Positions 1-64,000 of a stretch of DNA of 64,000 nt are shown in pieces. Every line of letters starts with the position of its first letter. The first letter of the stretch is position 1. Source of the stretch: Syntrophomonas sp. (GTDB lineage Bacteria > Bacillota > Syntrophomonadia > Syntrophomonadales > Syntrophomonadaceae). The stretch is taken from contig JAENZE010000007.1 of assembly GCA_016841425.1 (NCBI GenBank), forward strand, positions 1-64,000, in the 5' to 3' direction. A program made the translations under genes and the position numbers. Under the pieces are notes generated by a model that saw only the letters and a program-made list of their open reading frames with translations, was not told where the DNA came from and did not search any database.

Positions 1-1130
1 GCATACCCGGCCCTGCCGGTGAACCTGGGCCTCGGGGCATACCCGGCCCTGCCGGCGCACCTGGGCCTCAAGGCGTACCCGGGCCTGCCGGCGAACCTGG
101 TCCTCAAGGCATACCCGGACCTCCCGGCGAACCTGGTCCCCAGGGCATACCCGGCCCTGCCGGTGAACCTGGGCCTCGGGGCATACCCGGCCCTGCCGGC
201 GCACCTGGGCCTCAAGGCGTACCCGGGCCTGCCGGCGAACCTGGTCCTCAAGGCATACCCGGACCTCCCGGCGAACCTGGTCCCCAGGGCATACCCGGCC
301 CTGCCGGTGAACCTGGGCCTCGGGGCATACCCGGCCCTGCCGGCGCACCTGGGCCTCAAGGCGTACCCGGGCCTGCCGGCGAACCTGGTCCTCAAGGCAT
401 ACCCGGACCTCCCGGCGAACCTGGTCCCCAGGGCATACCCGGCCCTGCCGGTGAACCTGGGCCTCGGGGCATACCCGGCCCTGCCGGTGAACCTGGGCCC
501 CAGGGCATACCCGGCCCTGCTGGTGAACCTGGGCCCCAGGGCATACCCGGCCCTGCCGGTGAACCTGGGCCTCAAGGCATACCCGGCCCTGCTGGATTTG
601 CCATAATGGACTCTGATCAAGCTAACTCCAGTCGAACCCATATGCTTCAAGTAGCAAAAAAACTTATAAGCAATTATAATTATCCTGCTGTACTGCTTGG
701 CATTACCAACCAAAATGAGACTTATGGAGCGGCATTGATGAAGGTACGGGCAAACCATACTGCCGGTGAGATTATTGTGCTGAGAACTGATGGAAGAACT
801 GCATACCTGAACCCAATGAGACTTGCGTTCATAGAAATTAAGCAAGATATAGCAGACCTCGGCCTTTTTGAATCTTTTCCATTCTTAAATACCAGCCAGG
901 CCGATAGCAGATTTGCAGTAAAAGAGATTTTTGATGATATTATTGCTGCCGGCGATCAAAGTGGAGTCATTATCACGGCGGGAGGACATACTATAACCCC
1001 TGCCCGTAAAGTGGCCGGCCTGACAGATGGAATAGTCATCCTTAAAAATATTCTATCTTCCGGAGTAATCAGTTCAACTACTTTTGTATCCCTGGAATCT
1101 ATCGATATAGTCGAAATAGCAAAAATATAA
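1..1130 (+). CDS. collagen-like triple-helix repeat protein, 5' end outside window
   Basis: Read in the frame of base 3, the first ~595 bases encode uninterrupted Gly-X-Y triplets built from 12-residue units such as [12 protein letters not shown] and [12 protein letters not shown]. The same frame runs without a stop into a ~175-residue non-collagen C-terminal domain that ends at TAA 1128-1130. The gene enters from the left edge, so its start and N-terminus are not visible. An ATG at 606 lies inside the frame and is not the start. Bacterial collagen-like proteins form trimeric stalks and are often surface or exosporium filaments (BclA type), with the C-terminal domain acting as the trimerisation head. 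I do not recognise the head; it contains short beta-like segments such as [13 protein letters not shown] and [15 protein letters not shown] spore or cell-surface role is inference. The repeat region is GC-rich compared with the AT-rich C-terminal domain. Confidence 0.85.
27..458 (+). repeat. three tandem 144-bp higher-order repeats in the collagen region
   Basis: Three consecutive 144-bp copies (27-170, 171-314, 315-458) each hold four 36-bp Gly-X-Y units. They encode identical peptides in every frame compared, so recent duplication or gene conversion is likely. Further 36-bp units continue to about 590. The repeat lacks stops in more than one frame, which creates a false 195-codon reading frame at 19-606. 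Confidence 0.9.
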
Positions 1131-1281
1131 TAAGCTAGTATGAAAATAGCTTCTTGCGGATGAAAGCTTCAGGTTAGCGCAGGGGGATTAAGGCGATTCG
1201 TTTAACGGTCTTATGCATTCATCCGTACAAGACTTGTCTCATACAGACATGTTGGCTGATGAGCAGGTACTTGAACTTATC

Positions 1282-1320
1282 AACCCGAAGGCAATCCCCA
1301 TTAAAGATTGTCTTCGGGTT
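1282..1320. terminator. 15-bp hairpin after the collagen-like gene
   Basis: AACCCGAAGGCAATC pairs with GATTGTCTTCGGGTT (one G-U pair as RNA) around a 9-nt loop. It lies between the collagen-like gene and the convergent flavoprotein gene. There is no clear U-tract, so it may be a weak bidirectional terminator or a 3' stability element. The ~270-bp gap around it holds no convincing gene. Confidence 0.45.
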
Positions 1321-1404
1321 AAACTCCTGGGTTACCCCGTCATAAAGTTGAACCTTTTCATTGGATCATCCATTACTTTGATTAGTATATTTTATGGATA
1401 TCGT

Positions 1405-2259
1405 TTAATCTCCTTTTATGAACTGATAATCAGGCACTGTTCTCTTCCCTTCCCGCACCTCTCTTAAATATGAATCGGGCTGTAGAATTTTTTCAGGAAA
1501 AGCGGTCAAGGGCAGCGGGGGCATTAAAATACCCTCTGTTTTAAGGGAAGCAGTTCCGCGGTTTATTATAAGAGACCCCAGAGCCACACTTTTACCCAAA
1601 TTCCTAACAGAACGCAGATTATATATACCACTATTAGGGGGATCAGTACGAGTAGTCTTAGGCATAGCCCCATATTTTCCCAGGCCCGAGGATGAATCGC
1701 AGGTATCTGCAAGCCCCCCATAAGCTGAAGCCTGAGGTGGAGGATCTTCAGGAAAAGGAACCGCGCCGACTACATAGGAAAACATGATGCCAGTAGCCCA
1801 TCTCCAGATGCTCTGCAGAGAGCTCTCCTGTCCACCTCGTCTTTCAAAAGCGACTACAATACCTCCAATCACCTTGTTACGAATACTTCCGGCTACCGGA
1901 GAGGCAGAATAATGGCAGAAACATGCTCCTCTTTCCATCAGGGCCTTCAGTTTAGCGGTAATGTCGCCCGTATACACGGGAGAACCCACAATGATTCCAT
2001 CCGCTTCGCTTATCTTCTTATAAATCATAGTCACATCATCATCGTATTTGTGACATAGTCGATCCCATGAAGCGCCTTTAGAATACCCATAGCATTTATT
2101 ACAACCATCGCAGGGATTAATCTCCAGACCCGCCAGAGAAATCAATTCAGTATCTACCGGCCCTACCTCCTGTGCGGCCTTTAAAGATTCTCCCACCAGA
2201 GTCTCGGTATTAGCGTGCCTGGGGCTCCCCGAAATGCCCAAAACTTTAACCCTTTTCAC
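1405..2259 (-). CDS. iron-sulfur flavoprotein / NADPH-dependent FMN reductase family
   Basis: A 284-residue flavodoxin-fold protein. The N-terminus KVLGISGSPRHANTETLV is the FMN phosphate-binding loop. A cysteine cluster CDGCNKC followed by another Cys about a dozen residues on resembles the [4Fe-4S] site of Isf-type flavoproteins, and GSPVYTGDITAKLKALMER is the second flavin-contact segment. These proteins move electrons between ferredoxins and small acceptors in anaerobes; the exact partner is unknown. I chose the GTG at 2259 because it follows GGGAGGGATAAT and starts directly on the flavodoxin strand. A longer open frame reaches 2457, but its extra 66 residues are translated palindrome repeat (2325-2436) and look spurious. 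The last ~90 residues have no motif I recognise. Confidence 0.8.
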   Translation of the reverse strand: MKRVKVLGISGSPRHANTETLVGESLKAAQEVGPVDTELISLAGLEINPCDGCNKCYGYSKGASWDRLCHKYDDDVTMIYKKISEADGIIVGSPVYTGDITAKLKALMERGACFCHYSASPVAGSIRNKVIGGIVVAFERRGGQESSLQSIWRWATGIMFSYVVGAVPFPEDPPPQASAYGGLADTCDSSSGLGKYGAMPKTTRTDPPNSGIYNLRSVRNLGKSVALGSLIINRGTASLKTEGILMPPLPLTAFPEKILQPDSYLREVREGKRTVPDYQFIKGD

Positions 2260-2324
2260 ATTATCCCTCCCTAATATCCTTTTTATATTAAAGTATTTCT
2301 CGAACCACCGCCCAAGTCCTCCTT

Positions 2325-2436
2325 GGCCACGGGGACAGGTTCCCTGGTGCCACGGGGACAGGTTCCCTGGCCCATTTTTGATTTTCAGGTGGGCCAGGGA
2401 ACCTGTCCCCGTGGCAGGGAACCTGTCCCCGTGGCA
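2325..2436. repeat. double palindromic element, CCACGGGGACAGGTTCCCTGG type
   Basis: Two tandem copies of CCACGGGGACAGGTTCCCTGG on the left are mirrored by two reverse-complement copies on the right around a short AT-rich spacer. The transcript could fold into a long hairpin. It belongs to the dispersed GGGGAC family found throughout the window and lies just upstream of the flavoprotein gene. Confidence 0.8.
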
Positions 2437-2668
2437 CCTGTGGCAAATGTAACCCAAATAAATCCAGGAATTAAATTATCTTCAGAGCAGATAATAATAT
2501 ATGCTGGGCAGGTGGTCGAACTCACTATAGAAAAACCTGTGCTGATACGCAGTTTCAGATTGGTAAGTATTTCTTATAACAATTAACCAAAGGCAGCCAC
2601 TGGAATTACAAGCCGTATCCCTGCCCTTCCCGGAACGGAATTAATATATTTATAGAGGTGTTTAAAAT

Positions 2669-3124
2669 TTGGAAAATGTAAAAAGCAAGCTGCTCGCTAA
2701 GAAACGAGAATTAGAACAGGTAATCGCCCGGAAGAAAGATGATTTGATGATTCCGATAACAGAATCCACTGACGAATTATCCATGTACGACCAGCACCCA
2801 GCCGATGTGGGCAGCGAACTGTATGAGCGGGAAAAAGATGCCGGTCTGCTGGAAATGATGGAATTGGAACTGCAGAAACTCAACGATGCCTTAAACCGCT
2901 ATGACAAAGGCCAATATGGCATTTGCTCCATCTGTGGAGACCCAATTGAGCCCAAAAGGTTGGAAAGGCTGCTTAATACTACACAGTGCATCCAATGTGC
3001 AAGGAAGACCCGTGATAATTTCACCCGCCCCGCCGAAGAAGATATCACCTTCAGCGGAGCCATGTCTGACCGGGGAGAAACATTGGAAATAGCCGGCTAT
3101 GACTTCTACGATTCCGATAATTAA
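2669..3124 (+). CDS. TraR/DksA family zinc-finger protein (YteA-like)
   Basis: A 151-residue protein. An N-terminal coiled coil (about residues 1-75, rich in Lys/Glu/Leu, including AKKRELEQVIARKKDD) is followed by a C4 zinc finger of the form CSICGDPI...CIQC, the DksA/TraR arrangement. DksA-like proteins enter the RNA polymerase secondary channel; the Firmicute YteA branch is poorly characterised. The start is TTG at 2669 behind AGAGGTG. No operon partners are apparent. Confidence 0.85.
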   Translation: MENVKSKLLAKKRELEQVIARKKDDLMIPITESTDELSMYDQHPADVGSELYEREKDAGLLEMMELELQKLNDALNRYDKGQYGICSICGDPIEPKRLERLLNTTQCIQCARKTRDNFTRPAEEDITFSGAMSDRGETLEIAGYDFYDSDN

Positions 3125-3318
3125 ATGACATTGTCAAGTCGGAACAAAAAATAGACCCGAGTTTGACTCCATTTTTCCAACTAAAATGAATTAATGAACC
3201 AGTACGTCCCCTTGATTCATATTGCTTTGAAAAGAGTAAGAAATAAATCAGCTTATACGTACTACGTGTATAGTCTGACTGAATACACTTTTCATTTGAT
3301 AATCAGGGAGGGGAAGAT

Positions 3319-3873
3319 GTGAGAAATAAAATAATGAAGTACAGCATGATTCTGCTGTTGCTCTTTATATTAAATGCGGGCTGCCTGGAAATACAAGTAT
3401 CATCTGACCAAATAGACAACCCCGAAGATAATCCGATGGAACAATCTAATCCGGTCATAACTCTCCAGGAAATGAAGAGAATTGATCTGTATACCCAGGT
3501 TCTGGAATCAGCTTATGCAGAAGAAAATGGGGGTGCTAAATTTATTGCAGTTAAAGCGGATAGCTTGCAGGGGCTGAGTCCGGAAGGAAAACAACTAGTA
3601 TTAGATAGACTAAAAACTATTTCGGACAATGTATATGATTACGAAGATGTAAAGGATAATCCCTCCTTCTTTCTATTCGATGCCAATGGAAATAAAAGGG
3701 GAACCCGGGATGGAACCCTTCTTTTTCTGAGCAACATTACTTATGATGAGAATAGTGCCACCCTTACCGGCGTTTCCTGGTTCGGCAACCTCGGCGCCGT
3801 ATTTCCTGAGTATGAAGCCCATTACATAAACAACATGTGGGTATTAACCCTGCTATCTATGGCTGTCTCCTAA
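3319..3873 (+). CDS. putative lipoprotein
   Basis: A 184-residue protein starting at GTG behind GGGAGGGGAAGAT. It has a basic N-terminus, a hydrophobic stretch (MILLLLFILNAG) and then Cys23, which looks like a lipobox although the -3 residue is Asn rather than Leu. The remainder is soluble, acidic and probably extracytoplasmic. The ending GVSWFGNLGAVFPEYEAHY is conserved-looking but I do not recognise the family. It is monocistronic between convergent neighbours. Confidence 0.65.
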   Translation: MRNKIMKYSMILLLLFILNAGCLEIQVSSDQIDNPEDNPMEQSNPVITLQEMKRIDLYTQVLESAYAEENGGAKFIAVKADSLQGLSPEGKQLVLDRLKTISDNVYDYEDVKDNPSFFLFDANGNKRGTRDGTLLFLSNITYDENSATLTGVSWFGNLGAVFPEYEAHYINNMWVLTLLSMAVS

Positions 3874-4004
3874 CCCCGGAATAATTAATTAATCCTCTCT
3901 AATTTTCTAAAATATTAGATTGATGCCGCATGGGTGTCCAAATATGAGAAATACCCCGCTGTTTAAATATTCCCAGCAGGGTATTATATGAATTCTTGAT
4001 TTTC

Positions 4005-4457
4005 TTAATTGAAACTGCCCTCGGCAATAACTTTGACAACATCCCCGGCTTTAACTTTTCCTGATTCCAATACCCGGGTAAAAATACCTTCGTGGGGCAT
4101 AACACAGGTACCCACCTGCTTTTTAATGGCACAGCCCATATCATGGCAGGTCTTGCCTATCTGGGTCACTTCCAGCAGTGCCTCGCCTACTTTTATCCTG
4201 GTGCCCACCGGCAATCTGAATACATCTATACCTGCAACACTTATATTTTCAGCGAAATCTCCATAGACCACATCTGCCCCCAGTTTTCTCATTTTATCAA
4301 AGCTGGACAATGAAAGCAGACTCACCTGCCGATGCCAATCTCCGGCATGAGCATCTTCTTCTATACCATGACCTACTCGCAAATTAATCTCTTCAACTGT
4401 TTTCTTCTTTTCTCCCCGTTTTTCGGATATATTTACTGCCAGCACTTCCCCTGTCAT
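4005..4457 (-). CDS. MOSC domain protein (with conserved Cys)
   Basis: A 150-residue stand-alone MOSC domain. It shows the strand GHGIEEDAHAGDWHRQVSLL and, near the C-terminus, GKTCHDMGC with the Cys expected in the MOSC family (molybdenum cofactor sulfurase C-terminal fold). Stand-alone MOSC proteins are thought to bind or transfer sulfur, or to act with the molybdenum cofactor. Start: ATG at 4457 with GGAGG eight bases upstream. An upstream in-frame GTG at 4472 overlaps that Shine-Dalgarno sequence and is rejected. Transcribed in the same direction as arsM. Confidence 0.8.
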   Translation of the reverse strand: MTGEVLAVNISEKRGEKKKTVEEINLRVGHGIEEDAHAGDWHRQVSLLSLSSFDKMRKLGADVVYGDFAENISVAGIDVFRLPVGTRIKVGEALLEVTQIGKTCHDMGCAIKKQVGTCVMPHEGIFTRVLESGKVKAGDVVKVIAEGSFN

Positions 4458-4536
4458 TTGTTCAACCTCCACTTTTACTTTTCACCATGGTAGTAATCAC
4501 ATTTTAATTCCCTTCAGCCATATGGGCAACTTCAAT

Positions 4537-5322
4537 TTACAGCTTACTCGCTTCAATACTGGCTGAGACCACAAAATCCTGAACATTGCTTCCAGGTGCC
4601 CAATCCCTAATCAATTCCCTGCTCTGATCTGCCGGGGTAATCCGTATCTCTTTAAAACCGGCATCCTGCAGCATACTTTCGATATTCTCGATCAATTCCG
4701 CCCCGGCTATGCAGGATGCATGTAAAGCCAGATCGTTTTTAATATCTTCGGGCAATGCAGCGGTGGCGACGATATCAGAAATGGCCAGCCTTCCGCCTTT
4801 CTTCAATACCCTGAATGCCTCTTTAAAAACCCCGGGTTTATCCGGAGAAAGGTTAATCACGCAATTAGACATAATCACATCCACCAGATTATCTTCTACC
4901 GGTATATTTTCAATTTCCCCCAAACGAAACTCCACATTATTATACTGCATTTCTGCCGCCAGCTGAATTGCTTTCTCAACCATTTCCCTGGTCATATCTA
5001 CCCCTATAACCCGGCCGGATTTGCCAACGGCCTTACTGGCCAGAAAACAATCAAATCCAGCCCCGCTGCCCAGATCCAGGACTGTTTCACCCTCTTTTAA
5101 CCCTGCTATAGCCTGGGGATTTCCGCAACCCAAACCCATGTTTGAACCTTCGGGTATCAAATTCAGCTCATTTTGGGAATATCCAATCAACAGTGCAGCG
5201 GTATCAGGATTAACATTACAGCACGAACTCCCGGCACCACAGCATCCAGATGAATTTACCCTGGCAATCTCACCATATTTTTCCTTTATGAACGATTTAA
5301 TTTCCTGGTCATTATTTTTCAT
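4537..5322 (-). CDS. arsM: arsenite S-adenosylmethyltransferase
   Basis: A 261-residue class I methyltransferase. The SAM loop is VLDLGSGAGFDCFLA (about residues 80-95), with GVDMTREMVEKA following. The arsenite-binding cysteines typical of ArsM are visible: an N-terminal SGCCGAGSSCC cluster, SNCVINLSPDKPGV in the middle and HASCIAGA further on. The enzyme methylates As(III) with SAM, giving mono- to trimethylated arsenic. It is preceded by a MarR regulator on the same strand, which may respond to arsenicals (inference). Start ATG behind AGAGGAGGATATTA. Confidence 0.9.
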   Translation of the reverse strand: MKNNDQEIKSFIKEKYGEIARVNSSGCCGAGSSCCNVNPDTAALLIGYSQNELNLIPEGSNMGLGCGNPQAIAGLKEGETVLDLGSGAGFDCFLASKAVGKSGRVIGVDMTREMVEKAIQLAAEMQYNNVEFRLGEIENIPVEDNLVDVIMSNCVINLSPDKPGVFKEAFRVLKKGGRLAISDIVATAALPEDIKNDLALHASCIAGAELIENIESMLQDAGFKEIRITPADQSRELIRDWAPGSNVQDFVVSASIEASKL

Positions 5323-5371
5323 TAATATCCTCCTCTAATCTTATCTGTAAAACTCCAAGATGACAGTGGGT

Positions 5372-5845
5372 CTAACAGCATATAGAGCCTCCCCCTGTGT
5401 CCTGCTCCATTTTCTGCAGCGCGTTTAACAGGAGATCAATGCTCTCCGCAACCTGGCCTCTCTTGTTCTCTGGAATGGCACGAAATATTCCTTGATGGTA
5501 TCTGACTATCTGCATTTCTAAAGCCAGCAGCATGGCCTGACCCTCCCGACTAAGATCTAAGATGGTATAACGTCGATCCCGTTGGTCTGGCCTTCGTACA
5601 ACCCAATACTGTTTAACCAACTGATCAATAGTACGACTAACGGTGCTCTTATCAACATTTAATTTCTCAGCCAGTTGGTTGGTATTTAGGCCAGGGTTTC
5701 TTCCTATCTCCCGCAATGCCCTGCACTGTCCGATCGTTGTTCCACAGCAGGCAGCGTCATATTTATCTGCCAGGGCCAGCTTTCTCCCCAATAATTGCAG
5801 CTGTTCCGCCAGTCTGTATTCGTCACCCGGTTCATGCAACAGCAT
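5372..5845 (-). CDS. MarR family transcriptional regulator
   Basis: A 157-residue winged-helix regulator. The recognition region is LNTNQLAEKLNVDKSTVSRT, followed by the wing VRRPDQRDRRYTIL, the classic MarR D-x-R-D-x-R motif. Several cysteines (AACCGTTIGQC near the N-terminus and a terminal SICC) could sense thiophilic agents such as arsenite, which would fit the adjacent arsM; that is inference. The ATG at 5845 follows AGGAGGGGGTG. A longer frame to 5974 begins in the promoter region and is rejected. Confidence 0.85.
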   Translation of the reverse strand: MLLHEPGDEYRLAEQLQLLGRKLALADKYDAACCGTTIGQCRALREIGRNPGLNTNQLAEKLNVDKSTVSRTIDQLVKQYWVVRRPDQRDRRYTILDLSREGQAMLLALEMQIVRYHQGIFRAIPENKRGQVAESIDLLLNALQKMEQDTGGGSICC

Positions 5846-5858
5846 CACCCCCTCCTGT

Positions 5859-5893
5859 ATTATACAAAATATTAGTTGTATTATGCAACTAAT
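5859..5893 (-). promoter_or_regulatory. promoter and 8-bp palindromic operator of the MarR gene
   Basis: On the minus strand, TTGCAT (5888-5883), 18 bp, then TATAAT (5864-5859) forms a sigma-A promoter. ATTAGTTG / CAACTAAT (5871-5893, 7-bp spacer) is a perfect inverted repeat covering the -35, as expected for MarR autorepression. Confidence 0.65.
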
Positions 5894-5916
5894 TAGCGGA
5901 GCAAACCCCCAAGCAA

Positions 5917-5982
5917 ACAGGGGACGGTCTTTTTGTCTGCATTTGATATTACGAAATGCAGACAAAAAAACCATCCCCTTTT
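5917..5982. repeat. long imperfect hairpin of the GGGGAC family (tag GTCTGCATTT)
   Basis: AGGGGACGGTCTTTTTGTCT plus GCATTT is mirrored by AAATGCAGACAAAAAAACC plus ATCCCC around a 9-nt loop. It sits between the marR promoter and the dodecin gene. Confidence 0.75.
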
Positions 5983-6002
5983 CAAACTGACCCTTGGTAT
6001 AG

Positions 6003-6197
6003 TTACTCGGTATATGCTATTTTGATATTAGCCTTATATTCGATAATCTTATTATCCTGGCAGTCAGCAGTCCAGTTATATACTTCAACTCCAGTGATAT
6101 TGTCCATAGATTTAGATGCTTCGGTGACTGCATTCTCAATGGCGTGCTGCCAGCTTTTCTTTGATTCACCTACAAATTCGGCTACTTTAACCTGCAC
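6003..6197 (-). CDS. dodecin family flavin-binding protein
   Basis: A 64-residue protein with the full dodecin pattern: VKVAEFVGESKKSWQHAI at the N-terminus, GVEVYNWTADCQ (Trp in the flavin-stacking segment) and IIEYKANIKIAY at the end. Dodecins form hollow dodecamers that bind and store flavins, buffering free flavin in the cytoplasm. The GTG start at 6197 lies 7 bp behind AAAGGAGG. It appears to be a single-gene unit. Confidence 0.92.
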   Translation of the reverse strand: MQVKVAEFVGESKKSWQHAIENAVTEASKSMDNITGVEVYNWTADCQDNKIIEYKANIKIAYTE

Positions 6198-6360
6198 GAT
6201 AAAACCTCCTTTATTATTCTAATGTTACTAGTGTGCGTTCATGAAACTTCTTTTATGCCTGCATTAAGCATAAAATTATCCTGGAGCTAATAGCTAATCT
6301 GCAATATCTTCTATTAAACAATCTTATGGTTATACCATAACGAATTCTTAATCGAACCAA

Positions 6361-6816
6361 TCAACTCTGAGCTAAAAATTCCTGAAGCACCTGAATCCTA
6401 TCACCCAGCTTAATTTCCCCTCCAATAACCACGCTGGCATGAACTTTGTCGGGCAAGATGGTGAGATCACCAGCATAACCCCTAACTGTCACATACTGTC
6501 TGGAGAAGTTTTTGTCATTTTCCAGGATCTCCAGTACTGCCTCACCGATTTGCATTTGGGTTCCCACCGGCAGGCTGCCTACCCTCAAACCATCCACTCT
6601 GATATTTTCGCTAAAATCCCCGTAGTAAAAATCAACTCCCATTTCTTGCATTTGTTTGTAAGTAGACTGGGAAATCACACTTATCTCACCGCTATTCTGC
6701 CCCGAAGCATCATCTCCCTTGATACCCTGACCCGGGCTAAGGTAAGCCTCTTCCACTGAGCGTCTTTGCCCGCTGTTCTTTTCAATAACATTTATGGCCA
6801 GTATCTGTCCCTGCAT
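6361..6816 (-). CDS. MOSC domain protein lacking the conserved Cys
   Basis: A 151-residue paralogue of the MOSC protein at 4005-4457; both share YGDFSENI / YGDFAENI and the RVGSLPVGT / RLPVGT segments. At the position where the paralogue has GKTCHDMGC this one reads NDKNFSRQYVTV, so the putative sulfur-carrying Cys is missing. It may be a binding or regulatory version rather than a sulfurtransferase (inference). Start ATG behind AGGGGGTAGGCT. Confidence 0.75.
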   Translation of the reverse strand: MQGQILAINVIEKNSGQRRSVEEAYLSPGQGIKGDDASGQNSGEISVISQSTYKQMQEMGVDFYYGDFSENIRVDGLRVGSLPVGTQMQIGEAVLEILENDKNFSRQYVTVRGYAGDLTILPDKVHASVVIGGEIKLGDRIQVLQEFLAQS

Positions 6817-7090
6817 AGCCTACCCCCTTGTTATAATATTTTCAGATCTTATTGGCCGCGTGATCATCTGTAATAAGACCCGCTCCTGCGGTATGAAATT
6901 AACAAAGTATATTGAGCCATATCCCTATTTACTGATTTCCGAAGCTCTACTATATTATTGTGTTTAAATTAGAAAAAAAATGCGTTTTTTAATATCAAAT
7001 CGCTAATCATTTCATTCCAGTAGAACTTGCGCTCTTTTAATTAACTCACTCACTTTCTTTTTTCGAATCAATATGGTATAAATGAATCAA

Positions 7091-7124
7091 GAATCGTGGG
7101 GCTGAACACCCCCAACAACGATTC
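7091..7124 (-). terminator. hairpin downstream of the flotillin operon
   Basis: GAATCGT / ACGATTC with an inner GGGG/CCCC stem. There is no strong U-tract, so terminator function is tentative. The rest of 6817-7090 is AT-rich and shows nothing I can support. Confidence 0.35.
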
Positions 7125-7140
7125 CAGCAAAAATAAATAT

Positions 7141-7245
7141 TTAGGCTAGAGAGCCGCTACCATAAAGGTATGTGGCTCTACTCGTTATGAAGGCCGGAAT
7201 AAACAATATTAGAACCATGAACATCATAGTTTCATATGTATTCAC
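7141..7245 (-). CDS. possible 34-residue membrane peptide downstream of flotillin
   Basis: GTG at 7245 follows AGAGGGGG by about nine bases and opens 34 codons ending in TAA at 7141. The peptide starts with a short polar segment, then a hydrophobic helix (MMFMVLILFIPAFI), and ends in YLYGSGSLA. The position right after the flotillin gene on the same strand fits a small membrane partner. Length and composition alone cannot prove coding. Confidence 0.35.
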   Translation of the reverse strand: MNTYETMMFMVLILFIPAFITSRATYLYGSGSLA

Positions 7246-7329
7246 CCTATATCACCCCCTCTTGCTAGACGCAGTCGGGGAACCCCACGATATTCAAAAT
7301 CTTTAAATCCTCAAATGGAAGTCCTATTT

Positions 7330-8826
7330 TTATGTTTGTTCTATGTTGTCATTGGCAGCCCTCTCCAATGATACAACGCCATTTTGGCCTACTAATCCCT
7401 TGATCATAGTCTCTATGTCAATACCGGAAACACTTGTTAACATCTCAGGAGCAGTTGCCATCAATGAAGTGACATAATTACTTACCCGAGCTGCCCCTTC
7501 TCCATTTCCGGTATCAACTACGGTAACCTTGTCGATAGAACGCAGGGGTTCGGCAATATTAGCAGCCATTTCAGGCAGCATTTTCACGATTATGTCCAGA
7601 ATAGCCGCCTGCCCGAATTTTTCAAACGCTTCGGCCAATTTTTCTTTTGCTTCCGCCTCAGCTAATCCCCGCAGACGAATAACCTCTGCTTCAGCCGTAC
7701 CTTTAGCACGTTCGGCATCGGCTATGGCCATTCCCTCCAGCCTTTTCTGTTCAGCATTGGCTCGAGCTTCTGCTTCTATTTTATATTGAATGGCATCTGC
7801 TTCCCTTAAACGCTTGGCTTTATCCGCCTCAGCCGCCTGCTCAACTGCATATCGGTCAGCATCCGCCTTTTTCATTACTTCCGCATCATACTGCTTCTGA
7901 CGGCGGTGTATTTCTTTATCCTGCAGGTCAATTTCTCGCTCTTTTCGGACCAGCTCAACCTTCATTTCTTCCTGTATTACATTTTGCCTGGACCGAGCCT
8001 GCTGAATACTATAAGCCTGGTCAGCTTCGGCCTTGGCAGTATCCTGTTCCTTTTTAAATTCTGCCACTTTCAGCTGCTTATCCTTTTCAGCTCCCGCAAT
8101 GTTCGTATCCCGCAGCAATTCTGCTTTTTGCCCTTCTTCATCTGCCAGCGCTTTCTTAATCCGAGCATCCCGAACAGCTTCTGCCTCTGCAATCTCAGCA
8201 TCTCTTTTGACTGCAGCAATCCTTGGTTTTCCCAGTGCATCCAAATATCCATGTTTATCCTTAACATCTTTAATAGTGAAGGATACAATTTGCAAACCCA
8301 TCTTTTTCAAGTCTTTGGCAGCCACTCCCTGAACTTCCTGAGCAAATTTGTCCCGGTTGCGGTACACTTCTTCTACCGTCATGGTACCTAAAATAGCTCT
8401 CAGGTGTCCTTCTAATACTTCCTGGGCTTCCAACTGCAGTGCTTCCTTGGGTTTGCCCAAAAATTGTTCTGCCGCAGTGGCTATGTCTTCTACCGAACCC
8501 CCGATTTTAATTATAGCTACCCCATCAGCAAGTACTGGCACCCCCTGCTCGGTGTAGACTTCAGGAGTAGATACATCAAGTTTCAGGGATAGTAATGAAA
8601 CAAATTCAGCCTGCTGAAAAACCGGCAGAATGAAGGCTCCTCCCCCCCTGATTATCTTCACCTTACGTCCAGACTCATCACTAAATACAAAACGGTTTCC
8701 CAGGAAAGACCCGGTGACCAGCATAGCTTCATCAGGACCAACTGTATTATATCGGGCCCAGAACGCCAATCCCAGTACAATAATAACTACAATGATAATA
8801 ACAGGTATACCTAAATATCCTGGCAT
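7330..8826 (-). CDS. floT: flotillin-like SPFH protein (FloT/YuaG family)
   Basis: A 498-residue protein. The N-terminal hydrophobic segment (IPVIIIVVIIVLGLAF) anchors it at the inner membrane face. The SPFH/PHB domain spans about residues 30-200, followed by a long Ala/Glu/Lys coiled coil with repeated AEAEA and EAEARANAEQ motifs typical of flotillins, and a C-terminal oligomerisation region. Flotillins scaffold ordered membrane microdomains. The gene ends an apparent pspA - nfeD - floT operon, like the B. subtilis yuaF-yuaG pair. Start ATG behind GAGGAGGG. Confidence 0.92.
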   Translation of the reverse strand: MPGYLGIPVIIIVVIIVLGLAFWARYNTVGPDEAMLVTGSFLGNRFVFSDESGRKVKIIRGGGAFILPVFQQAEFVSLLSLKLDVSTPEVYTEQGVPVLADGVAIIKIGGSVEDIATAAEQFLGKPKEALQLEAQEVLEGHLRAILGTMTVEEVYRNRDKFAQEVQGVAAKDLKKMGLQIVSFTIKDVKDKHGYLDALGKPRIAAVKRDAEIAEAEAVRDARIKKALADEEGQKAELLRDTNIAGAEKDKQLKVAEFKKEQDTAKAEADQAYSIQQARSRQNVIQEEMKVELVRKEREIDLQDKEIHRRQKQYDAEVMKKADADRYAVEQAAEADKAKRLREADAIQYKIEAEARANAEQKRLEGMAIADAERAKGTAEAEVIRLRGLAEAEAKEKLAEAFEKFGQAAILDIIVKMLPEMAANIAEPLRSIDKVTVVDTGNGEGAARVSNYVTSLMATAPEMLTSVSGIDIETMIKGLVGQNGVVSLERAANDNIEQT

Positions 8827-8843
8827 CTACTTAACCCTCCTCT

Positions 8844-9371
8844 TCATTCTTCATAGGGGAAAACATATAGAACATGATCCTTAACCTCTGCAACTACAAC
8901 TCTGCTTCCCATTGGCAAGCCTTCCCCGTCCAAACTCGCCGCAATTTGATTCGTGTTACCGGCACCAATACGTACCAACACTTCACCACAGCCATTCCCT
9001 GGCACAGGTATTACCACTTCGCCAATCTTTCCCACTAAATCTTGAACAGAATAGCCGATGGAATTCTCGCTGTTTTTCATGGGCCGGACATAAGCAAAAT
9101 ACACCAGTACCGACATTATCAAAGCACTTAATAATGAAAATAATGCCACCAGACCTGGAACCAGGGGAGTATACTGACTTAAAAGTATTCCGCTCCCTCC
9201 GAAAACCGTGATGCCTCCTACAATCACCATAGGATGAATAAAATCCACCCCATCGACTGAAATGGCATCAAAAATTCCATCAAACATATCGCCCAGCATA
9301 TCTCCAAAAATAAATGAAATTAATGCAAAAATAATACCCCCGGCCAGACAACCGCAATATAAATCAACCAT
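8844..9371 (-). CDS. NfeD-like membrane protein (YuaF/NfeD1b type)
   Basis: A 175-residue protein with three to four hydrophobic helices in the first ~100 residues and a C-terminal OB-fold (from about residue 107: DLVGKIGEVVIPVPG ... VVVAEVKDHVLYVFP). It lacks the ClpP-like protease domain of long NfeD, so it is the short form that pairs with flotillin. It lies 17 bp from the flotillin start on the same strand. Start ATG behind GGGGGGACGTTGGT. Confidence 0.85.
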   Translation of the reverse strand: MVDLYCGCLAGGIIFALISFIFGDMLGDMFDGIFDAISVDGVDFIHPMVIVGGITVFGGSGILLSQYTPLVPGLVALFSLLSALIMSVLVYFAYVRPMKNSENSIGYSVQDLVGKIGEVVIPVPGNGCGEVLVRIGAGNTNQIAASLDGEGLPMGSRVVVAEVKDHVLYVFPYEE

Positions 9372-9466
9372 ACCAACGTCCCCCCCCGGTGTATTTATAA
9401 ATGCCTATAGCCGGAACGGACATGGGGGCAACTATGAAAACCCCCAATTTGAGATTTACCATCTTA

Positions 9467-10141
9467 TTAACGCATATTATCACCTGCAATCCTCTCTTTA
9501 AGTTCAGCCAGTTCTTTCTCAATACTATCTTCACCCAGCGCTGACAGTTCTTCGTCCAGACTTCTATCTATACCCCCCAGCTCTTCCATTACTTGAACTT
9601 CAGCCTCGATTTGCCTGACTTTGTTTTCCATCTGATCAAAACTGCTCCTGGCTGTATTTTTACCCAAACCATCCTTTACTCTATGAATTCCTTGCCGAGC
9701 CTTTGCTGCCTGAGTCCGTGCTAACAGGGCATCTCTTTTACTCAGTAAAGAATCGTATTCCAGTTTCATCTGACGAAGTTGTGATTTGAGCATTTCCCCA
9801 GTAGCATAACTATTCTCATAAAAGCTCTTGTATTCCTCAGCTCTGGCCTGCTGCAGCTTTTTGTCCTGCAAAGCCTTCCTGGCCAAATCTTCTCTATTTT
9901 TTTGCAGGGCTTCCATGGCTTGAATTTCTCTTTTTTCTACCATGCTGCAAGCTTCTTCATATTGGGACTGCAGTTTGCGAACCGCAGCCAGGTGCCTGGC
10001 TACAGCACCTTCGGCATCTGCAATATCGTCTTCCATGTCTCTTAAGTACTGATTCGATAATTTAACCGGATCTTCAGCCTTATCTAGCAAAGCATGCATA
10101 TTGGCCCGGATATTATCGTTTATACGTTTAAATAAACTCAA
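9467..10141 (-). CDS. pspA: PspA/IM30 family membrane-stress protein
   Basis: A 224-residue, almost entirely helical coiled-coil protein. The N-terminus FKRINDNIRANMHALLDKAED matches the PspA/Vipp1 amphipathic helix, followed by DPVKLSNQYLRDMEDDIADA. These ESCRT-III-fold proteins coat damaged membranes and maintain the proton gradient. It lies upstream of nfeD and floT on the same strand, which suggests a combined envelope-stress unit. TTG start at 10141 with AGGGGG eight bases upstream. Confidence 0.92.
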   Translation of the reverse strand: MSLFKRINDNIRANMHALLDKAEDPVKLSNQYLRDMEDDIADAEGAVARHLAAVRKLQSQYEEACSMVEKREIQAMEALQKNREDLARKALQDKKLQQARAEEYKSFYENSYATGEMLKSQLRQMKLEYDSLLSKRDALLARTQAAKARQGIHRVKDGLGKNTARSSFDQMENKVRQIEAEVQVMEELGGIDRSLDEELSALGEDSIEKELAELKERIAGDNMR

Positions 10142-10378
10142 TACACTAACCCCCTTGGAATATTTATTGTTAATATTTTACATGGACAGTACATATTTCT
10201 ATAAATACTTCCATGGCATGATAAGCCCAGAAACAGAAAAATTCTTTGGTACTCCGCTTCAGCAGACTTTTCTGTTTATTTACTATCAAAATGCCTGGGC
10301 CAGAAGAGTTTTTCCTTCTCCACCAACTGCCAGAGAAAATAATAATCTGCGACCGGTCCCATGGTCAGCAGAGCAGTT

Positions 10379-10406
10379 TTGATTGCCCTAAAATCTTTGT
10401 TATAAT
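10379..10406 (+). promoter_or_regulatory. sigma-A promoter of the MoSto-like operon
   Basis: TTGATT, 16-bp spacer, TATAAT, about 50 bp upstream of the ATG at 10458, which follows GAAGGAGGAATAAGTC. Confidence 0.7.
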
Positions 10407-10457
10407 GATGGTAGCTTAAGCTGATTATGTAGGATTATGATGAAGGAGGAATAAGTC

Positions 10458-10661
10458 ATGTCTACGCCCATACTTTTTGTAAGAGAACGCAACCAGGTAG
10501 GTCAAGGAGATAAGAAACCTCGATTTGCAGTAGTAGGTGTTGTGGGAACCGATCTTAGAATCAATGTCAATCACATAAGAAAATCAGAACTTGAACAAAT
10601 AGTTAATAAAATCGATGGCGAGATAGTTTACCTGACCAGGGAAAAAGAAGACCAGGATTAA
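10458..10661 (+). CDS. small conserved-looking protein upstream of the MoSto-like gene
   Basis: A 67-residue soluble protein with a strong Shine-Dalgarno sequence and a clear promoter. It contains FAVVGVVGTDLRINVNHI and a charged C-terminus. I do not recognise the family. It is 32 bp upstream of the storage-protein-like gene and almost certainly co-transcribed, so it may be an accessory or subunit of that complex. The short beta/alpha content would fit a small binding protein; no metal ligands are evident. Confidence 0.7.
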   Translation: MSTPILFVRERNQVGQGDKKPRFAVVGVVGTDLRINVNHIRKSELEQIVNKIDGEIVYLTREKEDQD

Positions 10662-10693
10662 AGCAGAACTTAAGAAAGAAGAGGTAATAATTC

Positions 10694-11527
10694 ATGCCCC
10701 TGATTCGTGAAAGAGATAGCAAAAGGCTGCATATCAAGAGCAAATTAATGGGGGAATCCCTGGTGAGCAAAGGCTTTCTGAAATCCCTTGAATATGGTCC
10801 GCAATTCAGAGCCCTGCCGAATGTTAATATACTAAAAATCGGCGGTCAAAGTATTACCGACATGGGAGCTAAAGCAGTCCTTCCACTTATCAAAGAAATA
10901 GTAGAGAATATGCACCAGCATAAGATGGTAATCTCTACCGGGGGCGGCACCCGCTCCCGACATGTTTATGCTATTGCCATGGAATTGGGGATGCCAACCG
11001 GAATCATCGCCACCCTGGGCCAGAGTGTATCCGAGCAGAATGCTTTGATGATTTCAACCCTGCTCAACCCCTATGGAGGAATTAAAATAGGTCATGACGA
11101 TATTCCCAAACTGGCCGCTTACCTGAATCAAGGGTGCATCCCGGTAATACATGGTATGCCGCCATATGGGTACTGGGAACATCCTCCGGAAGAAGGACGG
11201 CTGCCTCCCAACCGCACTGATGTAGGGGCCTTCCTATTGTCCGAGGTTACCGGAGCTAAGCAATGTATATTTATTAAGGACGTTAACGGCCTGTACACGG
11301 ACAATCCCAAGGTCAACAGCAGTGCTGAATTTATTCCCCAAATCGGGGCCAGAGAGCTGATAGACAGGGATTTGGAAGATCTGGTGGTAGAACCCATGGT
11401 GCTAAAATCATTGCTGAATTCAGAAAACACCAAGCAGATCCAGATAATCAATGGAACTGTGCAGGGAAACATTACCCGAGCCCTAAACGGAGAACATGTG
11501 GGTACCATAATATATAAGGACAACTAA
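10694..11527 (+). CDS. molybdenum storage protein-like amino acid kinase-fold protein
   Basis: A 277-residue protein of the amino acid kinase superfamily. It closely resembles the Azotobacter Mo/W-storage protein subunits (MosA/MosB): ILKIGGQSITDMGAKAV, ISTGGGTRSRHVYAIAMELG, the loop MPPYGYWEHPPEEGRLPPNR, GAKQCIFIKDVNGLYTDNPK and the ending GNITRALNGEHVGTIIY. MoSto builds a cage that packs polyoxomolybdate clusters using ATP. Here there is one such gene rather than an alpha/beta pair, preceded by a 67-residue partner. A uridylate-kinase-like enzyme is the main alternative, but the MPPY loop argues for MoSto. A Mop-type molybdate-binding gene lies at 38.0 kb. Confidence 0.82.
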   Translation: MPLIRERDSKRLHIKSKLMGESLVSKGFLKSLEYGPQFRALPNVNILKIGGQSITDMGAKAVLPLIKEIVENMHQHKMVISTGGGTRSRHVYAIAMELGMPTGIIATLGQSVSEQNALMISTLLNPYGGIKIGHDDIPKLAAYLNQGCIPVIHGMPPYGYWEHPPEEGRLPPNRTDVGAFLLSEVTGAKQCIFIKDVNGLYTDNPKVNSSAEFIPQIGARELIDRDLEDLVVEPMVLKSLLNSENTKQIQIINGTVQGNITRALNGEHVGTIIYKDN

Positions 11528-11560
11528 AGTATTAACTTAATCAGACTGCAAATATAATAA

Positions 11561-11747
11561 GTCGGGTACCTGGTACCCAACTCACAGTGTTAATTAAGTC
11601 ATACCGAGCAAAAAAGTCCAAGAGCAAGGCATTAACGAGAGCCAGTGATTGAGGCGTACATAAGGTACGTTGATTGAACTGGCTTTCGTTAACAACGCAG
11701 CTATTGGGCTTTTTTGACGGTCTGAGTTGGGTACCTGGTACCCAACT
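11561..11747. repeat. ~185-bp long palindromic unit bounded by GGGTACCTGGTACCC
   Basis: Both ends carry the 15-bp palindrome GGGTACCTGGTACCC (11564-11578 and 11729-11743). The interior, about 11602-11722, is itself a long imperfect palindrome: ACCGAGCAAAAAAGTCCAA against TTGGGCTTTTTTGACGGT, and TTAACGAGAGCCAGT against ACTGGCTTTCGTTAA. It looks like a small non-autonomous mobile or structured repeat between convergent genes. Confidence 0.75.
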
Positions 11748-11784
11748 TATTTATACTAGTCTATACAGTTTCGCTCCCTTGTAA

Positions 11785-12852
11785 CTAAACTTCTTCTATC
11801 CAGCCAAACTTATCTTCGATCTCACCATATTGCATACCAGTCATAGTATCATAAATTTTAGCCGCATATTCTCCTATTTTCCCATCATTGATAGTTATAA
11901 CCTGGCCGTTCCAGTTCAGTTCTCCGATAGGAGAAATAACTGCCGCGGTCCCGGTTCCGAATGCCTCTTCCAGCTTGCCGCTGGCATGAGCATCGTACAA
12001 TTCCTGGATGGAAATCTGTCTCTCGGCGGTGGGGATTCCCCAGCTCTTGAGCAGTTCAATGCTGGAATCCCTGGTTATCCCAGCCAGAATACTTCCTTCC
12101 ACAGCCGGAGTAACTATTTCTCCATCTATCTTGAAGAACACATTCATGGTACCCACTTCTTCGATATACTTTTTTTCCACTCCATCCAGCCACAGAACCT
12201 GGGTATACCCTTTCTTCTTGGCTTCCACCTGGGCAATCAAACTGGCCGCATAATTACCGGGGGTCTTAGTATAACCCATTCCGCCTTTAACCGCCCGGAC
12301 ATAGTTGCTTTCTACATAAATCTTTACCGGATCGATCCCTTCCGGGTAATAGGCTCCCACCGGGGATAATATTATTATAAACTGATAGGTAAATGAAGGT
12401 CTTACCCCCAGATACGGGTCAGTAGATATAATAAAAGGTCTTATGTACAATGAAGTTCCTTCTGCTTCAGGAATCCAATCCTGATCTTCCCGGACTATCG
12501 CCTTAACCGCTTCTACTGCAAAATCAACGTCAAGAGGAGGAATGCACAGCCGTCCATTGGAAATATTGGCCCTTTCCATATTTTTGTGCGGTCTGAACAA
12601 CAGAATCCTACCATCCTTCGTTTTATATGCCTTTAGACCCTCAAATATAGCCTGCCCATAATGCAGTACCATCGTAGCAGGATCTAAAGAGAGCGGGGCA
12701 TACGGCACTATGCGCGGGTCATGCCACCCCTTGCCTTCCGTATAATCCATGATAAACATGTGATCGGTAAAATGATCCCCAAAGCCTAGATTGTTTTGAT
12801 CGGGTTTAACTTTAGGGGTCTTGGTTCTTTCTACTTTAATCTCCCAGGACAT
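11785..12852 (-). CDS. ilvE: branched-chain amino acid aminotransferase
   Basis: A 355-residue fold-type IV PLP enzyme. It shows GQAIFEGLKAYKTKDG near the N-terminus, FRPHKNMERANISNGRL and the PLP-lysine segment GMGYTKTPGNYAASLIAQ. It also has YIEEVGTMNVFF and the cofactor phosphate loop EEAFGTGTAAVISPIG. It interconverts Leu/Ile/Val and their 2-oxo acids with glutamate. The ATG at 12852 follows AAAGGGGAAGTGGAT; an upstream extension to 12942 has no support. I looked for a T-box specifier in the leader and found none. Confidence 0.93.
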   Translation of the reverse strand: MSWEIKVERTKTPKVKPDQNNLGFGDHFTDHMFIMDYTEGKGWHDPRIVPYAPLSLDPATMVLHYGQAIFEGLKAYKTKDGRILLFRPHKNMERANISNGRLCIPPLDVDFAVEAVKAIVREDQDWIPEAEGTSLYIRPFIISTDPYLGVRPSFTYQFIIILSPVGAYYPEGIDPVKIYVESNYVRAVKGGMGYTKTPGNYAASLIAQVEAKKKGYTQVLWLDGVEKKYIEEVGTMNVFFKIDGEIVTPAVEGSILAGITRDSSIELLKSWGIPTAERQISIQELYDAHASGKLEEAFGTGTAAVISPIGELNWNGQVITINDGKIGEYAAKIYDTMTGMQYGEIEDKFGWIEEV

Positions 12853-12952
12853 ATCCACTTCCCCTTTCTCGACAGATATATAAAGTCTAATATTTTCACA
12901 GCCAAAGTTCAATGTATTATCACAAATGCATACAGTATTCAAAAAACTGCAT

Positions 12953-12981
12953 GGGGACTAGAAGGACATTCTTACGTCCCC
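12953..12981. repeat. short hairpin of the GGGGAC family
   Basis: GGGGACTAGAAGGACATTCT is followed by TACGTCCCC. The outer GGGGAC/GTCCCC stem encloses an AAGGACATTCT loop, in the ilvE leader region. Confidence 0.55.
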
Positions 12982-13071
12982 TGTGTCCCGGCCAAAAGCC
13001 CCCCAGAGTTCTAACCATAATCATATCTCATATAATTTATAATTATATACTTGTATATCGTCTATGTTTAA

Positions 13072-13184
13072 TGGATACGGTTCCTTGGACACATTCTGTT
13101 TTTGCTCTTAGAGATAATGACTATACGACGCGTTTCCCAGTCATGATCAGGTTTTGCCCAAGATGAGTCAAAGGAACCATATCG
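13072..13184. repeat. 113-bp inverted-repeat element upstream of yedE
   Basis: GGATACGGTTCCTTGGAC at the left is mirrored by GTCAAAGGAACCATATCG at the right, with an inner ATGACT / AGTCAT stem. It resembles a paired version of the dispersed palindromes and occupies the gap between the divergent ilvE and yedE genes. The rest of 12982-13331 is AT-rich and shows no gene. Confidence 0.6.
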
Positions 13185-13331
13185 TTTTATCATAAATATT
13201 AGTTATATATTGTATTACTTTGAAGGATTATGATTATATGTGTAGAATGTTGCATTATTCAAATGATTTTTGTGAGGGGAGGGTTTTATTTTTTGGAGTG
13301 TATTCATAATGACTGATAGGAGGTTGCAGAG

Positions 13332-14384
13332 TTGAAAAATCAAAAATACCTGATAATTATTGCCGGTTTAGTTTTCGGAGCCCTGGCGGCCTATATGACT
13401 AAACTGGGAAATCCGGGAAATATGGGTGTCTGCGTAGCCTGTTTTTACCGTGATATTACTGGAGCACTGGGATTTCACCGGGCGGAGGTGGTGCAGTACC
13501 TGCGGCCTGAAATAATGGGCTTGTGCCTGGGAGCATTTCTTGCCGCCCTTTCTTTCGGTGAATTTAAATCCCGGGGCGGCTCAAACCCCCTGGTTCGCTT
13601 TTTACTGGGTATGTTTGTGATGATCGGTGCCCTGGTTTTCCTGGGCTGTCCAGTTCGTGCGGTACTAAGACTGGCGGGCGGAGATCTCAACGCCCTTTAT
13701 GGGATTGCCGGGATTATAGCCGGTGCGTTCCTGGGAATTTATTTCCTCAAACGTGGTTTTAATCTGGGTCGTGCAAATTCAACTTACACCATCGCAGGTT
13801 ATATAATACCAATAACTATGGTTGTTTTGTTAGTGTTTGCTATAATCCAGCCGCAATTTTTATTTACCAGCGAAACCGGTCCTGGCTCCATGCGCGCTCC
13901 GCTGATTATCTCTTTGCTGGTAGGTTTGCTAATCGGGTTCCTGGCTCAAAAGACCAGGATGTGCTTCGTCGGTGGCTGGCGGGATCTTTCACTGGTTAAA
14001 GATTCCTTTCTGTTCAGCGGCATAGCTGCTTTCTTTGTAGGTGCATTAGTGGTGAATTTACTAATCGGGGCAATAAATATTGGTTTTGAAGGCCAACCGG
14101 TGGCCCACACCAATGTACTGTGGAACTTCATGGGTATGGTACTGTGCGGACTGGGATGTACCCTGTTGGGTGGCTGTCCCCTGCGGCAGACAGTGCTCGC
14201 GGCAGAGGGTGATACTGATGCTGGAGTAACCATTCTGGGATTAATAGCCGGTGCTGCAGTAAGTCATAATTTCCTGCTGGCTTCCAGCCCCAATGGACCT
14301 GGCATAAACGGCCCAACCATCGTGATTATCGGTTTGATAATCGTATGTGCTATCGGTTATTTTATGAGTGAACAGCTGGACTAA
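13332..14384 (+). CDS. yedE: YedE/YeeE family membrane transporter, probably selenium or sulfur related
   Basis: A 350-residue polytopic protein with about nine to ten hydrophobic helices. It has the paired YeeE/YedE signatures: GNMGVCVACFYRD and FLGCPVRAVLRLAGGD in the first half, and KTRMCFVGGWRD and LLGGCPLRQTVLAAEGD in the second. Conserved Cys residues in this family pass thiosulfate (YeeE) or are associated with selenium metabolism (YedE). It heads a four-gene run with a DUF3343 protein, a kinase-fold protein and a CPxP TusA protein. TTG start at 13332 behind AGGAGGTTGCAGAG. Confidence 0.88.
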   Translation: MKNQKYLIIIAGLVFGALAAYMTKLGNPGNMGVCVACFYRDITGALGFHRAEVVQYLRPEIMGLCLGAFLAALSFGEFKSRGGSNPLVRFLLGMFVMIGALVFLGCPVRAVLRLAGGDLNALYGIAGIIAGAFLGIYFLKRGFNLGRANSTYTIAGYIIPITMVVLLVFAIIQPQFLFTSETGPGSMRAPLIISLLVGLLIGFLAQKTRMCFVGGWRDLSLVKDSFLFSGIAAFFVGALVVNLLIGAINIGFEGQPVAHTNVLWNFMGMVLCGLGCTLLGGCPLRQTVLAAEGDTDAGVTILGLIAGAAVSHNFLLASSPNGPGINGPTIVIIGLIIVCAIGYFMSEQLD

Positions 14385-14415
14385 ATATACTGCAAGATTC
14401 ACATTTAGGAGGTGC

Positions 14416-14976
14416 ATGAACTTGTTCTGGCCCAAAAAGAAAAACCGTAAAGCACTCCGCAATAAGTCTGAAGCAAAACAAGGTAAAGGTTTGGTATTAT
14501 TTGATACCGTAGAAGAAGCTATTAAGGCAGAAAAGCTGGTTACAAAGGCTGGATATGAATGCTGTCTGGTTGCTCCTCCCCCCTCCCTGCGTAAAGGCTG
14601 TGATGTGGCGGTAGAAATCAACCTGGTTGAACAGCCCGCTATAGAGAGGACTCTTCAGCCGGTGTCATATAATGAGGTGGTTCCCCTGGCAGGAAGCGCT
14701 CAGCTATTAGATATAGTTCAGGTTTTTGAATTCCCAGAGCATATAATGGTCAAGGCAGGTAATATGAAACTAACATTCGAAACCCAGAGTGGCATAATTG
14801 TTAATACCTCGGGAGGAGGCTGCCCGGACATTCCTTACCTGCATATAGAAATGATGGGAAAACACCTGGATGAAATTCCCCGCCCCCGGGATATAGGACA
14901 TACCTTGTGTGCTTTGATGCTGGATCGGGCAGTTGAAGGTGCCCGGGAAATCTGGGCGGAAGGGGGCACAGTTTAA
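14416..14976 (+). CDS. DUF3343-containing protein of the YedE cluster
   Basis: About 186 residues. After a Lys/Arg-rich start, the segment KGLVLFDTVEEAIKAEKLV ... CCLVAPPPSLRKGCDVAVE is the DUF3343 domain, a small fold often found next to YedE and sulfurtransferase genes. The C-terminal half contains VNTSGGGCPDIPYL and an HxLCALMLDRAV segment that I do not recognise. Several Cys residues could carry Se or S (inference). The start is either ATG 14416 or TTG 14422; AGGAGG at 14407 is closer to ideal spacing for the TTG. The upstream GTG at 14368 overlaps yedE and is unlikely. The stop overlaps the next ATG by one base. Confidence 0.75.
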   Translation: MNLFWPKKKNRKALRNKSEAKQGKGLVLFDTVEEAIKAEKLVTKAGYECCLVAPPPSLRKGCDVAVEINLVEQPAIERTLQPVSYNEVVPLAGSAQLLDIVQVFEFPEHIMVKAGNMKLTFETQSGIIVNTSGGGCPDIPYLHIEMMGKHLDEIPRPRDIGHTLCALMLDRAVEGAREIWAEGGTV

Positions 14977-15845
14977 TGTTGTTAATAGCGGGTATAATTC
15001 CCCGGGCTGATACCCCCCTGATTTATGGAACCGCGGCTAGACAAGGTTCCCTGCTGAGCATTGACGGATATGATATCCCCTCCGGTCAGGGAACAGCGGC
15101 TATGATAAGTGCTGCACTGGCAATGACAGAATATCTGCAGATAGACCCGCCCCGGGTAGTTATAGCAGGTGATATTGGTCGAGGAAACGGCAGCCGCTTG
15201 ATATACCAGTACTTAATCGAGCATTTAGCGGAAATTTCCCCCCGGGTGCTGGCCCTCCACTACTGGATGCCGGACCTGGAATTGATGCAAGAGCTTTATG
15301 AGCAGGTGCAGCTTTTAAACCCCCGGCCGATGTTGATTGCCGACGCAGCATCCATGTATGCAGCCAAAGCGGTCGGGCTGGCTTCCGGTTTTGATGTCTT
15401 TACCCCGGACTTGTCAGAAATAGCATTTCTGGCCGATGCCGAGGCTATTCACCCTGCTTATATCGATAAGCACCTGTTTGAATCCTGTGATGTGAATTCT
15501 ATTCCGGAACTTATTGCAGCAGCTTATCGCAACCAGGGAGCAGCTCGTTTTCTGCTGGTCAAAGGTGAATCAGACTTTATCGCTGATAAAAACGGGATAC
15601 TGGCATCAATCGATGGTCCTGATATCCCAGAATTGGAATGTATAGGAGGTACCGGTGATACTATAACCGGTATGTGTGCCGCGCTGATTTTCAGTGGAAT
15701 GGATATAGAAAATGCTCTAAAATTAAGTGCTCAGACCAACCGCGAGGCTGGTGCCATTAATCATACTACCCCGGCCACTAGAATTGAAGAAATTATCGCT
15801 CGACTTCCCGAAGTTTTCCGCAGCAAACTCAATCCAAGAGAATAA
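14976..15845 (+). CDS. ribokinase-like / NAD(P)H-hydrate dehydratase-fold protein
   Basis: A 289-residue ribokinase-fold protein. The motif ECIGGTGDTITGMCAALIFSG near residue 225 is the ATP-binding G-x-GDT motif shared by ribokinase-like kinases and ADP-dependent hydrate dehydratases. RPMLIADAASMYAAKA and VFTPDLSEIAFL are also consistent with the CARKD branch. The N-terminus replaces the usual sugar site with DTPLIYGTAARQGSLLSI. The substrate is unknown. Translational overlap with the DUF3343 gene and the YedE/TusA neighbours suggest a role in the same pathway rather than general NADHX repair. Confidence 0.7.
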   Translation: MLLIAGIIPRADTPLIYGTAARQGSLLSIDGYDIPSGQGTAAMISAALAMTEYLQIDPPRVVIAGDIGRGNGSRLIYQYLIEHLAEISPRVLALHYWMPDLELMQELYEQVQLLNPRPMLIADAASMYAAKAVGLASGFDVFTPDLSEIAFLADAEAIHPAYIDKHLFESCDVNSIPELIAAAYRNQGAARFLLVKGESDFIADKNGILASIDGPDIPELECIGGTGDTITGMCAALIFSGMDIENALKLSAQTNREAGAINHTTPATRIEEIIARLPEVFRSKLNPRE

Positions 15846-15874
15846 AGAGTAACCTTTATAAAGGAGGTAAGCAA

Positions 15875-16093
15875 ATGTCGGTTGAAATTGATGTTAGAGG
15901 TCTTTCCTGTCCCATACCGGTGGTAAAAACCAAGAGTGCCATGGAAAAGAATCCTGCCGAGACTATCATAGTATTGCTGGAGAGTGAAGTTTCCAAAGAA
16001 AATGTGCTGCGCCTGGCCGAAAATCAGGGTTATACCAGCAAAGTTGAGACATCCCAGCAGGAATACCGGCTGGTCCTGGAACCCAGCCAATAA
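15875..16093 (+). CDS. TusA/SirA family sulfur (selenium) carrier
   Basis: A 72-residue protein with the diagnostic GLSCPIPVVKTK motif, in which the CPxP Cys carries persulfide or selenide. It matches the N-terminal half of YedF, without the DsrE-like second domain. It lies 30 bp after the kinase-fold gene behind AAAGGAGGTAAGCAA and completes the YedE cluster, so it probably receives S or Se that enters through YedE (inference). Confidence 0.88.
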   Translation: MSVEIDVRGLSCPIPVVKTKSAMEKNPAETIIVLLESEVSKENVLRLAENQGYTSKVETSQQEYRLVLEPSQ

Positions 16094-16124
16094 CTCATGG
16101 GAACGTTTTTACTTGCAGCTGCGG

Positions 16125-16152
16125 GGCCACAAGGGGACGTCCCCTTGTGGCC
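16125..16152. repeat. perfect 28-bp palindrome (tag GGCCACA)
   Basis: The left half is GGCCACAAGGGGAC and the right half its exact reverse complement. It lies between the convergent tusA-like and slipin genes, 9 bp from the slipin stop. Such a hairpin could terminate both. Confidence 0.85.
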
Positions 16153-16163
16153 GTGGCATTAAA

Positions 16164-16931
16164 CTACTTGATGCTGCTCCTATCTCCCAGGAGTTTTCCC
16201 AGCTCCATGGGCAGAGGGAATAATATAGTAGTATTGGGGGAATTGGATACCTCAGACAGCGAACGCAGCATTCTAAGAGTTAATCCTCCATCAACAGCAG
16301 TTAATATTTCTGAAGCCTGGGCTAACTGTTCTGAGGCCTGGCGTTCACCTTCGGCCTGGATAATAGCCGCGCGCCGATCTCTCTCGGCCTGGGCCTGTCG
16401 TGCTATAGCCCTTTGCATCTCATTGGGCAGGACTACATCTTTTATTTCCACCGCACTTACTTTGATTCCCCAGGGGTCAGTAGACTCATCTACTATTACC
16501 TGGATAGTCTGATTTAGTTTTTCTCGCTGGGAAAGCAGTTCATCCAGCTCGGCAGTTCCGACTACGCTTCTCAAGGTAGTCTGAGCCAGCTGATTGGTTG
16601 CGTCATGGAACCTTTCCACATTAACGATAGCCCGTTCGGGCGAAACTACACGATAATACAGTACTGCATTTACCCGGGTAGTGACATTATCCCGGGTTAT
16701 GACTTCTTGAGGCGGAATGTCAACTACAACAATCCGCAAAGACACTCGGATAATCCTATCAATTATAGGTATGATAAAAAATAGACCCGGCCCTTTGACC
16801 CCTACCATTCTGCCCAGACGAAACAACACTGCTCTTTCATATTCTGGGATAACCTTTATGCTTGACGTAAGAAGGATTACTGCCAGCACGATAATTCCCA
16901 GCCAGTTAAGTAATATATTTAGCAAATCCAT
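16164..16931 (-). CDS. slipin/stomatin-like SPFH protein
   Basis: A 255-residue protein. The N-terminal hydrophobic helix (WLGIIVLAVILLTSSIKVI) is followed by IPEYERAVLFRLGRMVGVKG and PPQEVITRDNVTTRVNAVLYY, the stomatin signature, and an Ala/Glu-rich helix (RQAQAERDRRAAIIQAEGE). Bacterial slipins form operons with long NfeD proteases and are thought to regulate membrane proteolysis. It lies directly downstream of the long NfeD gene. Start ATG behind AGGAGGGGTACT. Confidence 0.92.
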   Translation of the reverse strand: MDLLNILLNWLGIIVLAVILLTSSIKVIPEYERAVLFRLGRMVGVKGPGLFFIIPIIDRIIRVSLRIVVVDIPPQEVITRDNVTTRVNAVLYYRVVSPERAIVNVERFHDATNQLAQTTLRSVVGTAELDELLSQREKLNQTIQVIVDESTDPWGIKVSAVEIKDVVLPNEMQRAIARQAQAERDRRAAIIQAEGERQASEQLAQASEILTAVDGGLTLRMLRSLSEVSNSPNTTILFPLPMELGKLLGDRSSIK

Positions 16932-16953
16932 AGTACCCCTCCTAAATCTTCAG

Positions 16954-18288
16954 CTATTCTACAGACTCAACAATAAGCATCAATCCTTGGCGTTCAATCA
17001 CCTGAACTTTTCGGCCTGTCTCTATCATTTCACCACTTCTGGATTTCGCGCTCCATATCTCTCCTCTAATTTTCACCTGCCCGTAAGGATTGAGATCACT
17101 TACAACTTGAACTAACCCATAATTAGATAATTCATTCTCATCCTGCATCGGCTTAAGTCTGCGTATGTGCAGTATACCGATCACTATGATTATGAGCAAA
17201 GCAGCACCTATAGCGCCGGTACCGATGGCCAGTATTTTTAGTTTTAGAAACCAGGCCGCCGGCATAAGTGGTTCCACAGGGAACAATATAATGCCCAGTA
17301 CCAGTCCTATCACCCCTCCTGTACCCAGAATCCCATATGTAGGAGTAAAAGCTTCTGCCACCAGCAATCCCATCCCCAGCACCAATAGAAGAATAGCCGC
17401 AACGTTAATCTGAAACAATCCGGCTCCATACAAACCCATGATCAGCAGAAGAGAACCGGCCACCTCCGGCAGAAAATATCCTGGCGAAGAAAAACCGATA
17501 ATCAGCGCATACATACCCAGCATAATAAATAGCGCAGCCAGGGCCGGGTCGCTCACTATATTGATAAGCCTTTCATTCAAGTTTAAAGGAATTTCTTCCA
17601 CCCTGGCACTGGATGTATTTAGAACTGCCATACCCCGCCGAGTTTCAACCGCGGTCCCATTCAACTTATTGAGCATCTCTGAAGTGTCATTGGCAATTAG
17701 ATCAATAACCCCCTCATTAAGAGCCTCTTCGGCTGTAAGAGTGAGGTTTTCGGTGACGAATTTTTCAGCTGTATTTTCCGGCCTTCCCTTTTCCCGGGCA
17801 ATGCTCTTCATATGCCCGGCCAGGAAATTGATAGTCTTTTGATCGGCAGCCTCCGGTTTTTGTCCAATTGCTCCCACTATAACCGGCATGGCTGCTCCAC
17901 AAGTGGTCCCCGGTGACATAGCAGCAGCATGACCACTTATAAGTATAAAAGTACCAGCCGAGGCAGCAATCCCCCCTCTGGGGCTGACATAAGTGATAAT
18001 CGGGATCTCAGCCGCATCAATACCCTGTATAATATCTAGGGTGGCGGTAACCAGCCCCCCCGGTGTATTCAATAATATTATTACTGCCTGGGCCCCATTG
18101 TTCTCCGCCTCTCTTATACCCCGCAATAGATATTGGGCCGTCCCTGCTGTCACCGTGTCTTCAACCCGCATCGAATATACCACTGGCTGTGGCTGGACGA
18201 CAGCTTTCCAGGTCTGAGAGAGAAAGAAAATAGAAAAAAAGCTAAGCAGGATCATGATCTTTAAAGATTTTCGGGCTTTTACGTCCAA
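16954..18288 (-). CDS. long NfeD protein: ClpP-like membrane serine protease
   Basis: A 444-residue protein. An N-terminal signal or anchor helix (IMILLSFFSIFFLSQ) leads into a ClpP-class protease domain with INTPGG-like LLNTPGGLV, the nucleophile in SPRGGIAASAGTF (Ser110) and a Lys in ADQKTINFLAGHMKSIA (Lys151). The 41-residue spacing is that of the archaeal 1510-N Ser-Lys dyad. Four to five transmembrane helices follow (about 230-375), then a C-terminal OB-fold. Family members cleave the hydrophobic C-terminus of their partner stomatin, encoded next in this operon. The TTG start at 18288 has only a weakly spaced GGGGGTG, so the exact start is uncertain. Confidence 0.9.
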   Translation of the reverse strand: MDVKARKSLKIMILLSFFSIFFLSQTWKAVVQPQPVVYSMRVEDTVTAGTAQYLLRGIREAENNGAQAVIILLNTPGGLVTATLDIIQGIDAAEIPIITYVSPRGGIAASAGTFILISGHAAAMSPGTTCGAAMPVIVGAIGQKPEAADQKTINFLAGHMKSIAREKGRPENTAEKFVTENLTLTAEEALNEGVIDLIANDTSEMLNKLNGTAVETRRGMAVLNTSSARVEEIPLNLNERLINIVSDPALAALFIMLGMYALIIGFSSPGYFLPEVAGSLLLIMGLYGAGLFQINVAAILLLVLGMGLLVAEAFTPTYGILGTGGVIGLVLGIILFPVEPLMPAAWFLKLKILAIGTGAIGAALLIIIVIGILHIRRLKPMQDENELSNYGLVQVVSDLNPYGQVKIRGEIWSAKSRSGEMIETGRKVQVIERQGLMLIVESVE

Positions 18289-18361
18289 ACACCCCCGGCG
18301 CGTTTATACACTTATCCTTAATATGGTCCAATCTCAAAGGAATATGTATTTCCCACAAAAA

Positions 18362-18393
18362 GGCTCAACTATCTACCAAAAGATAGTTGAGCC
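18362..18393. terminator. 13-bp hairpin terminator
   Basis: GGCTCAACTATCT / AGATAGTTGAGCC with a 6-nt loop. It is followed by CTATTTTT on the plus strand and by CTTTTTG on the minus strand. It insulates the NfeD operon from the RNA gene downstream on the plus strand. Confidence 0.7.
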
Positions 18394-18539
18394 CTATTTT
18401 TACTTAATAATTTCGAATATTGATTCCTTCGAGAAGCATCATCCTCACTGTTATCTACTGATTCATAGGACCTTCCACTACCATTATTGATTTAAGAAAA
18501 AGAAAACAATCACTAATGTCAAAATTTTCTGATAATTTG

Positions 18540-18568
18540 TTGACAATAAGTACCTCACTGAATACAAT
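18540..18568 (+). promoter_or_regulatory. near-consensus sigma-A promoter
   Basis: TTGACA (18540-18545), exactly 17 bp, TACAAT (18563-18568). The predicted start is near 18575. No Shine-Dalgarno sequence or plausible coding frame follows, so it appears to drive the non-coding RNA. Confidence 0.85.
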
Positions 18569-18574
18569 ATAAAT

Positions 18575-19172
18575 ACCAGGATTTAAGTTTAACCTTGAAT
18601 CCTGATAATCACCCTAAAGATTAGGGTTGGTTCTCACAAAAGTAATTTTAGCAGGAATTAAAAGACATAGTCAGATGTCTGGAAAAACCTCTAAACACAA
18701 CTTGAGTGGGAACAAAAAGATCAAAATCTTGCAGGGTGATATATACAGGATGAAGGTGGAACTGGAAACCCAGGGCCCACCTGGACGAAGAGGGATGGTT
18801 CTTATAAAAGTAAATTTTAGCAGGAAATCACCGGTCAATGGATGAAAGTTCAGAGACCCGGCAGAAACTCTAAAATGAGGCTGAGTAAGAACTAAAACCT
18901 GAATCAGAAGGGAGAAATTCAGGGAAGACAGGGAAACTGCAATCCTGACAATTACCCCGAAGTGGAAGAAAAAGTTCTTTAAGAGATTATTTTTAGAAGG
19001 AAAGCAGACAAATGGATGTAAATCCATCCTGGTGGAATCTAAAAGAAATCTGCAGAACAATGACTGAAACTAAAGGGTGATTAATCCACAAGGGAGGTAC
19101 TAAATGTACCCTAACCAATCTCCAACGTAAGAGGGCTGGCACGAAACCACAAGGCCGGCTCTCTTACATTTT
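18575..19172 (+). ncRNA. candidate large structured non-coding RNA (~600 nt)
   Basis: This stretch lies between a near-consensus promoter and a GC-rich terminator and has no supportable open frame. It is dense with local hairpins: GACAT/ATGTC, AAGAT/ATCTT, AGGTGG..CCACCT, CCTGAAT/ATTCAGG, ATGGAT/ATCCAT, GGTAC/GTACC. TAATCACCCT (18606-18615) is perfectly complementary to AGGGTGATTA (19074-19083), which would close the molecule over ~460 nt. Inside are three diverged repeats of ~170 nt, each opening with GTTCT and AAAAGTAA/TTTTAGCAGGAA-like sequence and closed by a complementary GAAC segment. The closing pairs change in compensation between repeats 1 and 2. It could be a known ornate class (OLE, ROOL, GOLLD, raiA) or a new one; I cannot assign it by eye. 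Exact ends are estimates. Confidence 0.75.
19127..19171 (+). terminator. intrinsic terminator of the structured RNA
   Basis: GTAAGAGGGCTGGC (19127-19140) pairs fully, with G-U pairs, with GCCGGCTCTCTTAC (19154-19167), followed by ATTTT. Confidence 0.8.
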
Positions 19173-19192
19173 CTGGTCTTATTATTGAAAAC

Positions 19193-19245
19193 GGGGACCT
19201 TTTTCCACTATAGATTTACAGGGTGAGAAAAGGAATTTGTCCCCG
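19193..19245. repeat. degenerate inverted GGGGAC element
   Basis: GGGGACCTTTTTCCAC on the left and GAGAAAAGGAATTTGTCCCC on the right form an imperfect hairpin directly after the RNA terminator. Confidence 0.5.
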
Positions 19246-19423
19246 AGTCCCAATGTTTTCGAGTTTTATTTTTTGCTTTTGGGATAAAATATAACGGACT
19301 CATTCCTCTAGTACTTAATACTGGTAATACCTGACAGGTTTTTAACCTTTGGAGATGGTAGAATAAAAGCAAATGTATGATTTTCTTTCCATTATTATTG
19401 AGCGAGCAGGTAAGGAGAATTAT

Positions 19424-20296
19424 ATGCCTAAATTGTTAGCCTTAGAACGAATTTCATTCAAGGATATTGCAGGTATAATTGTGGCCTCCTTCATAATCGC
19501 TGTAGCCATACAGTTTGTCATCGTGCCCGCCCGCCTGCTTACCGGGGGTTTGAGCGGGATTGCCATCATTCTGCATTTTATCACTGCCTATCCAATCTGG
19601 TGGTGGTACATAGGCTTGAATATCCCGGTATTTATTGCAGGGTATAAACTGGCCAGCAGACGCTTTACACTCTACAGCTTTATAGGCATGATGAGTCTTT
19701 CCGGATTTTTAGCCTTGTTATCACCCTTAGACATTGAGCTGGCCGTAGATGACATTCTCCTTTCCGCACTTCTGGGAGGAACTCTTAATGGATTGGGAGT
19801 AGGACTGGCCTTAGTTAATCGAGGGTCCACCGGCGGTCTGGATATCATTGCAGGTATCGTACATCGGATATGGGGAGTAAATTTTGGAACTACTATCTTT
19901 GTTACCAATGGTGTGGTTTTAGCGGCAGCGCTAATTACCAGTAACATTGAATTGACCCTTTACTCAGCCTTAACCATGTTTGTCAGTTCCAAAATGGTTG
20001 ATAGTGTCACTTCCGGCTTTATAGCCAAAAAAACCGTTATCATTGTTTCCAAAAAATCTGATGATATCGCCCACGCAATTCTACACCGCATGCACCGGGG
20101 GTGCACCTTTTTGACCGGTAAAGGAGCGTATACCGGTCAGATAGAAGATATAATTATGGTTACCACCGGCAAAACTCAAATTCCCCGCTTGAAAGAATTA
20201 ATTTTCCACCTCGATCCTCATGCTTTTATTACCATAACTGACACAGTAGAAGTCTATGGCCGGGGATTCAAACCCTGGGATAAAGATGATGTCTGA
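19424..20296 (+). CDS. YitT family membrane protein (DUF161 + DUF2179)
   Basis: A 290-residue protein with five to six hydrophobic segments in the first ~200 residues. It includes the family motifs FVIVPARLLTGGLSGIAIIL and VGLALVNRGSTGGLDIIAGI, and a C-terminal soluble DUF2179 domain (TVIIVSKKSDDIAHAIL ... ITDTVEVYGRGFK). Members occur in several copies in Firmicutes and their substrate is not established. The ATG at 19424 follows TAAGGAGAATTAT; a longer frame from 19373 lacks such a site. Confidence 0.85.
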   Translation: MPKLLALERISFKDIAGIIVASFIIAVAIQFVIVPARLLTGGLSGIAIILHFITAYPIWWWYIGLNIPVFIAGYKLASRRFTLYSFIGMMSLSGFLALLSPLDIELAVDDILLSALLGGTLNGLGVGLALVNRGSTGGLDIIAGIVHRIWGVNFGTTIFVTNGVVLAAALITSNIELTLYSALTMFVSSKMVDSVTSGFIAKKTVIIVSKKSDDIAHAILHRMHRGCTFLTGKGAYTGQIEDIIMVTTGKTQIPRLKELIFHLDPHAFITITDTVEVYGRGFKPWDKDDV

Positions 20297-20366
20297 TATC
20301 TTGTCCGGAGCCCAGGTGAATATACCAACCGCTTCAATTTGCCGGCAGTGCCATGAGGGATCATTA

Positions 20367-20540
20367 TCACTTACTCTCATACAGTTCAGCCAGAGGAACC
20401 CGGGCCTTATCGCAGCGATCCAGATACTCGATGTTGGCCATATCGCCATCTAAATTATTAAGCCATACCGGGGAACTTCCATGAATTACCTCAATAACTC
20501 CAAGAGAATCAATTATTTCCTCAGCTCTTTTTTTATCCAT
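20367..20540 (-). CDS. sspH: H-type small acid-soluble spore protein
   Basis: A 57-residue protein with the SspH pattern: MDKKRAEEIIDSLGVIEVI, a PVWLNNLDGD core and RVPLAELYE at the end. H-type SASPs are minor spore-core proteins. The gene indicates that this lineage sporulates or keeps sporulation genes. Start ATG 20540 behind AAAGGA with 8-bp spacing; an upstream extension to 20600 is rejected. It would be expected to depend on the forespore sigma factor, but I cannot identify that promoter securely. Confidence 0.85.
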   Translation of the reverse strand: MDKKRAEEIIDSLGVIEVIHGSSPVWLNNLDGDMANIEYLDRCDKARVPLAELYESK

Positions 20541-20578
20541 AAGCCATTTCCTTTCGTTTTTATTCTTAAGATGGTCTT

Positions 20579-20640
20579 GGAGACGGTTCTTCTGACACAT
20601 CCACCACCAAAACTTGAGATTGTGTCAGAAGATCCGTCCC
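20579..20640. repeat. inverted palindrome element (tag CTGACACA)
   Basis: GAGACGGTTCTTCTGACACA is mirrored by TGTGTCAGAAGATCCGTCCC around a ~20-nt spacer. It has the family core but a different outer stem. Confidence 0.7.
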
Positions 20641-20676
20641 TTTTAGCATCTCTCATAAATAAAGATTTGATGTGCA

Positions 20677-20705
20677 GGACACAGCGAAAACGTCCCCGTG
20701 TGTCC
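20677..20705. repeat. single palindrome element (tag GGACACA)
   Basis: GGACACAGCGAAAACGTCCC followed by CGTGTGTCC. The outer stem GGACACA/TGTGTCC encloses a reverse-oriented core. Confidence 0.7.
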
Positions 20706-20710
20706 TTAAA

Positions 20711-20745
20711 GCAAATAGGCTGTACACAAGGTACAGCCTATTTGC
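20711..20745 (-). terminator. perfect 15-bp hairpin after the hydrogenase operon
   Basis: GCAAATAGGCTGTAC / GTACAGCCTATTTGC with a 5-nt loop, about 50 bp past the cytochrome b stop and followed on the minus strand by TTTAAG. It probably terminates the operon. Confidence 0.7.
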
Positions 20746-20794
20746 CGTGTAAATGCCTATTGAAGCGGCTAGCTTCAATATTGATCTCAAATGA

Positions 20795-21454
20795 TTATTC
20801 TACTTTCTGCAGCTCATTAAACCAGCTTTCATTATGATGTGCAGTAAATTCTGCATCTACATAGCCATCCATCATCATCGAGGCAAATTCGACTCTGGAC
20901 CTGGGGTGTATCGCTGCCAGGAAAAAATGGCCGCCCACTAAGAGGATCATAATTAACGCAGTCCAGAAGTGAATGCTGTAACAGGCAGATAAAAATACTG
21001 CCGGCAGAGTGTGGCGCCACAGCCACATAGGAAACCCGGTCAGAATTATTAACAGGCAGCCGGTAATGATCAGCCCGCCCAGTATTTTTTGACCGGCGTT
21101 ATATTTGTCTTGAGGCGGAATGTGCTCAGCTTTAATAAAAGGTACATAGCCTCCCATAGTTTTAAGCCAGCCGATATCATTCCTGGTGAAATTTGTTATG
21201 GTGTCAATAAATTTGGAAAATCGCTCAAAGTTTAATAAAATATAAATGGCGGGGCCGGCCGCAAATAATACTCCCGCCCACCGGTGCACTAGTGAGGCGT
21301 TGGCTGGTCCGCCAAATATATTGCTTATAATATTAATATCCCAGTAAAAAGCTATTCCGGTAAGACCTAGTATTGTAAAGCATACTAGATGTACCCAGTG
21401 CATCATCCGGGTCTGCTGGTCATGCTTTAATACTTTTCCCTTGACTTCACTCAT
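20795..21454 (-). CDS. cytochrome b subunit of membrane-bound hydrogenase (formate dehydrogenase gamma-like)
   Basis: A 219-residue protein with four hydrophobic helices and His residues placed as in FdhI-type di-heme cytochrome b: MMHWVHLVCFTILGLTGIAF, HRWAGVLFAAGPAIYILL, IHFWTALIMILLVGGHFFL, then AAIHPRSR. It links an exoplasmic redox enzyme to the menaquinone pool. It is the last gene of the three-gene hydrogenase operon. In syntrophs this arrangement is proposed to let electrons at menaquinone level reduce protons by reverse electron transfer. Confidence 0.88.
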   Translation of the reverse strand: MSEVKGKVLKHDQQTRMMHWVHLVCFTILGLTGIAFYWDINIISNIFGGPANASLVHRWAGVLFAAGPAIYILLNFERFSKFIDTITNFTRNDIGWLKTMGGYVPFIKAEHIPPQDKYNAGQKILGGLIITGCLLIILTGFPMWLWRHTLPAVFLSACYSIHFWTALIMILLVGGHFFLAAIHPRSRVEFASMMMDGYVDAEFTAHHNESWFNELQKVE

Positions 21455-21469
21455 CTCTCATCCTCCCCA

Positions 21470-21832
21470 TTAAGCAGCATGATTTTCATCATGGTGTTCC
21501 AATTCCTCAATAAGAGCAGGTATATCCTTTCCATACCTGGTATGCAGCAGGTGATGGGCTTTTTCACTCACCGGGTTTACCCCCCCGGGAGAAAGGAATT
21601 CCTGGTATATCTGTGCTATCTCCGGATTTTTATGCGATCGGCGTATGGCCATCGACTCATCCAGCGTATAGAGTCCCTGTGCTCTTTCAGCAATATAATC
21701 ATCACTAGCTTTGTAAATATCTACTCCAAATTTAGCAAATACTCCAGTAACCACTACGGTAACCGCCAGAATTGCCGAACCTTTTAAAAATTGCCGCCTG
21801 GTAAAGCCTTCTTTTTCTTTAAAAATACCCAT
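21470..21832 (-). CDS. [FeFe] hydrogenase small subunit with Tat signal
   Basis: A 120-residue protein. The twin-arginine signal TRRQFLKGSAILAVTVVV is followed by the iron-hydrogenase small-subunit domain (YIAERAQGLYTLDESMAIRR ... HKNPEIAQIYQEFL ... KAHHLLHTRYG). The folded catalytic subunit has no signal of its own and is probably exported with this one, as in Desulfovibrio HydAB. The gene lies between the catalytic and cytochrome b genes with gaps under 25 bp. Confidence 0.9.
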   Translation of the reverse strand: MGIFKEKEGFTRRQFLKGSAILAVTVVVTGVFAKFGVDIYKASDDYIAERAQGLYTLDESMAIRRSHKNPEIAQIYQEFLSPGGVNPVSEKAHHLLHTRYGKDIPALIEELEHHDENHAA

Positions 21833-21852
21833 TTATGAAAATCCTCCTTTCT

Positions 21853-23016
21853 CTAATAAGTATCTCTTCTTATGGGCTGTCCGCCGCCGTTTATACATCC
21901 ACCCGGGCAGTTCATGACTTCTATGAAATGGTATTTACTTCTGCCGGCCAGGACATCTTCGATCACACTATCCACATGCTTGAGACCGGTGACTACACAC
22001 ACATGAACCGGCAGCCTGCTTCCCAAAGCCTTTACCGGAATTTCTACAGTTGCCTCTCTTACCGGCGCCAATCCCCTAACCGCCTCAAATTCCACCTTAT
22101 CCAATGTTTCTTCACTAAGAATTTCATAGGCAGTCCTCAGAGCAGCCTCCATAACACCGCCGGTTGCTCCGAAAATGGTCGCGGCACCCGTTGACAGGCC
22201 GATAAACTTATCCGCATCCTCATCGGCAAGGTTTAAGAAGTCAATCCCGTCAGCCTTTATCATCTCGGCCAGTTCTCTAGTAGTAATAACATAATCGACA
22301 TCTTTAAATCCGCTGGCTATCATTTCCTGACGGTCGCATTCATATTTCTTGGCCGTGCAGGGCATGACTGATACTACAATCATATCTGCAGGATCTGCCT
22401 GTAATTTTTCCGCCCCATAAGTTTTTGCTACCGGTCCAAACATCTGTTGCGGTGACTTGGCCGAAGAAATGTGCGGCAGAATAAGGGGATACTTGTCTTC
22501 GGCATACTTGATCCAGGCCGGGCAGCAAGATGTAAACTGGGGCAGCGGACCGCTGCTCTCAAATCCCTCAACACCGAGAGCATTAAAAACCCGGTGGATA
22601 AGCTCGGTTCCCTCTTCCATTATCGTAAGGTCAGCCGTGAATTCCGTATCATATACTCGATCAAAACCCAGTTTTCTCAGGGCAGCATACATCTGGCTTT
22701 TAACATTGGTACCGGGAGCCAGCCCGAATTCCTCACCTAACGCTACCCTGACCGCAGGTGCTTCCTGAACTACTACCATCTTATTTGAATCATTCAAAGC
22801 CTGCCGGACTAGATCCACTGAACTAGCATCACTAATAGCCCCAAAAGGACAATTGATCAAGCATTGTCCACAGTTTACACATAGCCTGGGGTCAATATGA
22901 TGTTTTTGTCCCAGCAGTCCATTGATGGCTCCGGTTGGACAAATGGTAGTGCAGTGATCGCAGGCTTTGCAATTATTGGTAACACGAATTACTCCTTCAG
23001 CAATAACTGTACTCAA
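21853..23016 (-). CDS. hydA: [FeFe] hydrogenase catalytic subunit
   Basis: A 387-residue protein. Two N-terminal [4Fe-4S] ferredoxin motifs (CKACDHCTTICP and CVNCGQCLINCP) precede the H-domain. All three H-cluster signatures are intact: FTSCCPAWIKYAE, VSVMPCTAKKYECDR and VMNCPGGCINGGGQP. It reduces protons or oxidises H2. With the Tat-bearing small subunit and cytochrome b it should form an outward-facing membrane complex. It is short compared with cytosolic multimeric HydA (no extra N-terminal clusters), as expected for the periplasmic type. Maturases HydEFG are not in the window. Confidence 0.93.
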   Translation of the reverse strand: MSTVIAEGVIRVTNNCKACDHCTTICPTGAINGLLGQKHHIDPRLCVNCGQCLINCPFGAISDASSVDLVRQALNDSNKMVVVQEAPAVRVALGEEFGLAPGTNVKSQMYAALRKLGFDRVYDTEFTADLTIMEEGTELIHRVFNALGVEGFESSGPLPQFTSCCPAWIKYAEDKYPLILPHISSAKSPQQMFGPVAKTYGAEKLQADPADMIVVSVMPCTAKKYECDRQEMIASGFKDVDYVITTRELAEMIKADGIDFLNLADEDADKFIGLSTGAATIFGATGGVMEAALRTAYEILSEETLDKVEFEAVRGLAPVREATVEIPVKALGSRLPVHVCVVTGLKHVDSVIEDVLAGRSKYHFIEVMNCPGGCINGGGQPIRRDTY

Positions 23017-23924
23017 TATCTAATACCTCCCCATAAAAATATCGTATAAATTACAATAACGAGAAAATCACCTCCGTTTCGAGATCATATTCCGGAATTA
23101 TATAATGTAAAATTATACTTATTATAATATCACATTATACATTTTTCCGGGTAATTTTCCTCAGCCTTTTAAATCCTATATCTTGAGCTTTCACTAGGCT
23201 CAATTTCGTCCCCCCTCCCGGCCAATACATAATTTTATAAATACGCTATTCCACCCTCACCTCCGTTTATAATCCCAATCTGGTCTCTCTATATCAAATT
23301 GGCAAAAAAAAACGAAAATGAATCTGCCTTCTGACAGTATCACCTTCGTGGTTTCAGCAATTTATATATAGTTCTGATAAACTAAGTTTAATCAATAGAG
23401 CGGCGAGATTTTCATAATCCCGTTCTCTAAATAATAGATTCTTAAGTAGTCGCCAATAACAGCTTCTTAATATTGTACCATAGTTATTTTACATTCAAGC
23501 TCCAAAACCCTTTTTTAAAGTTTCAATTATTTTTGTGCCAAGGGGACGGTTCTTGCGGTTTGTGCCTGAAACCTAAATACAACGTCGATGTAGAGATATC
23601 CGCAGAGTAAAAATAACCTCGGGGAAAGCGATCTCCCCTTTGGGGAGCCGGCACAGAGCGGTTCCATTTTGCCGTCTTTTTAGACACAGCAATAACGTCC
23701 CCCTGTGGACGGTTCTTGCGGTAGGTCGACAGGTTTTGTGCCGGGTCAGAAGAACTAACTTAGCAGAAAAATTGGTTTTACCCTTCCAATTTTGCCAATT
23801 ATAATGAATAATTATATTATCATGCTAAAGTTGTAGTTCTCCAGGTGTAATTATTACCGATTGGATATGGAGCTATCTTCATTTAAACTGCAGAAGGCTT
23901 ACGAATACAAGGGGGAGATGTACG
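23017..23924. other. ~900-bp intergenic stretch with two palindrome-family fragments
   Basis: AT-rich and without a supportable gene. It contains core copies GGGGACGGTTCTTGCGG (23541-23557) and GGACGGTTCTTGCGG (about 23707-23721), with a reverse ACGTCCCC near 23695. These suggest a decayed ~190-bp unit bounded by inverted copies. Nine consecutive A residues near 23305 (a U-run on the minus strand) have no convincing stem in front of them. Confidence 0.5.
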
Positions 23925-26900
23925 ATGTTTTGCCAGAACTGCGGAAACAGACTGCCGGATGGCGCTCTATTCTGTACGGAATGTGGAAGCCAGACCATGA
24001 TTTCAACGTGTCCGTCATGCGGAGCTGAAATAACACCCGGAGCACCTTTCTGTGGGAACTGCGGGCAGCAGTTATCTCTTCTGCCCAACAACAGTGAGCC
24101 CTTTTTGAATTCTTCCGGCCCAGATCGATCCGGTTACGATCTGCCTCCCTCATACACCGAGCCCAGGATCAAACTCACCTGGGGCAGCCTCCTGAAACAA
24201 ATTGGTCTCAAGACCTTACAGGCCCTGTCGAAAAGCTTGCCAATGACCATACTCTTTTTCTTCATCTCCCTGGTAGTACATACCTATCTGCTGGTGGGTA
24301 TCAACCAGGGATTCAGCCCGGACACCTGGTTGGGACAGCAATTACTAGCTTCCAAAGGCAATGTGATCTCCGCCACCGTACTCTGGACCCTGGCCAGCAC
24401 TCTTCTCTTTTCAGCTATCTTTTTAATCAAGCGTAAAGGTACGGGCGAACTTATTAAGAATATATTTATAACACCTAAAGATATACTGACCTATGTGACC
24501 TCAAACAGCAAAGTAGCCCCGGCAGCCCTTTTAACCGGTGCAGGCTTTGCCTTACTGATCGCGGGCCTGATGAGCGGCACCACTAACCTGGTTTTGGCCA
24601 TAGGAGTTTCAGCACTCTTTGCTACTGGAGCTGGCCGTGTGCTTGCCCTCCTGATCAGGAGCACCTGGAACAGCATCTGGCAGGTGCTGGGGGTTAAACA
24701 GAAGCAGATCAAAAGTCATGCCCGCATAGAAGCTTATCTTAACATGGCCGGTTCCGCCTGCGGTTTTGTGCTGGGAGTATTCCTGTTCTGGGATTCGTTC
24801 TTCGGACTGGTTTTACTGGGAGTGGCTGCGGCACTCATGTTTTCGGGAAGAGACCGGGGAGCCAGCCCAGTGATGCCGTTATTTATATTATTTATAGCTA
24901 CCTTATATTTATTCTTTGATCCCAATAACATCATGGATTGGCATATGCTGCTGGCAGATGATGGCGGAGAATCGGAAGCAGGAGGCTGGGCTAACTGGTG
25001 GGGCAGTCAGGGATCTTTTCAAGCAATTGTCATGGGAATTCTTCCTTCCGTCGGTATGAGTTTCGGGCCTGCCATAAGCACTGCACTTAATTCCGTCAAT
25101 CCGGACATGTTTGACTTTGACGACTTAGACGATATCGGTTGGGAAGATTGGAACCTGGATAATTTAGATCTTGATGATTTTGGCGGCGATGACATCAGCA
25201 GAGTCAGCCAGGACGAGACTACCCTGGATGGGATAGGTATTGATCCACTGCAGGGAGTAAATATCACTGGCTCATGGGGGCCTGATTTAACGCAGGAGGG
25301 GCCTCATCAGGCTCCGCCCGATTCAGATGATGCATCCCAGGCTCCGGGTCCAGCATCTGGAGATGGGACTCAAGATGCCGATGATGAAGGCGTCTACGAC
25401 CAGGATGGCTATGATTCTGAAGGATACGACCGAAATGGTTTTGACAGGAACGGTTTTGACCGCCGGGGCTATGATCAAATGGGTTTTGATAAATCAGGAT
25501 ATGATGAACATGGCTATAACCGCGATGGATATAATAGAGACGGTTATGACCGTGATGGGCAGCACCAGGGTGGTTATGATAAGGATGGTTTCGATACCAA
25601 CGGCTACGATAGGGATGGATACGACCGCAGCGGTTATAACCGGGAGGGGTATGATCGCAGCGGGTTTGATATAAATGGCCGAGATCAATTTGGTTATGAC
25701 CGCGATGGATTCGATAGCAATGGTTATAATCGTGAAGGATATGGCAGAGACGGCTATAGTGCTGATGGCTATGATAGAGACGGTTATAATAAAGATGGCT
25801 ACAACTGGTTGGGTCTTGATCGGGATGGATTTGATAAAGACGGCTATGATCAGGATGGTTATGACCGGAACGGTCTGCATCGGGATGGCTATGATCAAGA
25901 TGGTTATGATAAAAACGGTTTTGATCGTAATGGTTTTGATAAGGATGGATTTGACCATCATGGATTTGACAAAGATGGGTTTGACCACCGGGGCTATGAT
26001 AAAAACGGCTACGACCAGGACGGTTTTGATACGTATGGCCGTGACAAAGGCGGCTACGATAGAGACGGTTATGACATCTATGGTCGTGATCGGGATGGTT
26101 ATGATAAAGATGGGATAAATCAGAACGGTTATGATAAAGACGGCTATGACCGCTTTGGATATGACAAGGATAATTACGACCGTGAAGGCTATAATATGGA
26201 TGGCTTCGATAAGGACGGCTATAACAGAGATGGCCGGGACAAATTTGGCCTGGATCGCGATGGATATGACCGCCGTGGGTATGATAAAAATGGATTTAAT
26301 AAAAATGGATATAATGAAAGTGGCTATGATAAAGCTGGTTATAACAAAGACGGACTCGATTTTAACGGTCATACTAGGGTGGATAACCTGAGAATCAAAA
26401 TGGATGAAATTATCCAGCAAAAAATAAAAGAGGGTTACTATGTTAAAAATGCTCATACCAGTGGGCCAATACAGGACCTATTAACGCAGGCACTTACTGT
26501 TGGCGGTATAAAAGATTTTGACACTATACGTAAAGCCTGGAACAATTATCCTCCTGGATGGGTGGAAGACTGGATAAGAGGTATGACCGGCGGACAGTGC
26601 GGTGAATATTCTAGATGGGGCCAGGAGTGGATGGAGAAATCTGCCCGTGATATATTTGGTGAAGGCACAGTCGTAGGACGATTAGCACTGCAGCGCAACT
26701 TCTTCGCAAACCACGCAGCTACCCTGGTTATCACCCCTGATGGCGAACGCCTGGTTATGGATTTTTGGGATGGGGTACAGAATGAAAAAGCACCACAGAT
26801 CATAACTGAAAAAGAATGGATTGCCAAATGGAATAAGGAACTGGGAGACCCCACCTATGGCAAAAACTCAATAGTTGAACGAGGGATATGGGAGACAACT

Positions 26901-27065
26901 CTATCTGAAGATATTGATGCCTGTGGCGGAGATGTTGAAAAAGGCATCCAGCGATTCCTGGGGCCTTATAAACCCAAAAATCCAGGTGAGCCAGGTTACG
27001 AGGCTTATCTGCAAGCCCAGGCGACAGTAAAAAGCTTTAGGAGGGACCCATGGGAGAGCATGTAA
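23925..27065 (+). CDS. zinc-ribbon / membrane / 65-pentapeptide-repeat protein with Cys-His-Asp terminal domain
   Basis: A 1046-residue protein. Residues 1-50 hold two zinc ribbons (CQNCGNRLPDGALFCTECG and CPSCGAEITPGAPFCGNCG). Residues ~105-335 contain about six hydrophobic helices, and ~335-490 is acidic linker. Residues 491-815 are exactly 65 tandem pentapeptides of form [YF][DN]xxG (YDRDG, FDKNG, YNREG and so on), whose D-x-D-G spacing resembles calcium-binding loops. Residues 816-1046 form a globular domain with Cys892 in GGQCGEYSRWGQ, His930 in NHAATLVI and Asp946 in VMDFWDG. This order fits a papain/transglutaminase-like triad (inference). The stop overlaps the next gene by 16 bp. Possibly the repeats and terminal domain lie outside the cell; topology is unproven. 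I do not know a named family with this layout. Confidence 0.85.
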   Translation: MFCQNCGNRLPDGALFCTECGSQTMISTCPSCGAEITPGAPFCGNCGQQLSLLPNNSEPFLNSSGPDRSGYDLPPSYTEPRIKLTWGSLLKQIGLKTLQALSKSLPMTILFFFISLVVHTYLLVGINQGFSPDTWLGQQLLASKGNVISATVLWTLASTLLFSAIFLIKRKGTGELIKNIFITPKDILTYVTSNSKVAPAALLTGAGFALLIAGLMSGTTNLVLAIGVSALFATGAGRVLALLIRSTWNSIWQVLGVKQKQIKSHARIEAYLNMAGSACGFVLGVFLFWDSFFGLVLLGVAAALMFSGRDRGASPVMPLFILFIATLYLFFDPNNIMDWHMLLADDGGESEAGGWANWWGSQGSFQAIVMGILPSVGMSFGPAISTALNSVNPDMFDFDDLDDIGWEDWNLDNLDLDDFGGDDISRVSQDETTLDGIGIDPLQGVNITGSWGPDLTQEGPHQAPPDSDDASQAPGPASGDGTQDADDEGVYDQDGYDSEGYDRNGFDRNGFDRRGYDQMGFDKSGYDEHGYNRDGYNRDGYDRDGQHQGGYDKDGFDTNGYDRDGYDRSGYNREGYDRSGFDINGRDQFGYDRDGFDSNGYNREGYGRDGYSADGYDRDGYNKDGYNWLGLDRDGFDKDGYDQDGYDRNGLHRDGYDQDGYDKNGFDRNGFDKDGFDHHGFDKDGFDHRGYDKNGYDQDGFDTYGRDKGGYDRDGYDIYGRDRDGYDKDGINQNGYDKDGYDRFGYDKDNYDREGYNMDGFDKDGYNRDGRDKFGLDRDGYDRRGYDKNGFNKNGYNESGYDKAGYNKDGLDFNGHTRVDNLRIKMDEIIQQKIKEGYYVKNAHTSGPIQDLLTQALTVGGIKDFDTIRKAWNNYPPGWVEDWIRGMTGGQCGEYSRWGQEWMEKSARDIFGEGTVVGRLALQRNFFANHAATLVITPDGERLVMDFWDGVQNEKAPQIITEKEWIAKWNKELGDPTYGKNSIVERGIWETTLSEDIDACGGDVEKGIQRFLGPYKPKNPGEPGYEAYLQAQATVKSFRRDPWESM
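25395..26369 (+). repeat. 975-bp tract of 65 fifteen-base coding repeats
   Basis: Continuous 15-bp units encode [YF][DN]xxG. Codons vary (GAT/GAC, TAT/TAC, GGT/GGC/GGA), so the protein pattern is conserved while the DNA is diverged. The periodicity leaves other frames open, including a false 320-codon frame on the opposite strand. Confidence 0.95.
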
Positions 27066-27544
27066 ATAAGCAACAATTACAAATTGAAGAACGCTGGAAG
27101 AGTTTTCGGAATAAAGAAGCCGGCCCAGATAAAACCATGCAGGAATTATATGGAGATGCTGATGAATGGTTCATGGAACTGGGCCCTTACCAGCTGTTAC
27201 TGGACCCGGTGAAAGGAACCTGGCTCTATTATGACCGCATACATGAACAATGGTCAGATTCCGGATACCAAGTGGGCCAGGTAATATTTTCCCTATCCGG
27301 GGAAGACATAGTAATTACAGAGCGCGAAGATAGGCCCCTCGAAGATGGCTCTACCGCAATTCAGGCGTCAGATGAGACTACCTGTCAGCAATGTGGAGAA
27401 ACAATCTCCTCTATGAACAAATTTTGCCCTTACTGCGGAAATAAAATAAATGCCCCGGCTGCCAGGGCTTGTAAAAACTGCGGTTCTGCTATTAAAGATC
27501 CGAAAGCTAAATTCTGCAATGAATGCGGCAGCAAACTGGAATAA
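27050..27544 (+). CDS. double zinc-ribbon partner protein
   Basis: A 164-residue protein that starts 16 bp inside the repeat-protein gene, so the two are translationally coupled. The N-terminal half is soluble and includes ELGPYQLLLDPVKGTWLYYD and DEWFMELG. The C-terminal half carries two zinc ribbons (CQQCGETISSMNKFCPYCG and CKNCGSAIKDPKAKFCNECG) like those at the N-terminus of its neighbour. I do not recognise the family. Shared ribbons and overlap suggest the two proteins work together. Confidence 0.75.
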   Translation: MGEHVNKQQLQIEERWKSFRNKEAGPDKTMQELYGDADEWFMELGPYQLLLDPVKGTWLYYDRIHEQWSDSGYQVGQVIFSLSGEDIVITEREDRPLEDGSTAIQASDETTCQQCGETISSMNKFCPYCGNKINAPAARACKNCGSAIKDPKAKFCNECGSKLE

Positions 27545-27583
27545 GCCTTAACGTTCTTATACTGCTCAGCCTGGTGTCTACCT

Positions 27584-27662
27584 GGGGCCACAGGGGGACG
27601 TTTTTGTTGTGGCCTTCTGTATATTCAAAAAGGCCACAACAAAAACGTCTCCTTGTGGCCCC
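27584..27662. repeat. 79-bp near-perfect hairpin element (tag GGCCACA)
   Basis: The left arm GGGGCCACAGGGGGACGTTT plus TTGTTGTGGCC is mirrored by GGCCACAACAAAAACGTCTC plus CTTGTGGCCCC. It lies 40 bp after the zinc-ribbon gene. Confidence 0.85.
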
Positions 27663-27783
27663 TTCGGTTTTCATGTGTCGTTTTTTCAAATATAAGGTAA
27701 GATAAAAGCAGGTGAAAGGGTGTAAACTATAATTGCATCACTTAATTGGCCACGGCATTATATAAGAAAGGATGCAGCAGCTT

Positions 27784-28686
27784 ATGAAGAAAATTTCCTG
27801 GTATTTTTTATTCATTTTTATTTTCATAGTTTTATCATTGAACCTGGCAGGCTGCGGCAAGCAAACAGCGGTTACTGATACAGAAGATAATCCAGCCGCG
27901 GTACCCCAGGAAACGGTGCAGCCTGCCGAGGAAGCCCCCCAGCAGTCAGAAGAGTTTCCTTCTGCCGAGGCACCATCCAGCCCGGTCAGCGCTGAAAATC
28001 AAACCGTGAATTGGTACTACGTTCGTAATCAGGATCATAAGACTCCCCGTATAAATACCGATATTGATTTTTCCCTGGCCGACTATGATGCTTATTACAT
28101 CGGGAGTAAAGATAAAGTCATATTTCTCACCTTTGATGAAGGCTATGAGAATGGCTACACCGCCGAGATATTAGATATTTTAAAGGGTAATCAGGTACCC
28201 GCCGCCTTCTTTGTCACCGGACCTTATGTGACAGGAAACCCGGAACTGGTCAAGCGAATGGTGGACGAAGGGCACATCGTAGGCAATCACAGCCAGACCC
28301 ATCCTTCTTTGCCTGCCAAAACCAGTGACCCGGAAGCTTTTCAACGGGAGATAACTGATGTCGAGAAGTCCTTCCAGGATTTGACCGGTAAGGAAATGCC
28401 GAAATTCCTCCGCCCACCCCGGGGCGAATACAGTGAAAAAAGCCTGCAAATGACAAAAGAATTGGGTTACAAAACGATATTCTGGAGCTTTGCCTACCAG
28501 GATTGGTTAGTAGATCAACAACCCGACCCGGAAGCATCTTACCAGAGAATCATGCAGGGTACTCATAATGGGCAGATCATGCTCTTGCATGCAGTATCAT
28601 CCACCAACACTCAGATCTTGGATCGGGTAATTAAAGATATTCAAAAAGAAGGCTATCGCTTTATACCCTTGACGGAGTTGGAATAA
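27784..28686 (+). CDS. polysaccharide deacetylase lipoprotein, PdaA-like
   Basis: A 300-residue protein. The N-terminal lipobox SLNLAGC marks a lipoprotein, followed by a Pro/Glu-rich linker and an NodB-type deacetylase domain: KVIFLTFDEGYENGY (motif 1; Glu where many members have a second Asp), GNHSQTHPSLP (motif 2, zinc His pair), FLRPPRGEYSEK (motif 3) and IMLLHAVSS near the end. The motif layout is closest to PdaA, which makes muramic delta-lactam in spore cortex. The ATG at 27784 fits AAAGG upstream; the ATG at 27772 abuts that site. Confidence 0.85.
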   Translation: MKKISWYFLFIFIFIVLSLNLAGCGKQTAVTDTEDNPAAVPQETVQPAEEAPQQSEEFPSAEAPSSPVSAENQTVNWYYVRNQDHKTPRINTDIDFSLADYDAYYIGSKDKVIFLTFDEGYENGYTAEILDILKGNQVPAAFFVTGPYVTGNPELVKRMVDEGHIVGNHSQTHPSLPAKTSDPEAFQREITDVEKSFQDLTGKEMPKFLRPPRGEYSEKSLQMTKELGYKTIFWSFAYQDWLVDQQPDPEASYQRIMQGTHNGQIMLLHAVSSTNTQILDRVIKDIQKEGYRFIPLTELE

Positions 28687-28816
28687 CGCGGAGCGGAGAA
28701 TAATATTTCGGGTTCAGGCACTAACTTATCTCCAGTGTCATCTTTGGTGCTGCCATGACTGATTCTGCGGCTGATATGCTATAATATTAATAGGTAAATA
28801 ATGGAGGTAAAAACTT

Positions 28817-29125
28817 ATGCCAAACACCGCTGTAATACCGGATACGCCAGATTTTCGCCCCTTATTCTGGGATACCGATATCAGTACCATAAATTTACAC
28901 AATAATAGAAAGCAAATCATTCAGCGCATTTTGAATTTCGGCAACGAAAAAACCTATCAATGGCTGTTCCAGATTTATTCGCATGAAGACATAATATATG
29001 CAGTTAAATCCGATAAAAACATTGATCGCCGATCAGCGGTAATGATTGCCAACTATTTCGAAATTTCGAAGGAGGAAATCGAGTGTTTGAAAAATGTCTC
29101 AAACCCCAATTACTTCCCGTACTAG
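28817..29125 (+). CDS. putative antitoxin upstream of AbiEii-like toxin
   Basis: A 102-residue protein in which FRPLFWDTDISTINLHNNRK and the following KSDKNIDRRSAVMIANYFEI resemble the short helical antitoxins found next to AbiEii-type nucleotidyltransferases. It overlaps the toxin start by 43 bp. The start at 28817 follows GGAGGTAAAAACTT. Confidence 0.7.
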   Translation: MPNTAVIPDTPDFRPLFWDTDISTINLHNNRKQIIQRILNFGNEKTYQWLFQIYSHEDIIYAVKSDKNIDRRSAVMIANYFEISKEEIECLKNVSNPNYFPY

Positions 29126-29748
29126 ATATGTTAGTAGCCTCCCAAGTGCTGGAAAGCAGTGGTTTTTATCTGGCAGGCGGTACAGCTCTGGCTCTGCAGT
29201 TTGGGCATCGCATCTCCGAAGACCTGGATTTTTTTTCCTCAAAGGAATTTGAACCGCAAACAATAATTGCTCAGCTTGATCAGGCCAGACTGCAAATAAT
29301 TAATATGGATGATAAAACTCTGAATATGCTGATGGATTCTCAGAAGGTCAGTTTCTTTTACTATCCCTATCCAAGCATTAGCAGTTTTTTGGAGTATAGA
29401 GGATGCTTAGTTGCCGATCATTTAGATATCGCAGCCATGAAAATCATTGCTATTGCTCAAAGAGGCTCAAAAAAGGATTTCGTTGACTTCCATAGTTTAC
29501 TGACCAGCACTTGCACTTTTGATCAGATTATCAACTGCCTGAAACAGAAATATCCTCGTATCGAATACAATTCACCTCATCTTATTCGCAGTATCGGGTA
29601 TTTTGAAGATGCTGAGAAAGAAGCCATGCCGTTAATGAATCGGGGAGACCACCTATCCATCCTGACGCAAAAGGAATGGGAAAAAATAAAGGCCGACATC
29701 ATAGATTTACAGAAAACAGCCTTGAAAACTATCATTGAAAGCCAGTAA
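29083..29748 (+). CDS. AbiEii/AbiGii-type nucleotidyltransferase toxin
   Basis: A 221-residue protein. The nucleotidyltransferase signature is LAGGTALALQFGHRISEDLD followed by FF, with the paired acidic residues of the catalytic site, and IAAMKIIAIAQRGSKKDFVD is the family's second motif. AbiEii enzymes act as type IV toxins in abortive phage defence, in relatives by adding nucleotides to tRNA acceptor ends. GTG start at 29083 behind GAAGGAGGAAATCGA, inside the antitoxin gene. Confidence 0.85.
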   Translation: MFEKCLKPQLLPVLDMLVASQVLESSGFYLAGGTALALQFGHRISEDLDFFSSKEFEPQTIIAQLDQARLQIINMDDKTLNMLMDSQKVSFFYYPYPSISSFLEYRGCLVADHLDIAAMKIIAIAQRGSKKDFVDFHSLLTSTCTFDQIINCLKQKYPRIEYNSPHLIRSIGYFEDAEKEAMPLMNRGDHLSILTQKEWEKIKADIIDLQKTALKTIIESQ

Positions 29749-29886
29749 TTATAAGCATTAAGCCCGGTTATACCGAATAGATACCCTGAATAAGCTGTGA
29801 TATCGATGTCATCCTGCAAACAGATGACAACCCGAAACCTTTCCCACTGTCATGTAATGTCATGTTTAGAATGGAGGGATTCTGCG

Positions 29887-30486
29887 ATGAGTGATATGCA
29901 GCAGATGGAAACTCAACTTTACGAGTTTTTTCATAAACTGGATCGCAGTTTATTTGTGGAGCCGAAACTGAAGTATCTGGCCAACAGGGATCATCCCTTG
30001 CCCATAGGTTTTGATCAGACCATTTCCCAACCCACCCTGGTGCTCTACATGACCCTTCAGCTCGACTTACATCAGGACTGCCGGGTGCTGGAAATAGGCA
30101 CCGGTTCCGGTTACCAGACTGCATTCTTAGCCCATTTCGCCAGCCAGGTGTACACAGTTGAAAGGATTCCAGAACTGGCGGAAAAAGCAAAAAAGAGACT
30201 GCTGGCTCTGGGATATGATAATATCTCCTTCCAGGTCGGAGATGGCAGCCAGGGTTGGGAAGAATTCGCACCCTATGACCGGATCATGGTGACTGCAGCC
30301 GCAGCAAAAATACCGGATGAACTGGTACAACAGTTAAAACCCGGGGGAAAAATGGTTATCCCGGTCGGTCCCAGCGACAACCAGGAACTATTTGCAATTA
30401 CTAAAAACGAAAAGAATCAAATCGAGAAAAATTCGCTGGGCGAGGTTCGTTTTGTAGAATTCAAAGGCGAATACGGCTGGAGCTGA
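29887..30486 (+). CDS. pcm: protein-L-isoaspartate O-methyltransferase
   Basis: A 199-residue protein. The SAM motif VLEIGTGSGYQTAFLAH is followed by YTVERIPELAEKAKKRL, AAAAKIPDELVQQLKPGG and GKMVIPVG, the Pcm order, preceded by PIGFDQTISQPTLVLYM (substrate side). It repairs isoaspartyl damage in proteins using SAM. The ATG at 29887 follows GGAGGGATTCTGCG; a frame extending to 29797 is rejected. Confidence 0.9.
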   Translation: MSDMQQMETQLYEFFHKLDRSLFVEPKLKYLANRDHPLPIGFDQTISQPTLVLYMTLQLDLHQDCRVLEIGTGSGYQTAFLAHFASQVYTVERIPELAEKAKKRLLALGYDNISFQVGDGSQGWEEFAPYDRIMVTAAAAKIPDELVQQLKPGGKMVIPVGPSDNQELFAITKNEKNQIEKNSLGEVRFVEFKGEYGWS

Positions 30487-30576
30487 CCAGCTCTTATTTT
30501 ATCCCCCGAGCAGACGGGAGCCTGTGCTTCAGCCGCCTGGAGCTTTTCCGTTCTGACCAGGTTGGGCCAAAATCTG

Positions 30577-31329
30577 CTATCCTGGCCATAGGTCTTCTTC
30601 CCAGTGTTCACCCCAGCAGACCGGTTGTTCTCCCTGCAGTATGGCAGCAAAAGTCTGCAGGGCCATAAATGCGTCTCCTACTGGATAATCAAAGGCAGTC
30701 CAGTTCTCACTGTCCTCACCATCATGATTAGGAATTACCCAGTCAAAATAACAGGCCAGCCTTAGCTCCTCCGGAGCACTATTGGAACGCTGCTTAATGT
30801 TTTCCAGGTCTTTAAAAGACATAATGCCCTTTTGCCGCTGAGTACGGCGCAGAAGTTTACGGCGCATGACATCGACTATAATAGCAGCTATATCAGCATT
30901 CTGCGACCTCAGCCACAATATTTCGGACTTGGATATGGGAGATAAAAAAATCTTCAGCATCGGCACTTCCGACATCTGGGGTGAATCCCACAAAGCCCGG
31001 GGAATAAACGGATTTCCCTCGAAAAGCACATCCTGCCCCTGTTCCAGAATGTACCGCAGCTGCTCGATATCCAAACCCTGCAGATCTCCGCGCACATCCA
31101 GCAGAATGAAATTCTCCTTATCTCTCATCTTTTCCATTTCCGGTCGGGAGCGGAAATGGTAATCTATACCCTCCCTCTCACCGGGTCGCCTATCCCGGCT
31201 GTTGTACAAAACCAGCCGGTGCATATTACTGTACAGCTCAGGATAAAAAGTTTGTAAAGCGCTGCACAGCGGGCCTTTTCCAACGCATGAGGGCCCGCTT
31301 AACATGATCAGCTTTCCTATGGGTTTCAT
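30577..31329 (-). CDS. guanylate kinase-like P-loop protein
   Basis: A 250-residue protein. The P-loop LSGPSCVGKGPLC and the GMP-binding-like segment YNSRDRRPGEREGIDYHF place it in the guanylate kinase family. FILLDVRGDLQGLDIEQL replaces the usual lid region and the C-terminal ~60 residues (ACYFDWVIPNHDGEDSENW onward) are not typical of Gmk. It is therefore probably a divergent paralogue rather than the housekeeping enzyme. It is convergent with pcm. Confidence 0.75.
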   Translation of the reverse strand: MKPIGKLIMLSGPSCVGKGPLCSALQTFYPELYSNMHRLVLYNSRDRRPGEREGIDYHFRSRPEMEKMRDKENFILLDVRGDLQGLDIEQLRYILEQGQDVLFEGNPFIPRALWDSPQMSEVPMLKIFLSPISKSEILWLRSQNADIAAIIVDVMRRKLLRRTQRQKGIMSFKDLENIKQRSNSAPEELRLACYFDWVIPNHDGEDSENWTAFDYPVGDAFMALQTFAAILQGEQPVCWGEHWEEDLWPG

Positions 31330-31542
31330 TTTGTATTCTATGCTCCTTCCTATATTTTTCCCCAGCTTGTAATTACTTCTACAAAGATCTCGAATATCCT
31401 GTTAATTATTTCCACAATTTTCTAGATTCTTACCTGGCACATCTGGTAAAATTTTGATGCCGTAAAGATTGGTTTAGGGTTATAATCTTTACTAACGGCT
31501 GATAGTTTGGAAGCAGCTTCCATAAAATCTGGAGGTAAACAT

Positions 31543-32306
31543 ATGTTTATAGATATCCATTCCCACATCCTGCCCGGAATCGATGACGGTGCTGAGGATT
31601 TAGAGCAGAGCCTGGAAATGATAAAAATTGCCGCCCTGGACGGTATAACCGCAGTTGCTGCTACTCCCCATGTGATAAGTGGAGTATATGATACCAGGAA
31701 AGACCAAATTATATCCGCGCTGCAGAAACTGAATAAACAAATTGAAAATGAGAATATTCCCCTGCAGGTACTGCCCGGCGCTGAAGTCCGTTTGGAGCCT
31801 GATCTGCCCCATCGTCTGCAGCAGGGAGAACTAATAACCTTAAATGACAACGGCCGCTACTCTTGCTGGAACTGCCGTCTGCTTATGTCCCGGAATATAC
31901 CGGCCGGGTGATATATGAACTGCAGCTGCAGGGAATTACTTCAATTTTAGCCCACCCGGAAAGAAACGCGGCCGTAAATAAAGACCCCCGGCTGCTGCTG
32001 GAGCTTAATGAGCGTGGGGTGCTGCTGCAGTTAAACACCGGTTCCATTACCGGCCTATTCGGCTCAGAAGTCAAGAAGACCGCCCACAAACTTTTAAAGC
32101 AGGGCATTGTTCACATTATCGGCTCAGATGCCCACTCCGCCCAGGGCCGACGTATACCGCTTATCTCCCCGGCTTATGAACAGGTGAAAAAACTTTGCGG
32201 ATCTGAAACAGCTGAAATCCTCACCTGTGAAAATCCTGCCCGAATCATCTCCGGAGACCATTACATCAACGCAAAACCCAAAAAACGCTTCTCCCTATGG
32301 GGCTAA
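31543..32306 (+). pseudogene. CpsB/CapC/YwqE-type PHP tyrosine phosphatase, frameshifted
   Basis: Two overlapping frames together give one complete PHP phosphatase. The first (from ATG 31543 behind TGGAGGTAAACAT) has DIHSHILPGIDDGAED and ATPHVISGVYD; the second has LAHPERNAAV, LQLNTGSITGLFG and IIGSDAHSAQGRR. All metal-ligand motifs are kept. The break is near 31860, where NDNGRY should continue into LLLELPSAYVPEYT: a single missing base after the Tyr codon shifts the frame. It may be a recent pseudogene, a sequencing error or, less likely, programmed frameshifting. Intact members dephosphorylate the tyrosine kinase of polysaccharide export. Confidence 0.8.
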
Positions 32307-32447
32307 AAGCCATAGTTGAAATCCCTTCCTCCCCCTATATATGGGTGAATAAGGGAGTATTGGGGAATATTTGGGGCTCTAAGCCCCATAACCCCCTGTG
32401 TTCCATGCTTGACCCCTCTTAGCTGGTTTAAGAGCCTGATAGGCCGT

Positions 32448-32476
32448 TTGACCCCCCTGGTGATATCCCTTAATAT
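32448..32476 (+). promoter_or_regulatory. sigma-A promoter of the betaine transporter leader
   Basis: TTGACC, 17-bp spacer, TAATAT. The predicted start near 32483 is just ahead of the riboswitch. Confidence 0.7.
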
Positions 32477-32495
32477 TAAAAGGTAAAATATTAGT

Positions 32496-32622
32496 GGTAG
32501 GCCAAAGTCTCTGGAAGAGACACGGGGGAACCAATTAATGGGGCGAATTCTCGGCAGGTGCCGGGATAGGGCTGCCCGAGTCCGAGTCCGTCAGCTAACC
32601 CCGTAGGCGTTGCGGGCAGTAA
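32496..32622 (+). promoter_or_regulatory. c-di-AMP riboswitch (ydaO-yuaA type)
   Basis: It contains the conserved blocks of the ydaO aptamer: ACGGGGGAACCAATT, TGGGGCGAATTCTCGGCAGG, ATAGGGCTGCCCGA and TCCGTCAGCTAACCCCGTAG followed by GCGTT. The class binds cyclic di-AMP and usually switches off cell-wall and osmolyte genes. Here it precedes a glycine betaine ABC transporter, which fits c-di-AMP control of turgor. I see no clear intrinsic terminator before 32770, so the expression platform is unresolved. Confidence 0.88.
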
Positions 32623-32769
32623 CCAATGGCAATGTATTTATTCGCAATAGTGCGGTATTTATCCATCCTATAATTTCCAGTATTTATATATTAGCTGCCA
32701 CCTATAGCTCTTAATTGTACGCGCCTTCTCTTATCCTTCGCTATGGCCTTCCAGCGAGGAGGTTTCTTA

Positions 32770-33828
32770 ATGCCAAAAAATAATAAGTTCTATAACGCAG
32801 CCAGAATGATGTTGGTGGGAGTGTTGATATGTTGCCTGGCCTTAGCCGGCTGTGGCGGACAGGACGAAAGTTCTCAGTCTGATGATACGAAAGAAGTTCT
32901 GGTCCTGGCCGATGCCAGCTGGGATAGTATCAAAGTGCACAACCGTATTGCCGGGTTCATCATTGAACATGGATATGGTTATCCTACTCCCGAGTACACC
33001 TTCGGTGATACCCTGCCATTGTTACAGGGGACTGCCAAGGGTGATGTGGATATTTACATGGAAGTCTGGGCCGATAATATTAAGGAAGCCTGGGAAGCAG
33101 CTCTGGCTGATGGTTCTGTAAAAAACCTGGGACCAAGTATACCTGATGGCCCTCAGGGCTGGTGGGTACCTACCTATATGATCGAGGGTGACTCTGAACG
33201 TGGAATTGAACCTGTAACCCCGGACCTCAAATCAGTAAGTGACCTGCCCCAGTACTGGGAGTTGTTTAAAGACCGCGAGGTTCCGACTAAAGGACGTTTT
33301 CACAACAGTCCTCCCGGTTGGATTTGCACTGAGATCAACGAAGTTAAAATGAAGACCTACGGTTTGGAAGATACCTATAATGTTTTCAGCACCGGTTCAG
33401 ATGCAGCCCTGGTTACTTCCATGGTAACTGCTTACGAAAAGGGTGAACCATGGGTTGGCTATTACTGGGAACCTACCTGGGTTATGGGGAAACTGGACAT
33501 GACCATGCTGGAAGAACCGACCTATGACGAAGCTGTATGGAATGACGAGACTAACCGGGGCTGTGCCTATCCGCCCGCACAGGTATTGATCGGAATTAAC
33601 AGCAGTATGGAGGAAAAGGCTCCTGATATAGTAGAGTTTTTAGATAACTATTCAACCACCCTGGCCCAGAACAACGATTTCCTGGCCTACATGAATGACT
33701 ATGAGGGAGAAAACAGTGAAGAAGCTGCAGCAGTATATTTCCTTAACACCTATCCTGAAGTTTGGAAACAGTGGGTTTCGGAAGATATTGCCGCAAATGT
33801 TGATGAAGCACTAAAAGAGGTGGAATAG
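32770..33828 (+). CDS. proX: glycine betaine/proline ABC transporter, substrate-binding lipoprotein
   Basis: A 352-residue protein. The signal with lipobox CLALAGC is followed by an OpuAC/ProX-type binding domain: LVLADASWDSIKVHNRIAGF, DIYMEVWADNIKEAWEAA and GWWVPTYMIEG. The aromatic-rich GEPWVGYYWEPTWVMGKLDM could supply the Trp/Tyr cage for quaternary amines. Start ATG 32770 behind GCGAGGAGGTTTCTTA; the frame from 32743 includes the Shine-Dalgarno sequence and is rejected. It is the first gene of the transporter operon. Confidence 0.9.
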   Translation: MPKNNKFYNAARMMLVGVLICCLALAGCGGQDESSQSDDTKEVLVLADASWDSIKVHNRIAGFIIEHGYGYPTPEYTFGDTLPLLQGTAKGDVDIYMEVWADNIKEAWEAALADGSVKNLGPSIPDGPQGWWVPTYMIEGDSERGIEPVTPDLKSVSDLPQYWELFKDREVPTKGRFHNSPPGWICTEINEVKMKTYGLEDTYNVFSTGSDAALVTSMVTAYEKGEPWVGYYWEPTWVMGKLDMTMLEEPTYDEAVWNDETNRGCAYPPAQVLIGINSSMEEKAPDIVEFLDNYSTTLAQNNDFLAYMNDYEGENSEEAAAVYFLNTYPEVWKQWVSEDIAANVDEALKEVE

Positions 33829-33829
33829 A

Positions 33830-34744
33830 ATGACCAACGGTTCAGAATACGCGATTAAAGTGGATCATCTCTGGAAAGTATTCACTGCCGATAAAAAATT
33901 CAATTTTAATGCCAGTGACGTAGAAAGATACATTGCAGACGGTGCTGTAGCAGCCGTCCGCGATGTCTCCCTGCGGATTAAACAGGGCGAAGTTTTTGTA
34001 ATCATGGGCCTTTCCGGGAGCGGTAAATCTACTCTAATACGTTGTCTGACCCGCTTGATAGAGCCAAGCTCGGGAAAGGTAATGATTAACGGTAAAGATG
34101 TTATCCATATGGATAGCCAGGAACTGACTGAATTCCGCCGTACTGAGGCTGCCATGGTCTTCCAGCACTATGGTCTCCTGCCCCATCGAACGGTTTTAGA
34201 AAATGTTTCTTTTGGTCTGAAACTGCGCGGTGTGGAAGTAAAAATACGGGCGAAAAAGGCCCGGGAGGTCATAGAAAAAGTAGGCCTGGACGGATGGGAA
34301 CAGCACTATCCGGCTCAGCTTTCCGGGGGTATGCAGCAGAGAGTGGGCATAGCCCGAGCCCTGGTTCAGGATACTGACTTGCTGCTAATGGATGAACCTT
34401 TCAGCGGTTTAGATCCCTTAATAAGGAGGGAAATGCAGGACGAACTAATAAGACTGCAAAATGAATTACACAAGACAATTGTTTTTGTTACCCATGATAT
34501 AAGTGAAGCGGTACGTTTGGGAGACCGAATGGTAGTAATGAAAAACGGAGAATGTGTTCAGGAGGGCAGACCCCAGGACATAATTCTGAACCCCGTAGAT
34601 GAATATGTACAGAAGTTTGTTCAGGACGAACAGCGGATAGCCCTGATGATGGAGAACCGTGATAAAAAGAGCAAAGTTCGAGTTCTGGAAACCCATACCG
34701 GGGAAAAAACTGATCGAGCCAAAGTCAAGCTAGGGAGGGGCTAG
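33830..34744 (+). CDS. proV: glycine betaine ABC transporter ATP-binding protein without CBS domains
   Basis: A 304-residue ATPase. It has Walker A GLSGSGKST, the Q-loop FQHYGLLPHRTVLENV, signature LSGGMQQRVGIARAL and Walker B LLLMDEPFSGLDP, then the H-loop VTHDISEA. The N-terminal FTADKKFNFNASDVERYIAD is typical of the OpuAA/ProV group. Usual members are ~400 residues with C-terminal tandem CBS domains; this one ends with a short charged tail and lacks them. It starts 1 bp after the proX stop. Confidence 0.92.
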   Translation: MTNGSEYAIKVDHLWKVFTADKKFNFNASDVERYIADGAVAAVRDVSLRIKQGEVFVIMGLSGSGKSTLIRCLTRLIEPSSGKVMINGKDVIHMDSQELTEFRRTEAAMVFQHYGLLPHRTVLENVSFGLKLRGVEVKIRAKKAREVIEKVGLDGWEQHYPAQLSGGMQQRVGIARALVQDTDLLLMDEPFSGLDPLIRREMQDELIRLQNELHKTIVFVTHDISEAVRLGDRMVVMKNGECVQEGRPQDIILNPVDEYVQKFVQDEQRIALMMENRDKKSKVRVLETHTGEKTDRAKVKLGRG

Positions 34745-34745
34745 G

Positions 34746-35618
34746 ATGTTTCCACAATCTTTTCATTTTCATATTGCACCCATGATAACCGACCTGGTTA
34801 AATGGCTCCTGCATACCTGTGAACCGGCCTTTGATGCATTTAACGATGTAGTCCTGGCCATGCTGCTTCAGATTGAAGCAGGACTTATAATAGTACCGTG
34901 GTGGGTATGGATAGGGCTGGTAACCATCCTGTCCTGGCAGATAACCAGGCATATTGGTAAAACCCTGACTCCAGCACTTTTGTTGCTGACTATTGGAGTC
35001 TTCGGTTTATGGGCTGTAGCTATGGAAACCTTATCAGTAATTATTGTAGCAGTTATTATTTCCCTGACAGTAGGTATACCTTCCGGCATACTCATGGCCG
35101 TATCAGAGCGAGCCAATACCTGGTTTACCCCGATGCTGGACGCCATGCAGACCATGCCCAGTTTTGTCTATCTGATTCCAGCCTTGATGTTCTTCGGACT
35201 GGGTAAGGTACCAGCCGTCCTGGCCACCTTTATTTATGCGGTTCCGCCCGTGCAAAGACTTACTAACCTGGGAATCAGGCAGGTTTCTGAATCTGTCCAG
35301 GAGGCAGCCCTGGCCTTTGGTGCCACCCCGGTGCAGCTGATGCGGGAGGTCAGACTCCCCCTGGCTTTACCTTCTATACTAGCAGGTGTAAACCAGACCA
35401 CCATGATGGCACTGGCTATGGTGGTAATCTGCAGCATGATCGGCGGTGGAGGACTGGGAGAAGAAGTTTTAAAAGCCGTAAATCAGATTAATGTAGGAAA
35501 AGGCTTCGAAGCCGGATGGGCCATCGTAGTACTGGCTATCGTCATCGATCGGATCAGCCAGGGAATAGCCCAACGCTGGGACATCTCCAGCAAAGAGCCC
35601 AGTTCCAATCAGGCCTAA
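34746..35618 (+). CDS. proW: glycine betaine ABC transporter permease
   Basis: A 290-residue protein with about six to seven transmembrane helices. The ABC permease loop is EAALAFGATPVQLMREVRLPLALP, preceded by DAMQTMPSFVYLIPALMFFG. It starts 1 bp after the proV stop and completes the proX-proV-proW transporter, which imports glycine betaine or proline betaine as compatible solutes. Confidence 0.92.
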   Translation: MFPQSFHFHIAPMITDLVKWLLHTCEPAFDAFNDVVLAMLLQIEAGLIIVPWWVWIGLVTILSWQITRHIGKTLTPALLLLTIGVFGLWAVAMETLSVIIVAVIISLTVGIPSGILMAVSERANTWFTPMLDAMQTMPSFVYLIPALMFFGLGKVPAVLATFIYAVPPVQRLTNLGIRQVSESVQEAALAFGATPVQLMREVRLPLALPSILAGVNQTTMMALAMVVICSMIGGGGLGEEVLKAVNQINVGKGFEAGWAIVVLAIVIDRISQGIAQRWDISSKEPSSNQA

Positions 35619-35629
35619 ATAAATCAAGA

Positions 35630-35735
35630 GAAACCAGAGGACGGTACCTCTATCTTGCTCTAGCAAGACAGGGGACCGTCCCTTCTACTTTCTGCCGGGA
35701 GGAAACTGAGGGACTGTCCCCTTTCCTTAGCCCGA
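35630..35735. repeat. cluster of GGGGAC-family fragments
   Basis: CTAGCAAGACAGGGGACCGT plus CCC and GAAACTGAGGGACTGTCCCC occur in tandem with a degenerate GAGGACGGTACCTC, just after the permease stop. Confidence 0.6.
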
Positions 35736-35786
35736 AAATACCTCTTCACTGCCTGCCGTTCTCGAAAATTTCAAGCGCAACTTGAC

Positions 35787-36272
35787 TCAGCTAACCACCC
35801 TAACTATCCCAGTGCTCAACACCATCACAGCCACCGCCGCAATCAAATTACCAAGAATTATCGCCGTAACAGCCCACTTAAACCGGATATCCAGCAAAGC
35901 CGCAATAATAGTCCCGGTCCAAATCCCGGTCCCCGGCAGCGGAACCGCCACAAACAAAACCAACCCCCAGGCCCCGTACTTCTGAATATTGCCACTCTTG
36001 CCCAGGGAACGTTTGATAAACCTGTTTACCGCATTCTTAAACAGCCTGGTACCCCGCAAATAATTAAACAAAGGCCGCACACCAAAAAAGATAAACGGCA
36101 TCGGAATCATACTGCCGATAAAACTTATAACCGCAGCATTAAGCGGAGACAACCCCATAGAAATACCAATAGGGATTGCCCCCCTCAGCTCAATAACCGG
36201 CAAAGCCGCCGTCATAAGCACCGTCAACTCTATAGTTAATAAACTAAACAATTGTTTAACAAAATCTTCCAT
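35787..36272 (-). CDS. small multidrug export protein family (COG2426)
   Basis: A 161-residue protein with four to five hydrophobic segments. The N-terminal TAALPVIELRGAIPIGISMG motif, GSMIPMPFIFFGV and VAVPLPGTGIWTGTIIAALL are characteristic of the 'putative small multi-drug export protein' family, whose transport function is not well shown. The ATG at 36272 lies 6 bp after GGAAGG; a longer frame to 36371 runs through repeat sequence and is rejected. Confidence 0.8.
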   Translation of the reverse strand: MEDFVKQLFSLLTIELTVLMTAALPVIELRGAIPIGISMGLSPLNAAVISFIGSMIPMPFIFFGVRPLFNYLRGTRLFKNAVNRFIKRSLGKSGNIQKYGAWGLVLFVAVPLPGTGIWTGTIIAALLDIRFKWAVTAIILGNLIAAVAVMVLSTGIVRVVS

Positions 36273-36285
36273 GTGCATCCTTCCA

Positions 36286-36422
36286 GGGAAACCGAGGGAC
36301 TGTCCCTCGTGTTTCCCGTCTGCAGTGGGGACATTCCTGCCACCACATAATGGGGACATTCCTTCAAGCAAAGTACTTCAAGGAAGGTGTGTCCCCTGAC
36401 CTTAGCGGGTTGGTGTGTCCCC
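36286..36422. repeat. palindrome (tag GGGAAAC) plus 71-bp element, copy 1
   Basis: GGGAAACCGAGGGACTGTCC plus CTCGTGTTTCCC (36286-36317) is a single palindrome. At 36352-36422 a 71-bp unit starts GGGGACATTCCTTCAAG and ends GGTGTGTCCCC. It is repeated at 37665-37735 with four differences, in direct orientation, on the other side of the glycerol-3-phosphate dehydrogenase-like gene. Confidence 0.85.
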
Positions 36423-36487
36423 TTACCTTATTCTGAGAACCTCATGTTAGCATCGGCAAACCATGGTGCCAACTAACTTTCTCATTA

Positions 36488-37609
36488 CTAGCTGCCAACA
36501 ACCCCCGCCACTTCCTCAGCAGTACTCAAGCAAGTCGTTAGCTTCCCCCCATAAACCTGAATAACCTTAACCCCATCTTTATAACTCACATCAATCTTAT
36601 AATCCCGGCTCATACGATTAAGATCAGAAACCTGCTTCTTCATGATCAAAGGCCTTATCCCCAGGAAAGTACCACAGATATCCCCTTCGCTGATTCCTTC
36701 CAACAAATAATCGTTAGCGCATCTTATCAAGTAATCAATATCTTCTTTCTTAACAGCAACATCATCACAGGCCCCATTCTCCATGCGCTCAGTTGTCCCT
36801 ATAATCGTTTGCTTATCTTTCCATGGTATCATAAAAAAGATCCTCTGATCAGCAGTCTGCAAAAACATACAGTCCGGAACCAGCACTTTGTCAATGATGA
36901 TATGTATTCCGCTGACATTTACTATATGGTAATTATGAGGGAGATCATAGCACTCATTAACTTCATCGATCCAGGGTCCCGAAGCATTGATCAGATGTTT
37001 AGCAAGTAAGGAGTGTTCCCCTTCATCATCCCGGCAGGATATAAGCACCTGTTTAGCATCAAATTTAATGTCATCGATCACGCAGTTTTCCTTTACCACG
37101 CAGCCCTCGGCTTCAGCATCGTGCGCTATCCTCCGGGTCAGCAGCAGATCATCAGTTTTCCCATCAAAATACATAAAGACCTTCTTCAATCCTGTGCTTT
37201 TAATTCCGGAGAAACGCCTAATGAACTCCTCTTTACGGATAGAACGAGCCGCATAGGAAGGCTCCCCGGAAAAAATATCATAAAACCTCAAACCAATACG
37301 TATCATCCACCAGGGCCGCGGACTATCCTCATATACCGGCAGATAAAAAGGCACTATCTTGATCAGGTCTGGATAAAGCTCACACAGCCGGCTCCTATCC
37401 TTTAAGGATTTCTTCACCAACCCAAACTGCCCACTTTCCAGGTATCGCAATCCTCCGTGAATCAGCTTAGAACTATTGGATGAGGTCCCACAGCCAATGG
37501 TCTTCCGCTCCAGTACCGCCACCTTTTTCCCCTGCTCAGAAAGCAGCCTGGCCACCGCACAGCCATTAATACCCGCACCCAGTACAATACAATCAAAATT
37601 CTCCCCCAT
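36488..37609 (-). CDS. FAD-dependent glycerol-3-phosphate dehydrogenase-like protein, short form
   Basis: A 373-residue protein. The FAD-binding CIVLGAGINGCAVARLL is followed by GTSSNSSKLIHGGLRYLE, the GlpA/GlpD signature, and MIPWKDKQTIIGTTERMENG. It ends at VIQVYGGKLTTCLSTAEEVA, so the C-terminal alpha-helical cap of GlpD (~500 residues) is missing. It probably oxidises glycerol-3-phosphate or a related 2-hydroxy compound with a quinone or flavoprotein acceptor. Near-identical 71-bp repeats lie on both sides of the gene. Confidence 0.85.
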   Translation of the reverse strand: MGENFDCIVLGAGINGCAVARLLSEQGKKVAVLERKTIGCGTSSNSSKLIHGGLRYLESGQFGLVKKSLKDRSRLCELYPDLIKIVPFYLPVYEDSPRPWWMIRIGLRFYDIFSGEPSYAARSIRKEEFIRRFSGIKSTGLKKVFMYFDGKTDDLLLTRRIAHDAEAEGCVVKENCVIDDIKFDAKQVLISCRDDEGEHSLLAKHLINASGPWIDEVNECYDLPHNYHIVNVSGIHIIIDKVLVPDCMFLQTADQRIFFMIPWKDKQTIIGTTERMENGACDDVAVKKEDIDYLIRCANDYLLEGISEGDICGTFLGIRPLIMKKQVSDLNRMSRDYKIDVSYKDGVKVIQVYGGKLTTCLSTAEEVAGVVGS

Positions 37610-37664
37610 TAAAACACCTCACCATTCCCTGCAAACCGAGGGGGAATCGGAGAACTGCTGCCAT

Positions 37665-37735
37665 GGGGACATTCCTTCAAATAAAGTACTTCAAGGAAGG
37701 TGTGTCCCCTGACCTTAGCGGGCAGGTGTGTCCCC
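37665..37735. repeat. 71-bp element, copy 2
   Basis: Differs from 36352-36422 at four positions. It contains the internal stem TTCCTTCAA / TTCAAGGAA around TAAAGTAC. The remaining gap, 37736-38040, holds further fragments (CAGGGACTGTCCCTG near 37864, GAGGGATTGTCCCTC near 37899) and no gene. Confidence 0.85.
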
Positions 37736-38048
37736 GATCCTTAGCTTGAGAACCTCACACTACTTTCCACCAAACTCGGCTACACTTATGGCCAGACTGT
37801 CCCCTCTGTTTCGCGTCAAGCGTAAGCTTGACTAAAAGACCCCATGTAACCTGGGAAACATCAGGGACTGTCCCTGCTGTTCTGCGTTAGCGGAACTGAG
37901 GGATTGTCCCTCGTGTTTCCAGTTTGGCGCAGCTAAACTCAGGCTTCCCTCTTCCGAAAATAATTATCAGCAACCCCGTCCCCCTGAGGAAATATTGCGT
38001 ATATATTTCTTAATTTTAACCAATATTACTTAAAAAGGAGGTAATATT

Positions 38049-38252
38049 TTGCAATTAAGTGCTAGAAACCAGTTAACTGGTCGTATTAAATCTATTGAAT
38101 CTGACAGCATAATGTCAGAAATAGTTATGGAAGTAGCTGGAATGGAGATTTGTTCCACTATAACAACTAATTCAGTTGAACGGCTTGATCTCCATATAGG
38201 AGATCAAGCAACCGCTATAATAAAATCAAGCGAAATAATTATCTCCAAGTAA
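38049..38252 (+). CDS. mop: molybdenum-pterin/molybdate-binding protein (Mop/molbindin)
   Basis: A 67-residue single TOBE/Mop domain: LSARNQLTGRIKSIESDSIM at the N-terminus, SEIVMEVAGMEICSTITTNS in the middle and GDQATAIIKSSEIIISK at the end. Molbindins form hexamers that bind molybdate or tungstate and buffer it in the cytoplasm. With the MoSto-like protein at 10.7 kb and the two MOSC proteins it points to active Mo/W handling. TTG start at 38049, 7 bp after AAGGAGG. Confidence 0.9.
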   Translation: MQLSARNQLTGRIKSIESDSIMSEIVMEVAGMEICSTITTNSVERLDLHIGDQATAIIKSSEIIISK

Positions 38253-38336
38253 ACATTACTTGGAACATCTTCAAGTAGGTGAAAATTTACCCCAGTTTTT
38301 CATCGATATATAATTATAACATTATCCAGATCTTTC

Positions 38337-38369
38337 AAGAAACAAACCCCACCTTGGGGCTTGTTTCTT
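38337..38369 (+). terminator. terminator after mop
   Basis: AAGAAACAAACCCC / GGGGCTTGTTTCTT with a 5-nt loop, followed by ATTAATTTATTTTTT. The rest of 38370-38593 shows no gene. Confidence 0.75.
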
Positions 38370-38593
38370 ATTAATTTATTTTTTAACTCATATCTCCCTG
38401 ATATATCATCTCCGGCGGCATAAAATTGCTGCTTTCGCTGGGCAGCTTTCCCGATTCTAACTGAAAACTCTCGTTCAGCATCATCAACCCACCCTTTAAT
38501 TAGCAGGGAATAATGCTATTCGATTACCCCCAACGGTGCTGGTCCTCTCAACTTCACATGCCTGCGGCAACAAGTCCTTTCCCTCGTTGCTCT

Positions 38594-39526
38594 TCATCCT
38601 GGGCGGGTGGCACAAAAACAGAGGGGACAAGCTTGGTTTAACCTGTAATGAACCGTCCACTGGGTTTTTCGGAATAATTGAAACCTGCGGAATAAGCGGA
38701 GCCAGCCCAGTTTTTCTTCATCAGCATCAAAATATGACCAGTCATCTAAAAACTGAATACCGGAATTCCAGGTTTCCATTTCTTCACTACTTCTGATGCC
38801 AAAATTAAAAGTGGCACCTGACCCTAGATGCAGTTCTTTCTGCATTTTGAAATCTATTATCTTCTTTAAAAAAGGTTTGCCCAGCCATACCTCATTGAAT
38901 ACTTCGCAAACCAATTCAGACCCGGGGTACTGCGACTGAAGCTTTAACACCAGCGATTTTACGTCTTGGTCATGAAGGTACATGAATACCCCTTCAGCCA
39001 CAAACAGATAGGGACCCCGGCCATGCCGGCCGAGGATAGCCATCCAATCATGATCCAGTACGTCACATCCGATAAAATGATAGCGTTCATTTTCAGCCAT
39101 GAGCTTTTTCTTGATAGATATCACCTCAGGGAGATCCAGATCATAGAATGATGTCCGGCCGTTATCAATGCGCCAGAAACGGGTATCCATCCCACAACCA
39201 ATATTGACTACCACTCCTGCTGGAGAATGGTTTAGAAAATAACTAACATATTCATCATACTTTTTCGCACGTATCGCAATGTGAACGATCAGGTTTTTAT
39301 CGAGCTTGCCACGTGCTAATCTCCTAAAGAGGTTATTGTCTGAATGAGACAGCTTCTCATTAAATTTTTGAACAAGTTCCACTGACATGGGATCTACAAG
39401 GATAGGATTTTGCGATTGACTTTCCAAAGCATGACAGTAAAGGGTTACAAACAAGGTAGCAGACACATCGTTAACTTCTATATCAAGCGGTTCTGCGGTT
39501 CTTTCCATATCATCCAACCTCTCCAT
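38594..39526 (-). CDS. SAM-dependent methyltransferase, leucine carboxyl methyltransferase type
   Basis: A 310-residue protein. GVVVNIGCGMDTRFWRID is the SAM motif of the LCM/PPM family, with FYDLDLPEVISIKKKL and FVAEGVFMYLHDQDVKSLVL following. These enzymes O-methylate small molecules or carboxyl groups; the substrate here is unknown. The C-terminal dozen residues (ACPLCFCATRPG) are encoded by a palindrome-family fragment at about 38605-38640, which also supplies the stop. The native end is probably just after the VHYRLN segment. The start context is AT-rich and uncertain. Confidence 0.8.
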   Translation of the reverse strand: MERLDDMERTAEPLDIEVNDVSATLFVTLYCHALESQSQNPILVDPMSVELVQKFNEKLSHSDNNLFRRLARGKLDKNLIVHIAIRAKKYDEYVSYFLNHSPAGVVVNIGCGMDTRFWRIDNGRTSFYDLDLPEVISIKKKLMAENERYHFIGCDVLDHDWMAILGRHGRGPYLFVAEGVFMYLHDQDVKSLVLKLQSQYPGSELVCEVFNEVWLGKPFLKKIIDFKMQKELHLGSGATFNFGIRSSEEMETWNSGIQFLDDWSYFDADEEKLGWLRLFRRFQLFRKTQWTVHYRLNQACPLCFCATRPG

Positions 39527-39723
39527 TATGCGCCAATTTTTACTATTATAGTATTTATCAAGACCATTGTTAATATTATGTATCAGTTTATAATAAGAGG
39601 CCGGAATAAATAGATTATAATTATTAATATGGTTAGAAAAGGCAGGCGAATAAAGTAGGGGAGTTTCAGGCTAAGAAATGGGGTATGCTGTAAGGTTCAA
39701 CAGTGATAAATGGGGGGAGAAAT

Positions 39724-40245
39724 ATGATACGTATAGGGATAATAGGGGAATCAGGGGATATACCACCTGAATTAGGTAAACTGGCCGAAGAAATCGGTCG
39801 TGAGATAGCCACAAGGGGAGCAGTCCTGCTGACCGGAGGAACTAGTGGAGTTATGGAAGCGGTATCCAGGGGGGCAAAATCCGCAGATGGATTAGTAGTC
39901 GGAATTCTTCCGGGCGATACCCTGGAACTGGCTAACACATATATCGATATCCCTATCACTACAGGTTTGACATTCGATTATCGGAGTATGATACTAATAC
40001 ATTCCTCAGACGCGATAATCATGGTCGGAGGCAGAAATGGTACTCTGGGTGAGCTCTCCTGTGCCTACCTGAACAAGAAACCCACCGTGGTGGTCGAGTC
40101 TTCAGGAGGATGGGCGGCACAGATAAAAAGCATCGCCTATGAAGGATGTTATCTGGATGACAGGAGAAATGTCGAGCTGAGTTTTGCTCAAAGCGCTAAA
40201 GAAGCCGTAGATATAGCCTTTAAAAGCGCTCATACAGGACAATAG
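39724..40245 (+). CDS. LOG/TIGR00725-type Rossmann protein
   Basis: A 173-residue protein. It shows IRIGIIGESGDIPPELGKLA, GAVLLTGGTSGVMEAVSRGA and VGGRNGTLGELSCAYLNKKP, matching the lysine-decarboxylase-like (LOG) superfamily nucleotide-binding fold. The catalytic PGGxGTxxE motif appears as VGGRNGTLGE. Members hydrolyse nucleoside monophosphates or bind nucleotides; the exact role is unknown. Start ATG 39724 behind GGGGGGAGAAAT. Confidence 0.8.
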   Translation: MIRIGIIGESGDIPPELGKLAEEIGREIATRGAVLLTGGTSGVMEAVSRGAKSADGLVVGILPGDTLELANTYIDIPITTGLTFDYRSMILIHSSDAIIMVGGRNGTLGELSCAYLNKKPTVVVESSGGWAAQIKSIAYEGCYLDDRRNVELSFAQSAKEAVDIAFKSAHTGQ

Positions 40246-40278
40246 CCAGCTCTCCCCAAGAAGAAGCAGGGACGTTCT

Positions 40279-40752
40279 TTATCTTTTTACCGCGCTGCTG
40301 ACCAGGTATATCAGACTGATCAAGACATAACCGGAGAAATCCAGGAGGATATCTTCTCTGCAGCCGGTACGGCCGCTGCTGTATAGCTGCTTGGTTTCGT
40401 CCAGGCCGGCTACCAGCAATACCAGCATTCCGACAATTATCCATCTTATAAACGAGTTTTTGATGGAAGGCCTGGCAGCCAGGAGCAGAGAAAGGCCGAA
40501 CAAGCCATAAATAGTTACATGGGCCAGCTTGCGGATCACAAATTGTATGAAAGCTACCTTATCCGTGTGACTGTTGATCACCCGGTTGTGGTAGGTAAAT
40601 TCTATAGGCGGCAGATCTTGTACCACTGAGACCAATCTTTCGTTCTGCTCTATAAAGGGGCTGATATCCTGTTGGTTGAATTGCTGCTGAGAAAAATAGG
40701 TAATGCCTGCGAGAAATATGAGTACAATAATCCAGTTCCAAAATTGATGCAT
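40279..40752 (-). CDS. VanZ family membrane protein
   Basis: A 157-residue protein with about four hydrophobic helices. KLAHVTIYGLFGLSLLLAA and GLDETKQLYSSGRTGCREDI are the VanZ signatures (conserved K-H-F/Y and D-E...R...D). Family members are linked to teicoplanin resistance or envelope functions. The ATG at 40752 follows TTGGAG; the frame to 40839 runs through the repeat element at 40772-40830. Confidence 0.85.
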   Translation of the reverse strand: MHQFWNWIIVLIFLAGITYFSQQQFNQQDISPFIEQNERLVSVVQDLPPIEFTYHNRVINSHTDKVAFIQFVIRKLAHVTIYGLFGLSLLLAARPSIKNSFIRWIIVGMLVLLVAGLDETKQLYSSGRTGCREDILLDFSGYVLISLIYLVSSAVKR

Positions 40753-40771
40753 TATACACTCCAAGTTTTTA

Positions 40772-40830
40772 GAAAGCAAGGGGACGTTCTTTTTGCTTGC
40801 CGGAAGCAAAAAGAACGTCCCCCTGCTTCT
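40772..40830. repeat. inverted pair of palindromes (tag GAAGCA)
   Basis: GAAAGCAAGGGGACGTTCTT plus TTTGCTT, then GGAAGCAAAAAGAACGTCCC plus CCTGCTTC. It lies between VanZ and the hypothetical membrane gene, ending 5 bp from the latter's stop. A weaker fragment is at about 40257-40285. Confidence 0.85.
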
Positions 40831-40835
40831 GCTTC

Positions 40836-41183
40836 TCACAACGAGTTTTGATATATATATACTGCAATACCGGTTATTAATAGAAAACTCACTATTATTA
40901 TTGTATTAATCTTGCTCTTCTTCTCTTCATCACTCAAATTGCTCCACTGCATCCAAGTTTCATTCCATTTACTGCGATTGAATAAGCCAATAAGAGTTAG
41001 GAATATACCTAGTATAGTAAGCACTTCATTACCAATAGGAATGCCTACAGTTGTCCACATTATCCCCACTATGAACAAACCGAGATAATGCGGTTTATTC
41101 CTTATCTTACCTTGCTTGGCCAGGAGTACAACCACAATAGCCAGTATTATGATCGATACCAATATCCAGATTTTAGGGTTCAT
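40836..41183 (-). CDS. hypothetical membrane protein
   Basis: A 115-residue protein with about four hydrophobic helices: an N-terminal anchor (IWILVSIIILAIVVVLLA), two short central ones (LGLFIVGIMWTTVGI; VLTILGIFLTLIGLF) and a C-terminal one (IIIVSFLLITGIAVYIY). A soluble loop with SKWNETWMQWSNLSDEEKKS separates the last two. I do not recognise it. Confidence 0.7.
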   Translation of the reverse strand: MNPKIWILVSIIILAIVVVLLAKQGKIRNKPHYLGLFIVGIMWTTVGIPIGNEVLTILGIFLTLIGLFNRSKWNETWMQWSNLSDEEKKSKINTIIIVSFLLITGIAVYIYQNSL

Positions 41184-41441
41184 GTTCTTAATCTTCCCCC
41201 TTCTTGCATTTCTGGGATATTACTTAGTCTAGCATCTGCGTTTCCTGACCCTTAGATACCTGTTTGGTTGCAGGCAAAATGGCAGAGATTTTCCGGCGGC
41301 AAAACTATACATAAGTCAGGTATTGGCCGCTGACTCTAGAAAAAAGGTTAAAAATTAATGATTTGAATATAAACAAGTCATCTTTTTTGAAAAGCTCGGA
41401 TAAAGATGACAATTGAGCCGTCTTTGGCTTCGTCCTGTCAG

Positions 41442-41469
41442 GGAAGCAAAAAGAACGTCCCCTTGCTTC
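41442..41469. repeat. single palindrome abutting a stop codon (tag GAAGCA)
   Basis: GGAAGCAAAAAGAACGTCCC plus CTTGCTTC ends one base before the stop codon of the histidine kinase gene (41470-41472 on the minus strand). Confidence 0.85.
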
Positions 41470-43581
41470 TTAGGTAAGTAGTTTTTTTACTTGGGAGATC
41501 AGTTTTACGCAGTCAGTGGTTGGGCAGCAACTATACGGCTGAGTGTTATTCTTGTCCTTACTTGCTCCCCATCTTAAAACTGGTGTATTAGGCCAGATTT
41601 CATTCAACTCCCTATCTGACTGCTCATGGAACATCTGCTCAATGATGATCACACCAGGCTGGTATCTATTTGAGATAGTTTCCAGCTCTTCCCGGCTATG
41701 AATAACAATGATATTTAAATCTGCGTTCCGGAGCGCATTTTCTACCACCCAGTTGCTGCCCAGCAAAACTACATCCACCACGTGATTTTTACCATCGAAC
41801 CCCTGGTAGGGTATTAATTCTATACGGAACTCAGCTCCACCATCAGGAACATTGCAGCAGTGTATCTGTCCGCCGTGATTATTAACAATCGCCTGTACTA
41901 CCGGTAAACCCAAACCAGTACCACGCTCCTTGGTAGTGAAGAAGGGCTGAAATAGACTTTCAAGTGCTTCTGCTGGGATTCCCGGACCAAAGTCCCGAAC
42001 GGAAATGTTTACCGATTTGTCATCCTGCTCAATGGATAATATCACTTTTCCGGGTTCTGGCATGGCCTCCAAAGCATTACGGACCAGATTTAGTATAACC
42101 TGGGTTAACTGGCCCGCATCCCCCCAGATTAATGATATAGGATTAGAATCAATAATTGTTATCTCATGCCCTCTGCTGCTTGCTTCCCCTTGCAGCAGGG
42201 GCAGCAGGTCATCCAATAGATATTTTAAGTCAATCGGCTCCAGGCTGATATTGGCTGGCCTTCCTAATAGTAAAAATTCGTTGAGGAGTCTGCTGATTCT
42301 GTCCAGTTCCCTTAATATAAGGTCAGTATAGCCGGCTATTTTGCCAGGGTCCCGTTTCTTGCTCAAGATCTGCAGTAACCCGGTGGCAGCAGACAGGGGG
42401 TTGCGAAGTTCATGAGCCAGTGACCCTACCAGGGTAGCTGTCGAAGCAAAGCGTTCGGCTCGGCGAGATGCTTCCTGCCAGCGATGAACATCGGTACGGT
42501 CGTTTATTATTATAATCCATCCGCAGGGTTCATCGTTCTCCATAAAAGGAGAGACCTGCCAATCAACCCAGCGAATTTCCTGCCCTATATTGAACCTGTC
42601 CATCTGCTCAGCAACTGAAATCCTGGTTCTGGAGATGATAGACTTTACCCATGGACCAGGCACCTGAGATATGTTGTTCCCGAGCAATTCAGATGCGGTT
42701 TTTTCTAAAAGTTCTTCCGCTAATCGGTTTGAATAAACAATCGTATGATGACGATCGATCAGCAGCAACGAACTGCCGATAGCACCCAACCATTGACTTA
42801 TCTGGCTCTGCATCAGTTTAAATAAATTTTCAATCTCAAGCAGTATAGAGCATTCCTGCGCTAATAAAGGCAGCAATTGCCCGGCTTCTTTGGGTTCAAC
42901 GGGATTGATCACCGCTAATCGGCCAATCGAACTACCCCCGTACAGATCTTCAGCTATTACCAAAACCTGGTCTTCATGCTGTAGTAAACGGTTCATATCA
43001 CCTTTGGAATATCGTTTCACTTGCCCATCAATGGCTATCTCTAACTGGCTTGCCTCAGCATCCAGCAGTATTATAGCTGCGCTTAATACCAGATCAAATG
43101 CCTTATCCACTGCACTATCATCACCCTGAAACAGCGACAGGGTAATCCTATTCATTTGCCTGAGCATGGAAAGCTCAATTACTCGATGTTCAGCTTGGAT
43201 TCCGTCCTGCAGGCAATGATAGAAATTGGACAAAAGCTCACAGGCGACTTCAGCTCGATGGTCAAACGTTGAACTGCCAGAAATCTTATGGCAGGAGCAG
43301 TCCCGCACCACAATATACAGCATTTCATTAATAGCAGTATACATGGCCGGGGAACCGTCTTCCAGCTCAAATTTGGACAAATTGCTTGTAGCCCGCCCGG
43401 CTATGGATTTTTTATATTCAATGGGCTGGGAACACTTTGGACATATTTCCGGTACCTGGATATGCTGGTCGTCTGCTGAGTGCAGCGAAATGCCCAAATG
43501 CATACCGCTGGCCACACTGTTAACAAATTCGAGCCAGCGTTGGGAAGCAAATGATTGCCGATGTGCTTGTATACACTTCAT
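41470..43581 (-). CDS. PAS-containing sensor histidine kinase with degenerate receiver-like tail
   Basis: A 703-residue protein. The N-terminal ~130 residues contain ICPKCSQPIEY and VRDCSCHKIS, a possible zinc or redox site. A GAF-like region follows, then a PAS domain (SSLLLIDRHHTIVYSNRLAE), HisKA with the phosphorylated His in SLAHELRNPLSAATGLLQIL, and a HATPase with NLVRNALEAM, DFGPGIP and KERGTGLGLPVV. The last ~100 residues (VDVVLLGSNWVVENALRNAD ...) fold like a receiver but lack the phosphoacceptor Asp, so the tail is probably a pseudoreceiver. No transmembrane helices, so a cytoplasmic sensor. It follows the KaiC-like gene by 20 bp. Confidence 0.88.
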   Translation of the reverse strand: MKCIQAHRQSFASQRWLEFVNSVASGMHLGISLHSADDQHIQVPEICPKCSQPIEYKKSIAGRATSNLSKFELEDGSPAMYTAINEMLYIVVRDCSCHKISGSSTFDHRAEVACELLSNFYHCLQDGIQAEHRVIELSMLRQMNRITLSLFQGDDSAVDKAFDLVLSAAIILLDAEASQLEIAIDGQVKRYSKGDMNRLLQHEDQVLVIAEDLYGGSSIGRLAVINPVEPKEAGQLLPLLAQECSILLEIENLFKLMQSQISQWLGAIGSSLLLIDRHHTIVYSNRLAEELLEKTASELLGNNISQVPGPWVKSIISRTRISVAEQMDRFNIGQEIRWVDWQVSPFMENDEPCGWIIIINDRTDVHRWQEASRRAERFASTATLVGSLAHELRNPLSAATGLLQILSKKRDPGKIAGYTDLILRELDRISRLLNEFLLLGRPANISLEPIDLKYLLDDLLPLLQGEASSRGHEITIIDSNPISLIWGDAGQLTQVILNLVRNALEAMPEPGKVILSIEQDDKSVNISVRDFGPGIPAEALESLFQPFFTTKERGTGLGLPVVQAIVNNHGGQIHCCNVPDGGAEFRIELIPYQGFDGKNHVVDVVLLGSNWVVENALRNADLNIIVIHSREELETISNRYQPGVIIIEQMFHEQSDRELNEIWPNTPVLRWGASKDKNNTQPYSCCPTTDCVKLISQVKKLLT

Positions 43582-43601
43582 GTGAAGGTTCTCCCTAAAA
43601 A

Positions 43602-44972
43602 TTACTTAATAGTTACCCCCGAATTATTGATTACAATTTCCCCCAGTACATGAGAATGAGAACTGCCGCGCATTTTGACGATGCGCAGATACGGTTTATA
43701 CATGGATTCCTGTTCTATATGTTTGATTAAAATCAGGTTGTCGGATATATAGCTGATTCCATGTTTGGTCAGTCCAGCCATCTGGCTGGAGGATGATTCA
43801 TGGGTGAGTAGAATACTGGTTCCCTGGGTTTTGAGATAATCACAAAGGGACCATATATAATCAGTGTATTTAATCTTATCGATCATTCCTACTTCAAAAG
43901 AAGAAATAGAATCAATAATAACCCTGGTAGCTCCAATTTTTTTGACCAATTGCTGGATATCATAAACATGTTCGTCAATATTTAATTCAATAGGAGACAT
44001 AAATAGAATTGTCATTATTCCTGTATCAATAAAAGGCTGCAGGTTCAGTCCCAAATTGGAGGCGTTCCGAAGCAGTTGAGCCGGATTCTCCTCAAAGGAA
44101 ACATAGATCGCACTTTCCCCAGCTAATAACCCGGTATGCGCAAAATTTAAAGCTATGACGGTCTTACCGGTCCCCGGACCACCTGAAACCAGGGTAGTAG
44201 TGGCAAATGGGATACCGCCTCCCATCATGTTATCCAAGCCCTCAATACCTGATGAGAGCCTGGCACCGGAGCACGGATATTGCTGGGTACTTACCAACGG
44301 GTTCACACGCGTAAACATTTCTATACCATGCTCAGATATGGTGAAGGCATTTTCTCCAGCGGCATATTTGGTACCCCTCATTTTTAGAATACGCAGGAAA
44401 CGCTGCTGGTATCTCCTTTCTTCACTACCGCTCAGATAAATAATTCCATCGGCGATGGCACTCTCAGGACGAATTTCTATATCCTCCTCCGAGTAGTCAC
44501 CTATAAGGATAGTAGTACATCCCCAGGTGGATAACCTGCTGGTCAAATCCAGAAGAAACTCACGGGTATCAATCAATGATCCAATGATTTCCGCAAAAGT
44601 CTTAATTGTATCAATAACCAGGAGACTCGGCCGATGGGTCTTAAGCAGATTATCCACCACGCTCAAGGCTTGCCTGTACCCATTGGTTCTCAGGGGACTG
44701 CCCAAATCAGCATATATCACCGAGGATTGAATTTTCTCTATGTCAAAATAATCAAATTCCTGTTGAAATCGTAAAACTTTATGCTGCGGCTCACTCAATG
44801 TAGTCAGGTAAATACACTTGAAATCTTCTGAGGCATTATTAAACATCATCTGGTGAGCGAGAATCGTTTTCCCAGCCCCGGGATGGCCTACGATCATGAT
44901 AGTGGCGCCTTCTGGAATACCTCCTTGCAGGATGGTATCCAGGTTCTCAATACCAGTGGCGATCCGGTTCAT
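43602..44972 (-). CDS. KaiC-like double RecA-domain ATPase
   Basis: A 456-residue protein with two KaiC-type domains. Domain 1 has Walker A GHPGAGKTILAHQM and Walker B-like SLLVIDTIKTFAEI; domain 2 has GGPGTGKTVIALNFA and RVIIDSISSFEVG. Domain 2 keeps the catalytic Glu pair (VSFEENPAQLL), while domain 1 reads LTTLSEPQHKVLRF, so one domain may be inactive for hydrolysis. KaiC homologues outside cyanobacteria act in stress or signalling modules. The gene is sandwiched between a 102-residue protein and a histidine kinase, with a response regulator opposite. Confidence 0.88.
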   Translation of the reverse strand: MNRIATGIENLDTILQGGIPEGATIMIVGHPGAGKTILAHQMMFNNASEDFKCIYLTTLSEPQHKVLRFQQEFDYFDIEKIQSSVIYADLGSPLRTNGYRQALSVVDNLLKTHRPSLLVIDTIKTFAEIIGSLIDTREFLLDLTSRLSTWGCTTILIGDYSEEDIEIRPESAIADGIIYLSGSEERRYQQRFLRILKMRGTKYAAGENAFTISEHGIEMFTRVNPLVSTQQYPCSGARLSSGIEGLDNMMGGGIPFATTTLVSGGPGTGKTVIALNFAHTGLLAGESAIYVSFEENPAQLLRNASNLGLNLQPFIDTGIMTILFMSPIELNIDEHVYDIQQLVKKIGATRVIIDSISSFEVGMIDKIKYTDYIWSLCDYLKTQGTSILLTHESSSSQMAGLTKHGISYISDNLILIKHIEQESMYKPYLRIVKMRGSSHSHVLGEIVINNSGVTIK

Positions 44973-45280
44973 CAGCTTACCCCCATACTTCCTTCTAGAT
45001 TGCCGGCCAGGCGCTGGGCTATCTGGTCGCCCAGTAAACGGCTCAGGGTGGCCACTACCATCATGTGAAATTCATGAAATATTAATTCTGCTCGGTCGGG
45101 ATCCAAGCTATCCAGGGCCTCCACATTAATTCTGTCTTCGGCAAAATAAATTAGATCCGCTTCCTGGTATTTTTGTCTGGTCTGCCATAGAGCATGTTCC
45201 ACAACCAGAGCCATTACGTGAACCCCTAAGGCTTCCGCTATATGCGCAAACATTGTATCCGTTAATATCTGGTAAGACAT
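44972..45280 (-). CDS. small protein of the KaiC/histidine kinase operon
   Basis: A 102-residue soluble, mostly helical protein containing FAHIAEALGVHVMALVVEHA and ELIFHEFHMMVVATLSRLLG. I do not recognise it. Its stop shares a base with the KaiC-like ATG (TGATG), so expression is coupled. It may be an adaptor for the ATPase or kinase (inference). Confidence 0.7.
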   Translation of the reverse strand: MSYQILTDTMFAHIAEALGVHVMALVVEHALWQTRQKYQEADLIYFAEDRINVEALDSLDPDRAELIFHEFHMMVVATLSRLLGDQIAQRLAGNLEGSMGVS

Positions 45281-45454
45281 AATTATACCTCTCCCCTATC
45301 TATCTACCCTGAAGTAAACTTAATCCTAATCGTGTTTTATTGTCAAGGTAAATTATTCCATATTATTGGCAAATAGGGACAAATTTTGCACCCATCCGGT
45401 GCTATACTGATACAAAAGTATCTGGTTAATATAGTAGAAATGGGGGATATGTTT

Positions 45455-45814
45455 ATGGCATTAGTCCTGGTGGTGGAAGATGAACCGGGGATTCGGATGG
45501 TTCTGGATCTTTCATTAACTGGTGAGGGTCATCAGGTGGAAACTCTGAAAAATGGTCTGCTAGCTCGGGATAGGCTGACCCACTCTCCGCTTCCGGATAT
45601 CTTAATAGCGGATTTGAACTTGCCTGGATTAAGCGGAAGTTGCTTAGTAGAATATGTTCATGCTCATCCTGATTTGAGAAATATCCCGGTAATTCTTATG
45701 ACCGGTGGTATTCCAGACTTGATTAGCTTGCCATCTGATCATTTCAACGTAATACTGGAGAAACCTTTCGATTTGGACGAACTCAACGGATATGTGGGGC
45801 TGCTCACGCAGTAG
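45455..45814 (+). CDS. single-domain response regulator
   Basis: A 119-residue receiver domain. It has the acidic pair in LVVEDEPGIRMVL, phosphoacceptor Asp in DILIADLNLPGLSG, the Thr position in VILMTGG and the conserved Lys in VILEKPFDLDEL. No output domain, so CheY-like signalling, probably with the divergent histidine kinase/KaiC-like operon. ATG 45455 or 45449 both follow GGGGGAT; an upstream frame from 45386 is rejected. Confidence 0.85.
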   Translation: MALVLVVEDEPGIRMVLDLSLTGEGHQVETLKNGLLARDRLTHSPLPDILIADLNLPGLSGSCLVEYVHAHPDLRNIPVILMTGGIPDLISLPSDHFNVILEKPFDLDELNGYVGLLTQ

Positions 45815-45902
45815 CAGGCATGGGACGGCTTTTGCCTGCATGTTAAGTGGAGAGGACTCGGCATAATACTGTGCATGCATAGAGACGGCCTTTTTGCCTG
45901 CA
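45814..45902. repeat. palindrome pair starting at a stop codon (tag GCAGGCA)
   Basis: GCAGGCATGGGACGGCTTTT plus GCCTGC begins on the last base of the response regulator stop codon. A second copy, GCATGCATAGAGACGGCC plus TTTTTGCCTGC, ends at about 45901. The rest of 45903-46113 shows no gene. Confidence 0.8.
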
Positions 45903-46113
45903 CTATTTGCTGTGCTCAACCGTATTTTTATTTATTCCAAGCAGTTCCACAGTATTTGGCTGGGATAAGTGCAGTTTCGGTTCGCAGATAACCAATAACT
46001 TCGCTCAGTTAGTGTTGTCCTGCTTTATCTGAACGATTCCTTAATAAATGCGTTGTTTGCTAAATATGCCTTAAGGCAGGCTTTACCTTCCTTTGCAATG
46101 CGAGTTCTCCTAG

Positions 46114-47271
46114 TCAATATCTGGAAAAGGTGTCCGATCCAAGGCTCATTATTCTCAGGGCACGGGCGGTGGCATCGGTCAGGAGTTCACCGGCCCGGGC
46201 GATGGATTCCTCCAGGCTGATGGGTCCGGGAGCCATGGTCATGATGGCGTCAATTCCGGCTTCATAGACGTTTTCTGCCCCGGATCCGATCTGCCCTACT
46301 ATGGCCAGTACCGGCAGGTCATATTTTTTAGCCAGCCGGGCTACTCCAACCGGCACTTTGCCGAACAGGCTCTGGGCGTTGATGCTGCCCTCGCCAGTTA
46401 TAACCAGGTCGGCGCCGGCAGCTAATATTTCTTCGAAGCCCAGGAGTTCGAATATCAGCTGGATACCGGAACACAGCTTTCCCCCGATAAAGGCCATCAA
46501 ACCTGCCCCCAGACCACCTGCTGCCCCAGAACCGGGGATGTCATGCACCTGTATACCCAGGTCGCGTTCCAGGACTTTCGCTAATTTGACCAGGGCTTTA
46601 TCCAGTAATGGCAGCATCTCCAGAGTGGCACCCTTCTGAGGTCCATATACATAAGCAGCACCATTCAGACCGTATAATGGGTTTTCAACATCACAGGCCA
46701 CCAAAACCTCGCACTTGGCCAGACGGGGATCAAGCTCAGACATATCTATTCTGTTGAGTTTGAGCAATCCCTGGGCACCGGGGCCGATGTCTCTGCCCTT
46801 TTTATCCAACAGTTTTATTCCCAGAGCCTGAGCCATGCCTGCACCGCCATCGTTGGTAGCGCTGCCGCCTATACCGATGATCAAACGGTCACATCCGGCA
46901 TTCAAGGCCTCCAAAATCAATTCCCCGGTTCCGCGGGTGGTGGTAAGAAGTGGATTGCGATCGCTGCGGGGCACTAGGGGCAGTCCAGAGGCAGCAGCCA
47001 TTTCAATTACCGCGGTCCGCGAATCATTCAGTATACCATAGCGAGCCTGTATGGCATCATCCAGGGGACCGCTAACCGGACTGTCTAATAATTTACCTCC
47101 AACCGCATTGATAAGTGATTCGGTTAAGCCCTCTCCCCCATCTGCCAGGGGTATCTGAATGACCTGGGCAGCAGGATATATATTTTTAATGCCTTCCGTT
47201 ATCCTCTGGGCTACCTGGCTGGCGTTCAGGCTTTCTTTAAATGAATCTGGAGCTACAATAATACGCACCAT
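46114..47271 (-). CDS. glxK: glycerate kinase (GarK/GlxK family)
   Basis: A 385-residue protein. IIVAPDSFKESLNASQVA at the N-terminus, PLADGGEGLTESL, IGIGGSATNDGGAGMAQALG, GSGAAGGLGAGLMAF and LVITGEGSINAQSLFGKVP are the family motifs in order. It phosphorylates D-glycerate with ATP to 2-phosphoglycerate (GarK type). The start is ATG 47271 or GTG 47277, both near AGGAGGAAG. Confidence 0.92.
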   Translation of the reverse strand: MVRIIVAPDSFKESLNASQVAQRITEGIKNIYPAAQVIQIPLADGGEGLTESLINAVGGKLLDSPVSGPLDDAIQARYGILNDSRTAVIEMAAASGLPLVPRSDRNPLLTTTRGTGELILEALNAGCDRLIIGIGGSATNDGGAGMAQALGIKLLDKKGRDIGPGAQGLLKLNRIDMSELDPRLAKCEVLVACDVENPLYGLNGAAYVYGPQKGATLEMLPLLDKALVKLAKVLERDLGIQVHDIPGSGAAGGLGAGLMAFIGGKLCSGIQLIFELLGFEEILAAGADLVITGEGSINAQSLFGKVPVGVARLAKKYDLPVLAIVGQIGSGAENVYEAGIDAIMTMAPGPISLEESIARAGELLTDATARALRIMSLGSDTFSRY

Positions 47272-47385
47272 ATTCACCTTCCTCCTATATTAATTCAGCT
47301 TTGAAAGCCGATAAATACGTCCCTACTTTTATTTTACTAATATTCTCGAGAAAAGATGACAAAGCGGAACCATCCATCCTCACTG

Positions 47386-48669
47386 TCATCTCCAGTAGCG
47401 GCGGAAGAGAGGGGAGCCCTGCATATGAGAAGGATGAGACTGGTTTTCACGTATCATCCGGGATACCAGTTCTGCTTCCTGAGCCCAGGCGGTTTCCATA
47501 ATCTTTTCCATTTGGTAGTAATTGCCTTTTTCCATACCCTGGACCATCTGCATCCATTCCTCTTCCAGCTTATCTCTTGCTTCTATATAGGTTGATAGAT
47601 CCGGTATCTGCTGCCGAAGTATCATTCTATAGAGCTCCGCTCTTCTTTCCCAGAAGGCCAGGGCTCTATCTGAGTCCTCTTCTATAAAAGGAATATCTTC
47701 ATGGTCTGTCAACCACAGGGGTTTAAAGATGCTCACACAGGGGGTGGGGCTGCCAGTGACCCAGTATGTGCACTGCTCTTTATCCAGTGATGCCACATAG
47801 CTGCCGGTGGTGTGGTCGCCGATGATTCCTCCTCCATGCATACAAATGCTTTTCAGGCAGGAGCGCCGGAACTGTTTTCCTTCCAGGGAAGGATGGTGGG
47901 CGCGCAGGATGCTTTTCATGAGCTGTACGTCAATCTTTCCCCAGTTCTTTTCCAGAACTGATTGGCTATAAGCCTGACGTTGCTTGGACCCGCTGAAATG
48001 TGTAAACAGGGTGTCACTGTAGCAGCGGGCAAAATCAAAATCCTGCTCTGATTTACACCATTTCCGCTCTATGGCATGCTGGATCAATCGTGGATGGGCC
48101 TTATCGAAGGATTTGCCGATAGACAAGCAATTGGAAATGCTGCGTACGTCTTTTACTCTTTCGGCGGCCCAATATTCCCCTGCGGTTTCTAACACCCAGG
48201 CTGATTCCAAATCTGCTATCAGAAAGGAATTATGATAGTAAAATGGCTTTTGATACCCGCAATTGCCTCCTTGTTCATACTGCTGAAGTAAAGAAGTAAT
48301 GAAGTCCACCGCTTCCAGGCTGCTCTTACACCTCTCCAGGGCCAGCCTGATCATATCCATACCTGTCAATCCGTATTTAGCATATTTTTCCAGGGTGAAT
48401 ACCGCTTCATTTCCTATGTTAAGACCGTATTCGTTGCCTCCCATTTCACAGCCCCAGATCCAGGCGGGTTTAAGAAGAAATACCTCGTAGGTAAGCTCGC
48501 TCTGATCAACTTCGATATATGTACATTTTACTTTTTCCCCGGCAGGGTATTCTTTCCGAGGGATGCGTACGATGATATGAGGCTCCCGGGGCTGACGGTC
48601 ACTGTTCTTGGCGAAAAGCACACACCCGTCACGGGTTGCTGTACCAAGGGCCACCATGGTGTCACACAT
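47386..48669 (-). CDS. C69-family peptidase / secernin-like Ntn hydrolase
   Basis: A 427-residue protein. MCDTMVALGTATRDGCVLFA begins with the Cys2 that becomes the N-terminal nucleophile in C69 dipeptidases and secernins. AKNSDRQPREPH, GGNEYGLNIGNEAVFT and CMHGGGIIGDHTTGSYVASL are family segments. It is predicted to cleave dipeptides; secernins may act otherwise. It lies about 110 bp from glxK on the same strand. Confidence 0.85.
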   Translation of the reverse strand: MCDTMVALGTATRDGCVLFAKNSDRQPREPHIIVRIPRKEYPAGEKVKCTYIEVDQSELTYEVFLLKPAWIWGCEMGGNEYGLNIGNEAVFTLEKYAKYGLTGMDMIRLALERCKSSLEAVDFITSLLQQYEQGGNCGYQKPFYYHNSFLIADLESAWVLETAGEYWAAERVKDVRSISNCLSIGKSFDKAHPRLIQHAIERKWCKSEQDFDFARCYSDTLFTHFSGSKQRQAYSQSVLEKNWGKIDVQLMKSILRAHHPSLEGKQFRRSCLKSICMHGGGIIGDHTTGSYVASLDKEQCTYWVTGSPTPCVSIFKPLWLTDHEDIPFIEEDSDRALAFWERRAELYRMILRQQIPDLSTYIEARDKLEEEWMQMVQGMEKGNYYQMEKIMETAWAQEAELVSRMIRENQSHPSHMQGSPLFRRYWR

Positions 48670-49262
48670 AATAAAAATCCCCCTTCTCTGATAAATTGAT
48701 TATACCCCAGAGAAGGAGGTAGTACTTAATCTAAATTGTCTATTTTTTAAGTATTTTGTCGTTTGGGCCAGAATAATCTTGGTGCTGTCTTGGGACGTTT
48801 CCAAATTGTCATCTTTTCCAGACAAATAAGAAACCAGACTGCACAGTACTCGAATTGCTGAGTTAACCTGGCAGCAAAGAAAAAGCTTCCCCGCAGTAGG
48901 CAAAACGTCCCCAGCTTCCTTATTTAGATAGCTCACTGACATCGATAATCTGCCAGTTGCTGTCCTTCATAACCAGGTACAGGGTCTGCCTGGCTATCAC
49001 CTCGGTCTAGATTGTAACTGTCAGCCATATCGCAAAAACAGCGGTTATTATATAGAAAGCTTTTCTTAGTTTCATAAATACTCCTGTCCCCTGTATTAAT
49101 ATATTATAATGCTGGCATTTAATGTATATGCCTTCCTAATTACAGATTATATATTATTTCTGCTTAGAATGTCATGGTGAGAAGGTAACAAAAACCAAAT
49201 TCAGCCTTTTGTCTATCTCTATGGAACCACTCTTAAGTTTTGTATTCTCTATCTTCTCCTCG
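48670..49262. other. ~590-bp gap without a supported gene
   Basis: It contains a fragment with AACGTCCCC (about 48903-48911) and AT-rich sequence. An 80-codon minus-strand frame at 48700-48942 has no Shine-Dalgarno sequence and no recognisable protein. Confidence 0.5.
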
Positions 49263-49514
49263 GTGGACAAGGGGACGGTTCTCTTGTCCACTTTAATCGT
49301 GGATCAGACTGCCTTCGGACCTGGGGTCACAAATTATTCCTTCCAGCTTGGGCAGTTTTGGGTTTGCTTTCCCTGGCAGAGAATGAATTATCTGCTACCC
49401 TCGAAGGAGCTCATGTCGGTTCTCTCCTTCTAAATTCGGCTGCTTTTCACTAATTTCAGCCGTTTACTTCTTCAAGGGCGCAAAGGTGGACAAGAGAACC
49501 GTCCCCTTGTCCAC
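49263..49514. mobile_element. MITE-like element with palindromic termini, copy A
   Basis: 252 bp. The left end GTGGACAAGGGGACGGTTCT plus CTTGTCCAC and the right end GTGGACAAGAGAACCGTCCC plus CTTGTCCAC are each palindromic and are inverted relative to each other. The ~195-bp interior is nearly identical to copy B. No transposase is encoded. It lies just downstream of uspA. Confidence 0.85.
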
Positions 49515-49528
49515 TTCTGCTTGCTGCT

Positions 49529-49972
49529 TTATGGTTTGTACACGATAACCGGGCAATGGCCCTGGTGCAGGACTCGATTGCTTACACTACCCAGGACAAT
49601 TTCCTTGGCGGGAGTCAGACCCCGGCTGCCCATTATGATGAGATCATAGTTTCCCTGCTCTGCTAACTGAAGTATTCTCTCGCCCGGATGTCCTGTTTCT
49701 ATAACGAATTCTGCCGTCAGGTTCTGCTGTTGGAGAATCTGTTTGCTGCGATTGAATACTCCTGCGTTTTTGGTATATATGTGCCTTTCATCACGGTAAT
49801 CATCCAACAGCCGGGTGTTAATGATGTTAATCCCTTCTTTTTTAGCAATATCAACAATATGAACGAGGGTAAGGGACTCACCCATCCCTTTGGTAATAAA
49901 TTGTGCTGCTAGTTTCACTGCTCCCAGAGCATATTCGGAATCATCCAGCGGTACTAGTATCTTTTTATACAT
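49529..49972 (-). CDS. universal stress protein (UspA family)
   Basis: A 147-residue protein. KKILVPLDDSEYALGAVKLA at the N-terminus and the ATP-binding motif IIMGSRGLTPAKEIVLGSVS followed by NRVLHQGHCPVIV are classic for the ATP-binding Usp class. Start ATG behind GGGAGGTATAAAT. The gene is flanked on both sides by near-identical MITE-like elements. Confidence 0.92.
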   Translation of the reverse strand: MYKKILVPLDDSEYALGAVKLAAQFITKGMGESLTLVHIVDIAKKEGINIINTRLLDDYRDERHIYTKNAGVFNRSKQILQQQNLTAEFVIETGHPGERILQLAEQGNYDLIIMGSRGLTPAKEIVLGSVSNRVLHQGHCPVIVYKP

Positions 49973-50059
49973 ATTTATACCTCCCGATATATTACTGATC
50001 AGTAATACAGTTTCAATTTTGCACAGCAGAGAATTACTTCTTTGTGTCTACTCACCGGA

Positions 50060-50308
50060 GTGGACAAGGGGACGGTTCTCCTGTCCACTTTGGCTGTGGC
50101 CCAAGCCTTCGGACCTGGGGTCACAAATTATTCCTTCCAGCTTGGGCAGTTTTGGGTTTGCTTTCCCTGGCAGAGAATGAATTATCTGCTACCCTCGAAG
50201 GAGCTCATGTCGGTTCTCTCCTTCTAAATTCGGCTGCTTTTCACTAGTTTCAGCCGTTTACTTCTTCAAGGGCGCAAGGGTGGACAAGAGAACCGTCCCC
50301 TTGTCCAC
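50060..50308. mobile_element. MITE-like element with palindromic termini, copy B
   Basis: 249 bp, the same structure and orientation as copy A. The main difference is a short block after the left palindrome (TTTGGCTGTGGCCCAAGCC against TTTAATCGTGGATCAGACTGCC). Its right end overlaps the 3' end of the DUF362 gene. Confidence 0.85.
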
Positions 50309-52036
50309 TTCTAGGAGCATTTCGCCCAGTTTAGCTTCTTCGCTTTTATCAGCGTATTTAGCTTTTTCTACATCCGGGAACAGACTGTAAATGCCGTCAA
50401 TTAAAGCTTCCGAGTGAGGCGGACAACCGGGTATATGCATTCCCTTGTGCGCATGGTGCTGCTGGCAGACGCCCATGAAAATATTGGTGGCCCGGGGGTC
50501 TATTGGTTCCTCGGTTTCGGGACCGAAGTATATCTGAACCGGATTGGGGAAGGGTCGATCGATTAACAGCCGGCCGGGTTCTATCGGGTCAGGTTTTCTC
50601 AGTTTGCTCATTACAAAATGGAGGTAGGCTCTGCAACCCGGACAGGCATACCCGTTATGGAGAGTTATATCTCCTCCCCCACTCAGATCAAGCTGGGGCT
50701 GCTGGAAGGGACGGGATATTTCCTGCAGAGGGGGGCCGATTAGCTCTATATCATTCATCTCCAACGGACCAAAGCCCTGCAGGTAGGCCATTAAACAGGT
50801 GGGTACATCTTCGGGCTCCAAACCCATGATTCGGGTGGCAACTGCGTCCACTGCTGCCGGGTTGGTTCCTGCTATCAGCAGGTCCATCTGACGGGGGGTG
50901 CCGGATATGGGCCCGAAGCCTTCCTGCCCACAGAGTCCATCGATAATAATCAAGTCCGGTTTTACCAGGTGATTGATGTTGATCAGACTCTGCCATAGTC
51001 CGAAGAAATGAGACATGTATTTTTCCAGGGGGGGTACTGCTCCCTGCAGGTTCTTTATACTGAGAGAAACAACCGCTGCAAAGTGTATCTTCATTACTGG
51101 TACACTGATGATGACATCGGCCGTTTCCAGGGTAACTGGTATTTTTCGGGATACCATACGTTTACCTCCAGGAACTGTTTTCACCCGGGCTTCATCCTGG
51201 TTTAAATCAACCAGAGATATTTTGCCCGGGTCAAGCTCAACTATCTCTTGATAACCATAATGCTCAAACATTTTGCTGGTTTCGCTGCGGTTGATAGATG
51301 AACCTTCAGCGATAATGATTTCCCCGGCCAGAGGCAGGAGAATCTCTACCAGGGTTTTTATAAGTCGGGGATCAGTAACAATTCCGCCCTTGTATATACC
51401 GTCTTTAATGCCATGTTCACTGACTACATTAGGCTTGATAACCACTCTCTGCCCGGGGCGGACGAAGTTTTCTATTCCTCCCAGTTTTTGCAGCAGCCTT
51501 TCCAGCCCTGCTTTTATCTCCTCCTGCTGGCCATCCGCTGATACCTTTTCTACTGCTACAACTTCTGTTTTAATCTCCCATTCAGGCTTGTACCCCTTTA
51601 ATTTGCGCAACAGCACGCTGGTACTCAACTCGAGTTTCATTATTTTGCAGCCTGCTTCTAAATAAGCTCGGGTAGGGCGGAAACCATAGTCTACCAGCAT
51701 GCGGTATTTGCCATCGTCTTCAGCCCATAACTGAACTGCCACCAGATTTTCCCTGGCAATCAGAGCGTCCAGGATAGACTCGCTCGTTGTCTTATCATCA
51801 TCGAGGCTTATCAGTATATCTTGAATGGTGCTGTTTTCAGGGTTATAGATAATCCAAGCCCGGTCTTGACCATTCTGTATTGCTCTATAAACCATCATCC
51901 CGGGTTGATCTGACCACTGCTGCCACTGGTAGTCAATATATGATGTATTCATCTGTCGGTCCTGGTAGTAAGCTTTAAGTCGTTGCTGCAATTCGCCGCT
52001 CAGCTTCTCCTCTATTAGCGTAATTCCTGAGCTCAT
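50258..52036 (-). CDS. DUF362 family protein with N-terminal GNAT-like region
   Basis: A 592-residue protein. Residues 1-~145 (ITLIEEKLSGELQQRLKAYY ... GFRPTRAYLEAGCKIMKLEL) look like an acetyltransferase fold. From about residue 170 it is DUF362: RVVIKPNVVSEHGIKDGIYK, VIISVPVMKIHFAAVVSLSI and IIDGLCGQEGFGPISGTPRQ. A C-terminal ~110 residues hold CPGCRAYLHF and CQQHHAHKGMHIPGCPPH, possible Fe-S or metal ligands. The last ~16 residues (VDKGTVLLSTLAPLKK) come from MITE copy B, which also provides the stop. The ATG at 52036 follows AAGGAGGGGAACCAAAG. The function of DUF362 is unknown, perhaps redox. Confidence 0.8.
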   Translation of the reverse strand: MSSGITLIEEKLSGELQQRLKAYYQDRQMNTSYIDYQWQQWSDQPGMMVYRAIQNGQDRAWIIYNPENSTIQDILISLDDDKTTSESILDALIARENLVAVQLWAEDDGKYRMLVDYGFRPTRAYLEAGCKIMKLELSTSVLLRKLKGYKPEWEIKTEVVAVEKVSADGQQEEIKAGLERLLQKLGGIENFVRPGQRVVIKPNVVSEHGIKDGIYKGGIVTDPRLIKTLVEILLPLAGEIIIAEGSSINRSETSKMFEHYGYQEIVELDPGKISLVDLNQDEARVKTVPGGKRMVSRKIPVTLETADVIISVPVMKIHFAAVVSLSIKNLQGAVPPLEKYMSHFFGLWQSLININHLVKPDLIIIDGLCGQEGFGPISGTPRQMDLLIAGTNPAAVDAVATRIMGLEPEDVPTCLMAYLQGFGPLEMNDIELIGPPLQEISRPFQQPQLDLSGGGDITLHNGYACPGCRAYLHFVMSKLRKPDPIEPGRLLIDRPFPNPVQIYFGPETEEPIDPRATNIFMGVCQQHHAHKGMHIPGCPPHSEALIDGIYSLFPDVEKAKYADKSEEAKLGEMLLEVDKGTVLLSTLAPLKK

Positions 52037-52418
52037 TCTTTGGTTCCCCTCCTTCATACAAGTGGATAACCTTCGAGAGCTTAATATATTGCTGCTTTCG
52101 GGTGGAGTTTCGAGTTGATACTTTGCGTTGCATATAATGGCTGTATTGCGTGATGATAAAAGGCTATCGTTTAAATCGAGATTGGCAATGTTATTGTCTT
52201 TATTCTCTCTAGTCGGGAGTAATCCCTGCAAATACGAAAGGTTTAGCAACGGCCGTAATTATGATGGGTAATATGCAGCAATGTGGGATGTCTTGGTTCA
52301 TTTAATTTCCCTGGAGGGGTTAGCAGTAGTCGGAATTATGATGAAAGATTAGTCATTAAAGTCCCTGGTATTCGAATCAGTTCTGCTTATTCTTGTACAG
52401 GCAGAATAACCGTTCCGC

Positions 52419-52964
52419 TTAAAGAACTTTGGTATTGCGATCAGCACAGGTTGAGGCTACATAGGCGTTGGGTTTGATTATTATATCAACCAGCCCCAGG
52501 TTTTTCATATACCCGGTCATAGCTGGTATTAAGGCTTTGGTTTTTCCTCTTTCTCCGATATCCAGGTGCACCTCGAATTTAAATCCTCGTTCGGATACAT
52601 CCAGGAATTCTTCGAGTTCGTCTTTGATGATTTTTTCCGCAGTCAGATAAGTGAGATGGCTTTCCATGGAAATCTTCTCGAATAGAGACATCTTGACCCG
52701 TGGAATGATATGCTTTCTGATGCAGTACCAGGCTCCTTTACCTACTCTATGAATATGTACGGCGGTAACAAAACAGATGTAGTCTTTATATTCATGGGAG
52801 TCACTGCCTACTCCCAGAACATACTCATTCCGGGTGTCTTTCCTGATAAAATCTACTATTTTTCCATATACTTGATCGAAGGTCATACCGCTTCGATCGG
52901 TGTTATTGAAAAATCTAAAACTCTCCGTATCATATAGTAAATCTAACGGGCCGCCTAAAATCAT
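52419..52964 (-). CDS. YkuK family (DUF458) RNase H-like protein
   Basis: A 181-residue protein. GMTFDQVYGKIVDFIRKD, VLGVGSDSHEYKDYICFVTA and a run of acidic residues (EFLDVSERGFKFEVHLDIGE) match the YkuK/DUF458 family, predicted to adopt an RNase H fold. Start ATG 52964 behind CAGGTGATTTGGT. It has no obvious operon partner. Confidence 0.8.
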   Translation of the reverse strand: MILGGPLDLLYDTESFRFFNNTDRSGMTFDQVYGKIVDFIRKDTRNEYVLGVGSDSHEYKDYICFVTAVHIHRVGKGAWYCIRKHIIPRVKMSLFEKISMESHLTYLTAEKIIKDELEEFLDVSERGFKFEVHLDIGERGKTKALIPAMTGYMKNLGLVDIIIKPNAYVASTCADRNTKVL

Positions 52965-53409
52965 ACCAAATCACCTGCAATCATATTTACCGCTGTGATA
53001 GAATACGGTTCTTGATCTGACACTTTCCAGACTATAAATATCATTTCCCTGCGGGTTCAGCCGTGCCGAAATTCTGCTGCGGAAAATGCAGCCATTTGAG
53101 AACCGTCCCCTGTCGCCACTCAGAATCACTTATATACATATCTATGATATTAGGAAGATGTAAAATACAAACAAATTACTACCTTTAGTATTATTAAAAT
53201 GATGCAAACTTATTGAAAGCTTTTATCTATAATAATGCCTTTCGGAGCTAAGGGCAAATGGAAACTGTTCCATACTTGAATAATGATGGATGGTTTCGTA
53301 TCCAGATGATTTTGAATTCCTGAAGCGGTGGGATGATATCGGTGCGGAATAACCGGCTCACGTTAACCTCTATTTGGACCGGCCGACCGGATTAAGCTGG
53401 ATTTTGTCA

Positions 53410-53952
53410 TTAGATAAACAGGGAGGAAACCCTGAACATATGCTCTAGAGTAAAGGAACCATAAGCGACCATAAATCCTACCAGTACGTCAGTTGGGTAA
53501 TGGACTCCCAGGTATATGCGGGAAATGCCTACCAGTCCAGCGATTAGAAGGAATAAGGCCTGATAATGCGGATATCCATTGGACAGTACCAGGGCCAGAC
53601 AAAAAGCGGCGCAGGTATGTCCGGAGGGGAAAGAATAGATACACATGGGAAGCTGGCTGGCAATCACATTATTCAACGCTTTGTAAGGCCTGGGCCTATT
53701 AACAATGCGTTTCACCAGGTATACAATTACCTGACTGAAAGTAAGTATGACAGCTATCCGAGTTCCAGTGACCACCGTTTCGTAGCTGGGAGAAAGGATT
53801 AATATTATCGGGAAAATTATGCAGAACGCCCAGGATCCTATTTGGGTAATCAACTGCATGGATATATTAAGAGATAAACAGCGCAGACGGTGATTGAATA
53901 GGAAGAATAGCCTCAAATCACTGCTTGTTATATAATTACGAATAGTATTCAT
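53410..53952 (-). CDS. PAP2 family phosphatase, undecaprenyl-diphosphatase-like
   Basis: A 180-residue protein with about five transmembrane helices. The three PAP2 motifs are present: KRIVNRPRP, YSFPSGHTCAA and SRIYLGVHYPTDVLVG. It probably dephosphorylates undecaprenyl-PP or phosphatidic acid at the membrane. The ATG at 53952 follows GGAGATAAAG. Upstream, 53953-54232 holds only a CGCGATA/TATCGCG inverted repeat (about 54134-54176). Confidence 0.88.
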   Translation of the reverse strand: MNTIRNYITSSDLRLFFLFNHRLRCLSLNISMQLITQIGSWAFCIIFPIILILSPSYETVVTGTRIAVILTFSQVIVYLVKRIVNRPRPYKALNNVIASQLPMCIYSFPSGHTCAAFCLALVLSNGYPHYQALFLLIAGLVGISRIYLGVHYPTDVLVGFMVAYGSFTLEHMFRVSSLFI

Positions 53953-54232
53953 CTTTATCTCCATTTCCCACTACAAAACGTCTCTTAATTGTTCTTATTT
54001 GATGTCATTATGCTGCTTTTTCCTTAGTTTGGCTAACGCCAATAATAGTCAATTTTGCTATTTTTTTATAAGCCGCAGTTATTTTTGGCTTACCGGCAAG
54101 CATTACCGGGTAAAAGTTGGCCCGGCAGGATGGCCGCGATAGGCATACTGGTATAGGTGTAATCTATCTTATCGCGCAGTCTAATTTAATCTCTCTTTCG
54201 ATAAATTAGCACCCTATCAATGATACTCTTTT

Positions 54233-55582
54233 TTATTGGAAAAATAAATCGAAATTATTATGCAGCTGTCTGGCTATCAGCAGCAGCTTCCGGCCATAAT
54301 CGGTCCGCAGCTGTCGGATATCCAAATCATTTATTCTTACCCGGTCTAGCCCATCCGCATCTTTAAAGCTGTTGAAAAGAAATTCGCTTTCTTCCCGGTC
54401 GGGCAGATTATATTTATCCATATGCTCCCGGGCCAGCTTATCGCTTATACAGTGATTTTCTATGATATACCTGAGATTTTCCTGGTCGGGCTGGTCCAGC
54501 AGGTTTATCAATCCCTGCTGCTGCGCTTTTCGATAACTTTCGATGCCGTGCTGGGGATCAAAGTTGTCATTAATCCTTCCTATGTCATGGTACAGGGAAG
54601 CGGTGCATAAAATATTTATGAATCTCTCCTGATAGCCCTGCAGACAACCTAATATAAGATTTAACAGCAGTACTCTGCGAGTATGCATGATACCATGTAT
54701 TCCTTCGGGTCGATAGAAGTACTCTTTTTTTAATTGTTTTTCATAATAATAATAGCGATTGATAATATCCAGGCGATGAAGGTCCGGCTTAAGGTCTGCC
54801 AGACTGAGAAGCTTTAGCGGCTCGATGTCTTTTAATAGAGATGGAAATACGACTATTTCTTTTTCGTTCTTACGTTTGATATAGGCGGCGGCATCCTTTT
54901 TATCAATAATGGCTTTATATACCCGACCTTCACCATCCGATTGCACCGCAAAGCGTATGGCGGTATTGATATCCAGGGTCCAGGAATGCTCCAGGTAGAT
55001 GGGAGTGGATATGGAATCCCCCTGACCTCTATATATTTCCAGGTATACACCATTACCTGGCAAATCCAGGGGCTCGGGTCTGTAAGTCAGGATTTTACGG
55101 ATATATTCTTCCGGAAAGTCAGTCAACCGCAGTCCACAGCGGGAGTATACAAACCAGAAAGTTTCATGTTTATCCTGGTCAGGAATCCGATCAAATAGCT
55201 TCTCATAAGCCAGGAGAGCAATCCGTTTATCAATGATATAAAAAAAGGTTCTGAAATCTCCCTGGCTAAGGCAATTCTCGATCCGGCCTTCTTCAAAATG
55301 AATCAGCTCCAGAATTCGAAACGATTCCAGCCCTTCCCGGCTGAAGATGGGAATGTCTATCAAAACAAAATCCCGATAATAGCAGAAACAGGCAAAGGGA
55401 TCATCCCGCTTGAAATAGAAATTGGCGAGATCTATCCCGGCTGACTCGATATAATCTGCCGCTTCCCGATAATTAAGCTTATTGAAATAATTACTCAGAT
55501 TTCTTAACTCCTGAATAGGAACTAAACCGTTTACGGTAGCAAATAAATTGCTGTTGATTCTATCCAAGCTATCCATGAGCAT
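54233..55582 (-). CDS. ADP-ribosyltransferase-like / HD-domain fusion protein
   Basis: A 449-residue protein. Residues 1-~170 are helical, probably repeat-like, with no known motif. Residues ~178-250 carry an ART-like pattern: Arg185 in VYLEIYRGQGD, a Ser-x-Thr motif in LEHSWTLDINTAIRFAV (200-202) and an E-x-E in KRKNEKEIVVFP (240-242), matching the R-STS-ExE class. Residues ~294-410 form an HD domain with His300 in IHGIMHTRRVLL, the HD pair in ASLYHDIGR (332-333) and KDADGLDRVR. I know no named family with this pairing. It may modify a target with ADP-ribose and hydrolyse a nucleotide or signal (inference). It lies in a same-strand run with PPOX, VWA and MoxR genes. Confidence 0.7.
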   Translation of the reverse strand: MLMDSLDRINSNLFATVNGLVPIQELRNLSNYFNKLNYREAADYIESAGIDLANFYFKRDDPFACFCYYRDFVLIDIPIFSREGLESFRILELIHFEEGRIENCLSQGDFRTFFYIIDKRIALLAYEKLFDRIPDQDKHETFWFVYSRCGLRLTDFPEEYIRKILTYRPEPLDLPGNGVYLEIYRGQGDSISTPIYLEHSWTLDINTAIRFAVQSDGEGRVYKAIIDKKDAAAYIKRKNEKEIVVFPSLLKDIEPLKLLSLADLKPDLHRLDIINRYYYYEKQLKKEYFYRPEGIHGIMHTRRVLLLNLILGCLQGYQERFINILCTASLYHDIGRINDNFDPQHGIESYRKAQQQGLINLLDQPDQENLRYIIENHCISDKLAREHMDKYNLPDREESEFLFNSFKDADGLDRVRINDLDIRQLRTDYGRKLLLIARQLHNNFDLFFQ

Positions 55583-55597
55583 CTCCCTTAACTTGCT

Positions 55598-55676
55598 AAA
55601 GGGACAAGGGGACGGTCCTTTTGTCCCTCTAAAGCAATCCCTGAAAGGGACAAAAGGACCGTCCCCTTGTCCCTCT
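55598..55676. repeat. inverted pair of palindromes between two genes (tag GGGACA)
   Basis: GGGACAAGGGGACGGTCCTT plus TTGTCCC, a 20-nt spacer, then GGGACAAAAGGACCGTCCCC plus TTGTCCC. The right end touches the stop codon of the PPOX gene (55675-55677), and the left end lies 16 bp before the ART/HD start. Confidence 0.9.
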
Positions 55677-56130
55677 ACAGGGTGTAGCTGCGAAGTTCGC
55701 TTAGTATTTTGGATATATATTCCTTCCAGCGCTGGGATCGAAATACTATCTTGATGCCTTCTTTGACTTCCACATCGTCGGCTACATTGCTCTTTACATT
55801 TTTAATATTCAGACATAATACTCCTATATATTTACTATTCTCCATAATCTCTTTATATACCTTCACCTCGGCCTGGATGGTGAAGGCGCTGTCACCTCCG
55901 CTGATGAAGGTAAGGGCTATGGTGCCTCTGCTGCAGGCGTTGTGGAAAGTGGCGGACTGGTTCTGAACCGCCATCAGTATGGTCTTAGTATCCGGGGCAT
56001 AAAACATGGACATGGGTGCCCCCCGGGGATAACCATCGTCATCTACTGTAGATGCGACCCCGGTCATGGTGTTGACCTTGAAAAACTCGTAAAGATTAGC
56101 CGGCAGTTCGCTTCCCATTATATTACCCAT
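55675..56130 (-). CDS. pyridoxamine 5'-phosphate oxidase-like flavin protein
   Basis: A 151-residue split-barrel protein. GVASTVDDDGYPRGAPMSMF, TKTILMAVQNQSATFHNACS and RGTIALTFISGGDSAF fit the FMN-binding PPOX superfamily. No residues specific for PdxH are visible, so it is probably a general flavin reductase-like member. Start ATG 56130 behind GGAGATACT. It lies between the ART/HD and VWA genes. Confidence 0.75.
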   Translation of the reverse strand: MGNIMGSELPANLYEFFKVNTMTGVASTVDDDGYPRGAPMSMFYAPDTKTILMAVQNQSATFHNACSRGTIALTFISGGDSAFTIQAEVKVYKEIMENSKYIGVLCLNIKNVKSNVADDVEVKEGIKIVFRSQRWKEYISKILSELRSYTL

Positions 56131-56193
56131 AGTATCTCCGTTACCACCTTTCCTATTAATTTCTTGGGTTCCTAACCTTACGTTGCAGTCTTT

Positions 56194-57294
56194 CTACAGC
56201 TGACTTATGGCTTTTTCGAGTTTAAGCAGGGTAGAACATTCAAAGACTTCAGTACAGTATTTTTGATATTCATAAATCCTGCTGTCTCCCATACCCCAGC
56301 TATTTTCAGGTTCCGGGTTAAACCAGTATACTTTTCTGACGTTTTTCTTTATTTCCTGCAATACCCAGCTCTCGTCATTAAACCAGTTGTTGCGGGCATC
56401 TCCGAAAATTAGCACCGAAGTCTTATGGGATAAAAGATGCCGGTAGCGCTGATGAAAGGCTTTTAATGACACACCATAATCGGTATAGCCGCTGGCACCT
56501 ACTACACTGGCATTCTTCAAGACATGGGTACGGAGGTCCAGGGGGTTGCCGGAGAACAGCAGCCCGGTTATCTCATCGATATCATCGATAAAGGCAAAGG
56601 AATCGATTTTACGGAAAAACCTCTCCAGGGAGGCAATGAGGGCCAGGGCAAAACAGCTGAAGGTCATTACTGACCCGGATATGTCGCACATAGCAAGAAT
56701 TACCGGTTTTTCCCGGGTTTTCTTTACGGTAAAAATATCAACCGGCACCCCGCCGCTGGACATACTATTGCGAATGGTGCGACGGAAGTCAATCAAAGCT
56801 GGATTATTGCGATTTCGTTTCTTTACCATCTTGGCTGCCAGCCTTCTGGCTATTATGGGAAACACGGCTTCCAGCTTGTGCACATCGGCTAGACTGTCCA
56901 GCCGAAAATCTTGATCCAGGGGATTTTTGCTGCCTCCAGGGGATTGGGCTGCACCACCCCGGCTTAGCGAGGTTCCCAGTGCCATTTGGCCGCCGCTTAT
57001 TGAAATCTGCTCCGATGATTCCAACTTACGTGATTTTATCGGGATTATCCTGGCTCCTCCGGCCTGATTGATGATCTCATAATCGAAGTAGCGGTAAAAT
57101 ACCTGATCGAAGATATCCTGATAGGCGTAGTCTTTAACCAGGGTACTGAACAAAGCGGAGTAAAAATAGTCTTCTCTCGTCCAGTCCACCTGCAGAGCGG
57201 CCTGGCAGCAGTCCAGAGCCTGGCTGGGTGTTATGGGCACCCCTTCCTGCCGCAGTTCTTCAAAAAAACCCTGTAAATTATGCAGAACAGTCAT
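56194..57294 (-). CDS. VWA-domain protein (CoxE-like), MoxR partner
   Basis: A 366-residue protein. The C-terminal half is a von Willebrand A domain with a MIDAS motif, VILAMCDISGSVMTF, and a later FGDARNNWFNDESW. The N-terminal half is helical with a Gly/Ser-rich linker (GGQMALGTSLSRGGAAQSPG). Such proteins work with MoxR AAA+ ATPases as chaperones for metal-enzyme maturation or protein remodelling. It starts 16 bp after the MoxR-like stop. Confidence 0.87.
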   Translation of the reverse strand: MTVLHNLQGFFEELRQEGVPITPSQALDCCQAALQVDWTREDYFYSALFSTLVKDYAYQDIFDQVFYRYFDYEIINQAGGARIIPIKSRKLESSEQISISGGQMALGTSLSRGGAAQSPGGSKNPLDQDFRLDSLADVHKLEAVFPIIARRLAAKMVKKRNRNNPALIDFRRTIRNSMSSGGVPVDIFTVKKTREKPVILAMCDISGSVMTFSCFALALIASLERFFRKIDSFAFIDDIDEITGLLFSGNPLDLRTHVLKNASVVGASGYTDYGVSLKAFHQRYRHLLSHKTSVLIFGDARNNWFNDESWVLQEIKKNVRKVYWFNPEPENSWGMGDSRIYEYQKYCTEVFECSTLLKLEKAISQL

Positions 57295-57309
57295 AAATCC
57301 CCTCCTGCT

Positions 57310-58185
57310 CTAACGGAATTCCAGATCCTGCCGGCTGTACAGCAATCGCTCTATTTTTTCCAGATCTTCATGGTGCTTGACCAGGGTATTCAAGGTCTGC
57401 AGCATGGTCTCAACGTCTACATCATCTTTCCCCAGCCACATCAACGAAGAGGCCCAGTCTATGCTTTCCGCGATACTGGGTAGTTTCTTCATTTCCACAC
57501 CGCGTATGCGGCGCATCACCCCGGCTACTTTCTCGGCCAGCTGCTCGGATAAATCGGGCACTTTCAGCAGTAGTATCTGCTCTTCCATGTCCCGGGAGGG
57601 AAAGTCCAGGTACAGATAGAGACAACGCCTTTTTAATGCTTCGGACAGTTCCCTGGAAGCATTGGAAGTGAGAAAGACATAGGGAATATGCTTTGCTTTT
57701 ATAGTGCCCAGCTCTGGTATGGTAATCTGGAATTCGGACAGCAATTCCAGCAGCAGGGCCTCAAATTCGAAATCAACTTTATCAATTTCATCTATCAGCA
57801 GTACCGTTGGAGTATCAGAAACTATGCTGCTCAGCAGGGGGCGGCTCAACAGGAAGGTATCAGAGAAAATTTCCTCTTCCACCTGCCTGGTATCCTGGTT
57901 TATCGCTGCCTGGATATGCAGCAGCTGCCTCTTGTAGTTCCACTCATACAGAGCCTTGGATTCATCTATGCCCTCATAACACTGCAGGCGTATCAGAGGG
58001 ATTCCCTTCATGCGGCTGAAAGCCTGGGCTATGGCGGTCTTGCCTACCCCGGCTGGACCTTCTACCAGAATTGGTTTCTGCAGAGCCTCTGCCAAATACA
58101 ATACGGTCGCCGTCTTGTCATTACATATGTAGTCAGCTTTAATCATATTACTTTTTATGTTCTGTATTTTATCATCCATTTCCAT
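57310..58185 (-). CDS. MoxR-type AAA+ ATPase
   Basis: A 291-residue protein. Walker A is ILVEGPAGVGKTAIAQAF, Walker B PTVLLIDEIDKVDFEFEALL, sensor 1 YVFLTSNASRELSEALKRRC and an arginine-finger-like LYLYLDFPSR. Sequence order and length match the CoxD/MoxR branch. It is coupled to the VWA gene and probably shares a promoter with padR upstream. The client is unknown; the flanking PPOX and ART/HD proteins are candidates. Confidence 0.9.
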   Translation of the reverse strand: MEMDDKIQNIKSNMIKADYICNDKTATVLYLAEALQKPILVEGPAGVGKTAIAQAFSRMKGIPLIRLQCYEGIDESKALYEWNYKRQLLHIQAAINQDTRQVEEEIFSDTFLLSRPLLSSIVSDTPTVLLIDEIDKVDFEFEALLLELLSEFQITIPELGTIKAKHIPYVFLTSNASRELSEALKRRCLYLYLDFPSRDMEEQILLLKVPDLSEQLAEKVAGVMRRIRGVEMKKLPSIAESIDWASSLMWLGKDDVDVETMLQTLNTLVKHHEDLEKIERLLYSRQDLEFR

Positions 58186-58229
58186 TCCCCCACTGCTTCA
58201 ATTTTAGTCAGAGCAACCGCTCCCCTGAC

Positions 58230-58805
58230 TCATGTTTTGCATCCCCTGGCACAATCTTGCAGACTCCCTTCAAGCTCGGCTATCATCTCTTTGAGCCATT
58301 CAACTTTTACTTTCTCGACTTCTATGCCGTATTCGATAATCCTGATCCGATAATGATCCACATTTTTCTGGATCATTTCTTCCCGGGCTTCGTTAAACCG
58401 CATGAGCCGATCGCTGCTTATTTCAAGCTGCCCCCTGAATTTGGCCATAATCTTGTCTTCCGGCAGGTGTTTATAATAGTTGACTTTGCTCAGAAAAGAA
58501 TACTGCTTGAAAAAATCAAACTTGGTATTATCCTCTTCATCCAGGGTGGAATCTAACCAATCATAAAATTCGTCAAGCCCTTTGGGAGTTATATAGATTA
58601 TCTTCTGGTCGGGCAGATCATCCTGCGACTTAATCTTTTTCTCAATCATGTTTTCTTTTTCCAGCTTATTAAGAGTCGTATATAATCGACCCTGGTTTAT
58701 CTCCGGGCTGGCGGGAAAAAAGTCCATGAAACATTTTTTTATAAGATCATATCCATGGGCAGGATTATCTACAAAATATCCTAAGACAAACTGTTTGAAA
58801 CCCAA
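58230..58805 (-). CDS. PadR family transcriptional regulator
   Basis: A 191-residue protein. The N-terminal winged helix (FVLGYFVDNPAHGYDLIKKC, EINQGRLYTTLNKLEKENMI) is followed by an antiparallel helical dimerisation domain (RLMRFNEAREEMIQKN onward) typical of AphA-like PadR. It lies 45 bp upstream of the MoxR/VWA genes on the same strand and probably controls them and itself. Confidence 0.88.
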   Translation of the reverse strand: MGFKQFVLGYFVDNPAHGYDLIKKCFMDFFPASPEINQGRLYTTLNKLEKENMIEKKIKSQDDLPDQKIIYITPKGLDEFYDWLDSTLDEEDNTKFDFFKQYSFLSKVNYYKHLPEDKIMAKFRGQLEISSDRLMRFNEAREEMIQKNVDHYRIRIIEYGIEVEKVKVEWLKEMIAELEGSLQDCARGCKT

Positions 58806-58835
58806 AACAAATCACCTACTATATTAATATTATGC

Positions 58836-58853
58836 TACCTTAATGTTAAGGTA
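58836..58853 (-). promoter_or_regulatory. palindromic operator upstream of padR
   Basis: TACCTTAATGTTAAGGTA: 8-bp arms with a 2-bp centre, 31 bp upstream of the padR start, overlapping an AT-rich promoter region. It is likely the PadR autoregulatory site. Confidence 0.6.
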
Positions 58854-58879
58854 TAGGGTAGTGGTAAGTCAAGCAAAAA

Positions 58880-59044
58880 TGAAGCAGGGGGACGTTCTTT
58901 TTACATCCTCATATCCCGAATCGTAAATCCTCAGTTACCACAAGTTGGTTTGATTGAAACGACAATAGATTTATCGCTTTACTGTGTAACACCGTAAAAG
59001 GCTTTATCCACACAAGGAAGCAAAAAGAACGTCCCCCTGCTTCA
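58880..59044. mobile_element. 165-bp element bounded by inverted palindrome halves (tag GAAGCA)
   Basis: The left end is TGAAGCAGGGGGACGTTCTT and the right end its inverse, AAGAACGTCCCCCTGCTTCA, with GGAAGCAAA just inside. The ~110-bp interior is unrelated to that of the 250-bp elements. No open frame of note. Confidence 0.75.
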
Positions 59045-59094
59045 TACTTTGAAAAAGAATGCAGATACTATTCTTGAAAGGAGGTTGATCCAGA

Positions 59095-59310
59095 ATGAAA
59101 ATCGTCGCGGTACGCAAAAATAAGGATGGAGATATTACTGATTTCAAACTTGATAATAATCAAGAGGTGAACTACAGTCAGGCAATAAATATGGCCCGGA
59201 ACGGTGAAATAGAACACATTGATGTTTATGATAGAAAAGGTCGGGCCATCATTAGAAGTCAGCGTGACGGAGATCCCAACAATAACCTCGACCGTCTGCC
59301 CACTTTCTAA
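59095..59310 (+). CDS. DUF3892 family small protein
   Basis: A 71-residue protein. MKIVAVRKNKDGDITDFKLD, then MARNGEIEHIDVYDRKGRAI and DPNNNLDRLPTF, fits the DUF3892 family found in Firmicutes. Function unknown. Start ATG 59095 behind AAAGGAGG. Confidence 0.85.
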   Translation: MKIVAVRKNKDGDITDFKLDNNQEVNYSQAINMARNGEIEHIDVYDRKGRAIIRSQRDGDPNNNLDRLPTF

Positions 59311-59327
59311 AGCCATTTACAGGGCTC

Positions 59328-59380
59328 GGGGGACGGCCACGGGGACAGGCCACGGGGCCCTGTCTGTCCCCGTGGTCCAC
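59328..59380. repeat. GGGGAC-family palindrome between convergent genes (tag CCACGG)
   Basis: GGGGGACGGCCACGGGGACA and then GGCCACGGGG, mirrored by TGTCTGTCCCCGTGG. It lies 3 bp from the stop of the DUF421 gene and 17 bp from the DUF3892 stop. Confidence 0.75.
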
Positions 59381-59383
59381 TGA

Positions 59384-60130
59384 TTATTTCAGAACATCCT
59401 TGGTTTCAAGTTCATCATTTTTTAGATCAATATACAAGTTCCCATTTACATCCATGGAAGCCAGGAGAATTTGACTAATTTGTTCTACATTCATTTTTCT
59501 TAACTCTTCTTTTAGCCAGGATTCATCCCGATTTACCAGGCGCAGATGTTCTTGAAGAATTTTCCCGTCTATGATCAGGTTAGCCGATATCCCGGCGGGA
59601 GCTGCGGCCTGGTTCAGGTCTGAAGGAGTGAGGGGTTGTTTATCAGGCTTAAGCTGTACGCTTATAACACCACTGGTTTCAAGTACCGCGGATTGAACAT
59701 CAGCTATATTGAATACCCCTTTTTGCCTTAATCCTTCCAGCAAATCATTTACATGATATTTTTGCTGCTGGAGATTTTCCTCCAATACTTTTCCGTTTTG
59801 AATAATTATAGTGGGAACGCCATCGATAATTCTCCTGGCAGGGATACTGTTTAAGGCAATTTTGGCAGCAATGATAGGCACCAGGCCCCAGATAACCAAG
59901 CCAATGATACCATCCCAATAAGATATAGTACGGTCAACAACCATTGAGGCAGCTATTGATCCGATGGTAATACCTACAATAAAGTCAAAAAAATTCAGCT
60001 GGGATACTAATTTTTTCCCAAATAAGTAGGTAAAGAAAAACAAAATACCAATGGCAGTAATATTTATACCAACCATTTTAAGATTATCGATAAAAATGTT
60101 AACCACTCCTCCTTGACCAGTACCCGTCAA
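59384..60130 (-). CDS. DUF421/YetF family membrane protein
   Basis: About 248 residues at most. Three N-terminal transmembrane helices (ITAIGILFFFTYLFG; IVGITIGSIAASMVVD; GIIGLVIWGLVPIIAAKIAL) are followed by paired soluble YetF subdomains (GVPTIIIQNGKVLEENLQQQ, ISANLIIDGKILQEHL). The second carries a long C-terminal extension. Function unknown, possibly spore or envelope related. The start is uncertain: the strong AAGGAGG near 60110 is inside the long frame and would fit a non-ATG start just downstream. Confidence 0.82.
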   Translation of the reverse strand: MTGTGQGGVVNIFIDNLKMVGINITAIGILFFFTYLFGKKLVSQLNFFDFIVGITIGSIAASMVVDRTISYWDGIIGLVIWGLVPIIAAKIALNSIPARRIIDGVPTIIIQNGKVLEENLQQQKYHVNDLLEGLRQKGVFNIADVQSAVLETSGVISVQLKPDKQPLTPSDLNQAAAPAGISANLIIDGKILQEHLRLVNRDESWLKEELRKMNVEQISQILLASMDVNGNLYIDLKNDELETKDVLK

Positions 60131-60335
60131 TTTTAACCAATAGTCCCTCTTCCTTTATTCTAGTTCTCTTTGAGTAATTCTTGTTGTTTTTGGTATTTTT
60201 TGTATTATTACCAAAAAAAATCTTATTAAAAAATATGCACATATTTGTTGGTCATCTGAATATATATGTCAATGTGCGTATTGGAGGGCTGTTAAACCTT
60301 CACTGCGGGCCTATTTTATAAAAGGAGTGACGTAT

Positions 60336-60683
60336 TTGAACACCAAGGAAAATTTTGAGAACGCATTTTCCATCGCAGAAAATTCTACAGAAAGATTTTG
60401 GGAGGCTTTTTTAGTTACTATGGGGAGCATGTCCTGGACCCAGGAACAAACGGAAAACCTGTTCAGGAAATATCTGGACCAGAATAAGACGGCCAGAGAG
60501 GAAGGTTCCCGGTTGATGGAAGAGGTAGTCAGCCAGGCTAAAAGGAATCAACAGCAGATTCAGAAAATGATCGAAGATGCGGTAGTTGGCGCTTTTGGCA
60601 ATTTAGATATTCCTACTTTCAGCTACATTCAGGAATTATCTAATAAGGTTGATGAGTTATCCAAAAAAGTGGATAATCTCTAA
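60336..60683 (+). CDS. phasin-like PHA granule protein
   Basis: A 115-residue helical protein. FENAFSIAENSTERFWEAFL and the heptad-rich YIQELSNKVDELSKKVDNL at the end fit a phasin or PHA-granule-associated coat protein. The TTG at 60336 lies 8 bp after AAAGGAG; the in-frame GTG at 60327 is part of that site. It leads the PHA cluster. Confidence 0.75.
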   Translation: MNTKENFENAFSIAENSTERFWEAFLVTMGSMSWTQEQTENLFRKYLDQNKTAREEGSRLMEEVVSQAKRNQQQIQKMIEDAVVGAFGNLDIPTFSYIQELSNKVDELSKKVDNL

Positions 60684-60773
60684 ACCCGCAAATTAATATC
60701 CGCCGCGGAATTACGGTTATGGCCCTTGGTATCCATAACCGTTTAATTTCGCAGAAAGGAAGGGACTCCATCA

Positions 60774-61265
60774 ATGTCTGAAGATAAGAAAAACACCAGG
60801 ATAGACTATGAAGATTTAATAAAGGTTCCTGATCTGTTAGAGCTATGGAAGAAAGTGTACTTTAAAACTGAAGAGACCTGTGCCGGTATCAGCAAGGAAT
60901 TTGTAGCTTCAAAAACCTTTATTGATATGCTGGACCAGGCCAGGGAACAGTATCTTTCCTATCACAAACTGTCCGAACAGTTTCTAGACCAATATTATGA
61001 CAATAACCCGGTTCCCTCCAAAAAGGACATAGCAAGAATTGCGGAGCTGGTCATCGCCCTGGAGGATAAGGTAGATAATCTGGATATTCAAATCATGGAT
61101 AATGTTAATATCATGGCTAAGAGTCTGATTAAGCTGGTCGACTTTCAGCAGGCATCCAGGGATGAAACCCTGCAGTTTCTACAAGAGGTGCGGAGCTTGA
61201 ATGAAAAATTGGACTATATCGAAGCCAAACTGGAAAGCGTGAGTCAACGAATATGTAATCCATAA
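60774..61265 (+). CDS. PHA synthase accessory subunit, PhaE/PhaR-like
   Basis: A 163-residue helical protein. LIKVPDLLELWKKVYFKTEE and a C-terminal coiled coil (EVRSLNEKLDYIEAKLESVS) resemble the non-catalytic partner of class III (PhaE) or class IV (PhaR) synthases. The short length favours the PhaR type. It lies upstream of phaJ and phaC, with AAAGGAAGGGA at its start. Confidence 0.75.
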   Translation: MSEDKKNTRIDYEDLIKVPDLLELWKKVYFKTEETCAGISKEFVASKTFIDMLDQAREQYLSYHKLSEQFLDQYYDNNPVPSKKDIARIAELVIALEDKVDNLDIQIMDNVNIMAKSLIKLVDFQQASRDETLQFLQEVRSLNEKLDYIEAKLESVSQRICNP

Positions 61266-61330
61266 TCTATAAGTCAAAAAGAGCCATATACAAACACGGC
61301 GCAGACTGAGAATAATGAAGAAAGGCCTGA

Positions 61331-61783
61331 TTGAATTTGATTGAGAACACTTATAGTGAACTGCGTATAGGAGATACTGCCTGTATCGAGAAAACTGTTA
61401 CCGAAACCGACGTTTACATGTATGCCGGGATAACCGGGGATTTTAGCTGGCTTCATGTTAACGAAATCAGGGCTCAGCAAGGCCATTTTAAAACCCGTAT
61501 AGTCCATGGGATGCTGCTTATCGGTTTGATTTCAACCGTGATCGGCAATTATATGCCTGGCGCTGGAACAGTTTACGAAAGCCAGGACATTACTTTTCTT
61601 AAACCCTGTTACATTAACGATACTATCAAAGCCCAGACCGAAGTGATCGAGCAGATGGATAAAGGCCGGGTAAAACTCAGAACTTTGTGTTTTAATCAGG
61701 ATGACTCCATCATACTCGACGGCGAGGCAATTGTCATTCCACCCCGTCATCACGTCTTGAGACATCCAGTAAAAATCGGATAA
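61331..61783 (+). CDS. phaJ: MaoC-like (R)-specific enoyl-CoA hydratase
   Basis: A 150-residue hot-dog fold protein. The catalytic hydratase-2 motif appears as GITGDFSWLHVN (Asp and His kept), followed by RIVHGMLLIGLISTVIG. It hydrates crotonyl-CoA and similar enoyl-CoA to (R)-3-hydroxyacyl-CoA, feeding PHA synthase from beta-oxidation intermediates, which suits a butyrate-oxidising syntroph. Start TTG 61331 behind AAAGG. It lies 11 bp before phaC. Confidence 0.88.
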   Translation: MNLIENTYSELRIGDTACIEKTVTETDVYMYAGITGDFSWLHVNEIRAQQGHFKTRIVHGMLLIGLISTVIGNYMPGAGTVYESQDITFLKPCYINDTIKAQTEVIEQMDKGRVKLRTLCFNQDDSIILDGEAIVIPPRHHVLRHPVKIG

Positions 61784-61794
61784 GGAGTATATAA

Positions 61795-62883
61795 ATGAAT
61801 CCATTATTCTTAAGCGGTTCCAGAGAAGAACTGTCCAAACAAATGCAGGCCAACTATGATAGCCTCCTGGATACTACCAGTAAATGGGCGGAAATAGTCA
61901 CCTTCGATCCTGATCCACAGACGGGAATAACCCCCAAAGATGTGGTCTGGAGAAAAAATAAGACCAAGCTTTATCGATATGTATCGGAGCAGGGGCATAA
62001 GTACCGGACCCCTATACTTATAACTTATGCACTGATAAACGAAGCCTATATCCTGGACCTGACTCCAGGCATGAGTCTGATAGAACACCTGGTTCAGCAG
62101 GGATTTGACGTATACCTGCTGGAATGGGGCGACTTCGAATGGGAAGATCGTAATCTGACTATGGCTGATCTCGTTTTCGACTATATCGCCCTGGCGGCCC
62201 GTAAAGTATGCCAGTTTTCCAGAACAGATGAGCTTACCATAATGGGATACTGCATGGGCGGCACCATGGCCAGTATGTACGCGGCCTTATTTCCTCTGCC
62301 CCGGGTGAAAAATATAGTTTTCCTGGCTGCCCCTTTTGATTTTTCCGATGCTGGAGTAGCAGGGACCTGGATTCAGAATGAAAGCTTTGATGTTGATAAA
62401 ATCGTAGATACTCTGCAGTTGATACCTTCATCATTCATTGATCTGGGGGTTAAGATGTTAAACCCGGTCAATAATTACTTGGGAACCTATACCCGGCTCT
62501 GGAAGATGCTCGACGAAGGGATGCCGATTCATTCCTGGAAAGTTCTAAACAAATGGGTAAATGACAATAAAAACTTTCCGGGAGGTTCATTCAGACTGTG
62601 GATAAAAGATCTCTATCAGGAGAATAAACTGGTTGCCAATCAGCTCCGGCTCCGGGGCCGGCGGGTAGATCTAAGCCGCATCCAGGCTTCCATATTACTG
62701 CTGGCGGGAGAAAAAGACCATCTGGTGCTGCCTGCCCAGTCCAGGGCAGCTATGGAATATATACCAGTTAAAGATAAGACTTACCGAGAATTCCCCATAG
62801 GGCACGGGGGATTGGTTTTCGGCAATGTCGCGGTTAAACAAGTCTATCCCTTGATCTCGGACTGGTTGGGTGACCGTTCCTAA
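61795..62883 (+). CDS. phaC: class III/IV poly(3-hydroxyalkanoate) synthase, catalytic subunit
   Basis: A 362-residue protein. The lipase-like box MGYCMGGTMAS has the catalytic Cys153, with Asp308 in LLAGEKDHLVLP and His337 in FPIGHGGLVFG completing the triad. The length matches class III/IV PhaC (~360 residues) rather than class I. VYLLEWGDFEWEDRNLTMAD is also typical. It polymerises (R)-3-hydroxyacyl-CoA into storage granules. The operon order is phasin, PhaE/R-like, phaJ, phaC. Confidence 0.93.
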   Translation: MNPLFLSGSREELSKQMQANYDSLLDTTSKWAEIVTFDPDPQTGITPKDVVWRKNKTKLYRYVSEQGHKYRTPILITYALINEAYILDLTPGMSLIEHLVQQGFDVYLLEWGDFEWEDRNLTMADLVFDYIALAARKVCQFSRTDELTIMGYCMGGTMASMYAALFPLPRVKNIVFLAAPFDFSDAGVAGTWIQNESFDVDKIVDTLQLIPSSFIDLGVKMLNPVNNYLGTYTRLWKMLDEGMPIHSWKVLNKWVNDNKNFPGGSFRLWIKDLYQENKLVANQLRLRGRRVDLSRIQASILLLAGEKDHLVLPAQSRAAMEYIPVKDKTYREFPIGHGGLVFGNVAVKQVYPLISDWLGDRS

Positions 62884-62967
62884 TCCAAGCTAATCAGGTA
62901 ACGGGACGAAGATGATATGCCGCAGTTGGCTGCCACATCAAAACCCACTAGTTCCGAGTCTTAAAAA

Positions 62968-63004
62968 AAGGTGTGTCAGGAAGCCCACGCCCCTGGCACA
63001 CCTT
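62968..63004. terminator. bidirectional terminator after phaC
   Basis: AAGGTGTGTCAGG / CCTGGCACACCTT with an 11-nt loop, and an A-run upstream that gives a U-run on the minus strand. It serves phaC and the small minus-strand gene. Confidence 0.8.
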
Positions 63005-63011
63005 ATTCTGA

Positions 63012-63137
63012 CTATTTTTCTTCCTGCTGGTGTTCATCTTTCATATCCAATTTTTTCCGGTTCTTGCCAAAAAACCTTAGCCAATCATGAGGATTAATTA
63101 TCTTTTTGTCCGGATCAGGATAATTTTCTTCTCTCAC
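63012..63137 (-). CDS. 41-residue charged small protein
   Basis: GTG at 63137 lies 8 bp after AGGAGG and opens 41 codons ending in TAG at 63012-63014, directly followed by the terminator at 62968-63004. The peptide is highly charged, with NPHDWLRFFGKNRKKLDM in the centre. The strong Shine-Dalgarno sequence and terminator argue for expression. I do not recognise the family. A TTG one codon upstream is an alternative start. Confidence 0.6.
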   Translation of the reverse strand: MREENYPDPDKKIINPHDWLRFFGKNRKKLDMKDEHQQEEK

Positions 63138-63201
63138 CAACCGTACCTCCTAATAACTTAGTATTGGATATTTTGTGTAACTGATTCGCTTATTATCCAT
63201 T

Positions 63202-63227
63202 GAAGCAGGGGACGTTCTTTTTGCTTC
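63202..63227. repeat. single palindrome abutting a stop codon (tag GAAGCA)
   Basis: GAAGCAGGGGACGTTCTTTT plus TGCTTC ends one base before the stop codon of the ATP-grasp gene (63228-63230 on the minus strand). Confidence 0.85.
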
Positions 63228-64000
63228 CTAGAAGCCGGCCAGGTGGCAGGCGTATTCCATGGGTCTGGATACCGCTACTTTCCTGGTATCCGGGCTGATG
63301 TCACTAAAGGCACGTCGGCCAGGCTTAGGGTTGGCTTCCAGGAACCACACCTTTCCGTTAGCGTCGATCAGGAAATCCAGACCCAGCTCCCCCAGTGCTC
63401 TGGCCCTACTGGCTATTATTTCTGCTATCCTTAAGGACATTTGTTCCAGCTGGGTGTTAATATCAGAGATATCTTGGAGATCAAAACCACGGTCTTGCAG
63501 GATATCTGCAGGCTCCTGGGCTTTTCCGCCGGTATGCAGGTTGGTGGTAATCCTGCCGGCTGCTCCTACTCGGGCTGCGGTGCCGGTCACTTGCCATTTA
63601 TTAAAGCGGTTCTTTTGGACCAAAACCCGAAAATCACTATGCTGGTTATTTTTCATAATACGGATACTCTGCTGGACAATAGGCATACTGCAGTCCAAAT
63701 TAGCCCTGGTTTTTAGCAGGATTTCCTGGGCACTGCGACAGATAAAGCCATTATTACGATCGGCGGTTTTGACCAGGTAAGCACCCTTTTTTCTAGTTAC
63801 CCGGATAATCCCATTTCCTTTACAGCCGCTGGGTGGTTTAAGATAAACTTCTTTATGTTTCTTTAGCATAGATGCCAGCACTTGACTGGATTCGAGCAGG
63901 CGGGTTTCGGGCAGGTGGACTGCAACATCGCTGTGCTTCTCCAGCAACCGATGGACAGCCCATTTGCTGCCGATTGAATTGTTGAAGGTTTTAACTCCAT
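63228..64000 (-). CDS. YheC/YheD-type spore coat-associated ATP-grasp protein, 5' end outside window
   Basis: The reading frame continues past the TTG at 63947 to the window edge (GVKTFNNSIGSKWAVHRLLE is encoded by the last ~50 bases), so the gene is truncated by the window. VYLKPPSGCKGNGIIRVTRK, FRVLVQKNRFNKWQVTGTAA and GLDFLIDANGKVWFLEANPK are ATP-grasp nucleotide and metal motifs characteristic of YheC/D, which occur in the spore coat of Bacillus. It is predicted to ligate an amino-acid-like substrate. Confidence 0.88.
   Translation of the reverse strand, partial: GVKTFNNSIGSKWAVHRLLEKHSDVAVHLPETRLLESSQVLASMLKKHKEVYLKPPSGCKGNGIIRVTRKKGAYLVKTADRNNGFICRSAQEILLKTRANLDCSMPIVQQSIRIMKNNQHSDFRVLVQKNRFNKWQVTGTAARVGAAGRITTNLHTGGKAQEPADILQDRGFDLQDISDINTQLEQMSLRIAEIIASRARALGELGLDFLIDANGKVWFLEANPKPGRRAFSDISPDTRKVAVSRPMEYACHLAGF

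Follow-up and report, generated by a model that had tools for sequence, protein, structure and literature searches.

The standalone structured RNA is a known kind of gene. Dual-function small RNAs, such as SgrS, RNAIII and SR1, combine a regulatory part and an open reading frame (ORF) in one molecule, and leader-peptide attenuators, such as those of trp, tna and erm, place a short ORF with its own Shine-Dalgarno sequence before a terminator-like hairpin. When very short ORFs are expressed, peptidyl-tRNA can be shed and translation inhibited as a result; one such minigene is found in an operon leader and affects the following gene in cis (PMC8708949). The so-called ornate RNAs, which include OLE, ROOL, GOLLD and raiA, are large, heavily structured and bacterial; ROOL, GOLLD and OLE form RNA-only complexes, and ribosomes are reported to associate with GOLLD in pull-downs (PMC12286853).

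Here, we describe an RNA gene at positions 18540-19172 of the window (the whole stretch of 64,000 nucleotides of Syntrophomonas sp. DNA that was analysed), together with its relatives, which, judged by sequence comparison, form a family of structured RNA genes in bacteria of the Syntrophomonadaceae that had not been catalogued before. Its members resemble the ornate RNAs in size, structure and bacterial origin, but differ from them in that they match no covariance model, are not phage-linked in the loci examined, vary in body length and domain number, and carry a 3' masked Shine-Dalgarno sequence with a micro-ORF as well as a dedicated promoter element. As in dual-function RNAs, the ORF within the RNA appears to be under selection (frame, start and stop are kept in 30/32 loci); unlike those of SgrS, RNAIII and SR1, it has 6-8 codons, is 3'-terminal and fused to the terminator, and seems to be selected for its existence and not for its sequence. 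The short ORF and Shine-Dalgarno sequence preceding a terminator-like hairpin recall the trp, tna and erm attenuators, whereas the lack of a conserved downstream gene, the convergent genes at several loci and the hundreds of structured bases before the ORF do not. Minigenes likewise have a few-codon ORF whose translation, rather than product, would matter, but the micro-ORF described here seems not to lie in an operon leader acting on the next gene, in contrast to the published example. Overall, the family would work most like a mixture of an ornate and a dual-function RNA, and by the tests available it belongs to no described family. A large RNA gene family without an Rfam entry is rare, and, to our knowledge, a masked, terminator-fused micro-ORF combined with a helically phased private promoter element was not known before. 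In our main reading, to which we give a probability of about 0.4, these standalone genes would encode a regulatory RNA that engages ribosomes through its masked 3' micro-ORF.

The RNA gene in the window

Direct reading and folding of the sequence delimit a consensus promoter, a strongly folded transcript and a terminator, all on the forward strand. The promoter, TTGACA-17-TACAAT at 18540-18568, is kept in all congeners (four genomes). The folding energy of the 603-nt transcript is -193.3 kcal/mol, compared with -135.9 +/- 7.5 for shuffled sequences (z -7.7), and 0/20 shuffles fold as well. A 5' hairpin, CAGGAT...ATCCTG at 18577-18604 (alignment columns 102-129), is paired in 5/5 sequences and is followed by three structured domains. 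Domain 1 (18608-18740), closed by the P1 stem ATCACCCT/AGGGTGAT, is the sole domain of the orthologue in the congener G002. Domain 2 (18791-18899) repeats domain 1 (repeat families D1 and D2) and has a GNRA-type loop (GAAA), and domain 3 (18950-19082), recognised from the repeats and the alignment, has a P1-like stem ATTACCCC/GGGTGAT and a GNRA-type loop that reads GTAA here and GCGA or GCAA in relatives. Further downstream, a Shine-Dalgarno sequence, GGAGG at 19093-19097, is predicted to be masked by the hairpin GGTAC/GTACC (19096-19100/19106-19110) and precedes an 8-codon micro-ORF running from ATG to TAA (19104-19130; MYPNQSPT); on its own this ORF would seem negligible, but its start, stop and frame are kept across the family. 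Its stop codon lies inside the 5' foot of the intrinsic terminator hairpin (19127-19167), the arms of which are GTAAGAGGGCTGGC / GCCGGCTCTCTTAC (19127-19140 / 19154-19167), and the terminator stem carries a compensatory A-U to G-C change between congeners. An antisense ORF of 129 codons (18671-19060) is not conserved in the closest orthologues.

The observation behind the original prediction, made from the window sequence, is confirmed: the promoter and the terminator said to bracket the locus are both present and conserved in congeners, and the dense hairpins it described agree with the z-score given above. It had, however, found no credible coding frame at the locus, and in doing so overlooked the conserved 8-codon ORF behind GGAGG. 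Its interpretation is partly supported, as set out below.

Extent of the family

Searching with a covariance model of the 91-nt tail (R1) brought up a second locus within the genus as well as loci from further genera, and a model rebuilt on 17 tails (R2) extended the set; the loci from the tail models and those from a scan for the promoter element make up the 32 loci analysed. These lie in 23/54 Syntrophomonadaceae genomes and 9/23 genera, and, as they share descent, their counts overstate the number of independent events and the statistics given below indicate consistency, not independent trials. With BLASTN, the RNA is recovered from each of the four other genomes of the genus but from none outside it. 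An absence of conservation beyond the species had been named at the outset as evidence against a functional RNA, and the 32 loci instead span nine genera. The window genome has two copies, the second of which (G000 contig C18, 100440-100770; L054) is ~255 nt long, has one domain and the micro-ORF MFIQKPPK, and is convergent with a TOBE/Mop-type gene. On one contig (L109), two family RNA genes flank a gene resembling that of an FAD-binding protein, and the same genome has a further copy of the upstream element (L124).

The tail model finds no member in nine genomes of the order's other two families, and a sample of 398 genomes of the phylum yielded none after inspection; in the large genome sets few candidates were scored per genome, and very diverged relatives could be missed. 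Seven genomes outside the family gave matches to the tail model, as did G005, G018 and G076 inside it, but all of these proved to be ordinary terminators without element, GGAGG or ORF. Neither the element nor the tail is present in G025, a single-contig genome of 2.94 Mb from another genus of the Syntrophomonadaceae, and the distribution of the RNA family is therefore patchy.

Upstream element and promoter

A dedicated DNA element of 20 nt, AAGAAAAAGAAAACAATCAC, lies upstream of the promoter at 18494-18513. A genome-wide scan of the window genome finds it with 0 mismatches exactly twice, at both RNA genes, and elsewhere only at 3 mismatches; a clear element close to it is present in all but three of the 32 loci. 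Across 84,980 species, the element pattern has 32 matching stretches. Those in the Syntrophomonadaceae carry the RNA tail, except for one fragment duplicated by an insertion sequence (IS), and those elsewhere, in Flavobacterium, Enterovibrio and others, do not. The gap between the element and the -35 box measures 5 bp (10 loci), 15 bp (5), 25 bp (6) or 26 bp (8), the gaps of G001m, G028 and G064 having been set by eye (25, 25 and 26). Gaps of 5, 15 and 25-26 bp are spaced one helical turn apart, as would be required of a protein that contacts RNA polymerase from one face of the DNA. We infer from this arrangement a dedicated activator that would bind the AAGAAAAAGAAAACAATCAC-type element.

CodY may act as an additional regulator at some loci. 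A CodY-like box, AATTTTCTGATAATT at 18523-18537, has one mismatch to AATTTTCWGAAAATT; boxes with at most three mismatches occur in 15/32 loci. In genus g2 and at loci of the 25-26 bp class, the CodY-like sequence falls between the element and the -35 box, and the window genome has a codY gene (302.8 bits). As a separate observation, Syntrophomonas DTU019 has two copies of the promoter region of one of its RNA genes (L116, 2635-2654 and 6200-6219), with transposase-like genes between them; one copy is truncated before the -10 box.

The structured body

Sequence comparison places the conserved parts of the gene in the promoter and the tail, and the transcribed body is its least conserved part: identity to G004 is 44-50% in the domains, compared with 91-95% in the upstream element and box and 88% in the Shine-Dalgarno sequence plus ORF. 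Body length ranges from about 200 to 600 nt across the family, and the window copy has three tandem domains, as seen from repeats and alignment, where the congener G002 has one. Because of this variation, the 'ornate' RNA of ~600 nt put forward in the original prediction stands as a structured and promoted RNA, but not as one fixed fold. The GNRA loops of the domain hairpins are interchangeable (GAAA; GTAA/GCGA/GCAA). Most members outside the genus start with a hairpin, CCAG-GAA-...-AGUA-CUGG, which in sequence resembles a loop E and has a small loop, of GNRA or UUCG type in several members. The body is closed by a P1 stem with pairings such as UACCCUG/CAGGGUA, CACCCU/AGGGUG, UAUCCUG/CAGGAUA and CGCUCCC/GGGAGUG, and the two P1 strands pair better with each other (-15.2 kcal/mol) than when swapped between subfamilies (-12.7) or shuffled (-9.8). 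Eight type-A RNAs, which form one subfamily, show compensatory change in 23/68 consensus pairs. A body motif, GUUCUYAYAAAAG, was considered as a mark of the family and set aside, being found in just 13/32 loci. An internal repeat expansion marks the body in G019 (L070, ~450 nt before position 1501), where a ~60-nt unit, GGTAAATTTACCAGAGACCAAAAAAAAAAGCCC, is present in several copies.

The best surviving alternative, which we still regard as unlikely, builds on this structure: the body alone would be an ornate regulatory or scaffold RNA, and the micro-ORF would just coat or stabilise its 3' end. Folding z-scores over 17 loci run from -4.3 to -9.9 for full RNAs and from -1.9 to -8.7 for bodies without the tail, so that bodies fold significantly by themselves in most loci, and GNRA and loop-E-like motifs are typical of tertiary structure. 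What a body-only RNA does not explain is that conservation sits in the promoter and tail, with the body as the least conserved part.

Genomic neighbourhood

At the five y-type loci, all in congeners, yitT lies directly downstream and codirectional, and the neighbour on the other side varies (NfeD in three of five; in G004 and G002 another gene, divergently oriented). Elsewhere, the downstream genes include a convergent TOBE/Mop-type gene, an HTH regulator, a GNAT acetyltransferase and others. The convergent mop gene of the m-type loci ends ~22 nt from the terminator, and downstream genes are also convergent at G013, G074 and G035. No neighbour gene recurs across genera. Since the neighbours are unrelated, the RNA is taken to be a standalone gene, for which a general cis-regulatory role is unlikely, and the NfeD and YitT neighbours to which the original prediction had drawn attention are present at the window locus but incidental. 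A gene for a superfamily 6 holin (L107, 2952-3308; Pfam Phage_holin_6_1, E 7e-21) lies directly upstream of a g3 type-B RNA.

These arrangements bear most directly on a cis-acting attenuator, in which a sensor domain would stand in front and translation of the micro-ORF would block the overlapping terminator, leading to readthrough into the downstream gene, here yitT. The stop codon within the 5' foot of the terminator at nearly all loci is the classical geometry for such a device, and yitT is codirectional at 5/5 y-type loci, but the variable downstream genes, convergent in several cases (mop, G013, G074 and G035), and a spacing of ~250 nt between the RNA and yitT make it improbable. A codirectional downstream gene conserved across loci, as would mark a riboswitch or attenuator, was not found, and a yitT leader as the general role of the RNA is refuted by unrelated or convergent neighbours. 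Within the region between the RNA and yitT (window 19257-19380), pieces are kept in five congeners, one TTTTGCTTTTGGGATAAAATATAA-like and one a palindrome, ACCTGACAGGT, and these are perhaps yitT's own promoter and operator.

The masked micro-ORF

The main reading, a ribosome-engaging RNA, draws on the 3' tail. GGAGG is present in 32/32 tails and is followed 6-11 nt later by an NTG start codon (ATG, GTG or TTG). In 30/32 loci this frame runs for 6-8 codons before its first stop, compared with 1/32 and 0/32 in the other frames, and this stop (TAA, TAG or TGA) lies at the terminator foot in nearly all loci. Among 17 representatives, 16 show the arrangement, where shuffled tails lead one to expect 0.41 and reach at most 4 in 20,000 simulated sets. 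The frame is preserved at each of the lengths observed, 18, 21 and 24 nt. Start codons interchange among ATG, GTG and TTG and stop codons among TAA, TAG and TGA, and inner codons change their amino acids: the peptides differ between congeners (MYPNQSPK, MYPYQSSK and MYPYQSLK) and share no sequence across subfamilies (MYPNQSPK, MFIQKPPK, MISTAQK, MYNYTK and MYETLK). Because codons vary while start, stop and frame are kept, selection seems to act on the ORF being translated and not on the peptide. ORFs of 6-8 codons, which annotation ignores, can thus be under clear selection.

The Shine-Dalgarno sequence is predicted to be paired in nearly all loci (mean probability of being unpaired 0.18); its partners are mostly codons of the ORF itself, the start codon being placed in the loop. 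The masking pairs differ by subfamily (GGUACUG/CAGUACC, GGAGGU/ACCUCC and GAGG/CCUC), and the masking hairpin could keep the ORF normally silent, a point against the main reading. In G027 and G073 (L071 and L072), CAA or CAG replaces the stop codon at the foot of the terminator and the ORFs extend to 15 and 10 codons, which speaks against the main reading; the same two have the least masked Shine-Dalgarno sequences of all loci (0.56 and 0.60 unpaired in the predicted folds), a coincidence of stop loss and weakest masking which hints that the two features belong together.

Two further explanations, both of low probability, also start from the micro-ORF. The RNA might be an mRNA encoding a micropeptide that acts as a cytoplasmic signal, in which case its 5' leader would work like a riboswitch and unmask the Shine-Dalgarno sequence. 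The predicted masking in nearly all loci and the long structured leader would suit such an mRNA, but not peptides that lack a common sequence across subfamilies and differ even between congeners. Equally doubtful is a minigene-type brake, in which many copies of a very short ORF would occupy ribosomes or shed peptidyl-tRNA when nutrients fall. Peptidyl-tRNA shedding by very short ORFs is known (PMC8708949) and the CodY-like boxes suggest nutrient control; however, the last sense codons vary (K, T, E, Q, N, R, I, L and others), so that no single tRNA is targeted, and a brake of this kind does not need a long structured body.

Proposed mechanism

Comparison of the loci shows an anatomy of upstream element, promoter, 5' hairpin, P1-closed body with a single domain or several, predicted masked GGAGG and start, ORF and terminator, and the conservation of these parts. 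In the proposed model, a dedicated activator on the upstream element, with CodY at some loci, would make transcription condition-dependent, nutrient control being exerted through CodY. The 3' end of the RNA would then capture a ribosome at the masked start site; once the masking hairpin opens, the short ORF would be read and the ribosome would come to a halt, or pause, at the terminator stem. What would matter functionally is that a ribosome occupies the RNA, whether this serves to dock the RNA on ribosomes or to hold or report translation capacity; the structured body would bind a partner or act as a gate, and the micro-ORF peptide itself would not be the product. Taken in full, this would amount to a new bacterial RNA machine with its own activator, in which a ribosome captured at a masked, content-free micro-ORF jams on the terminator and occupancy is the output, a picture that we put forward tentatively. 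The unique promoter element in helical register, the masked ribosome-binding site and an ORF apparently selected just for being translated offer handles for experiments, and make it directly testable what ornate bacterial RNAs do and whether ribosomes are their site of action.

Relation to catalogued RNA classes

With Rfam 15, no family reaches its gathering score on the window RNA and nothing lies near it even at E <= 10; cmscan of 15 relative loci found no Rfam family either. This Infernal-type search bears out the proposal of an undescribed RNA class. Membership in OLE, ROOL, GOLLD or raiA, to which the original prediction had likened the RNA, was rejected, there being no covariance-model match to them in the window, in the 15 relative loci or at relaxed E-values, and the likeness is not one of homology. 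ARAGORN finds no tRNA or tmRNA in 15 loci. A mobile or phage element was also set aside: the genome has 2 copies only, and viral contigs have none, the matches to the upstream-element pattern in IMG/VR being without the RNA tail. An RNA that sequesters CsrA, like CsrB or RsmZ, has a negligible probability and is rejected, as the 19-24 GGA triplets per ~610 nt in G000, G001 and G003 equal the counts in dinucleotide shuffles, the GGA-rich look thus being due to dinucleotide content, many GGAs are predicted to lie in stems, the one-domain orthologue has just 4, and no Rfam match was obtained. A search of the open-access literature found no description of the window RNA. The sole Rfam match in the window is a c-di-AMP (ydaO/yuaA) riboswitch at 32490-32624 (78.7 bits).
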